This document shows, one piece after another, positions 1-64,000 of a stretch of DNA of 64,000 nt. The DNA is taken from assembly GCA_019775845.1 (NCBI GenBank), contig JADQAV010000031.1, positions 270,792 to 334,791 on the forward strand, read 5' to 3'. The notes below the pieces were generated by a model that was given only the letters and a program-made list of their open reading frames with translations, ran no database searches and was not told the origin of the DNA. The position numbers and the translations under genes are program-made. This stretch comes from Myrmaecium sp. VS I D KN 1 (Eukaryota; Ascomycota; Dothideomycetes; Valsariales; Valsariaceae). Positions within the stretch are counted from its first letter, which is position 1; every line of letters begins with the position of its first letter.

Positions 1-456
1 AATTGAAGAGGAAGCGTTCTGCTGTCATATAGGTATCATAGATCCTGCACCCAAACAGAGGGAAGCCACCTGAAACGGTCCAAAGGTGAAATACCGGGAG
101 CTGGTGGAATGGAATGTTCATCGATGTCCTTCGGTTACTCCAGAAGAGGGGCCACCATGTGCTGCGCCTTAAGCATGGCAATCGTAGGGTAGAATTGTGA
201 TTGTGAGGAAAGAGGAAGCAGAGAAAACCCATCCCTTGGCGTCGATGACTAAGCACTGCTGGACCGCAACGCATTCTTGCAACTCCGACCTCAATGCGAA
301 TGTCTCTAGCTATCCCACCGTCAACTCCATCTCCGCATATCCTGCCCAGGTCGTCAATCCCACCGCCTCGGTACGTTGTAGTGCCAACTACTGTGTCCGG
401 CACACCGAAACTGCAATTGGCTTGTTGCTAATACCGATCTCCGCTACATAAAGACC
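1..456. other. Left edge, no gene recognised
   Basis: An 84-codon open frame (197-451) has no recognisable features and ends just before the ATP8 start. The stretch most likely holds the ATP8 promoter and leader. Confidence 0.5.
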
Positions 457-853
457 ATGTCTTCCGTCCGCCTCTTCCGCCCGCTCGCCCGCGCTGTTCA
501 GCGCCAGCCTGCCGCCATTGCGCGCCCCGCCATGGCTGCCTTCATGAGCACTCGCCCCACCAAGATCGAGGTCCCCTCCATCCAGCAGGTCAAGGCCAAG
601 CAGGCGCCGAAGACCCAGCTTATGGACAAGCTGGTGCGTTAGCAGCCGATCTCCGGGACTCGTTGCGGAAGCTGATATTCGTTCCTAGAGCATCCTCCAA
701 GCCGGCATGCCCCAGCTCGTCCCCTTCTTCTGGGTCAACGAGGTCTCGTACGCTTTCGTCATCCTGCCGACCCTCATCTACCTCTGCTCCAAGTACTTCC
801 TCCCCCAGACCCTCCGTACCCGGATGGCCCGCCTTTTCATCAGCAAGCTATAA
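457..853 (+). CDS. ATP8: Nuclear-encoded mitochondrial ATP synthase subunit 8 with targeting presequence
   Basis: Exons are 457-633 and 689-853; the intron (634-688, 55 bases, GTGCGT...CCTAG) is phase 0. The product is 113 residues. Residues 1 to about 60 form a presequence rich in Arg, Ala and Ser without acidic residues near the N-terminus (starts MSSVRLFRPLARAVQRQ), as expected for mitochondrial import. The last 48 residues begin MPQLVPFF and end RLFISKL, the start and end typical of fungal Atp8, with one membrane segment between (about residues 76-96). Atp8 is a small Fo subunit of the peripheral stalk in the inner membrane. It is usually encoded in mtDNA. Here Trp is TGG rather than the mitochondrial TGA, codons are GC-rich, and a spliceosomal intron is present, so this is a working nuclear gene and not a recent mtDNA insertion. 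Whether mtDNA still has a copy cannot be seen. Confidence in identity is high. Confidence 0.9.
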
Positions 854-2195
854 ATGGGGATTGTTGATGGTAGGGGGAACGACGGCATTAGAGCGTTATG
901 GCTACGGTAGCTGGATCTCCATAGCGCGGCCTTTGTACAAATAATCAATTGGTTTCGCAATCCAACGAGTTCCCCAACCTGTTCAGGTACCGGCAAGAAC
1001 GGTGCTGCTGTCTTGCGATCAGAACACGACTCGATCCAAATTCCCGATCCTCTTCTTTGTTCTCCAATGTTGCTTGCCTCCTTGTTCCGGTCTAGGTAGC
1101 GGTCTCATGGTTGATCAGAGGGATCGATGCCGGTCCAACCGTAATTTTGCTTTAGCATGCAGACTCATGTGCTTGGCACGTTGGGACGATTCTTAAGCCG
1201 CACTCCCCAAATTTCAAGTATATGGCTATCACAGCTGACCCCGTGGATTAAACAATCCTCCAAGGCTTCATAGAGGCATTCATTCAGCCCAAATCACTTG
1301 CCAGCCTCTCTATCAATTGCTTAAACTGCTGCATCAGCAGGTACTCCTGTGTCTACATGGTTTTCTGGAATCCCATCGGAGCCTAGAGAATCACTTTAGT
1401 GCCATATACCGCGATAATCCACCCAGGTAGTCCTGCGAGAGGGTGATGGTGAAGACCACCCTATTCTTGGTGATTGCATTGGGCTTGGCCGCCGTGACCC
1501 ATTCGGTAGCGGACTGTACGGTGATGGAGCTCACAGGGAGTGATATACGAGAGGGGATGAACCCGAATGCTCCTGCTATATCCCGAGTTTGGCTGAGGAG
1601 CAGCACCTTCGCTTTCTGAGGTGTAGGGGTAACATGAGATGGAAGGATATTGAGATAAACCCTGTCTGTATTATCTCTTCTACTTTACTTTTACTCTTTT
1701 CATCGATTGGCAGGGTAAAGAAGTACTTTATACCCCAGAAATGCGTTTATATCGACGGCTGGCTCAAAGGAGCCGACCATTTGACCAGTCCTGAATACTT
1801 GAAAGTGTAGCCCGATGCGGCTTGCAGATAACTTATCATACAAGGCTGGTATCTCCAATCATAGGTATATTTTGTATTCCACACATATACTCTCGTAATC
1901 CCACGCAGCAGAACGAACAGCCAACGAACGTCGCTGGTCTTTGCGCGGCTGCTGGAACCGTAAGGCTACGCTTATATAGGAAATATGAATCATGAGTCAT
2001 GGTGTCGCATACCCCACTACTTCATGACTAGTATTCCCGGTCATGCCATTTGTCTTCTCTCATGAAGAATCGAAGGTTGCATTTCCTACAGCATCTCAAT
2101 AATCTTCTTGACCTTTTACTGAGACGAGGCCATCTATTCTTTACTTCTGCAAAAAGCTTGACCGGAGCGATAACCCGGCGCGCCGTGTGTGAATC
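854..2195. other. Intergenic, ATP8 to NmrA-like gene
   Basis: Only short frames without family features are present. It should contain the ATP8 3' end and the promoter of the reductase gene. Nothing else was recognised. Confidence 0.5.
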
Positions 2196-3308
2196 ATGAC
2201 GGTCACGCCATCCGGCAGAATTGCGACTGTCCTCATTATAGGAGTGCGTGCCTAGTGCTTCCTTCTCAGTCTATATCACGTTCAGTATTTGCCTTGCGTA
2301 GAACCAGAACCTGACTGACAGAGTCAGAATGACGTCCTTTCCCACTCCATTGTGCGGGCGCTTTCTGCGCAACCCGCTCAGTATGACATTATCATATTAA
2401 CCCAGCCATACCAAAGCTCAACTACGTCTACCAGTCAAGCCAAGCATATCACCTCGGACTTCTCACCTGCATCCCTTCGCGCGGCATTCTCGACGCACAA
2501 GCCTGACTTGGTCGTCAGCACCACGCATGGTGGTGACTATGACCTACAAATACGGATCATCAGTGCAGCCGTAGCATCTGGCGTCAAGCGCTTCATTCCG
2601 CATGAGTTCGGCCATGATACTCTCAATCCAGGCGTGCAGGAGCGCTTGCCGCCTAGCAAAGAGCGAGCGCGAGTACTTCGCTACCTTAAAGCTATGCAGA
2701 AGGACGGCACTATCTCCGCCACTGAGAAAGGTACAGACGAACATGTGGATGTGAAGCATGCACCTGGGTACGACGCGCCGTTCGAGTGGACTGGGATCGC
2801 GTGCGGCTGCTTGCTCGATGCTGGGCTGATTGATGGATCGCTTGGCTTTGACATCAAGTGGAACAGTGCGACGATCCACGGAGCAGGGACGGAGCAGTTT
2901 GCGGCATCAAGTTCGATCAGAGTCGGAGAGGTGGTCAGGAAGGTGATCGAGCATTGGGATGAAGTCAAGGACCAGTATCTATACGCCCACGGTTGCATCA
3001 CATCGGCAAACCAAGTGCTCCGTGCCTTGGAGAAGAGCACCGGCAAGACGTGGGAGGCTGGGCGGACAAGCGTGCAGGAGTGCTTGAGTGAGGCACGCAA
3101 AAGTTCCCAAAGAGGCTTTCGCAGCGCGGCAGCGGTGTTGTTTGAACGGAGTGTGCTCTACGACGAGGACGTTGCAGATGTGAAGGCGTTTAAGAATAGT
3201 TCTCACAACGAGCTTCTTGGGTTGGAGAAGGAAAGGGTCCTAGACATCGTAGTTCAGGCGGTGCATGACTTCAACCACTTGGGAAAGCCGGATTGCGGGT
3301 GCGCATAG
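2196..3308 (+). CDS. NmrA-like / isoflavone-reductase-family NAD(P)-binding protein
   Basis: Exons are 2196-2243 and 2322-3308; the intron (2244-2321) is phase 0 and interrupts the nucleotide-binding loop, whose N-terminal strand reads IATVLIIG and continues SQNDVLSHSIVRAL. The product is 344 residues. The motif RFIPHEFGHDT after the second half of the Rossmann fold is characteristic of the NmrA/PCBER/isoflavone reductase group of atypical short-chain dehydrogenases. Members are either NAD(P)H-dependent reductases of aromatic substrates or redox-sensing regulators. The C-terminal half carries the expected substrate-side segment (FEWTGIACGCLLDAGL). The substrate cannot be inferred: the gene stands alone with no secondary-metabolite genes nearby. 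The start was chosen because it supplies the missing first beta strand. Confidence 0.8.
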
Positions 3309-3681
3309 ACTGAGGAAGAGGAGTTTAAAGGATGATTTGAGACAATTGATGAGCTTCGAGTATGTATTATTCAATATTATGAGGGCCTGAACTCACATTC
3401 GGGGATGCGTGCGTCCAAGGGTGATCTGATGTGCAGCTTGATGCCTCGGGCCACTAAATCCGGGGCTTTGAGAGGATCCAGGTCGCCAAGCTCCGCCTCC
3501 GGGATGCTGAAGTCCGAATCTCCGTGCCGTGACTGAAATCGACCCCATCATTCAGTCAGCGCGGACAAGCCGTGAACGTGGACGTTTGCCATCTCCTCGC
3601 CGTCTGATGGTAGAGCCATTCTACCAATAAAACCCCTCCACTTCTTCCATCCACCTCCGCAGCCTCTTCCCTTCCTCTACG
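3309..3681. promoter_or_regulatory. Promoter/leader of the m-AAA protease gene
   Basis: The stretch separates the reductase stop from the protease start. A CCAAT pentamer lies at 3624-3628, about 55 bases before the ATG, followed by a C/T-rich leader. No gene was seen. Confidence 0.35.
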
Positions 3682-6321
3682 ATGATTCCCATCCTGCGCC
3701 GGTCAGGCCATATAACACGATTATCGAAGAGCGCCCTTGAGGCTACCTCCAGGCCTGCACTGCTCGCTAGAGGACCCGCGATAGCCCTTCGACATCGTTA
3801 CCTTCAACCGCATACCAGAGGCTACTCTAGCGCACCGCCGGAGGACTCGCAGTCATCGAAGGAAAGGAAAGATGGCCAACAGGACAAGGATCGCGCGGGG
3901 GGCAAGGAACCGATAAAGGACCAACGGAAGAAAGAGGATGGCAAGCCAAGTGGAAACCCCCGGCTCACGACGGAGGAGGCGCGGGCATTGGACGAGCTTG
4001 TGAGGATGGCTAAGGCCGAGATGCCTAGGTTCCTCACCAAGGATATCGAAGCTGTGTGCAACGAGATCAAAGAGCATGGTGTGCCGCCGGAGTTCATCGA
4101 GATTCGTGACATCATCAAAAAGTCCGAGGGCATCCTGGATGTAGCGACAGCCACGCGCCTTATCCGCCTGACACGAAAAGCTGCCTGGACCGTTGCTGAG
4201 AAGATGGCGGAGGACGAAAAAGCGGACTCATCAAGTCCGCAACAGAAAGCAGGCGCCCATGATCCGGGCCCTGGGAAGGAGGGCGATGGCAAATCCAAGA
4301 AGAGTAAAAGCAAGGGCTCCTCGAACATGCCGGAATTCCCGCAAATGGACCTCACGATGTTGATCCTCTCCTTGTTGACTTTCTACTCGCTTTGGCGTTT
4401 GCTCAACCCGGGACAGGAATCTAGGGAGATCACTTTCCAGGAGTTCCGATCGAAGTTCCTGGACAAGGGCTTGGTGGAAAAGATTGTGGTTCTCAACCAG
4501 TCCAGGGCACGCGTCTATCTACACCGCGATGCTGTGGCATCCATGTATCCGGATTCGCCCGCTGCTAACGGCAGTTTCTACTACTACTTCACAATTGGTT
4601 CTGTTGAGTCATTCGAACGGAGATTGGACGACGCCCAAAACGAACTAGGTATCCCGTCTTCTCAACGGATACCTGTCTCCTACCAGAACGAAATATCCTG
4701 GTTCGCCACCATACTCTCTTTCGGCCCTACCCTTCTGTTCATTGGTGCTATCTTCTGGCTTTCGAGACGAGCTGCAGCAAGCGGAGGTGGTCAAAGTGGC
4801 ATCTTTGGTATGGGTCGCAGTCGCGCAAAGAAGTTCAACCACGAAACGGATATCAAGGTCAAGTTCTCGGACGTTGCTGGTATGGATGAGGCGAAGCTGG
4901 AGATCATGGAATTCGTCAGCTTCCTCAAGGAGCCAGATGTTTACCAGAAGTTGGGCGCTAAGATCCCACGAGGTGCCATTCTGTCCGGACCCCCGGGTAC
5001 GGGAAAGACGCTCCTTGCCAAGGCCACGGCCGGCGAGTCCGGTGTTCCGTTCTTCAGCGTGTCTGGTTCCGAATTCGTGGAGATGTTTGTTGGTGTAGGT
5101 CCTTCGAGAGTACGCGATCTTTTCGCCACTGCACGCAAGAATACCCCCTGTATCATCTTCATTGACGAGATCGATGCTATCGGAAAGTCGCGATCCAAGC
5201 AGAACTTCGGCGGCAACGACGAAAGAGAGAGCACCTTGAACCAGATTCTTACTGAGATGGACGGATTCAATACGACAGAGCAGGTTGTAGTCCTTGCCGG
5301 TACTAACCGACCGGATATCCTTGACAAAGCGCTCCTTCGCCCAGGTCGGTTTGATAGGCATATCTCCATTGACGCACCGACCATGGACGGAAGGAAACAA
5401 ATTTTTGCCGTTCACCTCAAGAAGATCGTCACTCACGAGGACATAGAATACCTGCAAGGACGACTTGCAGCTCTCACTCCCGGCTTCTCCGGTGCTGACA
5501 TCGCTAACTGTGTTAACGAAGCGGCACTCATCGCTGCCCGACACAAGGCCGATAGTGTTACCATGGAGCATTTTGAACAAGCTATCGAGCGGGTTATCGG
5601 TGGTCTGGAGAAGAAGTCGTTGGTCCTTTCGCCAGAGGAGAAGCGGACCGTCGCGTACCACGAAGCCGGGCATGCTATCTGCGGCTGGTACTTCAAGTAT
5701 GCGGACCCGCTTCTCAAGGTGTCTATCATTCCCCGTGGACAGGGTGCCCTGGGCTATGCCCAATACCTTCCAGCCGGCGACACGTATCTGATGAACGTTA
5801 ACCAGCTCATGGATCGAATGGCGATGACTCTGGGTGGACGAGTGTCGGAGGAGCTTCACTTCGATACCGTCACCTCTGGTGCTTCTGATGACTTCCGCAA
5901 GGTTACCAAGATGGCCAGCGCCATGGTGACCAAGTGGGGCATGACGAAGAAGATTGGCTTCGTCTATTACGAGGACGACAACGGGCAACAGATCCAGAAG
6001 CCGTTCTCGGAGGATACGGCCAAGAACATCGACCTCGAGGTCAAGCGTATCGTGGACGAGGCCTACAAGCAGTGCAAAGACCTGCTGACCGAAAAGAAGG
6101 CCGAGGTTGGCATCGTTGCCGAAGAGCTGCTGAAGAAGGAGATGCTGTCCCGGGACGACATGGTGAGACTCCTCGGCCCGCGACCGTTCGAGGAGAAGGG
6201 CGACTTCCACAAGTACTTCGGTAGCAAAGGAGACCGGGAAGGTTCCGATCAAGGCCTGGGACAGGAAGGGCCTTCGGGCAAGAAAGACAGCGGAGATGTG
6301 CCGCCTGCCCCGGCGATATGA
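3682..6321 (+). CDS. Mitochondrial m-AAA protease subunit (Yta12/Afg3 family)
   Basis: An intronless gene of 879 residues. The first ~50 residues are Arg/Ser/Ala-rich with no acidic residues before about residue 20, a mitochondrial presequence, followed by a charged low-complexity linker. Two membrane segments (about 225-242 and 342-362) flank an intermembrane-space domain. The AAA module has Walker A GPPGTGKT at 436-443, Walker B with D495 and E496, and the arginine-finger region ending RPGRFDRH. The metalloprotease signature HEAGH lies at 660-664. The family forms hexamers in the inner membrane with the active site facing the matrix, degrading unassembled respiratory and ATP-synthase subunits and maturing ribosomal protein bL32. 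Fungi have two paralogues and I cannot assign this one firmly to Yta10 or Yta12. All catalytic motifs are intact. Confidence 0.96.
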
Positions 6322-7039
6322 GTTACCTATGACCTTGGCCGCCGGAGGTGCCTGTCCTCTGTTTCCTTCGCTCAATCAAGGCGTGTGGATTCCTTTGATC
6401 GACATACGTTCGCAAAGCATTTAGGGGGGGTTTTATTTATACGTTTTCCCGGTGCTGCAGTAGCTCCTTATTCCTTTCTTCTATATCTCGCGTCTTGCAT
6501 TCTCCTTTTTTTGTTCCATCAACCTCCACTCCCGAAAGAGGACCACTTTTGAGCCCCCTTTCCCCCTGCAAAAGGGATCAGGGGCGGATAAACATATAGA
6601 TACGACGTGTGTAGTAGTGTAGTATAGGACTTCGATGTTATGTATTTATAAGTCACTGTTCATGCCTGCTGCCGTGCGTCTGCTCGTGACCCGTTGCCGC
6701 CACCATACGGACGAATGAATATACTATCTGCAGAGCGTATTCCAGTCCCGCACGGTTGAGCACGACGTTTTTGCTATGCATAAGTCAGATTGATTCGTAA
6801 CAAGAGCACATGGCTGCATGTCTAGCTTAACCGCTACAGATAGAAGAGATCTTCAATATATACAAAAGACGAGCGAGGCGCATAGCCCCTCGCATCTTTA
6901 TATGTTGACAGGATCGGACCAAAACCCCACATAAGCGCCTTTTTGGTGGAATACAACCCCGTGACGCCGGAGAATAGGGGGTTCGTCAGCTGCCCTAATC
7001 GTACATAGAACAAGTCATTCCTACATAGCAGTCCTCCGA
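6322..7039. other. Convergent 3' ends of m-AAA protease gene and SLS1
   Basis: Both neighbouring genes end here. The stretch contains T-rich runs and no gene-like frame, consistent with two 3' UTRs and polyadenylation regions. Confidence 0.5.
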
Positions 7040-9810
7040 TCACCGTATTTGCACTCCTTCCAGCACGTCCAGGAGGCCCCATGCCCGCTTGACCAGGGCC
7101 TGTCTTTGCTCCTTCCGCTGCTTCAACGCGGCGCGTGGCTTCAGACCTGGCTGGGTGTCGCCGTCGCCCAGGACGATGACCTCCATGGCCCGACTGCCCA
7201 AGCTGCCCTCCTCCAGGCCGCGGACGACGACCCTGGCCTCGCCCGGGGCGCCGCCGAGGTCCGGCAGGTGGAACTGGACGTCCTGCTTGCCGCGGACACC
7301 GCTGAACTCGTATGTGACCAGCTCTTCGTGCGCGCGCTCCCACTGCGAACCGGCCAGGGCGGCGGGCTTGGGCGCGCCGCTGCTGAGCCGGATGACGGGC
7401 TTGGGGATCTTGAGGTCGATGAAGCGGGGCGCGCGGAGGCGGCCTTTCTTCGAGATGGTTTGCTGGATCGCGCCGACGTACTCGTCGATCTGGGGATGGG
7501 CGCCGGTGGTCAGGGTGGCGGCAGGCGAATGGAGGGTTTTGACCTCGTTGAACATGATGTCCGCCACCTTCTCGGGAAGCAGAGCGTAGGCAGTCCGCGT
7601 TTTGTAGTAGAGTGTCATTCCCGCGAATGAGAGATTACCGTCGCCGCCCTCCGGGACCGCGAAGTCCATGGAAATCTGTGGAAAGATTGTGGGCGGCTGA
7701 TCACTCGTAAAAGGGGTAGCACGGAGCATGAACGATAGCGTCTGGGTCGTTGTCGGTGCCGAGGAAGCCATGTTGGATATGCGCGAAAGGAAAGCAGGGA
7801 GCCTTGGGACGTTGGCGCTGAAGCGCCAGTGCTGAGTGAAAGTCTTTGTTTGCGGGAGTCGGAACGACATGGTGTTCAGCCCTTCCAGAGTCGGTTGGAG
7901 GACATGTCCTAAACGAGCCGATTCCTCGCTGCGAGCGATGTACTGCCAGTACGAGTGACTCGGAGAAGTCTCCTCCCGTGCGATTTTCTCAAAAGAATTC
8001 CGATATAATGTTGAACCATCCAGAAAGCGGCAGGCTTCCGCCTGAAGTTTAGCTGAAACCGAATCTGGTTCTTCATTACGGTTTTTTTCAGGTGCACGTT
8101 CCGCGCGCGACGGGGAAGAGCTGATGTTCTCCAATCCATCGAAAGCATCCCTTTCCACCTGCTGTGTTTGGGGGTTAGAGGCACTTGGTGGCTCAAAGAA
8201 AGCCGAGTACTCCTCCGACTCCTCCTCTTCAGGGTTCGACTGTTTCCATCGAATTCGTTTGATGGGCAAGGTCCATCTGCCCATCGGTCGCTTGCGGTCT
8301 GCATGTCGTAAGCTCGGGGTGGGCCCTACAGGATGGAGGACCCCAAAGTGGGCAGTCTTCTCATCATCCAGTATTGCCACTGGCGTGCTATCGCTCGGCT
8401 GAGGAAGCATCGACATGAGGGCCCGCAGCGCGTCTTCCGAATCCTCCTTGTGCATACTGCGAATCCGGATCTGCTGTCATTAGCCCGCAGTCACTCCGCA
8501 GTCGTAGCGAGTGGATATTGCGACGAGCAAGATAACATACCTGCTGTTCCTTTTCATCTAAGTCAATAGACGCTCCGCTTAGTTCGGACGCTGTGAGAAT
8601 GTCGCTCTCATCCCACGGCAAGTTTGCAGATTTCCTTCCGGTCATTTCATTAGGATTGTTCCCCATGAGCTTCCAGAAGGGTGCAAGTTTTATGTCCATC
8701 GCCGCAGATTCTTGTATGGCGCCCACAATATCCTTCACGGCGTATTCAGCTTTGCTTTTACTGGCACGGATGCGAATGGTCTTCTTGGGCCACGTAACTT
8801 CAATATCAACCTTCCGATCTCGCCCAATATTGTTTAGGATGGAGTTCGAGCCTGCATCCAGTCCATTAACATCCACACAAAGACGCGAAGGCGGAATACT
8901 CACGACCACTGTGCAGCCATCTCATTTGCCAATCCGTAAGTTGTAGTTCGAGCTCCCCGGGGCTCTCTACTTCTTCTTGAATTTCTACACCCCACACTCT
9001 CCTCAGTATGCACTCGATGAGGTGTCGTTTCCCTGACCTCGCCCCGATTACAGCGCCCCGGAGCGGAGCGACGGGAGCAAGTTTCTGACGGACCGGCGTT
9101 GACCCCGGCCTCCAGCCGCTCGTGCTAATCCCAAGGTCGGCATTCACATCCACAAGGATAGGACCGACCTCTCCCCCAACTTGGCCTCCCTGTGTTTGGA
9201 TATATTGTTTTAGCTGGGAACTCGTGAAACCTCTCTCCAGCGTCTTTCCCAAGCTCGCATACTCCTTCCGGTCCAGCAATGGCCGCTTGCCGTTCGGGTC
9301 AGTTTTCGGTCTGCAATTCTCAATCTGCCGAAATACTTCCAACTCCTTTGGGGTCCGCTTCTCGCTCGTAAGAGCCTCAAGAAGGTCATCTTCCGTTGGA
9401 GCTTTTCGGTCATTGCTGCGAGGAATGGCGGAGACGGGCTGCTTTGGCTTCACCCATTCCTGTGTTTCGCGGAGGACCAAGACCTCTGCGGGCTTTCCCA
9501 AGACCCCCCGCCCGAGAGGTTCGCCTGTGGCAAGGAGCCGCTGCCCAGCTGCACCGGTGACCCGCGGGCCTCTCAAGATCCGTTTCCGCGTCACCTTCGG
9601 GGCCGCTTCTATCGGCAGATCGGCAGTTTCTGCATACTTGTCCGGCCCTGTGTCTGAAGAGTCTGGGAAGGAAGCGAAAGAAAGTGATCTGGCGCAAGGC
9701 GAAGAACCGAAGGACGGCGAAATTCGAGCGTTGTTACGGCGCGAGAGAGAAAGACGTACACGGCAGCGGAGACATACTGATGCTCCAACTGATGTACGGG
9801 TTACAAGCAT
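7040..9810 (-). CDS. SLS1: Mitochondrial inner-membrane regulator Sls1
   Basis: Exons on the minus strand are 9810-8904, 8851-8541 and 8473-7040 (introns of 52 and 67 bases, phases 1 and 0); the product is 883 residues. The N-terminus (MLVTRTSVGASVCLRCRVRL) is a basic mitochondrial presequence. The middle part across the first splice (SILNNIGRDRKVDIEVTWPKKTIRIRA) resembles the KH-like RNA-binding region of the Sls1 family, and the C-terminal beta-rich part is family-typical. In yeast Sls1 is an inner-membrane matrix-side protein that couples mitochondrial RNA polymerase and transcripts to translation. Identity rests on overall pattern rather than one catalytic motif. The gene faces away from BBP across an AT-rich island. 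Confidence 0.82.
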
Positions 9811-10482
9811 TAAGGAGAAATGGGGTCAACGACGTGCAGGACAAGCCAGTTCCTGTTGCTCCAGGCTCAAGCACAAAAAAATGTAGATTAGGATTTCACG
9901 AGCTGCTTGGCCACTCACCGCCTAGCACGGGCATATCGATGTACCGCACGTGAAGAGATGGAGGCGATATACCTGGTCCGTGCCCGCTGCTTCTACTAAA
10001 ATTAGGCAGAAAAATTTTAATATAATACTTCACTCTATAATAAAAGCTCATTAATAGATAGCTATATCTAAACTAAATTCTTTATATATCTTCTTTCGGC
10101 CTTTAATTCACCAGATTATAGAGCTTTTATTTAGGACTCTTACTCTAAGCTTATTTTAAGAATAGTATTAATAGCCTTTAAGTAATAAAAGTAGACTAAA
10201 GCTATATAGTAAATAGTTATAATAGCTTCTATAATATCTATCTAGATACTATAAGTAACTCGGTATCTAGGGATATCAAAAATCAGACAAAGAAAAATTA
10301 CCTTAGTCGGCCTTAGACGGGGCTTGCCGTCCGCGTGGTGGCATCGCACCGGAAAAATTTGGGGCCGTCGAGTTGCGCGCCCGGCCGTCCAGTTCAAATC
10401 ACGCCTGCCCGCTCGCTCTACGCCCGCGTCCCATCTCAACTTACTCTTTCGCCTTCTGTACTGTCGCCCGTCCTCGTCAAAC
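9811..10482. promoter_or_regulatory. Divergent promoter region SLS1 / BBP
   Basis: Starts of SLS1 (minus) and BBP (plus) are 672 bases apart. The centre is the AT-rich relic; the flanks are of normal composition, with a C/T-rich leader before BBP. Confidence 0.5.
10000..10280. repeat. AT-rich RIP-type relic between SLS1 and BBP
   Basis: Roughly three quarters A+T in otherwise GC-balanced DNA. TpA steps are very frequent, TpG is essentially absent on this strand, and CpA occurs only a handful of times. That is the signature left by repeat-induced point mutation on a former repeated element. No frame, terminal repeat or target duplication can be recognised, so the original element cannot be named. 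It occupies the shared promoter region of two divergent genes. Confidence 0.7.
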
Positions 10483-12632
10483 ATGTCGTGGCGCAATCAG
10501 TCCGGAATCACCGGGTCGAACAACATCCCCCTCGGCACGCGCCGCAGGTTTGGTGGTGAGGCTGCGCCTTCGAACAATGGCAATGGCGACGCCTACAATC
10601 CGTCAGAGCCGGCGAGTGGTCTTTCGGACATGAGCACCAAGCGTGGACGCAGTCCTGTACAAGGTTCGTCGCCCTTTGGCCTTCAACAATTTCCTTGACT
10701 GACACATCAGTAGCAGAAGACGGTCCTAGGCGCCGCAAAAAGCGGAATCGATGGGGAGATGCGCAAGAGAACAAGGCTGCCGGCCTTATGGGCCTGCCTA
10801 CCGCCATCTTGGCGAACATGACCAGCGAGCAACTCGAGGCCTATACACTTCACCTTCGCATACAAGAAATCAGTGAGAAGCTTAGGATCAATGATGTCGT
10901 CCCGGCGGATGGGGACCGGTATGTAGAGTGCCCTGCTGCTCCAGGACGAGATACTGATACCAAGTCCAGATCACCCTCCCCTCCCCCCCAGTACGACAAC
11001 TTCGGTCGCAGGACAAACACCAGGGAAACACGCTATCGCCGACGTCTTGAGGATGAGCGCCACAAGCTCATCGAGAAGGCGATCAAAGTCATCCCTAACT
11101 ACCACCCCCCGTCTGACTACAGGCGCCCAACCAAGACCCAAGAGAAGGTCTACGTGCCTGTTAATGATTACCCAGAAATCAACTTCAGTATGATTGCTAA
11201 CCCTCGATCTCTAACTTCTAACCTCTGCACAAACCTCTCCTTTCTGAAGATGTTGCTTGTAGCGCTCGTGTGGAGCGACTGCATAGCTCTATCACTAACT
11301 CAGACTTCCTTCGCGCTTCCTTCGATCGTTTTCAATCTTATGAATACTAACACATAGGTTTCCCTCTCACTAACAGTTGGACTTCTAATCGGACCTCGTG
11401 GCAACACCTTGAAGAAAATGGAATCCGAGTCTGGTGCTAAGATCGCTATCCGTGGAAAAGGCTCCGTCAAGGAAGGAAAGGGCCGCTCGGACGCCGCTCA
11501 CACTAGCAACCAAGAGGAAGACCTTCATTGTCTGATCATGGCGGACACGGAGGAGAAAGTGAACAAGGCTAAGAAGCTTATTCACAATGTCATCGAAACG
11601 GTATGTGAACCCCTAATGAAGCTAAGATCGCTACTCACGTTGATTATACAGGCTGCATCGATTCCCGAAGGGCAAAACGAGCTGAAGCGCAACCAGTTGC
11701 GTGAACTTGCGGCACTCAACGGTACTCTACGCGACGACGAAAACCAGGCTTGTCAGAACTGCGGTCAGATCGGGCATCGCAAGTACGACTGTCCGGAACA
11801 ACGGAATTTCACAGCCAACATCATCTGCCGTGTTTGTGGTAACGCAGGTCACATGGCTCGCGATTGTCCTGATCGTCAGCGTGGAGCTAGCTGGCGCAAT
11901 GATGACCGCGGTCGCGGTCCTGCTGGCCGGATTGGTCAGGGCGATGCCGTGGATCGCGAGTATGAATCGCTCATGCAGGAACTTGGTGGAGGCGGCGCGA
12001 TCACTGGTGGAGCTGGCGGGCCGCAAATGCGTCTTGAGGGTGGTCCGGGTCGGTACGATGCCAACGGTGGCGAAGGTTACGAGCAACGCGATGCGAAGCC
12101 GTGGCAGCGTGGTCCGCCCAGCGGCGCCGCACCATGGCAACAGCGAGGCCACCGGGATGATCGGGATGGTGGTTCACATGCGCCCCCACCATGGGCGAGT
12201 GGCCGCAATGGCGGCGACAGCTATGGGTACGGTCATAGTGCTGGTGGCTACGGCGCTCCTCCTCCACCAGCCGGCGGGCCTGCACCTTGGCAACAGTCCA
12301 GCGCGCCTCCGCCTCCTCCTCCGGGTGGCTCGTACGGCGCCTACGGTGCATACCCAGCTCCTGGCTATGACGTCCCCGGATACGGTGCTCCTGGGGCTCC
12401 CGGGGCTCCCGGTGTCGCTGCACCCCCGCCTCCGGGCCTCGGTCCGCTCTTCGGAAACTATGCCGGAAGCCCGCCGCCTCCGCCTCCGCCGGGTGGTGTC
12501 CCTCCGCCGCCGCCCGCTGACGTTCCCCCGCCGGTAAGTTTCGTGACAATAACGCCGTTGAAGAGACACAGACTAACGTTACCCCCCTAGCCCCCGAGCG
12601 ACCAGCCTCCGCCGCCGCCTCCTGGAGCTTGA
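10483..12632 (+). CDS. BBP: Branchpoint-bridging protein (BBP / SF1 / Msl5)
   Basis: Exons are 10483-10663, 10711-11187, 11377-11600, 11652-12533 and 12591-12632; the product is 601 residues. The KH/QUA2 region spans about 165-310 with the core GLLIGPRGNTLKKMESESGA starting near residue 221. Two CCHC zinc knuckles follow, CQNCGQIGHRKYDC at 328-341 and CRVCGNAGHMARDC at 353-366. The C-terminus is a Gly/Pro-rich tail ending PPPPPPGA. BBP binds the intron branch site in the nucleus during commitment-complex formation. Intron 3 (51 bases) has no stop and is divisible by 3, so retention would insert 17 residues. The first acceptor is a CAGTAG pair giving a one-codon choice. All diagnostic motifs are intact. 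Confidence 0.96.
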
Positions 12633-13311
12633 AGGGTCGAGCTTCAACACACCACTTTGCATAAGCCATCTCTTGGTGACATCTCATTGCGGGAATAAGT
12701 AGGTCTAAGTTTTATTTCTTATGTTTCATCTCGTTTCCTTCGCTTGTCCTTATGTAAACTAGTTGACTGCGAATCCATTCGATCATTTGGCTTTGCTGTC
12801 CTCGTCTACGCACACCTTTCGCATTTTATCGGATGCCTTCCCTTCCGCTACTTGTTACTCCATGCCTATCCTCGCGTTACGTAGGCCTCATGTCTTCAGG
12901 TCTACTGCACCAGGTGGCGATTGGGAACGGTGGGCGATGGAAGTTATGATTGTGTATACTCTAGTACACGATGTCGCTCATCAAGTATATAATGTGGCTA
13001 TGGTCTGCGCCACGCCCACGAATGGTCTATGAAGCTTGCGATACAGTGATTTTATTGTCATTCCCCCTTGAGCTATAATGTACCCCTTATAGACCATATT
13101 CGACTGGCTATTTGCACCAGGACTGGCCTAGTACATGACAATACACCCAGCCCTCTCCATACAAGCAGCATTCGCGAGTCTTCCTGGTGACATGTGGGAA
13201 AGCGACGGGTACAAAAAACAGGAAAAAAAACCGAAGGGCACGCAACGACTTCGTGATCATCGCGTTCAAGTCCGAGGTTGGTTGGGTACGGGTGTCGCGC
13301 CTGCTCCGCGG
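12633..13311. other. Convergent 3' ends of BBP and SEC39
   Basis: Moderately AT-rich with only short frames. It should hold both 3' UTRs. No further gene recognised. Confidence 0.5.
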
Positions 13312-16299
13312 TTAGTATGCACGCATGCGGATCAAGACTGTAAGGACACCGGAAAATGCCAGCGCCCCTATCAATGCAAGATAGGAAGAAAACTCACCTA
13401 AAACCCAACCGATACCCGACGCCAACCCCCCCGTAACCGCACTCGCCACAAGATCGCGTTTCCGCGGTCTTCCCTCATGGTCATGCACAGAATCCAAGTG
13501 CTCATCATGACCATCAGCACCAGAGCGCGTGCGCGCATGACCAGGCTCAGCGCCGATGTGCGTCGCTTCGCCGCGGAGCGGGAATGCAGACCGACTGAAC
13601 GCGGCGGCGGCGCCGCGGGCGACGTCGAAGAGGCCCATGGGGGTTTCCTCCATGGCGCCGCGGGCGGGCGCGCGGCGCGGCTGCTGCGGGCGCAGGACCG
13701 GTTCGATTTCGCCGGGCATGCGGCGGTCCAGGTGTGCGTCGAAGCGGTCTTCTTCTGCCTGTTCGTGGGCGAGCATGGTGTTGAGCTCGTGCTCGCAGTC
13801 TTGCCAGACGGCTAGGATCTCTGGGAGCGCTTCGGGCGGGGCTAGGAGGAGGGCTTGGGAGAGGAGCTCCATGCGTTGTTCTAGGCGACGGAGGGCTTTG
13901 ACGTCGGTGGAGCTGGTGTGCGTTTTGGACGATGCTGAAGAGGTGCCGTGTCGGCCGGCTGAGAATGCAGCGCGCCACAGGACGTCGTCGCTGGTGCCCG
14001 GAGCAGTAGAGGAGTGCTCTTGATGGTGTCCTGGTAGGGATGACGGATGAAGGCGGTTGACAACATAAGAATACGCCGTCTCGAAGTCATCTTCGTTGAG
14101 CGCAGCCTCGATAGCCATGCCTATCACACGTCGCTCAGCGGCATCCTTCCGTTGATCCAGATCACTAGGCGGTATTTCCACAATGGGTTCATCTTCAAGG
14201 CGCTTGTTCAGTTCAACAGCTCCAGCAACAACAAGATTCCGTCCTACTCCGATCAGATCATCAAGGTGGGCGTAACTCCCCGGGTTCTGATCCAGGACTC
14301 TCTTGAGCAGGCTGATCGGGTCCGTACTGACACGGATGTTGACCGGCTGAAAGGGTACGCCGTGCTGGAGCTTCAGGGAGTAGAATGAGAGCGAGTGCGT
14401 TGCTGCCAGCAGGGCTTTGCATTGGACGAAGGACGGAGACGAACCGAAGTATGGCTCAAAAGCAGTCAGTCTATATGAAATGTTAGTCGGCTGCAGTTCA
14501 GCAAGGACTCGGAACAGCTAACATATCGGAGGCCTTCTTCATCCCGCCTCGTGTCTTATTACCGTTGCTAGCATTGTCGTAATTATGTAATATAGCGGAT
14601 AAGACGACCTTTTCTGCATCATGCTTAGACAATCTTTGGCGTTCCGGGGAGTTCTTGAAGAGAATATCAATGGCAAGGGAATAGCCTGCAAAGTAACGTT
14701 ACTAAGAGCCCATATACGAATCCTAGTTCGATCAAGCTCAGACTTACATCCGCTTGCTATGAAGGCTTTAGCGATCTCAGTCGCGAGTTGCGATCTTCCG
14801 ATCTTGCCCAGGACGCCAGGCCCTTGCTCAGCGAGGTCATCGTCGCTATCCATTCCCCAATTCCATAACCAGAGGAGTCTGCGCTGAACCAGGGCCCACT
14901 GAAGCTCATCCATTTTGGGACCGTGAACCAAGCCATGTAGCACCTTCTGGACCAGTTGCAACTGCTCTTCCTCGTCGCTCTGGAACCGCAGCTTTGCTGC
15001 GCTTGCCACAGAGATAGGATGGTGTAGGCTTGAGAGTAGATACGTAGAATACACAAACCTCTGCAAAAGGGAGAATGTCTCCAATTTGGGGGTGGTCAAA
15101 GGGTGCCCTGCCTGCAGGAGTGCCTCGGGTCGCAAGACGGCGGTCGAGGTCCCCTGTAACACAGAGGAATGAGAATCGATCCTCGGCAGTAGTTCAATGC
15201 TCGTTGCTAGGTCTGGCGGAGGCTCGAAGTCCAGCAAATCCGCGAGTCGAACCAGGATCGAATGCGCGTTCTCCACAGCAGCTGCGCTATTGTCATTAAC
15301 CGCATATATTGAAGCAAACGCAGCTTGCGCGTATCGCTGTTTCAACTTCTCCTGCACTTCTTCTGTCAGGTGATGTCGAGCATCCGCATAGCCTCCTAAA
15401 TCAACGTCTCCGGGACCGTCCCACGCTTCCACGGCCGCGGCAACCAAAGTGAAATCATTGACGGCTCGCAACACCAGCCATTTGAAGAGGGAATCCCAGT
15501 CATGCTTGGCACGGTCATCCCTAAGACTGGCCTCTGCAGAACCATCAGCCTCCAACGCTTTGGCAGACACCGAGGGGCGCCGGTCTTTCCCTTCTGTGCT
15601 ATCGTGCCTGGACGATCCAGCATACGCATACATCCATGGCCCCACAACTCCCCTGATATCTCTTCCTATATTCAAATGTCCTTCGTGCTGAGGGTAAACC
15701 AGCAGGGTATCTATGGCAACCAATCCATGCAGCTTTTCGAACGATTCGAGGGTAGGTAATGTTGTGTGATTCGGGTAGTATTCATATTGCAGGCGGAGCA
15801 AGGGGAGAACGATGGAGATGAACCACGTCTTCAGAAACTCCGATCGGTCTAGGAAAGGGACGACGAGAGACGGTACGAGATCGAGGAGGCGGGTCTGCGT
15901 GTCGATTTGGTAGGATCGGTGAATGAGGAACGCCGTCAGGAGATCGAGAGATTGGCCGGCCGGGCACGAGTGGTGAACAAGCGGGAGCAGTCGTAGTTTC
16001 TGAGCACGCCTGCTTGCCTGGGCGTTGGTGAGCTCCGACACGAATGAGAGGTCCAGCGCTGGTTCATCGCGTTGCTCGAGATACAAGCTCGTTGCGGCTT
16101 CAAGCGCATACGTGGAGTAAACAGACGGCTCGAGGGTTTCGGGGAGGTATGTGAGGAGGATTCGCAGTATCTGTTCGGGCTTGAACGCGTCTGGACGGGC
16201 GAGTGTCAGGGCCCGCAAAGAATCTATGTTGGACTCGGTGGCATAGTGGGCGGCGAGCAGTGTGCAGTGCGCGGGAGAGATCGTCGTGATTGCAGCCAT
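13312..16299 (-). CDS. SEC39: Sec39 domain protein of the Dsl1 tethering complex
   Basis: Exons (minus) are 16299-14748, 14685-14523, 14470-13398 and 13337-13312; the product is 937 residues. Family-typical stretches are the N-terminal SPAHCTLLAAHYATESNID, KHDWDSLFKWLVLRAVNDF, the segment across intron 1 (CYSLAIDILFKNSPERQRL) and the C-terminal HLDDLIGVGRNLVVAG. The protein is predicted all-helical. Sec39 is part of the ER-bound Dsl1 complex that tethers Golgi-derived COPI vesicles for retrograde transport. An in-frame ATG 36 bases upstream (16335) would add 12 residues; the inner start was chosen because MAAITTISPAHC fits the family better. The last intron (13338-13397, 60 bases, GTGAGT...ACAG) has no stop, so both spliced and retained forms stay open and end RMRAY. 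Confidence 0.9.
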
Positions 16300-16625
16300 C
16301 GCGAGGTCAAGGCCGCGCCGGCATAAGGAGCGCAAGCGTTATTGAAATGCCACCTTGCTTCTTTGAGGTGTGCGCGGCCGTTAAGGCTATAGGTAGACTG
16401 TAGCCAAATATATTCTCCTCTCCCTTCGCATGCATGTATCTTGCCTGATACGACGTCAGGTAGGACGACATGAGGTGTCGGCGTAACAACGAACTTCCGC
16501 CGACGATATGAATGCCTCAGGCAAAAGCTCCGACACAATCTGGGGTAAAGTGGGGCCTGACAAACCAAAGCGCAAGGACAGATGTGAATCTAGGATGAAC
16601 TCTACAATAATGAAGACAAGAAAAT
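16300..16625. other. Intergenic, SEC39 start to CoA-transferase stop
   Basis: SEC39 promoter side. No gene recognised. Confidence 0.45.
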
Positions 16626-18471
16626 CTAGCAATAGTCTAGTATCAACATGTCCTCGTCGACTTCCCAGTCACTCCACATCGCCTTGTCAAAATCATTTGG
16701 CCTCGAGTTCCGGACGAAGCCATTCCACGTGCCTTCCACTCCGACGACCGGCTTCACGAACTTTACCGGAGCATTGAAGCCTCGACTGAAAGCTTCATGA
16801 AAATGCCTGGGATCAAAGAGTTCCGGATGGGTCATGCGCATGGTCTTCAGCGCCCGTTTCCCTACCTCATCAACAGAGTCATGATGCCTGAGCTTGAAGA
16901 AATCGGGATCATGCACGCTCCGCAGCTGCTCCATCATATCCGTCGGATAGGTGCCGAGCTTCAGTAGGTATATATCGTATTGGCACAGGGAGGTCGTTCC
17001 CAGATACGATCCACCGTATCGTGCTCGTTTGTAAAGCCCAATGAGAGCGGCAATGGTGCCCATGCATCCGGTACCATAATCGCTCATGGGAAAAGGAGGT
17101 ACGACAGGTTCGTCCAAGCCCATGCTCTCTCCTTGCAGCCATGCAAGCCCCGTGACGCAATCAGCGATCTGTTGCCAGCCTGGTCGCGAAGCCCACTCGC
17201 CAACATGGCCGAAGCAATCCTCCGCAACGTAAATGATTCCGCGTTTGCGATGTTGAGCCAGCTCCGCTAAATGCTCAGGCCCATACCCTAAGCGTTTCAA
17301 GGATCCAGGTCGATAACCGTCCAGAACCACATCGGCCTCTTGTAGCAGCTCCTCGAAAATCCGGCGCTGCTCAGGATCTTTCAGGTCCAAATCGGCTGTG
17401 TGCTTCCCCAAATTACCGTCAACCTGGAAGAATGGCACGTCGCTTAGGCTTGGAGATGTAATCTTCAGGACCTCGGCACCATACTCCGCTAACCCCCTGC
17501 CCATGGCGGGACCTGCAATGATCCGGCAAAGTTCAAGGACCTTCACGCCGGCCAAGATTTGCGGCTTGGGAGCTCCGTTGACTGACCCAGGTAAGGGGAC
17601 GCGAGGAGAAGATGATTCCAAGGTCTCGACCCGGAACGGCGGTTCCTGCACTAGAGCTTGGCCCTATGTTCACATTAAATCGCCGGACACCTGGGAGGGT
17701 GACTTGGGAAATCGTACATGCTTGGTCTTTTTGAACTGCTCCCACTTCATCGCGGTAACTCCGGCCTGGCGTTTCTCAGCATTCATTCTTTCCAGTTCCT
17801 CGGCCGTAAATTGCTTCACATGCTCCTCGATGAGCCGAATGCACTCATGGTAGTCCGTCATATCAGGCCTCCACCCCTCCAGGCCCACCATGTTGAGGGC
17901 TGTCGTCGCCTCCAGTGACCCATGGAGATGAAAGTACTCGCCGGGATTCTTTGTCTCGTAGAGATTGGCAGACAGACGCCGGTATAGGTTTGACTGTGCC
18001 TGGAGCAGATCCGTATCTAAGGAAGTGAGCTTCCAGTCAGAGAATCACCCAGAAGGAGCTACCTTTCAACAGCTTCTTGACCTCAGGATACTGCTTGTTC
18101 ATGCCCCCCACAGTCACAAGGTAAGCGGAAAACAAGAAGCAGGATGCTCGCTCCAGATCAACAGTACACCTCCTCTGCGTGTCAGTCGTCCCAAACTCGA
18201 GATCAGCAATTGTGGACGCTATACCAGCTTCCACAGCCTTCAACGCCCCAGCAGCCTCCGTCTCCTTGAACGGGGTCGGGAAGTATGGCAAACCGGAGTT
18301 AACTGTGCGGAATGAAACTTTCGCGATGTTCTGGCGGCATTTCTGCGGTATCTGTTCGCCTGTCAATTCCAACAATACGTTGAGAGCCTTTCGAGTCTCA
18401 TCGAGCATGGAGTAGGTTTTTGTGTTGGAGCTATGGTTGGCAGGTGTAGAATCCATCCTGGGAGCAAGCAA
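16626..18471 (-). CDS. CoA-transferase family III (CaiB/BaiF-type) protein
   Basis: Exons (minus) are 18471-18063, 18016-17718 and 17663-16626 (introns 46 and 54 bases); the product is 581 residues, or 576 from a second ATG at 18456. The CaiB/BaiF fold starts near residue 260 (LAGVKVLELCRIIAGPAMGRGLAEYGAEVLK) with the family glycine-rich turn. The stretch SDYGTGCMGTIAALIGLYKR aligns with the region holding the catalytic Asp of formyl-CoA transferase, so the Asp appears present. Family III enzymes move CoA between carboxylic acids, or racemise 2-methylacyl-CoA. The N-terminal 230 residues are additional compared with bacterial CaiB and may be a degenerate first half. Substrate unknown; no acyl-CoA metabolism genes are adjacent. 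Confidence 0.82.
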
Positions 18472-20151
18472 TGAGAGGTGGGTGGATTGTGAGGCTTAAG
18501 CTATAGAAGGGTGTAAAAAGGTTCTCCTCCCAGAGCAGACCGATATGCATAACGGCCCGCCGGTACGACTATATCCGGAAGCATCAGATGGTGGCTACAG
18601 CGGATAGACCACATCATATCATGAGTAAGCCAGAGCTCAAGCATGCGGATCAGAAGCTCGGCTGTGAGGCCAGGCCTTCGGGTACGATCCGATCAGGGTC
18701 CAAGCGGAAGCTGTCCGCGTTCCCCGCTGTCACTTAGACCTCGGGTATGTATAATACTTGAAAAGATGATATTCGAGCAAAACGTGATAACAGAAATAAG
18801 CTCCGTTTTACTCGATACGAGCGTCTCCGGCATGGCAAGCATATACCATACATCGGACATATACCCTACGCAATCACAGGTTGTGGCTCCGCATATCACC
18901 GGATAGTCGTTGTTCGCCGTTGGTTCAACGACTGCACTCCCCGCATCCGATGCATTCCCATATCTTCACCTCGCAGCACACTTCACGTGTGTTGATGATG
19001 AGATGACCAGGCCGAAAGTACCTCCTGATCAGGGAAAGAGGACCGCCGAGGCTTGCCTATCATACAGGAAGCGAAAGCGAAAGGTATAGTAGGAGTCCAT
19101 TCAAGCTGTTCATCTATCGGGAGTGGTGTCTTGCCAAAAGGACGTCAGCAAGCATCTCAATGGGCTCTTCAACCGACGGTCGAATCTCGAGGAAACAGTC
19201 GCCCTGGTGTATCTGCTGCATTATGCAATCCTCGCGCCCTTTTGCATGAATCCCCACGATGGATCTCTTCCTCGAAAATAAGAGCAAAGAATGGCAAGAG
19301 GCGGTTGATTCGATGACCATGTATTTCCTTTGCCAGATCAAAGGGATCGAATCGTCCAATCCTCGGACGGACAGGCTACTTCGCAGGGCTACGCGCCTCT
19401 ATCATCGGCCGTGGGACCAGCTATACAACAGCTATTGAACTTTGCTGCGGTCGTGACGTCCGCTGCGGTGATCTCCATTCAACTGGGTGGATGTCGCCTC
19501 GGAAGGACAAGTAGCTAGCCAGCCAAAGGGCCGAGGTTGACAACGCCTTCAAAAAGAAGATGGAGAAGGCAAAAGCCCAGAAAAGAAAAATCGAGGATCT
19601 GAGGTTGACATCCGAACGCAAGAGGGGAAACGTGAGAGAACACGACCCGATATATTATTCCATATCTCCTCTTGCGCCGCCCGCGCCGTCCCGCCTGGGT
19701 CGCTTCTCAAACACCTGAGCCAAAAGAGAAGGGACCGAGATGGGAGAAAAATAAACTGGACATTCGAAGAAAAGCAAAGTTTTGGAGAATCGTGAAGGAA
19801 ACCAAATGAACGAAACAAAAAGATGTCCCCATGAACTCCCTAGCGGATGAAACAAGCCACTCTGGCTCATTTACAGAGTGACTGGCCGTCAACGCCATTC
19901 CTTCTGCCGCCGCCGCCGCTGCTAGTCTCTTGAAACCCCTCATATTTCGGCCTGGACCGCGAATCATACCTCCCTGGTTACCTTTCCCGCACAGAGAAGG
20001 GGCTCAAAAGATCAGCTGGATCCAAGCCAGTGTCGCAACATCGCCAGTTCGCACCATGTTGCCGCGGCCTCCAAACTCCCGCAACGACTCCTCTTCAGCC
20101 CACACGACCCATTTCACACAGTTCGAACCACCAGACTCTTCCACCCCCTCT
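18472..20151. other. Gene-free stretch between CoA-transferase and membrane-protein genes
   Basis: The stretch has 1.68 kb of moderately AT-rich sequence with short frames on both strands that lack family features or plausible splice joins. It holds the promoter of the CoA-transferase gene and the 3' end of the gene at 20152. I see nothing else. Confidence 0.45.
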
Positions 20152-21059
20152 TCATCGAGCATGCACGCCCATCTCATACACCGGCTCACCTCCTCGGCGT
20201 CGACCCTGGCCCTCGGGCATCTCATGCGTCTGCTCATCCGACAGCTCGGTCAGCAGTCCACCACCTGGCTTCTCCGCCGCCGTCGTCTGGATCAAGACGG
20301 CCGCATCCCCTTCCGGATGTGAGGAGGACGGTCGACTGCCGGCCGCCGGCACTGCCGTCGGCGGCGGTGGAGACTGAAGCAACCTCTTCTTCCACCGTCT
20401 CGACTGACGAAGCAGCATACCGAGAAGGCCAAGGATGGCAAGGGCCAGGATGCCGATGACGACGCCCATACCGATGAGCGCGCCCGTGTGGTCGTCGCCC
20501 TCATCCGGGTCAGGGCAGCGCGTGGCGCTTGCGGTGCCATTTGCAACCCGCTCGGTCGACGCCGTCCAGAGCGTGGCGGAGACGTTGGCGGCGGAGAAGA
20601 TGAAGGAGCCGCTCTTGAGCTGCTTATCCTCGTTCCAGCCGGCGACCCAGAAGGACCACCAGCACGTGCTGGCGGCGCCGTTGTCGGCCGGGGGCGGGAA
20701 GTTGAGCGGGGCGAGGTACCATAGCGTCGGACCCATGGTTAGCCACTCCACGCTTCCCTTGGCTTGCTGTGTTGACCAGGTTTGGTTGGTCTCTGTGAGG
20801 AAGGGGGGAGCCGCGCCTCGAGCGGTTAATTCCTTGCTTCTTCTTCTTCTTTCTGCTGGATACGGAGAGACTACTCACGTCCTGAGCACCACATCGTCAG
20901 CAGGGAGTTGTACGACATGGAATCCGTGATGTTGGTGCCCGCCGGGACCGTCCAGGAGACGTTGACAAAGTCGTTCTGATGGAAGGTGTACCGCGGGTCC
21001 GCATCGGTGGAGTTGGCGTCCGGGTAGATGAATGTGGGCAGCACCTGGGTGGTCGTCAT
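20152..21059 (-). CDS. Single-pass membrane protein, unknown function
   Basis: Exons (minus) are 21059-20879 and 20792-20152, joined by an 86-base phase-1 intron; the product is 273 residues. The first 163 residues are Trp-, Asn- and Thr-rich with several N-glycosylation sequons (for example NVS, NIT, NQT, NGT) and four Cys. One strong membrane segment lies at about 164-188 (GALIGMGVVIGILALAILGLLGMLL), followed by a basic stop-transfer RQSRRWKKR and a Pro/Ser-rich tail. No N-terminal signal peptide is visible, so the membrane segment would act as a type III anchor with the N-terminus outside. The layout resembles many fungal plasma-membrane or sensor-like hypothetical proteins. I do not recognise a named family. 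Confidence 0.75.
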
Positions 21060-22230
21060 GGTTGCTGCTGCTGCTGCAAGTCGTCAGGGAGGCGGTGGAC
21101 CAAGGATGTCAAACCTCAGAGCGAATGTGCCGTGGGAGCTCGCAGAGCGGCGAAGACGAAGCGACGACGAAGAAGAGGTTCGTGAAGATGCATCCTCGAC
21201 TCTCACGTCGAGCGAGCTGAACCGCCTTCTTAGTATCGCACGAGCACAGCTCTTTCGGCCCCCAACCAACCCTCACGCTTGGACCCCCCCGCCTCCCCGA
21301 GGGGGGGAAGGAAGATGCAAGCTTCTCAGCTTGTCTCACCGTGGCGCGGAGGGGCCAGAGCAAATGAGGCTTCCTTATAAGCTACACAAAAGGATTCGCC
21401 ACCAACGCCTAGGATGGTTAAGAGGATGGCACACGGCGTTTCGGGGGCCTCCTCCAGCCGGTTCAATGCGTCGATAGGCTTTGCAGATCGTTGGGAGGAT
21501 TTCAGGCAGCTAACTGGCGGCGGCGGGTGCGGATTGTCCGAGCCCCATCCAGCTTGTTCCAGGAACCACCAATTACCTGCCCTGTCAGAGTGGCTCGGGT
21601 CGTTCGTTTGCACCAAGCATTCCACGCTCCAACCCTTCTCTTATATACTTGCTCTCGCCACAGGTCTCCAACTGCATTTCCGTCGTTCCCGTCCGATATT
21701 TGATATAAGCTTTCAAAGATGCCCCGCCTTCTTTCTTTCGCTCATGTGTTCAATTTTATAAAACTCGCTCATAAATGTTGCAGCCTGAGGCTTCTCGTGT
21801 AGATCATATCCCGCAGTGGGATTTATTATAGACATTACAGGCATTGCAAACGCTGCTCCATAGCGTTTCTATCGGCCATTAGCATTCATCAAGGTGCTCG
21901 AACCCGACCGGCTTTACTTGCATAGTAAGCCGGGAGTGAGCGATGCGGATGTATGTATTTATACGTGCTGTCTTTCATCCATAGGTATAGCATGTGCTTC
22001 GGATATTCACATCGGCGAAAGAGAGTAACTAGTCGTCCAGGCACATGATGATTCAGACAAACCCACAAAACATCCGACTCTCCGCATTCATCTCTGGTAT
22101 ATATATTAAAAATAATCATCCCTCCCCTTCCTCTCTCTCTATCCACCCCCCTCCTCTCCCTCCTCCTTCTCCCCATCCTTCCCCTCCCCCTTTCCCCCTC
22201 CCCCCTTTCCCCCTCCTCCAACCATCTCAC
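21060..22230. other. Intergenic with C/T-rich tract
   Basis: The promoter of the 20152 gene lies at the left. At the right (about 22110-22230) is a long CT-rich tract that runs into the last exon of the parvulin gene. No gene recognised. Confidence 0.5.
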
Positions 22231-22832
22231 CTACCTCCTCCCCTCAACCATAACAACATGCCAGCCCTCCCCCGTCTTCACCTCCGCCCAGCGCGGCTTC
22301 CCCGTCGTGCTGGGCTCCAGCGCATACGCCACCTTTTCAAACTCCGGGAGTGAAGATCCGCGGGTCTTCCAGCCCAGAGATCCGCCTGAGTTGCGTTAGC
22401 AAGGGCGGGCGGGCGGGGAGGGGGGTGGGGTGGGGGGCAATGGGAAGGGAGGGGATAGAAGGGATGGGAAAGGAAGGAAGCCCACGCACCTTGCCTCGCC
22501 TTATCCTCCGACAGCGCGCGCGCGACGTCGTCGAATTTGGCGCCCGCCTGGAGCTGCGCAACCGCGTCGTCTTTGCGGCTTTGCTTCGTGCAGAGGATGT
22601 GGCGGACGTCTGGCGGAGTTAGGACAGGGGAAAATACGGGTTTTCCCCGCCGAGGGGAGGGGGGGATGGGGGGATGCAGCGTACTGATCGCGGTTGCTGG
22701 TTTGAGTTTACCTGCTGCTCCTCCTCCGGATGCTTTCTTGTCGTCGCTGGGAGTACTGCTCCCGCCGGCTTTGCCGCCTTTCGCCTTGCCTCCGCCGGCG
22801 TCGGCGGATGGTTTCTTCTTCGCTGGTGCCAT
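22231..22832 (-). CDS. pin4: Parvulin-type peptidyl-prolyl isomerase, Pin4/Par14 group
   Basis: Exons (minus) are 22832-22685, 22609-22490 and 22385-22231 (introns 75 and 104 bases, both phase 1); the product is 140 residues. The N-terminal ~45 residues are Lys/Gly/Ser-rich ([15 protein letters not shown]), as in Par14, and lack the WW domain of Pin1/Ess1. The rotamase domain follows: INVRHILC, then [21 protein letters not shown], and C-terminal [12 protein letters not shown]. Compared with typical family members the loop between GGSLGW and the end is shortened ([20 protein letters not shown]), and the usual FG-YHII motif reads EGWHVVMV. Par14 proteins act in the nucleus in ribosome biogenesis and DNA binding, and do not need phosphorylated substrates. 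Confidence 0.9.
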
Positions 22833-23758
22833 GGGGAGGAGGTTCAGGAGGGTGTTGCGTAGGGATTTACGTTATAATGGGCAGAACTTATAAGAGCGGA
22901 AAAGTAGGTGAGAATAAAGTATCCGTAATGGAGATGTCAGGTTTGGGTTTGGGTTTAGGTTTGGCTCCCGATGTCAGAGCGCGCGGCGCGGCGCGGCGCG
23001 GGGGTGGAGAGCATCGGTGCTGTGAGGCTCTCGTCGAGTCGAGTGGGGTGCGCACGTGCCGTGGCCGTGCCTGGGATTCCTTCTGTAAACGATAATCACG
23101 TTGTATAAATAGGCAGTCTAAGGGCGAATGAAAGAACAGTAACATGCGGAAGAAGAATATGATGGAGAAAAAGGCATTCTATTTCCACCTCGACACTCGC
23201 AAACACATCCACATCCACATCCCTCCCCACCGATACCTATTCTCAAACTCGATCGGTAAAAAGGTCGGGAGCCACCATATGAAAAAATATATGGAAGAAT
23301 AGATAAGGAAAAGTAAATAAGACCATCCCACCCGCCTGCTGAGATCGCAACGAAAAAAAGAGAGAGAGAGAGAGAGAAGCACGTCCGAATCCGTCCCCTC
23401 CGCCCATAGAACCAACCAGAGTCACCCAGAACGAAAAGAAGGGATGAAAAAAGAGAAAATGGCCAGACGCTATGAATACTCCAGATCCCAAATCCCAAAT
23501 CCCAAGTCCAAAGCCGTATGATCATCATGTCCATTCTCCTTCCCTCCCCTATCACAATCCTTATCCATCCGATTCATGTCTGCTCGGTGATCCCTTCGAT
23601 CCGATAAGAAGATCGAAGGCGGATGATTGAGTGAGCGGGGACTGTAGGACGAGAGGGAGGAAGAATGAAGAAGAAAATTGAAGAAGTGAAACAGCATCGG
23701 CCGTGAAGCCCTCAAGCCCAAAAACGCCCTCCCAAAAAAAAGAAGAAAGCCAAACAAT
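22833..23758. other. Intergenic, parvulin promoter and F-box gene 3' end
   Basis: Contains a degenerate TTTGGG-type run (22939-22964), a GCGCG-rich run (22978-23000) and an (AG)n microsatellite (23359-23377). No gene recognised. Confidence 0.5.
23359..23377. repeat. (AG)n microsatellite
   Basis: About nine AG units preceded by an A run, in the region downstream of the F-box gene. Confidence 0.8.
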
Positions 23759-25972
23759 TCACATAACAGCACACCCCCCCGGCCCACTCCTCGCCCTCCT
23801 CCTCCTCCCCATCCCAATCCCTCCCCCCACCCCCGCAGCTCCGCCCTCCCCGCCCTCCCCACCCACCTCCTCATCCGCATGCAGCATCTGGGCCTCACGC
23901 GCACGCCTGCGGCGCCGGCGCCCCCCCGCCCCACCCGCCGCCCCCGCCTCCTCATTCAACATCATCCAATCCGCCCACTTGCGCTCGAGGCGGGCGGCCG
24001 CCGCCAGGTCGCCGCGCAGCACCCGCTTCGTGTGCTCCTCCACCGTCGGCTGCCAGTTGTAGAAGCATTTCAGCTGGATAATCTCGCGGGGGGACGTCGA
24101 GGGAAGGGCGGGGGACGCTGTTCCCGCACCGGACGCGCCGCTGGGTCGCGTGACCTCCGCGTTGCGGAAGAGCACCTCGCGCACGCCTGTCCAGGTCACG
24201 TTCGCGCAATCGTAGGCCACCAGTCGGAGGCCGATGCGGGGACGGCTGGGGTGCGGGCCGGCGGCGGCGGTGGCGGCGGCGCGGGTGGCGAGGCGGCGGT
24301 TCCGGGCGCGGATCGATGCGGCGGCCTCGGTGAGGACGAGGTCGGAGATGCGGGTGTTGTCCATGTCCAGGGTGGTCAGGTTGGGGCAGTTGCGGATGAC
24401 GGGCAGCATGCCCGGGTCGCCGAGGTTCTCGCAGTAGCTGATGCTGAGGTGCACGAGCTTGCGGTGGCAGGGGGAGTTGGCGAGCGCTTGGAGCGTCGCG
24501 TTGGTGATTTGCTCGACTTCTTCGAGGTCGAGGTGGGTGAGGTTGGGTAATGTGGGGAGAAGCTTGGTCAGCGCATCGTCTGTGATCGAGCATCGGGAGA
24601 GCTGTAAGCCTTCCAGCTCCGGCACGTTGTGGGTCAGCGCCTCGATTCCTTCGTTGGAAATGCCGCGGCAGCGGGTGAGGTCGAGATGCTTCAGTCGACG
24701 TGGAGGCACGATCGCACGGTCTGTTAGAACATCCCGTTCGCTCCCGACGCCTTCTATCAACGCCGTCAGAGATTCGTCGTTGACGGAGTTGCAATGGTTG
24801 AGGACGAGACGCTCCAAGGTGTTGCGCTTGAACAGCTCGTTCATGAACATCCGGTCGTCCCAGCCGCTGACTTCTCCCGCGCGGAGATCTCGCAGGTTCG
24901 GACAGCCCTGCACCACCTTGAGAATCCCCCGCGTATCGATGTTGTTGCACCACGAGACATTGAGGTACTCGAGCTTCGGACATCTTTGCCCGATAAGCTT
25001 CATGACGTTGTTGGTCGCGGCCGCGAGGCCGGAGAGGTTAATGTGGACCAGACTGCTGTTGTTGTCCACAAAGGCGTAGATGGACGACCGATCAATCCGA
25101 CATCCCTCAATCGAAACGTTCTGTAGGTTTGTACAGGCGCCCCGGACGGCGTGCCACTGCTCCTTGATCTGCACGCAGCCGCGGAGGTTGAGATCCCGCA
25201 CGAAAGGACCGGCCGACGTGATGATCTTGCTCAGGAAGCTCTCCGGGATATCCCGGTAGAAGCCCGACGTGTCCAAGCGGCTCCACAGCTGTCCATCGAA
25301 GCACATGTCGTGCCACGATCGCGACACGGCGGAGCACCGGACGACTTCCTTCGGCGTCAGATAACGGAGGATGTTGATGCGGAGCTCGGGGGGCAGGTCG
25401 CTCCAGAAGTTGAAGTTCGGGCGGCGCTTGGGCTTCGCCCGGATCGGTCGTGAAAAGTAGTCCTCTGCCGGAGCAGATCTGACGCCGTGGGGAAGGGGCG
25501 CCGTCATGGGCGTCTCGACGCCGCCGATCCGGACGCGCGGCTTGTAGCCGGCGCTGACGCTTTCCGGGCCCGGCGTGCTCGTCGCCGACGTCGGCGCGGT
25601 GGAGTAGCCGGCGGAGATCTCGGAGGAGTATGAGCTGCCGTACGAGTGGCCGTATGGGGAGCCGGAGGAGGAGAGGGAGACGCAGGAGATGGAGGCTTTT
25701 CCGGGGGCCTTGTATCCGAGCGAAGCGGCCCGCGAACGCTTCGGCAAGGCGGGGGAGGAGGACATGCGCTGCAAACCTTGCAGCAGTCGGTGGCGGCCCT
25801 TTAGCTTCTGTCGTGGCTCAGCCGCCATTGCATCGCCGCGGGGGGTGTCGGGTGTGAGGAGGTCGGGGGTGTCGAAGACGACCGAGTCGATCGAGGCAGG
25901 CTCCATGCTGAGCTCGGCGAAGTGTTGGTCACGAGCGGCCTGCGCGGTGTCGGGAGGGGGAATGGTGGACAC
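23759..25972 (-). CDS. F-box and leucine-rich-repeat protein with C-terminal CaaX box
   Basis: One exon, 737 residues. A Ser-rich N-terminal region (1-185) precedes an F-box at about 190-230 (FWSDLPPELRINILRYLTP...SRSWHDMCFDGQLW). Some ten cysteine-containing LRRs follow to about residue 570, with repeats such as LEYLNVSWCNNI and LKHLDLTRCRGISNEGIEAL. The F-box links to Skp1 in an SCF ubiquitin ligase and the LRRs bind substrate, as in the FBXL family. The protein ends in an Arg/Gly-rich tail and the tetrapeptide CAVM, a canonical CaaX farnesylation box; mammalian FBXL2 and FBXL20 also end in such boxes. This predicts membrane-tethered SCF activity. Family assignment is solid; the lipid modification is inferred. 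Confidence 0.93.
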   Translation of the reverse strand: MSTIPPPDTAQAARDQHFAELSMEPASIDSVVFDTPDLLTPDTPRGDAMAAEPRQKLKGRHRLLQGLQRMSSSPALPKRSRAASLGYKAPGKASISCVSLSSSGSPYGHSYGSSYSSEISAGYSTAPTSATSTPGPESVSAGYKPRVRIGGVETPMTAPLPHGVRSAPAEDYFSRPIRAKPKRRPNFNFWSDLPPELRINILRYLTPKEVVRCSAVSRSWHDMCFDGQLWSRLDTSGFYRDIPESFLSKIITSAGPFVRDLNLRGCVQIKEQWHAVRGACTNLQNVSIEGCRIDRSSIYAFVDNNSSLVHINLSGLAAATNNVMKLIGQRCPKLEYLNVSWCNNIDTRGILKVVQGCPNLRDLRAGEVSGWDDRMFMNELFKRNTLERLVLNHCNSVNDESLTALIEGVGSERDVLTDRAIVPPRRLKHLDLTRCRGISNEGIEALTHNVPELEGLQLSRCSITDDALTKLLPTLPNLTHLDLEEVEQITNATLQALANSPCHRKLVHLSISYCENLGDPGMLPVIRNCPNLTTLDMDNTRISDLVLTEAAASIRARNRRLATRAAATAAAGPHPSRPRIGLRLVAYDCANVTWTGVREVLFRNAEVTRPSGASGAGTASPALPSTSPREIIQLKCFYNWQPTVEEHTKRVLRGDLAAAARLERKWADWMMLNEEAGAAGGAGGRRRRRRAREAQMLHADEEVGGEGGEGGAAGVGGGIGMGRRRRARSGPGGCAVM

Positions 25973-27132
25973 TCGAGCTGAACCGGCAGTAAAGTGTCAC
26001 CGTAGTCGTGAGCAGCGGTCGGGGAAGAAGAGCTGGAACCCAGGAAGAGCGGTCGGCAGGCTACACGGATGGCAGAGGGAAGAAAGGACGCTGGGTCGCT
26101 GGAGAATGGCACCAAGGCCCGCTGTGCATCAGATGGTGAAGAGAGGTAGAAGAAGGTATGGAAAAGGAAGAGGAAGAAAAAGGCGAGGAGAAAAGTGGTG
26201 GTTGTCGTCGTCGGAGAAAGTAAGAGCGGATTGCTGACGGTGGTGGAGAGAAATGCCGCGTAGTATTGGAGGGTTGCCCTATGGCGGCCTATGGGGCTTC
26301 ACGTTCTGGCTGGCGGTGGGGGCGGGGAGGGGCTCAGCAGACAGTGAACAGGTCGTCGACACCTCAGGCACTTAGTCACTATATATTATACTGTCCCACC
26401 ACACCACAAAGCCAACTGGAAGTCGGCTGAACGTTTCAAGCAGTGGCCACGTTGGTCCGGTGCGAAACATGTCACGATGGAAAATGTCTGAGACTTTGGA
26501 GTGCAAGAGTGTGTGGCCTTCCAGATATTCGACCGGGATAGACGGCGCAGCTCATGCTCCGCTCTTATCGGGATAGAGGTGGGGTCTATCGATTGTGATG
26601 TGGAGCCTGTGATTCTAGGCTCTCTGCCCATCTCTCTCCATTCATATAGTCACATAGAAAGCACATATATTTATACGGAGTACATATATACCCATCCTCT
26701 GCAAGGAAGTATGTACGCACCTTATCCGACATCCATCTGCTCACAACCCACCACCGGCCAGATAAGAGCAAAATGACAACAGAAGCAAGGAGAGCACGTT
26801 GTTGAAGAAGAGGCTCGTCTGATCCAGCGGTGCAGGGGTTGATGGGATCACCTGCCCTCTTCCTATCTCTCTATCTCGATTTTCTCGTGGTCAGTTGCTG
26901 CTGCTGCTCATTTGTTCCACTGTCCATCCAGCAAAGGGGAGAAACGATGTACATCCATATATAGAAAAGTACCTAGGTATGTACCTACACATGTCGAAAA
27001 TACTCTTTCTCTCCCCGAAGACCAGCGCTCTACGTAATCCAGTACCCTATCCATCCAACCCCCCATCCCTTTCTCCCCTCTCCCATCCCTTTCTCCCCTC
27101 TCCCATCCCTTTCTCCCCTCTCCCATCCCATC
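25973..27132. other. Intergenic, F-box gene promoter to FAH-family gene
   Basis: Contains an exact TACCTAGGTA palindrome (26970-26979) and a 20-base tandem repeat (27064-27123). No gene recognised. Confidence 0.5.
27064..27123. repeat. 20-base tandem repeat, three perfect copies
   Basis: The unit CATCCCTTTCTCCCCTCTCC is repeated three times without a mismatch, followed by the start of a fourth, just beyond the stop codon of the FAH-family gene. On the transcribed strand it lies in the presumed 3' UTR as a purine-rich array. Confidence 0.9.
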
Positions 27133-28316
27133 CTACTCATAATACACCTCATTAATCAACGTCCCAATCCTCTCAATCTCAACCCGCATATCATCGCCAT
27201 GACGCAGGACAATCTTCGGCTCACGCATAGCGCCGATGCCCGGGCCAGTACCCGTCATAATCACCGTGCCACGCTCAAGCGTGGTGCCCTGAGAGAGAAA
27301 AGCAATCGTCTTTTGAATGGTGAAGATCATCTCTCTGCAGGGAGAAAAAGGGAAGGTAAGCCAGCGTTCCTCAAGAGCGAGAGGAGAAGAGAAAGAAAGC
27401 GGTTCCCTCACCTCGTATTCGAATCCTGCACCACGCTCCCATTATGCACCCCCTTAATCCGCAACGCATGCGGATCCCCCAACGCCTCCGGCGCCACCAG
27501 CACGGGACCCAACGGACACGCCCCATCAAACCCCTTCGAAAAGCACCACTGACTATTGCGAAACTGCAGCGCGCGCGCACTCACATCATTTCCCGCCGTG
27601 AAGCCGAGCACGTAGTCCAGCGCGGCCGCTTCGGGAATGTCCCGCCCGTCCCGCCCGATCACGAGACACAGCTCGGCTTCGTAGTCGCTCGAGCCGTCCT
27701 GGGCGAGCGGGGGCACGCGGAGCCGCGCCGGGTAAGGCCCGCTGAGCGCCGTGCGCGGTTTGATGAAGAGGATGGGTTCCCGGGGGATGGGCATGTGCGC
27801 TTCGCGCGCGTGGTCTTGGTAGTTGAGTCCCAGGCAGCGGATCAGCGGGATTTCGTGGGTGGCGATGGGGGAGAGGAGCTTGGTTGGGGGGGAGGTTGGT
27901 GTTAGTGGAGGAAGGAGGGGATGGATGGAGGATGGATGGATGGATGGATGGCTGCGGTGGGTACTACTTACTTGCTTGATATGCATCACCTTCTCCGTCA
28001 CCTTGCCATCAAAAATCGAACCCGTCACCAGTCGCGCCGGCACCCGCTTGCCCTCGTACGTGGCTAACCCGACGTCCGGGAACTGCTGCGCGTCGACCTG
28101 GCCCAGATGGATCGCGCCGTCTTCTTCGGCGATGAAGCGCGCGAGGTGGGTCCAGTCGCGCGCCATGCTGAAGGCTCTTGAGGGCGAGAAGACGGGAGAG
28201 AAAGATGGAGAGGGAAAAGAAGAAGTAGTAGAGGAAGGCTGGAGAGCGCGCAAAGGAAGAGCAGAAGCGGAGAGTCGAGCAACAGAAGGCAGCGCGCGAG
28301 CGAAGGAACGAAGCAT
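27133..28316 (-). CDS. Fumarylacetoacetate-hydrolase-family protein, possibly mitochondrial
   Basis: Exons (minus) are 28316-27972, 27878-27412 and 27334-27133; the product is 337 residues. Residues 1-50 are Arg/Ser/Ala/Leu-rich without acids (MLRSFARALPSVARL), a presequence; a second in-frame Met at 51 (MARDWTHLARF) could start a cytosolic form. The catalytic domain shows the family metal ligands in SSDYEAELCLVIGRDGRDIP and the conserved GLNYQDHAREA, GFTAGNDVSARALQ and MTGTGPGIG segments. Members such as FAHD1 are acylpyruvases and oxaloacetate decarboxylases in mitochondria; others open aromatic catabolites. The first intron carries an ATGG microsatellite. No Tyr-degradation genes are adjacent, so the substrate stays open. 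Confidence 0.9.
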
Positions 28317-29270
28317 TAGCTAAGTACCAATTTACTCCTCTTCACATAACACCCCCGCGTACTCCGGCGCGGCATTCCTCTCGTCTTATATATATGCTGA
28401 CCTTTTTCAGTATGCTCCGGTGGTCGGCTGCGGGGAAGGGAGAAGGCGGGGCAGCACCCCGCAACGCAAACGCGTGCGGATCCACCCCGAGCTAATGGAG
28501 AAAAGCGAATGTACCCGCCCGGAACGTGAGGACGGCAACTAATTTACTTTCGAACTCCGCAACTCCGCCTCGACGTATCCGTGTTCGATATTTCGATAGG
28601 TACTTCGCGAATGCACGTCGCATAGATATCCGGTACAGACCGCTACAACTCCATGAACAGATATTGATCGATCAGCCAACTCAACGGTCCTCCGAAAAAT
28701 CCCAAAACGCATCCAACCGCCGCCTTGAGCAGCGAGGACCCTTGAGGCGCAAGGGAACCGGAACGGGATGCGATGTCTCGCTTCCGGTCTTCGTAACTAC
28801 TATCTGACATCCACCTTCATCTTCCTCTGTCCTCCTCGTCAGAGGGTTAATGCGCAGAAAAGCGCAAAGCGAAACTAAACGACCAACAATATGCAAGTGC
28901 ACGATATCACATCCTTCTTCCCTTCTCTTTTCAAGACAAGTCTCCAGACGAACGGACAGACGTCTCAACCACTATAAACATGGCCCAGCACATCGGTGAG
29001 GGAAAAAAAAAGAACTGAAGAAGAGCAAGAGCACGAGCACGAGCACAGTGTGCAATGAGATTGGATATATAATCGAGATCGGATACATGACACGCAACAT
29101 AACCTCCTCCTCGGCGCACACAGAGCACGCCGGACGAACCTCCCCTTCTCCCCTCCGCCAACATCCAACCGACGACCAACGACACATGTACAGTACAACG
29201 TGCGCAACGTAAAAGAAAGGAAGGAAAAGATCGCCCAGCATGCGATCAGCACCAAACGCAGCCAACCACC
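28317..29270. other. Intergenic, FAH-family promoter to transporter stop
   Basis: The promoter of the FAH-family gene lies left, the transporter 3' end right. Short frames only. Confidence 0.5.
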
Positions 29271-31315
29271 CTAAACCGACGCCTTCCGCTGCACATCCTC
29301 AATAATCGCCGGATCCAGCGTGCCCTTCTCCGTGAGGCCCATATCCGCCGCAAACGTGCTGTGGGGCACCCACTTGGCCGACGTGCGCGGGGTGCTCTCC
29401 TCCATCATCCGATCGACCTGCTCGAGCGTGAGACCCTTGGTTTCGGGCACGAGGAAGTAGGCGTAGACGAAGCAGCAGCAGCACAGGCCGCCCCAGATCC
29501 AGAACACCTTCGGTCCCAGGTTGCCTTGGTCCTTGTCGACCATGTACGGCGTGATGACCGCGATGATGCAGTTCCACAGCCAGTTGGACGCGGTGGAGAG
29601 ACCGACGCCGCGGGACCGGATGGGCAGGGGGAAGATCTCGCCGATGACGACTGTTCGGAATATGTCAATGTGCTGTTCATGTCGCGGGGTTTGCGGGTCG
29701 AAAAGACTTACCCCAGGCTCCTGGACCCCACGTGGAGGCGAAGAAGAAGATGTAGATGCAGATGAAAGCGATCTCAGCCTTGACCGGATCCGGCTTGTCG
29801 GTGATGGTGCCGATGATCGCGACCAGGAACTGGCAAATCACCATGCCGAGGGCGCCCCAGATGAGCAGCGGACGGCGGCCGAACTTCTCGATCGTCCAGA
29901 AGGAGACGGGGGTCGAGCAGACGTTCACGAGGGTGGTGATCAAGCTGATGAGGAAGGGGTTGGAGATGGTGCCGAGGTCCTGGAAGAACGTGGTTCCTGA
30001 TGAAACGGTCAGAATATGGACTTAAGCGTTTGGAGACGAATGTGGTCCGTGAGGTGCGGAAGTAGGTGGGAGGTGTGGCTCGAGGGTGGTGGGGCGTGGG
30101 GAGCGGGGTGTCGGTGCGGACAGCGGGCGATCGGCGAGGCGCGACCAAAACCATCGCGACAGCAGAAGAGAAACGAAACGAAACGATGACGACAAAAACG
30201 AAGGGAAAGAAGAAAACATACCAAAGTAAAAGACAAAGTTGACACCGGTCCACTGCTGCATCATCTGAAGCGAAGTACCAAGGATAGTGCGACGAATGTT
30301 GCTCTTCTGGTCCCAAAGGCTGCCGGTGAAGCAGCTCAGCCAGGAGCCGAGGTAGCTCGTCTGCGGGATGACCTGGAGCTCGTACTCGTGGTTCGCGATG
30401 ATCTCGGCCAGCTCCTGCTGGATGTACTCGGACTCGGCGGGCTGGCCGCGGAGGCGGGCGAGCACGGCGGTCGCCTGATCCAGCTTGCCGCGCTTGACGA
30501 AGTAACGGGGCGACTCGGGCAGGAAGAAGAGGCCGGTGGCGAGGATGATGGCCCAGGCGAACTGGATGCCGATGGGGATTCTGTGACGCTGGGTGGTCAG
30601 CTTGGCTTGGCGTCTCCCAGGCTGAAGGAGGGGCTGGAGTCTCACCTGTACGACCCGCTGTCCCGGCGATCCTCGGTACCGTAATCAACGCACGACGCGA
30701 GCAGCAACCCGATCGTGATGGCGAACTGGTACAAGGAGACGAGCGCTCCTCGCACCTTCCGCGGTGCGATCTCGGACATGTACAGGATGATGATGGCGGA
30801 GACGAAACCGACACCGAAGCCGGCGATCAGCCGGCCCACCACGATGAGTGCGACGGTCGTGGAGGCGGTCTGCAGGGCGACACCGACACAGAAGATGAAG
30901 CAGCCTATGATGATGGTGATCCGGCGACCGATGAAGTCGGCCAGATCACCGGCGATGAGCGCGCCGAAGAAGGTACCGCAAGAGAGGATGGAGGTGATCA
31001 GCGACTTTTGCCAGGAGGGGAGGACGAACGCATCCACGGCGGCGTCGTTGTTCGGATCGGGGTACGGCTCTGGCGGCATGTCATGTCAGCTGCACGGTTC
31101 GGCCCACCGCCGCGTTTTCGTGCCCACTCACTGTTGGTGAATTCGTGGATGAAGTAGTCCATGCCCATGACCCCGCTGATGTAACCGGAGTCGTAGCCGA
31201 AGAAGATACCGCCGAAGGCGGCGAAGGCACACATGAAGTAGGCCTTCACCGTCACCGGCGCCTCGATGCGGTCGACGGTCGTCGCCGCGACGAGGGTGAC
31301 ACCACCACCCGGCAT
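29271..31315 (-). CDS. MFS hexose transporter (sugar porter family)
   Basis: Exons (minus) are 31315-31132, 31069-30646, 30580-30222, 29996-29712 and 29650-29271; the product is 543 residues. Twelve membrane segments are expected. Sugar-porter signatures are in place: GYDSGYISGVMGMDYFI in helix 1, DFIGRR between helices 2 and 3, GRLIAGFGVGFVSA, PESPRYFVKRGK after helix 6, QQWTGVNFVFYFG in helix 7, KFGRRPLL and PETKGLTLEQVD after helix 12. The N-terminal DRIEAPVTVKAYFMCAFAAFGG layout resembles fungal monosaccharide transporters of the RCO-3/MstA type, which sit in the plasma membrane and carry glucose by proton symport or act as glucose sensors. Intron 3 (225 bases) is long for this region. 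Exact substrate and affinity cannot be read. Confidence 0.95.
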
Positions 31316-32017
31316 GTTGATGTGTACGATACGATGAACGGTTACGACCGACGGCGGTCAATTGGCAGCCCAGGCTGAGAGATGCGGACGGGGGAGGAAG
31401 GAAGGAAGGAAGGAGGAGGGGGGCCCCGGTGAGGTCTTAGGAGTGAAGATCTTCGTCGGGAGCGAGTGAGGATGAGGAAAGAGAGGGACAAAGCGAAAGC
31501 GAAAGCGAGAGGGGAGGGGTGTGGGCGCTGGAGGAAGATATAGTGGCAGGCAGGCAGGCAGGCAGAGCAGCTCACAAGTGTTGGCTCTTCTCCCCATCAT
31601 GGGACGCCATGGGGAAAAAATCGTCAGGTCGGGCCGCTTCTGGCATCGGCTGCGTCTCTGGTCCCCGGGGGGGGAGGGGGGGTGTGTGTGCCATGCGCAC
31701 ACCTCTCCATAGACGGAACCGTCGCATGGGGGGGCTCCAAGGGCCGGAGTCGCATACCAGGACCGGGTCAGCGTCGTTCGGCATGACCGCGCCCCTGATG
31801 GAAAAGAAAAAAGCCAATTCCAATCGCGCTTTTCCTTCTCAGCCCGGTCGGTAGGGTCAGGTAGGCGAGAGCTCTGTTAGGTTGTTGGTGACACGGACCG
31901 GGGGAGACAGGACGTCCAACGGACTGGGGTAAGGTCGGTAGTGGGGAGCGTCGTGGAGAGCAGAGTCCTGGGGAGCGCACTAACTTACCTAGGTACTGGA
32001 AAGGCTGCCAGACAGAC

Positions 32018-32035
32018 GCCAAGCGGGCCAAGCGA
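32018..32035. repeat. GCCAAGCGG direct repeat, two units
   Basis: Two adjacent 9-base units, the second ending in A, about 700 bases upstream of the transporter ATG. Confidence 0.75.
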
Positions 32036-34001
32036 CGTGGAGAACAAGGGGGGGAATGGATGGAAGGAAAGACGGCGCTAATCTGGGGGAGGGGGGGGAG
32101 GGGGGGCCGACCATGCCGTTTTCAGGCCTCCACCCCGATCACCACATGGCAGTCACTGGCTGCGTTCAGGCGCCCCCGGGCGCCGCTAACGAACAAGCGG
32201 CCGGGCTCTGGGCTCTGGGCTCTCTCCCCAGCCCGGTGTGTGCTTGTTGCATTCCAGGTTCCTCATCCTTTCGTTGGCAAGGTTCTTCCTCCGTCCCCGG
32301 ACCGCCGCCGCCCCCGGCATTTACAAGACCAGCGCAAAGCCAGCCAGCCATTCAAATCTCGGTGTGTGAGCCGTGAGCCGGCAAGCTTACAGCTTACCAT
32401 CCATCCATCCTGATCATACATACCACTCCACTCAAACTCACTACTCCTTCATTTCCCTCCCCGCCATCTCCCGCTGACATTACAGTATGTAGTTAGCCTG
32501 CCGACGCGGTCGCCATGGCCACCACCACGCATCCTACTGTACATACATACAAGGTAAGGTAAGGTAGTCATCATCCCGTGGCGTTCACGCCAAAGGAACA
32601 GCGGGCGGGCGTCAAACCACTCTTCTGCAGAGGCGGAGACGGACGTGACGTGACATGACGGTTTCCTCCAGCTGCGGCGCCCGCCATGTAACGATGGGGC
32701 TGGCAGGGCAGCAGCAGCAGACGGGGATGCGCAGAGAAGTACCTGTTGGTATAGATGTATATCTATACCAAAGCACCTTCATTGATGCGGGTGTTGAGGT
32801 GAAGTGAAGTGAAGTTGAAATGAAGTGAAGTGCAAAGCGCAGAACGTCTAGACGCTGGAGACAACCCCACTACTGTCCCCACTGCGCCCCGCGGGGGAGT
32901 TCCCCATATTGTATGGATCTGGAGAAAAAGGACCGTGAATTTGGCCGAGCTCCCGACTCTCTCTTGAACTCTTCGCGTGCGAGGGCGGAGGGCGGGGACT
33001 CCACACACACACCACCACCACCACCACCAGAAGCACGCTAGAACACCGCCGAGGGAGGTGGGATGGGAGTCTCAGCCCGCCGGGGCGCCAACCGCACCGA
33101 CCGACTGACCATGTCACATGGCATGCCCGCCGTGGAAAAAAAGAAGAAGAACAAGAAGAACAAGAAGAAGGGAAAGAACAGAAGAAAGAAATCGCCATCT
33201 TTCGCTTCCTTTGTGGTGGGACTGGTTGGTGGGCTGGGCGAACTCATGAACAACAACTCGTCAGCCCAGTTCAGTTCCAGCCTGGCTGAGATGCAGGCAG
33301 ACTGCTATGCTTTGCTTGCTTTTGCTATGCCGTTGCCGTCTTGCCGCCCTGCCTTCTGCCTGCCGGATCAAGCGCGGTGGTGACATACAGTATGTATGTA
33401 CATACAATGTACACAAATCACCGCGCCGGACGGAGGAATGATTTGATCACGCACGAGGGCACTCCGAGAGGCACGAAGCGCAAGCACGGCCGCAACCGGT
33501 CGAAGACGAGCGAGGGGAGCGAGTAAGTGCATCGTGACTACATACACCGAATCCATCTAGTCTCGATGGGGTAATCGACGATCGATCGCATCGTTTTTCT
33601 TCTTCTTCCCCCTCTTCCTCTCGGACTGGGACAGCGAAGGAAGGGAGAGAGCGAGAGCGGGAGCCCGCCCGATCCGTCGTAAGTTGACTAGCCAAAGAGC
33701 ATCTTCCAATCCTTCTTCCCTCACCAACGCCAACGCCAACCGAACCCCCTTCCTCAGCCGCCACCACGCGACACGCGACACGGGATACGGGACTGTTCCG
33801 GGGTTGGGCGTGCTACACCTTTTTCTTCAGCCCACCACTCACCTACCCACCCTCCCTCCATCCCTCCTTCCCTCCCTCCCCGCCCCGACGCTAGATACCA
33901 CAAAGGAAGGGCGTAGCAGTAGCGTCAGCCTCCCCCCCGTCCAAAAGGCGTTCTAGAAACCTTCTGGGTTCCGTCTTCCTTTCGTTAAAAGTGCCATGCG
34001 A

Positions 34002-34033
34002 GCCAAGCGGGCCAAGCGGGCCAAGCAGCCAAG
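34002..34033. repeat. GCCAAGCGG direct repeat, second cluster
   Basis: Two perfect 9-base units, then two decaying ones. The same unit occurs at 32018-32035 in the same gene-free region. Confidence 0.75.
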
Positions 34034-34540
34034 TCTCAAATCAGCGAGATGGAGTAAAACCCGGTGGGCATTTGCTTCTTCTGCTCCTTCGATCAAACAA
34101 ACAAATGAAGGTCGCTAGGCGCGTACTGTAAGCGCCATGCGCCGCATAGCGAAGTACATACATACCGCCGGCTTATGGAGCCGGAGGGGTTGGGGTGTGA
34201 GACTTCCAACTGTCTCTGGAATCCTACTCACAAATAACCCGGTTAACGGCATGCCCTAGGAAATCACCTCGTCCGTTTATCGTCTTTCTGTTTCCTTGTA
34301 GTGAGTTATCTCCGTGGGGAAGGAAGGGAAGGGAGAGAAGAAAAAAAAACTTCATCTCGGCCACCCCCTAATTACCTAATAACTACCTATCAGTCTGGAA
34401 GCGAGCGGTGGTAGGTACTGCGCCGCATCAGTGGCAGCAGTAGGTAGTAGAAGTGTTCTCGCCTCGGCACCCATGTTTTGGGTCTTGCGCCCCACCCCTG
34501 TTGAAGGGTATGGAAGAGACTGAGGGATGCAGAGGTCAAG

Positions 34541-34577
34541 GGGAGAGAGGGAGAGAGGGAGAGAGGGAGAGAGGAGA
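34541..34577. repeat. GGGAGAGA purine array
   Basis: More than four tandem units of an eight-base purine motif inside the gene-free region. Confidence 0.8.
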
Positions 34578-36051
34578 GATCTCGGTTGCAACGGTCGTGC
34601 TTCTAGCTTTTCTCCCCCGCGCCTGCAGATACGCGTGGCGCGTTGTGTTGTGTTGCAGTTGTGGAGGGTGGTGTATGTATGTAGGGTCCTGTTGTGTCCT
34701 GTCCTGTTGTGATATTGTCGGTTACCAGGGAGGAAAGGGCTGGAGGGCGGACAGGGAGAACCGGGGAGATATTGTGTGCTGCCTTTGGTCTTCATTTTCT
34801 TCTTCATTTTCCATTTTCTTCTAATCCCCCTCGAGGCCTTTTGTTTTCCTTCCTTCGTTCCTTTTTTTTCCTTCTTTTTTTCTGTTTTTGAACCTTTTAT
34901 TTTCTTCGCACTGTTGGCCAGTCCGGTCCACTTCCAGTCCCAGATTCCGGTCAAGCTCCCGTCCACCCAGGTCAGGATACACGAGAGATCTGTACTGTGC
35001 TGTGTTGTCGGGAAGCCCATAACCCTTGCTGCTCGTCCCCTTTTTTCCATTTCCCTGCATATCGAACACGCTGGCGACGTTGGTTATCGTTCGATATCCG
35101 GATCGGTCCGGGGAGCTACTAGTATCCTTCCTTCCTTCCTGTCTTCCTTCCATCATCTTCACGAAAGGTCGCAGATATTCATTAACTGACTGGCTGGCTG
35201 GCAGGATGCAGCCGATAGCTGGTGGTAAGCCGGGCGGATCTTCCTTCAGGAGTCGAGGGAGAGGGGCATGGCAATTGGTCCGCTCTACCCCTCTACTTTT
35301 CTCTATAGGTAGTCCTCTTAACATCAATCCCGACGACAAGGTTCCTTCCCTCGTTCGTTTCTTTGAGAATGATAGATGCTTCATGGTATCAACCAACCCC
35401 ACTCAATGTCGATATCTTTCCCCCCCTCCTCTTCCTTCCATCCCCCATCCCCCTTCCTTCCCTCCCTTCTTCCACCCCAACCAACCAACCAATCATCCGT
35501 CTATCAAACCGTTCCAGCACACCAACCCACCTACCGTGCCCTGCTGCGACAGCACCCCCAAGTGGCGCCTCAACACCACAGCGCGGGAGGCGTCCGGAGC
35601 GATTGCGGAAGGATCTCAACTCCCCTGTTCGGAGGATCTGGTGCATATCGAAAGCAGGGGGAGGTTGCGAGGAAAAGGGGGGAAGGGGGGAAGGGGGTGA
35701 GCCCGGAGGCCGGCGGAGATGAATCTTTGTTTCGACTGTGGGATGGGATGGGATATGTGCGTTCATTTGTACTGTTTAGATGGGCCATGAGGGGTGAAGG
35801 GGTTGATTCGAATTGTTTGGACCTCTCTTATGAGTGTTGTTGGTTTTATTATCATTATTATTTTGCTGTGTGCCGTGCTTTCAGATACGCGCGCTTCCAG
35901 TGCGCACCTAGCTCTGGGAGAGAACCCAACACGCAAGGTCGACTTATAGACTGCCCCGGATGCAACAGGATATACCTAACGCTTAATGAACAGCCCAACG
36001 CACCTGGCTTCTAAGAAGAAGGCAACGACAAAAGACAAACCAAGACAAACC

Positions 36052-38575
36052 CTACACCTCCTTCCCCACCAAAAACTCCCTCGCCTCCTCCTCCCCGACC
36101 GCACTCACCGCACAAGCCCTCCGATCAATCAACCCCAACCGATTCGCCCTGATCAACCACCACATCTCGCGGCGCTCCCCGCCCAGCTCCCCCCGCAGCA
36201 ACTTCCCCTTCAACCCCCTCACCAGCTCATTATACACCCCAGGCTCCTCCAGCTCCCGCAGCTCCTCGCGGAGCACGCGCAGGCACTCGATCGCGCGGCC
36301 GTACGCCAGATCGCCCACGCTGTGCCGCACCAGCTCCTCGACGATGCGGGCCATCTGCCCGGCCGCGTCGCGGACGGTGTCCAGGTCCGTGATCGCGGCC
36401 AGGACCTGCTTGAACTCCGGCACCGCGTTGGCCGGGTCGATGCGCTGGCGTTTTTCCCGCCCCAGCAGCGCGCTGACGCCGAGGCCGCTGAGGGGAGTGT
36501 CGGCGCCGGCGCGCGGTCCGCCTCGTTTGCGGCTTTGTTGTTTGGGGGGCACTTTTTTGATGTCGGCGGCGCGGATGAGGGTGTCGAGGTGGGGTTGGGC
36601 GCGGGCGAGGAGGTCGGTGGGGGGGTGGGAGTATTTGGTGAGGGAGGCGGGGGGTGGGGGGATGGGGGCGGTGGGGTCGACGGCGCGGAGGCGGATGATT
36701 TGGTTGATGCGGTGGAGGAGCGGGGAGTAGGAGTCCTCGAGGGAGAAGTACTCGACGGTGTTGCCGTCCTCGTCTTCGCGGTCGAGGGTGGTGAGGTCCA
36801 TGGCGTCGACGTAGGCGTCCATGGCTCGCTTGAGGTCTTCGCTGGGCAGGTTGCGGTGCTCGGTGAGGGTCTTGCCCGACACGGTGACGACGCGGTCAAG
36901 GGGTGGGAAGCGGTAGCCGCGCATGTCTTCTGCGAACGGGAGTTCGACGTCGATCAGGCATTCGTAGTCGGGCTCGATGGAGGGCGCGAGCATCACGATG
37001 ACCGGGTGCTTGCCGTCTTTGACGACGAGCCGGGCGATGGCGAAGGATTCTAGCTCGAATAGGGCGTGGATCATGGAGGAGAGCGCGAGGCTGGCTTTCT
37101 CGTTGGTCCGCTGGGCGATGACGATGTTCGATCGGGACATCTCTAGATATCTCTCGAACTGCGATCCCAGATTAGTGTGGAATACATTGCATGAAACCCT
37201 GTGGCACTCACCTTGTCTTTCGGAACGAACCCAATGATGTCGAGACCAGCAAAGGTCTCAAGATCGACCACGTTACGATCCCCTTCGCTGATGTGAACCG
37301 CAGTCCGGCCATACTCATAGCCTTTCGCCAGGTCCTCCGTGTCCACTTCCTTCTTCCCCCCCGGTGCATTCTCATCGGGTACAAAGTAAGTTCGACTGCT
37401 CTTGACGGCGGCCAGCCCATCTCCGCTATCTTTCATCTCCGCGTTATCGTCGCCAGCTGCTTGAGTACCTGGGCCGCCTCCGGTGTCAGAGCACACTACA
37501 TACTTGCTCGCGGTGGGAGGTTTGGCTTGCATGACGCGTGGGTAGCGCTCCACGTCAATCCGCAGCGCCGAGTCATATCGTTCGGGATCGCCCAAGGTGA
37601 GGTAGCCTTTGAATGATGCGATCGGTCTGACCGGCTTGATCCGCGGGATGGTCATCTCGTCAATGGCCGCTTGCATGGTGCCGAAGGTGCCTTCGCAATC
37701 ATCCGCCAACTTGCGGAGGATTTCTTCATTCGCTGCCTGTGGGAATGTCAGTACGTAAATCTAGCAGTCCGTATGAGCGCGTAGTTACCTTAGTTTCATC
37801 CTTGTTTTCCTCCTTGAAGCCATAATCCGGGTCATCGAAATCGGGTCCTCTACGTGCGCGCGTGTCAGTAGAAATACCGTACAGCCCCATCTCAACAAAA
37901 CTTACAAGATCAGAAGTTCAATGTTGTCCTCTTTGATCTTGGAAACGATGTCATCCAGATCCGACGGGTCCCAGTTGCCACGAGCATTGGTGACGAGAAC
38001 AATACGGCGGATGTACTTGAGCTTCCGGCAATGCTGGGCGATCAACTGAATGGCGATGACCAAGGCGGATATGGCTATGCATGTCCCGATCAGTTTGATG
38101 CCAGAAAAAAAGGAACGACCGGCTTACCATCTCCCCGATTGGTCCGGCTGGGCTTGATCTCCTCTCTGAGACGGCGAATATCCGGCATCAAACATCTATC
38201 GGAGTCAGCCTTCCGCGCATGTAGTACGGTGAAGAAAGAAAAAAAGATCGTCGCGAAACTCACTGCTGCAACGGCATCAACACCGAAATATTCTCAAACG
38301 CTTCTTCCTCGCCCAACTCATTATTTGTCTCTAACAACAGCGATTTAGCGGCATGAACACAATTTTAAGGCTGCAAGGGACCACCACTCACCCTCCGTCC
38401 GCAAACCAACCACACCCACATACGCCGTCTTGCGCCCCGTCGCAACGGTGGTGGTGATGCGGTCCCAAACGTACTGCATGCAGAAATCGAGGTCAGACAG
38501 GTCGCGGTCGCCGCTCGGCTTGCCCATCGACTTGCCCACGTCGACAATGTAGACGGTGGCTTCCTTGTCCGCCAT
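36052..38575 (-). CDS. KU80: Ku80, DNA end-binding subunit of non-homologous end joining
   Basis: Seven exons (minus): 38575-38392, 38330-38264, 38195-38128, 38074-37906, 37849-37789, 37736-37212 and 37158-36052; introns are 52 to 68 bases; the product is 726 residues. The N-terminal von Willebrand A-type fold starts [19 protein letters not shown] and includes [14 protein letters not shown] and the strand [16 protein letters not shown]. The Ku beta-barrel follows ([32 protein letters not shown], then [21 protein letters not shown]). The C-terminal part is helical and ends EFLVGKEV. Ku80 pairs with Ku70 to ring broken DNA ends, and also acts at telomeres. Length and exon pattern fit filamentous-fungal Ku80 closely. 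The gene faces away from the 39052 gene across 476 bases. Confidence 0.96.
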
Positions 38576-39051
38576 GGCGCTGCGGGCGGGCGATTGGGGC
38601 GCGCGTGGAGCGAGCGCGTTTGAGTAAAAGAGAGAGACTGTGGGAAGAGAGAAGATGAGGGTGCTGAGGGGGGATTGAAAGAAGGAGAGAACTTAGATCA
38701 TTAGGCACGCTCGAGAAGAGAGGATTTATAGGAGAGAGCGAAAATGCGATGGAGCAGGGCAGTCATGCGCAGTTCAACAGGCACCAGCTACGGATATGTG
38801 TGGGGAGCTCTGAAGGTGTTTGGTCGGCTGTTGGCCTGAATTGGCTGCCTGACAGCCTGGAGCTTGGACCCTGGCGGTGATGGATTGACATCACCCCATC
38901 TCCTCCGCCAGCTCCGCAAACACTCTCTCCATCCTCCGACATCACCACCTCACCAGCGACCCATCACCTTGCAAAACCACCTCGACGGCTGCAGCGCCGT
39001 CCTCCCGTTCACAAAGGACCTCTCTCAACCAGCACCACAACCAAACAAACA
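38576..39051. promoter_or_regulatory. Divergent promoter KU80 / TMEM205-like gene
   Basis: The stretch separates two divergent start codons. The right half is a C/A-rich leader of the plus-strand gene. Confidence 0.5.
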
Positions 39052-39573
39052 ATGCCATCCCTCCCCTCCCCCGCGCCCCTCCACCTCCTCACCTACAGCG
39101 CCCTCCTCGGCGCCGAACTCTACCAATCCTTCGTGAGCGGCATCATCGCCTTCCGCTGCCTCCCACGCCCCCACTTCGCCCGCCTCCAAGAAAAAACCTT
39201 CCCCATCTACTTCCTGCTCCAAACCCTCCTTCCCCTGGTGCTCCTCCTCACCTACCCCGCCCCAGGGTCCCCGCACCGCTGGTCCCCCGCGCTCGCGGCG
39301 CCCAACATGGCGGGCTGGGTGTGGACGGTGGCTGCTGCCGGAGCGGTGAATGCGGTGTGCGTGGGCCCGGCGACGACGAGGGTGATGAGGGAGCGCAAGG
39401 CGCTGGAGACGAGGGAGGGGAGGAGGGCGGATGACCCGGGACCGCAGAGTGAGGGCATGCGGAGGTTGAATCGGAGGTTTGGGGTGTGGCATGGGGTGAG
39501 TAGTGTGTTGAATTTGGTGGCGGTCGGGGCGACGGTGGGGTATGGGGTTGTGTTGGCGGGGAGGTTGGGGTAG
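39052..39573 (+). CDS. TMEM205-like (DUF4149) membrane protein
   Basis: One exon, 173 residues. Four membrane segments are visible: around 10-34 (HLLTYSALLGAELYQSFVSG), 50-67, 86-103 and 150-170. Family features are the first helix with AELYQSFVSGIIAF, the KTFPIYF stretch leading into helix 2, GPATTRVMRER after helix 3, and RFGVWHGVSSVLNLVAVGA in the last helix. TMEM205-like proteins are small multi-pass proteins of eukaryotes with poorly known function; human TMEM205 is linked to platinum-drug tolerance. The ATG is preceded by a favourable A-rich context. The model needs no intron. Confidence 0.87.
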   Translation: MPSLPSPAPLHLLTYSALLGAELYQSFVSGIIAFRCLPRPHFARLQEKTFPIYFLLQTLLPLVLLLTYPAPGSPHRWSPALAAPNMAGWVWTVAAAGAVNAVCVGPATTRVMRERKALETREGRRADDPGPQSEGMRRLNRRFGVWHGVSSVLNLVAVGATVGYGVVLAGRLG

Positions 39574-40116
39574 GTGTGGAAGGCCTGGGTGGAGGTGGGG
39601 ATGTGTGGGTAGCGGTGGGAAGGGTTTGGTGTGCTTCGTTGGTTTGTTGATGAGTTTCTACGTTGGATTGCTGAGGAAGAGGAGTGAAGGTCAGACTTGT
39701 GACATGTTCGTGGAGGAAACATGAGGAGAACGACAGGGACGGAGAATGGATTTTGAGAGTAAAGAAAGAAGAAGCAAAGCAGATTGTGGACTCGCTGGCT
39801 GCCTCATTAACGGTCCTAGATGTAGTAGTTCCTAAGCCTCGCTGGTTATCAAGTACCTTATATACGACTGACCTCCTCTCCACATGCCTCTCCCTCAGAG
39901 CAAATCATCCAGTCTTCGCCTTTTCCCCGTTTTCCTGCCCAGCCCAGCGTCAGAAGCCTTCGATCGCCCTTGTAAGGTACATCTCGCAAGAAGCGCCTTC
40001 CACCCCCTTCCTCACGCTGCAAAGGATGCGCACTGAGATGTACCGATCGCGACTTTCAACTTGTACAACCGTCAGCATGCAAACCTATACCACTTCACCC
40101 TCTAACAATAGGCCCC
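39574..40116. other. Convergent 3' ends of TMEM205-like and lipase-like genes
   Basis: No gene recognised; it should hold both 3' UTRs. Confidence 0.5.
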
Positions 40117-42442
40117 TCAATCCAACCCCCAGTCCCCCATCCCCTCCCCCATCCCCTCCCCCATCCCAACCCCCTCCTCCTCCCACGCCGCCAACCGGCG
40201 CGCCAACCCCACCGTCGCCCCCTCCCGCACCCACTCCTCCACCCGGCCCGCCACATCCCCCACCAGCCGCTCGTACGGCGGGCCCAGGAAGAACAGCCCG
40301 CAGTGCGCCCCCACCTCATCGACGCCCGGCATGAAGACCCGCACCCACGTCCGATCGACCTCGGCGGCGCCGGAGGGGAGGACGCAGAACCGGCGGTCTT
40401 TTTTCTCTTTCTCTTTCTTCTGCTTCTCTTTCTGCTTGCCCTTCACCTCCGACTGCACCTCCCCATCCAGGAACAGCGCAGGATGCTCACGCCTCACATC
40501 ATCCATCTCGGCCCGCGCAACCGCGTCCTCCGTCGCGCGCCGTTCGAGACCGCGTTTTTCGTGCGCCTTCTCACGTTGTTCCCGCGCCTTTGCGCGCTGT
40601 CGGTCCGTCTTTTTCTGCGCTTTGGCGCGCGCGGCGAGGAGCTTTTCGCGCTCGCGGATGGCGCGCCGGTAGGCGTGTTGGGCTTGCTTGTGCGCTTTGA
40701 GCGCGGCGCTGTGGTGTTTTTCGGCGAGTTTGCGGGCGGAGGGGTGGAGGTGGGTGGTTTCTGGTGGTGGTGGGGTGGTGGGAGGGGACGGGAGTGGGGG
40801 AGGGGAGGAGTCGGGGTCGGAGTCTGGGAGGGAGGAGGGGGGTGGGGGGATGGTTGTGCTGCTGGTGAGGGTGGTGAGGGTGGTGGTGGTTTCGGTTGTG
40901 GATGGGGTTTCTGTGGTTGTGGTGGTGAGGGTGGTTGTGGAGGCGGTGAGATCGGGCGGGTCGTCCGGTTGGGAAGGATGCAGGTCCGGCGAGGGCGGTC
41001 CGGAGGAGGGCAGCGGGATCGGGTCGAGAAGGGCCATTGGTTCGGGCGATGCGGAGGTGCGGATGGAAGCCGCGGTAATACTTTCGGAACCGTCCAAGGC
41101 CTCATGAAATTCGTCCTCATCGCTGTTGTCCTCCATAGATGTGTCTGCACTTTGGAAGTGAGAAAGTTCATTCTCCGTCTGGCTGACTGAGTCGGTGCTC
41201 GTTGAGCCTAGATTCAGATCCTGCAGTCCAGACTCGACCGCTGAAGCTTCCTTGCCGTGCTCTTCTCCCGGTTCCGGCGTCGGGTCTGCTGGCGGACTAG
41301 GTGTTTTCGGTGGCTTGACCCGTCCAGTGCTTGCGGTGTAGTAGTTGACGAACCGCACTCTCGGTAGAGGCTCTTGCCTAATACTCATTCGCGCTCGGTC
41401 GTCCTCCTCTTCCAACGCGCGGATGCGAACGTAGCGGTTTCGGAGCCCCGTAAAGTCAGCCATCGCGCCGCCGAACTCCAGGTGAGACTGGACCAGCTGC
41501 CGGCTGGCTTTGAAGAGGTCGTCAGAGTGCTTCGAGATGAAGTGCAGCGCGTTGTCCCATCCCTTGCGGATGGGCAGGCGGATGTCGTTGGGGAAGGCTG
41601 GGTTGTAGTTGGGGTCCACTGGCGGAGAGAGGATGGTGTCTCTCCAGGACGGAGGTGAGGCCAGCGGTGTATTTGATGAGGAGCCAGGCTCCGGGGATAG
41701 AGATGATCCCTCTTGGCCGGCGGGAAAGTAGCCCTGCTCTTCATGTTTGGCGGGGGAATCGGCCGGTCTGAAGATGCTGGACAATCCACTTCTGATCACG
41801 CCAGGATGCATGCCCAGGAAGGGTGTATCGAAGTTGATGGTTCCTAGAATGCGATGGCGGAAGTGATATTCCGTGTCTGGCGACTGAGCAGGTAGAAGGA
41901 CGACCTCGGCGGCCAGCAACCCGCCCATGGAGTGGCCGAGGAGGACGACATCCGTATCAGGGCCCTCGTGCGGAGCAAGCCTGGAGAGCGTTGATCAGCA
42001 CCGGGACGCGGGGGTCCGAACGCATCGGCAAGGTCTCTCAATCATACCATCTGCTGAAGTCATCTCTGGCAAACTCGATGGATTCACGCGATCTATATCG
42101 GGGATATATCTTGGTGTGGACCACGTGGGTGTCGGCCACGGTGATGGCGAGCAGGTTATGTACATGTGCTGGGAAGCTCTGGAAGCTGGTCTCGTCGCCC
42201 ATGAAACCGTGAATGTAGACAAGCAGCAGCTTTCGCCGCCCATCCTTGGAGCGATCTTCGACCGGGAGCAATGACTGTGTTGAAGACGACCTTGGATCGT
42301 GCGAGGCTGGGACATCGGCAGCGTACGGGGTGTATGGCGGAGGTGCCTCGTCTGCGGTCTCCACCACCACCGCCGGAGGTCTGCGGGGAGGAAGTGGAGG
42401 GGGGATGCGCCGATGGGACGTAGCATCCACCGGTTGTGACAT
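40117..42442 (-). CDS. Alpha/beta-hydrolase (lipase/serine-esterase-like, DUF676 type) with long disordered tail
   Basis: Exons (minus) are 42442-42048 and 41980-40117; the product is 752 residues, or 769 from an ATG at 42493. A Pro-rich N-terminus precedes the hydrolase core: IHGFMG at 77-82 (oxyanion loop) and the nucleophile elbow GHSMGG with Ser149, then GTINFDTPFLGMHPGVI. The splice falls between these motifs. The remaining two thirds are Ser/Pro/Thr-rich, including a Thr-only stretch and a highly charged Lys/Arg/Glu coiled region near 560-670; the very C-terminus contains GEGMGEGMGD. Related fungal proteins are predicted intracellular lipases acting on membrane lipids. No signal peptide is seen. 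The catalytic His was not assigned. Confidence 0.87.
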
Positions 42443-45151
42443 GATACAGTGAAGGCAAGGAGGGATGAGGCGGGAGATGAGAGAGTGATACAAGTTTCAA
42501 GACGAAGCTACCTACTACTTGACGCCTGAGGTACTGTACCTATTTACCTAAGGTCCAATACCTAGGTGCGGAGTATTGTCGGTCCAGCACCGCCCCCCAG
42601 GAAGTCATGAGGTGGGACACCGCGAACGTGGCTGAGCAAACGGCACGGCGTTCGCAGCCGTGTTGTTGATCTCCTCCTCTCCTTCTCTGGCGCTCTCTCT
42701 GCCCTCTCGGGACAGGCTCCGTGGTGTTGAGGGGAGATGCAACGGTTCGGTCTGTGGGGAAGCTCGGAAGGCCGAGAGCGTTGACGACCGGGACGGCCAG
42801 TCTGACATGCATTCGTCAGCCCAGCCGAAACGCCAGACGGAGCACGCAAGGACGAAAGTCATGAACATGTTCGCGACCGTGCGAGAGAGCAAAGTGTGCA
42901 GGGGATTGTGTCATGATGCGAACGGACGTGGCCCCGGCACCGTTTGCGTTCTCCTTCTGCGTTTTTCTTCCGTTTCCTCCTTGCATCCCTCCATCGAGTC
43001 ACGGTCGGGGGGCTTGTGAAAGGGTGAATCTGGAACCGTTCCATCTTCCCTCCTATCTACCTACCTCTCTACTTATCTATCTACCTACAGCACTTTTATA
43101 GATTCACTCGCGTCTGACAAGCCCGCCTGATCACGTCTGGCGTGGTGGAACTCACCATTTCAGTCATTCCAAGCAGTAACACCAACTTCCGGCTCCATTT
43201 ACAAGGGCAGGAGAATCGCGAGGGATCGAGGCTCGAGCTTCACTCCATCCAAGCGAGGAGAGAGGATGACGAGAGGGAGGATAAATACGAGACGCGCCGT
43301 TCGTGTCTCCTCGGAAAAGCACCGAGCACGCCGGACGGCGGTTCGATAGATGATGGCCGAGGAATTCCCTCCGCTCTCTCCTCTCTCTCGTCTCCCTCTT
43401 TTCCCCCTTTCCTCCCCGCACACCCACGTATGTATTTGCATGGCGGTAGGTTGATATGCATTGTATGCATGCTTACCTGTACATACATACATATATACAT
43501 ATATAGGATATGTACATGTACCTTACGCTCTATACAGACGAACTGCTTGGCATCATGGACACATCATGAGCGACATGCTGTGGGTGACATACAGATCATG
43601 AGGTGGTGGGCAGCCGCAGGCGCTGGGCCCCATCCAAACTGGCCTGGTCTCGCCATGCGCCGCCCAGGCATGCGGTGGACATGATAGACGAGCCCTCTTC
43701 CTCTCACTCCGAGAACACTGTGGAGGCTCTCCGGAGAGCAATATGCGGGTGTGCTAAGGAAGCCTGTTCCATAACGAGCTTAGTCCCCCTTGTCCGTCGC
43801 GTGCGGATGGGAGGAGGCACTTCTCTTCCTCCTCGTCCTCCTATCCAATACGATAGCTGAGGTACCTCAGATGGTTAGTAGTTAGGGGAGTGGCCGCCAT
43901 CGGGGCGCTTCCGCCATCCATCAGGCACGCCCGTCGCCCCGACCTGCGCGCCAGGGGAAAACAAATCAATGGTCTCCCCGTTGCCACGATGGTCCAGCCC
44001 ATCCGAATCTGTTCATCGTTCTGAGTGAGGCCCCTCCGTGATGATGTCCTGAACGTCGTTGTCGTATACGAGGGAGTCTGCTGTGATTATTGCTCCTGTT
44101 GCTGTCGGGAGTGCAAAAGATGTACGGTAGCACTGTCTGTTACCTACTCCTCCCTAGGAGCCTGAGCTTTGGGGCAAGGGTATTTTTAGATGAAATTAGC
44201 AACGTCGGCAGGACGCTCCATTCGGCTCCACCCCAGCACCCAAAAGCCAGGGAACCTTGTAGCAAACCCATCCCATCCCATCCCTCCTTCATCCCGTACC
44301 CGTACCTGACTCTGTCCCCGTCGCTTTGCCCTTCCCTCCTCTCGCCCTTCGCTCCGACTAACCACTCCCTCTCCTTACCCACCCACGGCGACGAACTCTC
44401 CTCTCCCTCTCCGCGGCCCTTCGCGCGTGCCTGCTCTCTCTCCCTCGAGGACGGCCTCCCGTCAATTCAACCACGCCAACCGCCCGAGTGTGAGCCTAGA
44501 CGGTCCTTCGCAGCCCTCGTCCTCCGTCGCACCGCGTTACCTCCTACTACGTACTCCACGGCAGTCCGTCAATCACTTCCGCTTGATCACCTGTGATCGT
44601 CCCTCCGTCCGACCTGCCATTCCTTCGCCGACACATACACCTTTTCGAATGCTGGATCATTGAAGCCTACCAAGGTCAGTTGGGGAAACTTCTCGCGCTG
44701 CTCTCTGCCAGCGATGCACTTTTCCATGCTGATACCTCGCCTGCCAGCACCACTACTCCTTCGCGTCTGCTAGTCCCGTCAAAGACCAGCGTCCACTCGT
44801 TACCGTCGCGTATATGCAAACATCCATCGACTGGACCTTCTCCGCATACCGGCTTCTGTCGAAGACGTCCGCTCCTTTACACCATCGCTCACCCGCCGTG
44901 GATTGTTTTACGTCGCGCCTGGTCGCTGCACTCGTTGTACTCGTTCACGGATTTTAGCATCTCGCCAACTGGAGTCGTGTGGGAAGTAGGGCATTGCGCA
45001 TCGACGTTGACGCAAAGGAATGGAACGTCCCTGCAAACGACAACGGACTTCCTCGACGACACAGCGCCCCCGTGATTTGGTCTTTGCGGCATGGAATTGG
45101 TTCACTCAAGAGGATAGACATAAGGAAAAGGGTTACGGCTCCCACGACGCC
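42443..45151. other. Divergent 2.7 kb intergenic region, lipase-like / Ser-Thr-rich membrane protein
   Basis: Contains TACCTAGGTG (42559-42568), a perfect 14-base palindrome CTGAGGTACCTCAG (43857-43870), a CATA-rich stretch near 43490 and a long C/T-rich leader before 45152 with several upstream ATG frames (44090-44596 and 44593-45075). No conserved protein recognised. Confidence 0.5.
43857..43870. promoter_or_regulatory. 14-base perfect palindrome
   Basis: CTGAGGTACCTCAG reads the same on both strands. It lies in a long divergent intergenic region and could bind a dimeric regulator; this is inferred from symmetry only. Confidence 0.4.
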
Positions 45152-46752
45152 ATGTCCCCTGTCGGCAATGGGCGCCAGCAGATGCAGGAGGCGGCTGACG
45201 CTGCTCATGGGGAAAATCACCATCTTTACCGACGCCAAAGTACGTCGCAATCAGGCCTGAAGGTTGTCACGGTCAATGTGGTAGCATCCGTCGACGTTCA
45301 GGGGGATCTTTTGGGGGTCACAACGCTCTCCGCAGGAGCAGGGGTTCCTACTGTCCCTGCTGTCCCTGCGTTTCCATCCGACCTCACTGTTCCAGCTGTG
45401 CCGCAACAGAGCTCCATTTCGATGCCGCAGGTTCCTGCCTATCCATACAACACCGCTGCCACCACCGAGTCCATGCAAGTACAAGCAATGGACGTCGGCT
45501 CCCAGGCAGAGCTTCCTACACCCACCTCCACGACCGTATCATTGGCTTCAACCGCTCTCACTACTGAAAGCGCCTCCTCGCTAGCAACTTCCACAGCGAC
45601 CTCTCCAGGCTCCTCCAATACGACATCAAGCCAGACTTCGAGCCTCACATCCGCTCTGAGTCTGGTCTACGGCTCAACAAGCTCAGGGTCTCCGACAAGT
45701 ACGAAATGTATGCATGCCGGCCCACCTCTGTGTAGTACAGCAGCTAATGTTTCGCAGCTTCTGAGAGCGTAGCACCTCTCTCCAGTCTATCGTCGAGCCT
45801 AAACAGCTCCTTGTCGACCTTGACCTCCTCAACCACCATCTCGACAACTATCACCTCGCTATCTGTCACCGCCTCGTCACCCTCCTCATCCACATCTACC
45901 TACCAGTCGTCTTCATTCAGCCCAAGCTCGAGTTCGGAGCCAACAGCGGCTGCATCATCAACTGCGGGCGGCGCCGCCGTCCTCCCTGCCGGCAGTGCTG
46001 CCCCTACGAGCTCATCGACCGCCGTGGCCGGAGCCGGTTCCAGCGATGACAATACCGAAAAGATCGCCGCCATTGCCGGCGGTATTGTGGGCGGCCTCGC
46101 CGGCCTCGCCGTGCTTCTGATTATCGCTCTCATCTTCCTCCGATGGTACAAGCGGAAATACCGTGGGAACATGCTTCGCTTGGAGGAAAGCGAAGCGGGC
46201 CACCCTCCGCGTGCTCCCCCACCGGCAGCTGCTCCGATGGCAGAACGACAGGGCAGCGTGATGCTTTCTCCGAGTACTCCCTCGTGGCTTCACCGGTTCT
46301 CCGGGGCTTCGAATCTCAGCGCCGCGTCCTCGGAGATGACGCCCGTGCAAGAGCGCGGGTTCCAAAGAATCTCCGGTCGGAAACTCCCCTCGGCATTCAG
46401 CGAGGGCATGAGCAGCCGCGACTTCGAGAAGAGTACCCTGTCCGGCAGCTCCTTCTACCGCGACTCGCAAGGGGCCTACGGGGGTCCGGGTGCCGTTGCC
46501 GGCCGATCAGGAACGGGCGATGATGCTGCCAGACTGGACAAGGAAACCTTGATGCCGAGTCCGGCACGGACACCGGTGGTGCATCATGCCGGGGACGAGT
46601 GGTCAACGCCGCCGAAGAAGGAGTACGATCCGTCGAGCACGTTAAGCCCGCCGCACAGTCCGCTGAAAGAGCGTCACTCTCGTGGGACCCTCGGTCGAAG
46701 CCATCCGAGTCACGACGGTAGCAGAGGCAGCCGCTTTACCGAAGACGTCTGA
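45152..46752 (+). CDS. Ser/Thr-rich single-pass membrane protein, cell-surface sensor-like
   Basis: Exons are 45152-45707 and 45758-46752 with a 50-base phase-1 intron; the product is 516 residues. After a short hydrophilic leader ending HHLYRRQ, with a dibasic kexin-like site, comes a Val/Pro segment and then about 180 residues that are almost wholly Ser and Thr, as in heavily O-mannosylated wall proteins. A Gly-rich membrane segment lies at about 288-313 (IAAIAGGIVGGLAGLAVLLI) with a basic stop RWYKRKYR, then a cytoplasmic tail of 200 residues with Ser/Pro sites. The architecture matches Mid2/Wsc-like surface sensors, but there is no WSC domain and no hydrophobic signal peptide. Start chosen for its CGCC-ATG context; an upstream exon with a signal peptide cannot be excluded. 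Confidence 0.8.
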
Positions 46753-49101
46753 GCAGCGCATCCACTCCTCCGGTTTTTCACATCCATACGGGCCCGCAAT
46801 CTTCCGCTTCACCCTCTCCGCCGCCCCTTCCTCTCGTTCACCCGCGGAATTTCTCGACCCTTTCCAAGCATTTTGTGCTGCCGTCAGCGTTTTGTTTTCC
46901 TGGCTTGCTTGACATGATGAGACGATGGCGGGTGAGACGTTCGTTATTTTTCATGTTTTAACTCTGCGTGTCCCTCCGCTGCTCCTGTACTTTCATGCAT
47001 CACATCATCCTCCTGGGAAAGAGAAAGCGAAACATGGGCTTCTTCGCTTTCTTTTCCTCTCTGTCCTCTCTCCATCTACTCCCACATCATACCCTGTCAT
47101 TTACCATCGCCTTTTTTCTTTTTTTCTTCGCTTGTTTGGATTGTATACACGTCACTGTTACTTCACCTATATACCATCACACATCTCTCTCTCTTTCCCT
47201 CTCCTCTTTCTGCTGTTTAACTCCTGTCATACTCTCGTTGCTTTTTTTTTCTTTAGCAAACCTCATCTCGCTCTCTCCTCCCATACCTCTCGCTGATCTC
47301 GTGCCCGCTGTTCGCGAGCATTACTCTTCCCTTTTTTTCTACCTCTCTTTCTTTCTCTTTCTCTTTCTCTTCCTTTCTATAATCGTTGTAGACCTTCGGT
47401 ATACCCCCTTTTTTTTCTCTTCCTCTTTCATCCTCTTTTTTCTTTCCCCTCTCGTCGGAAGTAGAGGGAAAGAAGAAAAAGGAAAAGGTTTCCGTTCTTG
47501 TGTATATATTTTTTTCTGATTCGCGAGTTTTTTTTGTTGGGTTTTATGGGGTTGGGAAGGGCTGGTGTGGTGTGGTGTGGTGTGGAATGTTCATCATCTT
47601 CTTCGTCTTCCTCTCGCTTATTCGCTCTCTTGCTTCAACTGTCTCTCGACGACACGAACAAAAAAGGCGCAGAGAGAGGGTGAAGGTGGAAGATCGGCGT
47701 GAGGTAGACTACTGGGCTTTTGGGAACGCGTCGAGGGAACTGGAAAGCGAAAGGGAGGGGATGAACCAACCACAATCACAACAACAAAAGCTGGGACTGG
47801 CTGTCGGGTTTTCTTTTTTCTTTTCTTTCCTGTTTGTGTTTTCTTTTTTTTATTTATTCCCATACTCTACTGTCCTGAATCTACCTCTTTTGCTTGTTTG
47901 GACCGATTTTGATTGTGCTCTGCTGCTGCTGCTGCTGCTGCTGCTGATGGTGTTGGGTTTGTTAAGCTGTGTGCTGCTCGACCTGCTCGCCCTGCCGTTG
48001 TGAAATCCTGGCTTTTCCGACGACTCTTGCTGTGACTGAGTCGGCGCTTCCTGTGGTCGTCGAGACTCGAGTTCCTTCGGATGAGACTTGTAGGCTCATG
48101 CTTCGACGGACGGAAACCACGAGAGGTGTTAAGCGTTGGCAGGACGTCAGAGTCACGGATGTGAGGTGGCGCTTCCCACTTGGGCGTCACATTGACTCTT
48201 AAGGTAATCATCATCCACCTTCCCCATGGTCCACAAAGCCTTATCTTATAACCCACTCATTGTATACCTCACCTTACCTTATGCTAAAACCGCGTGGGGT
48301 ACCACGTCGTGCCAGCTGCCAGCTCAGCTGGAAAGAGTGGGTGGTGGATGGATGGATGGTTGGTTGGATGTCGTCCTGACTACATAGTAGCTATGCAGGT
48401 ACGATATTGACCTACAGTCCACCTTAGATGTATGAGGTCAACGGGAATAAGTATCTCGCTTGCCGTAGTGACTCTATATGATTTTCACGCGCGGACTGCT
48501 GGATTACTTCTACTTAGATGGAGGGGACGAGCTTGTATTATAGTGTATGTAAGTATGCAGGAGATACCCGTTAATCTATACCAGATACTGCTAGATGTTC
48601 CAAGGCTGAAAGAGGGAGGGGTGAGGGTTGGAAATGTAGTAGTTCTTCCTTTCTTTTCTTCCTTCTCTTTTTCCTGCTTTTCTTCCTTTTTTTCTTCCCT
48701 TTTCCCCATATAAACCGAATGGAAGCCCGGTCAACCCGTAAATTCCAAGGCGGATATGCGAGGAATGACCGCCATAATCGAATCTGTCACTCAGCTTCAG
48801 CAGCCGGTCGATTACCTCTCCTTCGTAAATTTTCCTTCAGCCATCCGCGTCGGTCATCAGCCTCACCCATCACTATACTTAATTAGTGCAATGCGGAGAG
48901 TGGAGAAGAGCGGCGGGAAAAGTGTGGGGGAGCGACGCCTAAGGCACTAACGTCCAATCGGCATGGGGTACGATGTCATCTGCCGCACCCGACCGCCTGA
49001 GCTCTCCACTTGAACCCCGACCTCACGACATCGAGGTACTTGAAGTACTCATCTCCGTCAACAACCGACATTCACGGTCACATTCACATTACAACTACAC
49101 C
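46753..49101. other. Intergenic with long pyrimidine region and CTG repeat
   Basis: T/C-rich sequence runs from about 46980 to 47450. A (CTG)n run of about nine units lies at 47919-47946. Frames on either strand are low-complexity. No gene recognised. Confidence 0.5.
47919..47946. repeat. (CTG)n trinucleotide microsatellite
   Basis: About nine perfect CTG units in non-coding DNA. Confidence 0.85.
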
Positions 49102-49718
49102 ATGTCGTCCGGCTACGGTCTCGGCGGCGGTATGTCTTCCTCCTCCTCCTCCTCCTCCTCATGGCACAGCTCAATCGTCCACAAAAACCACAACTCACAA
49201 ACCCTCAAAACCACACCACCTTCTCCACCCTGATCCCCACCTTCAACCTCAACCCCCCTCACGCAAGCAACAAGAACACCACATCTAACAGCCCTCCCCC
49301 AGGACCCGGCCGCTGCTTCCCCTTCTGGCAAGAAGTCCTCGCCTGCTACGTCACCTCCACCTCCTCCCCGGACCCCACCGCCGCCGCCGCCGGCAAACGC
49401 GCCTGCCAACCCGTCCTCGAAGACTACTACGAATGCCTGCACCACAAGAAAGAAGTACGTTTTCCCTTCCCCCCTTTTCCCCCTCCCCATCGCTAACCTC
49501 CTCTTTTTCTTTCTTTCAAGGCGACGAAAATCCGCGCCCTCCAAACCGCCTACCGGCGGCAGGAGCAGCAGCAGCAGCAGGGCCCTGCGGCGGTGGAGAA
49601 TCGCCCGCAGCCGGGGGAGATCCGTCGGCTGGGCTTGCTGGAGGGGGTGAGTGTGGAGGAGAAGTATTTGCGGCCCGCGCCGCTGATTCCGAGGGTGGGG
49701 GGGAATGGGGTGGCGTAG
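49102..49718 (+). CDS. NADH:ubiquinone oxidoreductase 15 kDa subunit (NDUFS5)
   Basis: Exons are 49102-49129, 49303-49454 and 49521-49718; the product is 125 residues. The first exon encodes only MSSGYGLGG. Exon 2 carries both CX9C motifs, CFPFWQEVLAC and CQPVLEDYYEC, the twin that forms the disulfide-bonded CHCH hairpin imported by Mia40 into the intermembrane space. ECLHHKKE and the following KIRALQTAYRRQ are typical of the NDUFS5 accessory subunit of complex I. The C-terminal tail includes QQQQQ and is longer than in many relatives. Intron 1 (173 bases) begins inside a TCC repeat. Confidence 0.92.
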
Positions 49719-51038
49719 GTGGACTGGGGGGGAGGGGGGGGTTCTGCGCAAGCTGTGATGATGCATACGAGCGGAAGCAAACGACGGCGCACCGCACCAG
49801 TACCAGTACCTAGGTACCTACCTTACCTAGGAGCGGACGGGAGCGGAGCGAGCGGCCGGGCGCGTCGGAGAACGGACGTCGGGAACACGGGAAATGCGAA
49901 AGGAAGGGATGCTGTCCCTTTACGTCTCTTACCCCTTTTAGAAACGTCCCACGCAGATCTGTAGCGAGTCTTGCTTATCTCTTCTCCCGAACCCGTCTTT
50001 TCCTCTTTGCGTATTTTTCGAAAAATGACAGACGGAAGAAACTAAGAGAGGAAAGAAGGGATGGAAAACTAAATATAGTTTACTCCCGTTTGCGAGGCCA
50101 TGTACGGCATCTTCTCTTTTACTCTTTCTAATATAGACACACATACAGGCACAAAGACATCGAGCTATAGAACAAGAAGGTAAGCCAATCCGTTCAACTT
50201 AAAACGCAGGTATAATATAGAAGCGGGGAGTATGACCTCGGAAGTCATTGACCTGCTCAGCATCAAGAAAGAACAAGGAAAGGAGAGAAAACTAACCAGC
50301 CCTGACCCTATACCGAAGCTCATGCCATACCATGCTATACTGTATGTATATACCTAACATTACCCCTTCCACTTCCCCAACGGATTGAATCATCTTCTTT
50401 TTNNNNNNNNNNNNNNNNNNNNNNNNNTTTTACCCCCCCCCCCCCCCGCCCCCAGAGTTCAAATAAAATAAAGACAAAAGAAGGAGAAAAAAAAAAAAGG
50501 AAAAGTGACGAATAGACCCCATGATACGCTCCACTCACCCCACTACTTTACCACCCCCAGCCTCCGCAACCTCCGCAACCCCCGCACTCAGTAATCCGCA
50601 CACCCTCCAATGGAACCTTCCACACTCTCAAACAAAACCCACTCGGTCCCTATACCTCCCACACACCCACAGACCCTGAAACGGAATCTAAAAAAAAGTA
50701 AAATAAAAAAAAGAAAATGAGAAAGAGGAGAGAAAAAACCGAGCGTGATCACATCCAAACTTCACTCGCACAAGCACACGCAAACGCAAACGTGACTTCC
50801 ACGGTCCAACCCATCTTCCCATTGATTCATCCACTCACTCACTCACTCACTCACTACCAACAAACCCGAAACCCGAAAGCCGCAACCCGAAACCCTCAAA
50901 CCTCAAGCCGAAAAGGGTCTTAAGAAAAAAGCGAAACGAAGCGAAAAAAAGAAGCCCTTCACCAACCCTCATCCTCCTCCCTGCCTCCCTCGCTCCCTCA
51001 TCCCCCTCCATTCGTACTTTTGATCGGAAACCACCCGA
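49719..51038. other. Intergenic with assembly gap
   Basis: TACCTAGGTA occurs at 49807-49816. An N run and C run lie at 50403-50446. The right part is A/C-rich with AACCCGAAA repeats (about 50868-50893) and CACT repeats near 50835. It holds the 3' ends of NDUFS5 and the MAPKK. No gene recognised. Confidence 0.5.
50403..50427. other. Assembly gap, 25 N
   Basis: Twenty-five undetermined bases followed by TTTTA and a long C run. Length across the gap is uncertain. Confidence 0.98.
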
Positions 51039-52725
51039 CTAATCCTTCCAATCCCACACCTGGCGCAGAAAGCGTTCCATATTCACCTTCTTGGCCTTCA
51101 TCTCCACCATCCAGGGGTGTTCCAGCATGCGCCACGGCGTCGCGCGGCGGGGGGGTTCTTTTTCCAGGCTATTCGGCGGGAAGCGGGGGAGGTAATCGTC
51201 AGTCAAAGATTCAAAAAAGGCCAACGCGGAAACGCATACAGCGAGGAAAGAGGGAGAGAATAAGACGTACCAACACTCTATGAAATACTTAAAGTTCTCA
51301 CTCCAGCGGATGCCCGCCTCCGGCTCATCCCGGAGCTTCGGGATCGGCTGGCGCACGATGTACGTCAGCAAGTCGATCAAACCGGCGCGGGGGTTCATCT
51401 CGGTGCCGTCGGCGGGGAACGGGAAGCGGTGCTGCGCCACCTCGAGCAGCGTGACCCCCAAGCTCCACACGTCGCTCGTGATCGTGTAGCTCTGGCCGGT
51501 GATGCGCTCCGGGGCCATGTAGTACGACGTCCCGATGAACGTGTTCGCGTCCCCCTTCGTCCCGAACTCGCCCGACACCCCGAAGTCGCACAGCTTCACC
51601 TGCCCGTTCCGGCACAGCAGGATGTTGCTCGGCTTGATGTCCCGGTGGATGATCCGGTGCGAGTGCAGGTACGTCAGCCCGTTCAGCACCCCCTCCGCCA
51701 CCTTGCCCAGCACCTTCTCCCCCGTCCGGCCCCCCAGCTTCTTGACCTCCCGGTAGACCGAGTCGAGCGAGCCGCCCTCGCAGAACTCCATCGCGATCGA
51801 GATGGTGCCGGTGGAGTCGTCCATGAAGGCGCCGTAGTATCGGCAGATGTGATTCGAGGCGCAATTCTTGTTGAACTGGAGCTCGCGGACGATCTGCTTC
51901 TTGACGTCGGGGTCGGGGTTGGTCGTGATGATCTGAAGGCGGGATCAGCGTCAAGGAGTTTTGATATAGAGATAAGATTGCACATACTTTCAATGCAAAC
52001 ACCGTCTTCCCCCCTTTCAGTATGCACCGCGTGACCGCTCCGCCCGCTCCTTCACCCAAGCTGCCCAGCTGCACGATCATGTTCTTCGCGCTCGCCGCCT
52101 TCCACCCGGCATCGTCCAGGTCCTCCACGTCGAGCTCGCGGCCCTTCTCCAGACTCAGCTTCTCCAAGTCCGGCAGGATGCCCATGCTGTTCTCTCGCTG
52201 CATGGCCTCGCCGCCTTCGCTCGAGATCGCCGAGATCGGGTCGGAGCCGCCGGGCCGGCCCTGCAGGATGGACAGGTTGAGCGCGCCGTAGGACGACGCC
52301 GCGGACGTCGACTCGGCCGCGCCGTCGCCGAAGCTGCCCGCGCGGGAGTGTGCACTGGCGTCGGACGATCCACCGGCCGACCGGCCGGTGCCCGGGATCT
52401 GAAGCGGGGCGATCTGCGGTAGCCGCGGCCGACCCTCCTGCGGTGTGTGGTTGCTGCCCATCGGCGTGGCGAGCCGGAGCTGCGGCGGTTGTGGCCGTGA
52501 CATTTGTGGTACGTGTTGCGGCTCGCTCGTGCCATTGACGACGGGTCGGACGTTGGGGGAGGGAGGGATGGACAGGCCGAGGCGAGGGGGACGGTTCCCG
52601 CTGCGGTTGGCGCCGGGGATCGGTGGTCGAAGAAGCGGTGCGGGGGCGGACATGTTGACGGCAGGCAGTGGTTGCGGAGGGTGAGGAGCGGAGGTGGGTT
52701 GCTGATAAGGAGGTTGTTCGGCCAC
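51039..52725 (-). CDS. MAP kinase kinase of the cell-wall-integrity pathway (Mkk1/MkkA type)
   Basis: Exons (minus) are 52725-51988, 51932-51271 and 51168-51039 (introns 55 and 102 bases); the product is 509 residues. A Pro/Ser-rich regulatory N-terminus (1-215) precedes the kinase domain: glycine loop [11 protein letters not shown] from 221, catalytic Lys246 in [15 protein letters not shown] catalytic loop, [20 protein letters not shown] activation segment, [10 protein letters not shown], and C-terminal [20 protein letters not shown]. The activation segment and ending are those of fungal Mkk1/Mkk2, which sit between Bck1 and the Slt2/MpkA MAP kinase and respond to wall stress. All catalytic residues are present. 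The surface-sensor-like gene at 45152 is a distant neighbour and may be coincidence. Confidence 0.95.
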
Positions 52726-54811
52726 TGTGGAGGTAGTTTGAGTAAGTGCAAGGAGATCTTCCGGGAGGGCCGGTGGTCGAGGTGTATGAGGTTACTTTTG
52801 TGGTGAAGTGCGTGACCAGCAAGGAGCGGGAAGGTCGCTCGCTCGTCTGCTCGCTGGGTGTGGCAGGATGATGCGGGAGATGCAAACGGATGCCACAGGA
52901 CCTGCAGTGACGTGGGAAGGGTATGGGTGAGGCGGTACGACGGATGGTAGAGTGGTATGGCGGGGATGCCTGGTGCGATCCGCGGATGCGGGTTGGTGAA
53001 CGAACGACAGGGTGGGTTGGCGGATGAGGGTGGGGCGGGGCGAGGCGAGTGAGCGGTGGTGGTAGTGGTGGTGGAGTGTATCGTGTGAGTGAGTTCACAA
53101 GGACGGTGGCCTCCGCCGGTTCGGAGAAGGGGGTGGGTGAAGATGCAAGCGAAGAGGGAGGTTGTTCGTTCAGCGGTGGTGGTGGTCGCTCACGACGAGG
53201 CGGGAGGAGATGGTGGTGGTGGTGGTAGTGGTGGTAGTGGTGGTAGTGGCAGTGGGCGTGGAGGAGAGAGGGCTGTGCTCGCACGGGTGGAGAAGAGGTC
53301 GAGTGTTTTGGCGGAGACGGAGGGCGGATGACATGCGCAGCTGGGCGGGCTGTGCCTTGATGGAAGAAGCCCAGGGCGGCCAAGTGGGTCGGACCCGGAA
53401 TGCCGAGACGGCGACGGTTGAGAGGAGGCGCGAGAGGGAAAATCTCCCGTCCCGGCCTGTCGCTGGTCCCCTTTTGGTCCCTGGTTTGTTCCACAACGGC
53501 GGCCGAGGGAGTCGTGGTTGGCTGGTGGACTCGACCAACGAGCTGTCTAGCTGTCTAGCTGGCTGGCTGGCTGGCCGGCGGGTAGAAGGCGAGCAGTCCT
53601 GTCACTCACTCCCTTCGATCCGTTCGTCTGTCTGGCCGGCTCTCCAGCAAACCAGAGCCAGATTCACAATGCGAAGAGAGGAAAAGCAGCGTCTGCAAAA
53701 CCAAGAATAATTGGCAGCGTAAAAGAAGACCTAGACCACAACCTTCCAAACGAACGGATGCGTAGGCTTGCGTGTGCAGCAGAAGCAGTCGTCGTCGTCG
53801 AGTCGTGTTGTCGTCAGTCCCGTCGTCGTTCGTCTAGGTAGTGGTTGGCTGAGGCGGTCGTCGCGAGAGAAAGGCCGGCGCGTGCGTGCGTGCGTGTGCG
53901 CTCAGCCGAAGCGAGTGAAGGGAAGGGAAGGAGTAGTTAGAGTGAGTACAAGGCAGAGAGAAAGAGAAGAGAAAGAGAGAAGACTCCATAAGGTAAGTAG
54001 GATACCTTAGGAGGGGGAAGTAGAGGAGGAGGTCATCACTTTTGCCGCCCATCCATCCATCGTTCATCCCTCCATCCCCCATCCTTCATAAGGCTGGCGG
54101 GCGTCTTTTTGTTGCCGCCCGCCATCCATCCGCTAAGTCACAGCCTGGCTACCTACTCAGCGGCGGTGGCGTTTCAAGATGGTGGGATCGTCAGTTTCAT
54201 CACCATCTTCGCCATGTGAAATAAATAGACAGATAGATAAAATAGTCGCAGGAAGTTTATTTACTTATTTAGCCAGCGCATGCATGCAGAAGCAGAAGCA
54301 GAAGTTCTGCGGATCCCGGAGAGGGAAGTGCGATGTTAAGCGCCGAAGGAGAAACCCAAGATGGGAGAAGATGGCAGGGATGTGGGGGGAGGAGGAGGGT
54401 GTTAGAAGTGCCGCGCGGGTAAAAAGCATGAGCGATGTACATATATAGGTATATATGGTTGTATGGATGTATGAATGGGTGGAGAGAGTACTCCTACATC
54501 GTGCTGATTTGGATGTGGGTGGTTGGTTGGATGATGGAGTAGTAGGTGGTTGGTGGTGAATACTCTCCCATACGATCACTGAGTGCAAGAGTGTCAGGCG
54601 TACATCCGAAGGACGCATCCGCCGACGATAGAAAGATATACTGTACATACATACTATGTACAGTACACAGGAGCAACGGATAAGATGTCCGGCCTGCCTG
54701 TATCATACACATCTATCCACCAGCAACCAGCAACCAGCAACACTCTCCTCACCCTCACCCTCCCACCTCCCACCCCACTCCTCACCCCACCAAACCCGCC
54801 CCCCAACTCCC
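52726..54811. other. Intergenic, MAPKK promoter region
   Basis: Contains a GGT-rich microsatellite (53210-53249) and several short frames made of repeats. A 480-codon minus-strand frame overlapping the MAPKK is Ser/Pro/Arg junk. No gene recognised. Confidence 0.5.
53210..53249. repeat. GGT/GTGGTA microsatellite
   Basis: Six or so GGT units pass into TAGTGGTGG repeats about 490 bases upstream of the MAPKK start codon. Confidence 0.8.
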
Positions 54812-56644
54812 CTACCCCAACCCCCCATCCCAAACCCCCCACCTCCCCACCCTTCCCCCAAACCGATCCATCAAAACCTCCACCACCGTCTCCATCCCCG
54901 CCGCCCTGCCCCCAGGCAGTCCTCCCCCAGTCCCCATCCCCATCCCTACCATCCGCCGCACCCGAGAAACAAGCACATGCACCCCCAACCCCTCCTCCCA
55001 CGTCCTTCCCAACGGCAATCGAAGCGGGCCTTCTCCCTCTCCCCCAGAACCACCCCCAGAACCCCCACCAAACCAATTCTCCCCAAACACCGAGCCCACC
55101 GGTGCGCCACCACCTCCCCAGACGCTCTTCGTCCCCCTGCCAACGGCATCATACCGCGCTGGTGCATCTCCCCCATTCCCATTCCCATCCGCCCGAGGCG
55201 GCGGCGCACGCGTCCGCCGCCGCAGGCGAAACGCTGGACCGAGCAGCACGGCGAGCAGCGGGGTGATGGAGGAAGAGCCGTCGGCGTAGGGCGGCGGGTG
55301 TGCGAGACGGTCGAGGCGTCGGAGGAGATGGTGGAGGAGGGTGTGGGCGCGGGGGTAGTCGCGCTGTTGGAGGGGGGTGAAGAGAGGGGCGAGGGGGGAG
55401 AGGAGGAGGAGGGTAGGTTGTTGTTGTTGGTGGGGGTGCGGGGGAGCAGGTGGTGGTGGAGGGGGAGGGGATGTGGGGAGCTGGGGTGGTGCTGGGGCGG
55501 TGGGTGTGGTGGGGGGAGCGGTGCGGATGGTGGATGCTGGGGCATCGAGGGGTGTGGGGGTGAGGAGCATGTCGTCGTCTTCGTCTTCGCTGTCGGCGAC
55601 TTCGTGGCGTGGATGCTGCGCTTGTGGTGCGTTGTTGGTTTGGTTATGTGTAGGTACGGGCGGTGGCTCGGAGGCCACCGTGGGCTCTGCGGGAGTGGGA
55701 TGGACGTCGGGATTTCTCCTGGCGGTTGCGGCTGCGACTGCTGCGTCGATGCTTTCTTGCACCTCGCTGATGGCTTCCATCACCCCCACGAGGTCGAAGA
55801 CGCGCATCATCGTCACTCGGTCCAGGATCTTGGCTGCAGCATCTCCGGGGTCTTCGTGGGGTGGTATGGTGTCTTGCTCGGCGTTGGTTTGCAATGTGGA
55901 CCTCCTGCTCTTTAGCCGTGAAGCGATGTGCGAGTGTATTGAGACGACGTCGAAGTCCCCTGTTGTGTCGATGATGACGGCGTGGCCGGAGGGGTCGTCG
56001 AGCAAGTGGGTAGCTAAGAGGGAGAGCACTAGCTGAAGCATGTGAGAACGATACATTAGATGATACAGTGACGGAGAATGACAGAGTAAAGATGGGAAGA
56101 GCTCATATTGGATTGCATAGCGATCAATCTTGGTTCGACATAAGGCAAGCACAGCTTGGACAAATAAATTGTGGAACAAAGTCACAGAAACGTAGAAGGC
56201 TCTCCAGGAACAATGACCAAGCTATGCATACCTTCGAACCGTCGCTGACCAAAGGAAACATGACAACGAGTGATCACAAAAGAGAAAAAGAGAGAGAAAA
56301 AAGAAGCAAGACCATAACCAAATCCAACAAAAAAAAAGAAAGAAAGAAAGATCACTCACCTCCCTCCCCCCCTCCATCTCCTCCGCCGACACGCCCACCA
56401 TCCCCGGCGCCACAACCCCCCCCTCCAGCACCTCCTCATCCACGCTCTTACACCCCGTCCTCAGCACCCTCCTCCTCTTCCGGCTCCGCACAACCGGCAC
56501 CGCCTCTCCCTCCTCCTTCCCCGGCTCGAACACCACCTCCAGCTCTTCCGCGTCGAAGAGCGAGGATCCCAGCAGCGGCTCCGCGGAGCGGGCCGGCGGC
56601 TCGGATGCCAGGTCCGGGAGGCCGAGGGCGAGGATGTCTGTCAT
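54812..56644 (-). CDS. RecA/Rad51-like recombination protein with degenerate P-loop
   Basis: Exons (minus) are 56644-56360 and 56032-54812, joined across a 327-base phase-0 intron; the product is 501 residues. The N-terminus starts MTDILALGLPDLAS and includes a basic RSRKRRRVLR patch, then CKSVDEEVLEGGVVAPGMVG leading to where Walker A should be. There the sequence reads VSAEEMEGGRE and continues LVLSLLATHLL, so the GKT is absent. The next strand, HAVIIDTTGDFDVVSIHSHI, fits the core beta strand of Rad51 paralogues. A Pro-rich insert (about 240-300) and a C-terminal RecA-like part follow. Such divergent Rad51-like proteins occur across filamentous ascomycetes. Role in homologous recombination is inferred; ATP binding is doubtful. 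Confidence 0.72.
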
Positions 56645-57747
56645 TTGCGGCTGTGTGGAGGGTGCGGGTGTTGCGTGGGTGGAAGGCGCTTCGTAGGGGT
56701 GGTGGGACTGGCAGTCGACCTTTACCGCTTGGGAGAGATATGAAACAATTGTCTACGAACCTCCGCGTCTGCTGCACTAAGCTCTCATCGAGTCGAAGCA
56801 ACACGCAAGACTGAATGGAGAAACGTTGACAGAGAGAAGTATAGAAGGTAAAGACAGCAAGGTGTAGCTGGTGGTTTGGTTGATTGCTTGGTTGTAGACG
56901 CGGCTGAAATCCCAGAAGAGAGAAAGTCTACGGGTCCGAAAGCCCAGCGAGGTTGAACCCCCTCGAACCGCAACGCAACAGGAGTACAGCGATGGAGCAA
57001 AGCTACAGTAGTAGTCACCAGATATATTAGCAAGTCACTCACATACAGAGGTCGCATGAAGAGCACATCGAATCCCATCACAACATGGGATCATTTATAC
57101 GGAGGTAGGGACAATAGTATGTAGTAGAGGTACCTACTCATGGACTGTACCTGTTGCCTGTTGGTGATCTCTAGGCCCCCACCTGCCCACTTCAACTCTC
57201 CACCCACACTGCTCAGCCCTAAACGCAGCCCACCTAACAAAGCAAACAACCATTTCAAATCACTGGTAAATGATGCACCGGGAAACCGTCAACAAAGAAT
57301 GAAAGGAAGTTAAAAATTCCGGCGACGGTAGTGGAGGATAACAACCGACGACGCCCCCGGCAAGCGGGACCGAGACTTAGTATCAACAGTAAATAATAGT
57401 AAACAACAAACGCGTCATCCACCCAGTAGTTATCAGATAGATAGACGGGCAGAGGGGGAAAAAAAGAAAAAAAAAAAAAAGAGGGAAACCGCGTCATCAT
57501 CTAATTTTCCCACCCCTTGCCCCTCAGCTCGTTGGGAAGATAAGGGAACGATAAAGAAAAGACAGAGTAAAAGGTGAAGCATACTAATCAGGGTCATCTA
57601 TGCATGACGGACGGTAGGTAGTGAGTTGGTGTGGTTCTGTAGGGGATGAATACGTTCAGTTCACAGGGGTTCCGTTTGTACACATGCATGTGGATGGATT
57701 GATATTATCAACAAAGAAAGGAAGGCATACAGAGAGAGAAGAGCAAA

Positions 57748-57778
<31 letters not shown>

Positions 57779-58670
57779 NNCCCCCCCCCCCCCCCCCCCC
57801 CCCTAATCAAGAAACTACCTGAGGGAAAGCACCACCGCAACAACAAAAACCACATGCATGGATGAGTATATATATCAATGTATATCATAGGTAGTTATAG
57901 AAGAAGAAGAAGAAGAAAACGCCAATGAACCGTCGCGAACCGAAAAGGGACGGGGAGCCATACGGCGGCATATGTTCCCTCACCCGTACCACATGGGAAA
58001 GGGGAGCCCTGGACAGTCCCGTGTGTGAGTGAGATGTCTGTTGTGTGTTCACCAGCAACTTGGTACAACCAACACAGCTCCTTTTTTTCCCTTTTCCTAA
58101 GGTATGCTTTACTGCTCCTTCACTGCTCCTGCCCTCCTTCCTCAACGCGGCCTATAAAGTGGAGAGAAGAAAAGAGAAAAAGAAAAAGAAGTCGAAGAAA
58201 GGGGAAGATGGAAGAAAAAAAGGTTGGTAGGTAGAGACAGACACAGTGCCCGAATGCGCCTTCCTCGTACGCCGCCTGAAAAAGGGAAAGAAGAAGAAGA
58301 AGAAAAGAAGAAGGAGAAACCCCCCGAGGTGCCAGTTCCTCCCTATGTCCGTTTAGAAATTTCGAAAGGAAAAAAAAAGGAGAATAAAAGCGCCCCGAAA
58401 GCTCAATTTGACACGGAATGCCCCTCCCCAAGCTCCGGTCCCTCGCTCTCTGTCTCGGCAAACGATCCTGATCACAGTCGAAGAAGGTTTGGGGAAGAGA
58501 TAAAAGACTACCAATAGGATTCATGGGGAGGATAGAGAAGACATCAGCTCCGCGTATTTTACGCTTTCATACGCACGCTATGTCTTTCATCGCGTCAAGT
58601 AACCACAGGAAAGATAACGGGACATCTGGCCATCAATAGGTAGTGAATACAGTGTCCGATCGCACCATAC
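56645..58670. other. Intergenic with poly-G/poly-C scaffold joint
   Basis: No gene recognised. The region contains the G-run/NN/C-run joint and should hold the promoter of the RecA-like gene and the 3' end of PAL1. Confidence 0.5.
57749..57803. other. Poly-G, NN, poly-C assembly joint
   Basis: About 30 G, two N and 23 C in a row. This symmetrical pattern is typical of two contig ends trimmed at homopolymers and joined, so it should not be read as a natural sequence. Confidence 0.9.
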
Positions 58671-60684
58671 TTAAGAGCCCCGGCGGTTGGTAGGCCGCTT
58701 GAGAGACTTGACACGGTTGAGAAAACCGGTCGGCTTGACCGGCTCCTCCACTCCGTAACTATCGCTGGTCCTGGTACGCTCCAAGCGAGCGGGCGGGGAG
58801 CTGGGGGCTCGACGACGCCCATAACCCACTTCCTTTTCCGTTTCGGCAATCCGGATCGTCTGTCCTTTCTTGTCGTACGCTTCATCGTACTCATCAAACG
58901 GGTTGACTTCATTCATCTTGCTAGTGCTGGCGGATGCACCATGATGTCCCGAAGGGCTGCTGGGTGAAGCTGGACCATAGCGGGTGTGAGGAGAGACGAT
59001 ACGCTGATTGCCGTCTTGGAAACCACGGCGCGGCTGCGAGATACCACGAATCCTCTGCGCCAGAGACTTCTTCCTCTGCAGACCACCGCTCTGGAAGTTC
59101 ATCTCATTCTCACTCTCACGCCTCTGCATGGCGGTCTTGCTAGCGGGAGCACCTTCCAAGAAGGTGCTGGTTCCGAGACCAGCGGACTCATCACCATGAA
59201 CAGGCTCGATGGTACCCTTGGGGTTGAACTGCGGTGCACGGCCGTCATCCCTGTTGTTTGCCACGTTGTAATCGGTGAATCCTTCGACGGTACGGCCGTG
59301 GAACTGATCGAGGTCGATGTTCTTGTTCAAGGGTCCCGCTCCACCGAGGGCGTTGTTTGCGCTGCCGGCAGGGAATGCTTGCATCGGGGCTCGATGGTCC
59401 TTCTTGCGGTTGCGGTGCGGGTTACAAGCGTCGAAGGGACCGTCATGGTGGAACACTGCGGCTGTGAGTTCACTTGACTGAACAAAGAGAGGATGGGGAA
59501 AACTTACGGCCTGGGCCGTAAATGCCGGTTACATCAAGTTTATCGATCAGGTCTACCTGGGCGTTCGGCCTGGTCTTGCGAGACTTTCCATCCTTGGTTT
59601 TACCATCGCGTTCTCTGCGCTTCTCACGCAAGCGACGCTCCTCGTCCCGGTCCAGGACTGAGGACTCAGAGTTGCGCCTGGGGCGTCGGCGCTCCCTGCG
59701 TTCCGGGCTGTCGTGGGCGTAGCGGTCGCGCGGCCTCGGAGCTCCCCGCGAGCTGTGGTCTCTCCTATCTCTCTCTCTCCGATCGTCTCCGGAGCGAGCA
59801 GGCCGGTGTCCGTTGGGCATTGTCCCTGATCGATGGTTGGAGGGTCGCTGGCGAGGGTCTGATTCTACGTACCAAGAGTTAGCAGGATGGAAATGTGGCG
59901 ATGAAAAGACGTCATTTTCCGTCGTAGTCGAGATGAAGACAGATCACGGAATCTGTGGGATCATTTCAGGAAACCAAGGGATCAAAACGTACCACTCCGC
60001 TCAGATTTGTCATTCAACGATAGGTCCTTCTGTGAACGCGGATAGTCAGCAAACAACGTCACGAACTGATGAAACTTGTCCATGGCGCCTTGTTTGGGAG
60101 ATGATCAGAGATGATCAAGGCATGGAAGGCTCGAACTTCAAGGCGGTAAATGAGGTGTGCGGATTGGCGTGCCACAACAGCGATCGACCCGAGAGCTGTC
60201 GAAGCAGGGGAAAGTGTAACATACAAACAGTTCTTCTGCGGCGGACCCGAAAGTCGTGGGCTTGCTTGCCCGTGATGGCTCCGGCGGCGCCCGCCTTTCG
60301 TCGGATCCCAAGTCAACTAAGGTGCCCATTGTCGGTTGCGGCTGTGGGGGTTGTGCGGTGAAGTCGTCCTCGAAAGCGGCAAGGAACGGATTGCGTGAGA
60401 CTGGACGCGGAGACCTCTGGAGCGGTGCAGAGTTCGGGGCCGACAGGGCAGGTGACGGCGCTCCAGGCGATGCGGCTCGATTGCGGAAGGGGTTGTTGGA
60501 AGGCAGGTCCAAGGACAGACCGGGGGAGGGCCGACGGTCTTTTAATCGCACAGAGATAGGTGGTCAGTACGAAGGTCTATCAGTGGAGTGGCAAGGTGTT
60601 CCAGGACGGGCCTTGAAACAGGCTACTTGCCGTTGGCGCCCGAACAGAGAACATACCTGGCACGGATGGTTGGGTGAGAGCCAT
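58671..60684 (-). CDS. PAL1: Pal1 family cell-morphology protein
   Basis: Five exons (minus): 60684-60657, 60538-60225, 60029-59993, 59864-59508 and 59461-58671; the product is 508 residues. The tiny first exon encodes MALTQPSVP and the 37-base third exon encodes KDLSLNDKSERS. Features are the N-terminal SNNPFRNRA and NPFLAAFEDDF NPF motifs, a strongly basic RRERD/RRRPRR region, the Pal1 core KLDVTGIYGPG, and across the last splice VFHHDGPFDACNPHRNRK and APMQAFPAGSANNALGG. The tail includes another NPFDEYDEAYD. NPF motifs bind EH domains. Pal1 localises to sites of growth and endocytic patches and supports cylindrical cell shape in fission yeast. Introns of 118 to 195 bases are longer than elsewhere in the window. 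Confidence 0.92.
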
Positions 60685-62772
60685 GGTGGTGTTGGGGTTC
60701 CTTCAGCCCCTGTGGCACTACCAACTGCTGCGGGACAGGGAGGGACCAGTGGAGAGATGAAAGGCGACGCAAGCAAGATGACGACGGGATCGCAAGGTGC
60801 GGGTAGCGACGTCGTCCAAGGAAGCCGGATGGATCAAGATGTGGCTGACCGGGGCGGGAAGGGTGATTGCGCGGCGGAGTGCTGATACCTGCTGCTTTCT
60901 GTCCCTCAAGCGACACAGGTGCAGCTCAAGAATGAGAAGGGGGTTGATATGAGATATGCCGGGCGTGTGTTTCAGCGAGATGGGGAATTCCTCAGCTGCT
61001 GTGCACCCGGGCGAATAAGATCGATGCTCGGGCAATAAGATGGTCCGTAGCCGCTTGCTTAGCCTGTCGATAGAGGTTGTCCGTCGTAGGGGCAAGCGCA
61101 GAAGGCCAGCCGTGCTTGTGGTGCTGCAGTAGGTATGTACAGTGGAAGAAGAGATGAGGGACGACGGCCAGGGCGTGGTGAGGTTGGGAGTTGCCAGGTG
61201 GTGTTGGGGCTTGTTCACGACACGGAGCGGACGGCCGAAGAACCCAAGAGGTAACCAGTGCCTTTCGGTACGAGATCCTCGGGTTACGGCAAGCTATAGC
61301 AGCAGTAGGGGGGGAAAGCGGAAGGAAGGGGGGGAAATTGGGAGGGGAGAGAGGGGGTGGGTGGAAGGCTCTCTCCTTTTGAGAATCTGCACTGGATTAC
61401 TCAAGAGTCTCCTCGGTCACGCTGGGTGCGCCCGGTGCGCGTCGCTCCAGATCAGGAACCAAACAATCAAACCGCTCCACGATGCGATGCTTCTTAACTT
61501 GTGTGTTGACGGGCGGAAGGTTGACGGTCAACAACCGCGATGGCGCGTCTGCCGGCTTCTCCCTAGGTCCGAGTTAGGGAGCGTTACGGCCTCTAGACTC
61601 ACGCCCGCGGTCATCGTCCCCTTGGGTCCATCGCATCCAAGAACCTCTTTCGGGGAGGGTGCCGGCTAACAGAGCTAGCTCGCCTCGTACCTTACAACTC
61701 TCCACTCCACGGGTGCCGACCTATTCCCCCTTGGACCACTCCATCTGCGTGGCCCGTGACGATCTCAATCCTCCATGTAAGGTACTACACGGCGCCAACT
61801 TCTTGGCTGGAGCTTGCTGTCGACTCAATCGCCCCGGAAATACACTGATGAGGATGTGCTGGTGCGAGGGGATCGTCGCGACAAGTATATATCGCACACG
61901 GCTTGGGGAAGGATATCAGCGCGATGGTCACTCGCGATTCGCGGTCAGTTACTCCTGGTGGTGATGCGATGGTTGAGTGACAAGCACGACATGCCATATG
62001 TTGGGCAGGCCATGTTATCTGTACTGTCCTGTTCTGTACCTGACCATCACTCAATTGCGAGAGGGCGCAGTCGTTACATCAACGCATGCCGCAAACGTAT
62101 ATCACCAACGGCGTTGGGTGGCAGTAGAATGTTAAGTCCCAGCGAACTTCTGGTGGTGATGGTGGTGCTGCTGTTCTGTGAAGTCCTCAGGAGGTCACGC
62201 AATGGCCAACGATGCTCCGAGGAGCCGACACGATCTGGCCGAGTTCCGACATGTCACTGCAGCACCCAGCAGGAGACGAAGATGCAAATGTGGTCGCAAC
62301 GCGGGGCGCTTTCTTCATATCTTTTCGAGGACGCCTGAAATCGCTGAGGGCGACGACCTGATGATCTTCTATACCACGCGAAGCCCCCAACAACCAGGGC
62401 CCACGACTTTCTCAGGGTCTTCAAGCCTCCCTCTCTCTTGCGGGGAACACCGAACAGAAAAGGGACCGATTCGGAGAGGTTCAGGGGCCACTCATCCAGC
62501 ACCGGCACCACCACACCGCCAGGCAGACCCATCGCCGCTGCAGACCCCTGCCGTTCATCTCGCCTGCGCGCCTCTTCCGTCTCTTCTCATCGAGCCTCCG
62601 TTCCGTCCCGCTTCGAGAACTCTTCCAGTCACTCCGCTGCCGCGCCTGGTCTCGGCTCAAGGCCCCTCCGGGTTCGGCCACATCTCGTCGCTTTGCTTGC
62701 ACGGAGTCTCCCCGGCTCTCTTCCGCAGGCTCCCCACCGCCGTCGGTCACGTCGCAAACCGTCGCGCCCGAC
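60685..62772. other. Intergenic, PAL1 / MED31 divergent region
   Basis: The stretch separates two divergent start codons by 2.1 kb. Frames of up to 209 codons lack family features or good splice partners. No gene recognised. Confidence 0.45.
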
Positions 62773-63267
62773 ATGGCTGAACAGGCGAGCCCGATCCAGA
62801 AGGATGAGCCTCATTACGGTGGCTATACACGGTTCGAGTTGGAACTGGAGGTACGGCATCACCTCAGTCGCATCCCCTTTCAGCGGTCCATGTAACCCCC
62901 GCTCACCCCCGTGGTGCATTGACAGTTCGTCCAATGTCTCGGCAATCCCTGGTATCTCCAGCACCTGGCCACCCAAAAGCTTCTCGATAACCCCGAGTTT
63001 ATCGCCTATCTCAATTACCTGCAGTACTTCACGCAGCCCAAGTACACCAAGTATCTCGCGTAAGTCGTCCCCAGCTGCACCGTTGCTTGCCTATCTAGCT
63101 TGTTCGACGCCATCTCACATTTGCGGGAACCCAGGTACCCCGGTCCGACCTTGCGGAATCTTCAGCTTCTGCAGCAGGAGCAGTTCCGCAAAGACATCAT
63201 CATGCCCGACAAGGTCTCGCAGATGATCGAAGAAGGCGTCAAGGCCAGTGTCACGGAGAGGAAGTGA
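62773..63267 (+). CDS. MED31: Mediator complex subunit 31
   Basis: Exons are 62773-62850, 62926-63059 and 63135-63267 (introns of 75 bases each); the product is 114 residues. The conserved helix-bundle core is complete: YTRFELELEFVQCLGNPWYL, then DNPEFIAYLNYLQYFTQPKY and YPGPTLRNLQLLQQEQFRKD. MED31 is the most conserved Mediator subunit, in the middle module next to MED7, linking activators to RNA polymerase II in the nucleus. Splice junctions fall inside the core and restore it exactly. The short N-terminus MAEQASPIQKDEPHYGG and the ATG context support the start. Confidence 0.97.
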
Positions 63268-64000
63268 AGAGCGGCAACGCTCGCCGCGGCGCCTCGCGGC
63301 GCTTCCGGTACCCGCGCCATGAACGGGAATGTCTATTGAGTCCAAGACCCCTCTCCATCCGCAACCCGCGCGGTCGTTCTCCTCCACAAGGCGATATGCC
63401 ACTCGCATATCAGATTGTTTCGTTCCACACGCACTCGCATCCGGTGTGTGCGTCCGCCAGCTTCGCAGGGCCTGCAGGAGATCCGGTCAGTTCTGAGTGC
63501 GAACGACAATCTCTGACCTGCAAGGCTCTGTAGCGAAGGCCAAGCGTGATATTCCAAAGAGCGTCCGAGTGCGGATGACTTTTCTTCGAGTTTACACCGG
63601 CATGAGGAGAGCTTGGGATGCGTGCTTTTACGAGACCCATACATGCACGGATCCAGCTCGCTTTGTTGAGAAACACCGTCAGCTAACTGAAGATCTCTTA
63701 CCTTCATAGCAACGAGAGGTACATTTCAATCACATCCTGCTTTACGAACTTATTTGATCTCCTCCTTGGTCTCGCGTATACCATCACAGCACACTCGCAA
63801 CCATACACAAAGTACCTAACTCTCCTCTCGTCAAGCGTGGCCACCCCTTCCATACGAATCACCATGTACCGAGATTCCCAGCCACAATCTAACGGCCATC
63901 TGTCTATACTTTGTCCCAACAGTGTTTTAATATGCGCGTCAGAACCCCTCCCAAAAAGCCCTTCCCTCTTTACCTACCTTCTTGGCAGGCTCAACTTACC
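63268..64000. other. Right edge, no gene recognised
   Basis: The MED31 3' end lies at the left. Short frames only; the next gene is probably outside the window. Confidence 0.45.

Follow-up and report, generated by a model that had tools for sequence, protein, structure and literature searches.

A probable nuclear-relocated ATP8 gene with a predicted intron and a putative mitochondrial targeting sequence in Myrmaecium sp. VS I D KN 1

The stretch of 64,000 nucleotides analysed here (the window) carries, close to its start, a two-exon gene that is very probably a nuclear-encoded ATP8, acquired by endosymbiotic gene transfer and replacing a copy lost from the mitochondrial DNA (mtDNA). ATP8 is mitochondrially encoded in most fungi, and the window gene is likely to be the functional replacement of the mitochondrial one. 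This interpretation had been put forward in a sequence-only reading of the DNA. The nuclear location, the standard code, the intron, the presequence-like N-terminus and the intact Atp8 part speak for it; the accompanying idea of a 48-residue mature form does not hold up well. The coordinates given in that reading are correct. The two exons, separated by a predicted GT..AG intron, translate to 113 residues:

457–853, + strand: two-exon gene, 113-residue product (window translation)
457–633, + strand: exon 1, 59 codons (residues 1–59), presequence-like to about residue 35, followed by a lysine-containing linker
634–688, + strand: predicted spliceosomal intron, 55 bases, GTGCGT...CTGAT...TAG
689–853, + strand: exon 2, 54 codons plus TAA, a SILQAG linker followed by the full 48-residue Atp8
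707–853, + strand: ancestral Atp8 unit, from MPQL to SKL plus the stop, with a transmembrane helix and a C-terminal helix

Residues 66–113 match the PF05933 profile from end to end (positions 1–48 of 48; E 6.6e-21; 74.7 bits against a curated cut-off of 26.1), placing the product in this family. They also match yeast Atp8 over the full 48 residues, 26 of which are identical (E 4.2e-11). With a similarity far beyond chance, residues 66–113 constitute a full-length fungal ATP synthase subunit 8, and the claim that the final 48 codons encode a full Atp8 is borne out. The MPQL motif and two helices have been described for yeast Atp8 (excerpt of PMC5893901); the motif, the transmembrane helix and the C-terminal helix are all found in the exon 2 product by alignments and models. 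The AlphaFold2 model of exon 2 built from the single sequence has helices at 10–37 and 41–53 (mean pLDDT 74.5, pTM 0.39), and the model built from nine sequences has one helix at 10–53 (mean pLDDT 77.6, pTM 0.41). A Foldseek search of the PDB with the single-sequence 54-residue model returned no match at E ≤ 10, which tells little because the model is small and its pTM is 0.39.

For comparison, mtDNA-encoded relatives were gathered by one scan of genome contigs and two scans of viral contigs, giving six and two confirmed Atp8 loci, respectively (L001–L008). These loci are AT-rich (26–36% GC), with an atp8 GC3 of 0.06–0.27. Their atp8 is uninterrupted over the match and preceded by an open frame of only 3–28 codons, and all but L008 have an ORF for ATP synthase subunit a (atp6) no more than 1 kb downstream. 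Two downstream ORFs were tested in L008; one encodes a LAGLIDADG endonuclease and the other has no match. We infer that L001–L008 are mtDNA of fungi that was deposited as bacterial or viral. Residues 66–113 share 20–28 identities with each of the eight (L005 compared over 45 residues). Thirteen of the 14 positions that are invariant across the nine mtDNA-encoded Atp8 (yeast plus L001–L008), which are not known to be close kin of the window's fungus, are kept, the exception being L38, which is threonine. The window gene and the mtDNA-encoded genes specify the same 48-residue protein family, but L001–L008 differ from the window gene in their AT-rich third positions, uninterrupted match and short upstream frame. 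When the full 113-residue query was run against the viral contigs for nuclear homologues, 26 stretches matched the pattern and none was confirmed.

The database records of these loci deserve a remark. NZ_BMCE01000010.1 (L001), NZ_BMRP01000034.1 (L002), NZ_JACJRE010000084.1 (L005), NZ_BMQF01000085.1 (L006) and the MAG contigs L003 and L004 look like fungal mtDNA. They carry atp8 and atp6 and seem to be contaminants of the assemblies that contain them (Fictibacillus, Streptomyces, Tolypothrix and two MAGs). The IMG/VR contigs IMGVR_UViG_3300031938_000405 (L007) and IMGVR_UViG_3300030114_000526 (L008) each hold both a homing endonuclease ORF and an atp8 of fungal type, L007 with a piece of atp6 in addition, and resemble mtDNA, not virus.

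The 55-base intron is out of frame and contains in-frame stops, and the unspliced frame ends after 61 codons. Therefore, the gene requires splicing, in agreement with the earlier statement that the frame breaks without it. We enumerated splice pairs in 457–853 (donor GTNNGT or GTRAG, acceptor YAG, length 45–150); two pairs, 634–688 and 634–715, restore an open frame. Only 634–688 retains MPQ and has a CTRAY element near the acceptor, and 634–715 removes MPQ. The branch-like CTGAT begins 17 bases ahead of the 3' end of the intron. The GTGCGT donor, the CTGAT element and the TAG acceptor match the short introns of filamentous ascomycetes, and the intron's shortness and the gene content of the window both point to such a fungus.

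The gene has the characters of a nuclear gene, namely chromosomal neighbours, a predicted intron and the standard code. Tryptophan is encoded by TGG and GC3 reaches 0.90 in the Atp8 part, confirming the TGG and GC-rich codons reported before. Scored against the codons of six neighbouring ORFs, the Atp8 part has an adaptation index of 0.88 and exon 1 of 0.87. The same protein redrawn with local codon usage scores 0.71 (sd 0.05); with uniform synonymous codons it scores 0.54, with a maximum of 0.73 among 2000 draws. The six ORFs behind the index score 0.62–0.84, all below the Atp8 part, although these are bare ORFs rather than gene models and their scores may be lower for that reason. That the Atp8 part is closer to the locally preferred codons than any of the six neighbours speaks for a nuclear gene that is established and well expressed. 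Among the 59 ORFs listed in the window, 20 were submitted to Pfam and 16 gave a match, including the following:

2352–3308: NmrA-like domain
3682–6321: FtsH-like AAA protease domain, probably of the m-AAA type
7040–9810, opposite strand: SLS1 domain
SF1/BBP domain, a further neighbour in the window
within 13312–59456: Sec39, CoA transferase, F-box/LRR, FAA hydrolase, sugar transporter, Ku and Pal1 domains
51039–51824: protein kinase domain

The neighbourhood at 13312–59456 is an ordinary chromosomal stretch. ATP8, the FtsH-like AAA protease (3682–6321) and SLS1 (7040–9810) cluster within 457–9810; the three proteins are probably mitochondrial, and their proximity may be due to chance.

A recent, inert insertion of mtDNA (NUMT) that happens to be open would also account for homology to a usually mitochondrial gene, and this homology is all that favours it. 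It would, in contrast, be expected neither to show a GC3 of 0.90, against 0.06–0.27 in the eight mtDNA loci, nor to contain a predicted intron and an added N-terminus. Moreover, all mtDNA loci but one have atp6 within 1 kb of atp8 on its downstream side, yet no other trace of mtDNA was found in the window with the ORFs of the eight mtDNA-like loci, the sole probes used (476 ORFs, each 45 residues or longer). Seven of the 476 match, each over the Atp8 exon, with the alignment of L002 starting at 662 and taking in 27 bases of the intron; the Atp8 of L001 matched through an unfiltered query. On these grounds we reject this explanation, which we consider extremely improbable. In addition, blastn with the mtDNA loci yielded only two hits in the window, both by chance (E 0.55 and 0.16); neither Atp8 nor the presequence was found there a second time (remaining rows at E 0.16 or worse); and no RNA family reached its gathering threshold.

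A second alternative is that the nuclear gene is translated but redundant, the mtDNA still having a working atp8. Erysiphe necator is a precedent of a kind: a nuclear atp9 exists beside a transcribed, probably non-functional mitochondrial atp9 (excerpt of PMC8260586), indicating that two copies are able to coexist for a time. The conserved residues (13 of 14) and strongly preferred codons of the window gene nevertheless point to a gene under selection, and the published relatives with a nuclear atp8 lack the gene in their mtDNA, as far as the excerpts of PMC5626475 and PMC11881002 go. We therefore regard redundancy as unlikely, and retain a relocated gene that replaces a lost mtDNA copy as the preferred explanation.

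The 65 codons upstream of the Atp8 part were described earlier as holding a basic, acid-poor presequence. Indeed, residues 1–65 include 11 basic and 2 acidic residues, and residues 1–36 include 7 and 0, respectively. The highest helical moment of an 11-residue segment is at residues 5–15 and is reached by 0.38% of 5000 shuffles of residues 2–36; with 18-residue windows, the moment is reached in 1.24% of shuffles. Residues 1–36 can thus form an amphipathic helix, and their composition fits a putative mitochondrial targeting sequence. In the PDB, the search for a source of the presequence turned up nothing beyond two weak matches, both to a lipoprotein cytochrome c (E 0.1 and 0.43).

Taken as a relocated gene, the locus would be transcribed in the nucleus and its 55-base intron removed, and cytosolic ribosomes would produce a precursor of 113 residues. 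Guided through TOM/TIM23 by its basic, amphipathic N-terminus, this precursor would be cleaved by the matrix processing peptidase (MPP), most likely around residues 24–35. The Atp8 part would then enter the membrane so that its N-terminus points to the intermembrane space, while its C-terminal helix lies on the matrix side, where the peripheral stalk of the ATP synthase has its base.

The place of cleavage bears on the mature protein. The only arginines among the first 70 residues are at positions 5, 8, 12, 16, 23 and 33. As R33 is the last arginine ahead of the Atp8 part, classical arginine-based MPP sites of the R-2 or R-3 type end at residue 35 and none lies near residue 65. A 48-residue mature form, as proposed in the sequence-only reading, would need another protease. 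A cut at about residues 24–35 that leaves a linker, or a two-step trimming, is more likely than a 48-residue mature protein. Compatible with the relocated-gene explanation, and somewhat favoured by us in view of sites that stop at residue 35, is a mature protein that would either keep about 30 extra residues (about 35–65) or lose them to a second protease. Retention, on the other hand, would require a basic tail (four lysines against two acidic residues) to face the intermembrane space, which makes further trimming plausible. A broader proposal is that relocated Atp8 retains a permanent intermembrane-space N-terminal extension of about 30 residues, or undergoes a two-step maturation linked to transfer, with lower hydrophobicity as part of the same adaptation; we put this forward tentatively, as a possibility that on balance we doubt.

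Hydrophobicity was compared among ten Atp8 (window, yeast and the eight loci, L005 trimmed to 45 residues). The window Atp8 is the lowest of the ten in mean hydropathy (0.70 versus 0.91–1.47), in its best 19-residue window (1.42 versus 1.56–2.65) and over columns 13–32 (1.54 versus 1.62–2.65). L007, however, is less hydrophobic than the window Atp8 on the octanol scale (−7.26 versus −8.98) and in 13-residue windows (2.05 versus 2.10). Hence the mtDNA-encoded Atp8 of yeast and L001–L008 are more hydrophobic on most, not all, measures, and the loss in the window Atp8 is modest and scale-dependent. Proline at position 21 and threonine, threonine and arginine at positions 35, 38 and 39 are not seen there in the nine mtDNA-encoded copies. 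Observations that count against a relocated working gene include the threonine at the otherwise invariant L38, the two measures on which L007 is less hydrophobic, the absence of PDB matches by Foldseek and the mention of atp8 in the Macrophomina tree legend cited below.

Podospora anserina provides a parallel in nuclear Atp9, likewise a relocated membrane subunit of ATP synthase with a targeting sequence and reduced hydrophobicity, but a different subunit with two transmembrane segments (excerpt of PMC3420929). According to the same excerpt, yeast ATP8 functions from the nucleus when given a targeting sequence and adjusted to the nuclear code. As yeast Atp8 needed only these, lower hydrophobicity may help relocation but not be required. 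Atp8 does not pose a difficult case for relocation: it has one transmembrane segment, and the yeast gene could be relocated (PMC3420929, excerpt).

The window gene resembles known systems. In Stemphylium lycopersici, atp8 and atp9 are nuclear, N-terminally longer and equipped with predicted targeting peptides, and atp8 is absent from the mtDNA (PMC5626475, 2017, in part). By that published description, its nuclear atp8 (TW65_04673) is like the window gene in having an N-terminal extension over mitochondrial Atp8, with a targeting peptide predicted in S. lycopersici. Transfer of atp8 to the nucleus is also stated for Shiraia-like species (PMC11881002, 2025), a statement that comes without a gene structure in the excerpt. 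A review, as excerpted, repeats the S. lycopersici transfer and adds Pyrenophora tritici-repentis (PMC7272585), from whose mtDNA atp8 is reported absent in a paper that also retrieved the atp8 and atp9 genes of Mycosphaerella (excerpt of PMC5913888). Excerpts on further Pleosporales report mtDNAs without atp8 (PMC4366305, PMC7225605, PMC5722872 and PMC11167856). For Macrophomina (Botryosphaeriales), the gene list in the excerpt names only atp6 and atp9, but a tree legend nevertheless lists atp8 (PMC8451660). The missing atp8 in Pleosporales mtDNA and in this gene list speaks for the relocated-gene explanation. The gene is kept in seven selected mtDNAs of Mycosphaerellaceae (excerpt of PMC7999263), and a 2024 review, in the part available, counts atp8 among genes with fewer than six transfers (PMC10809612), so that functional transfers of it are rare.

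Judged by its sequence, the window gene is probably a real, working relocated ATP8 of this already published kind, and so another instance of a published pattern, not a new phenomenon. Natural transfers of atp8 in fungi can reveal which changes in targeting, hydrophobicity and processing are needed, and thereby have a bearing on the allotopic expression of mitochondrial genes.
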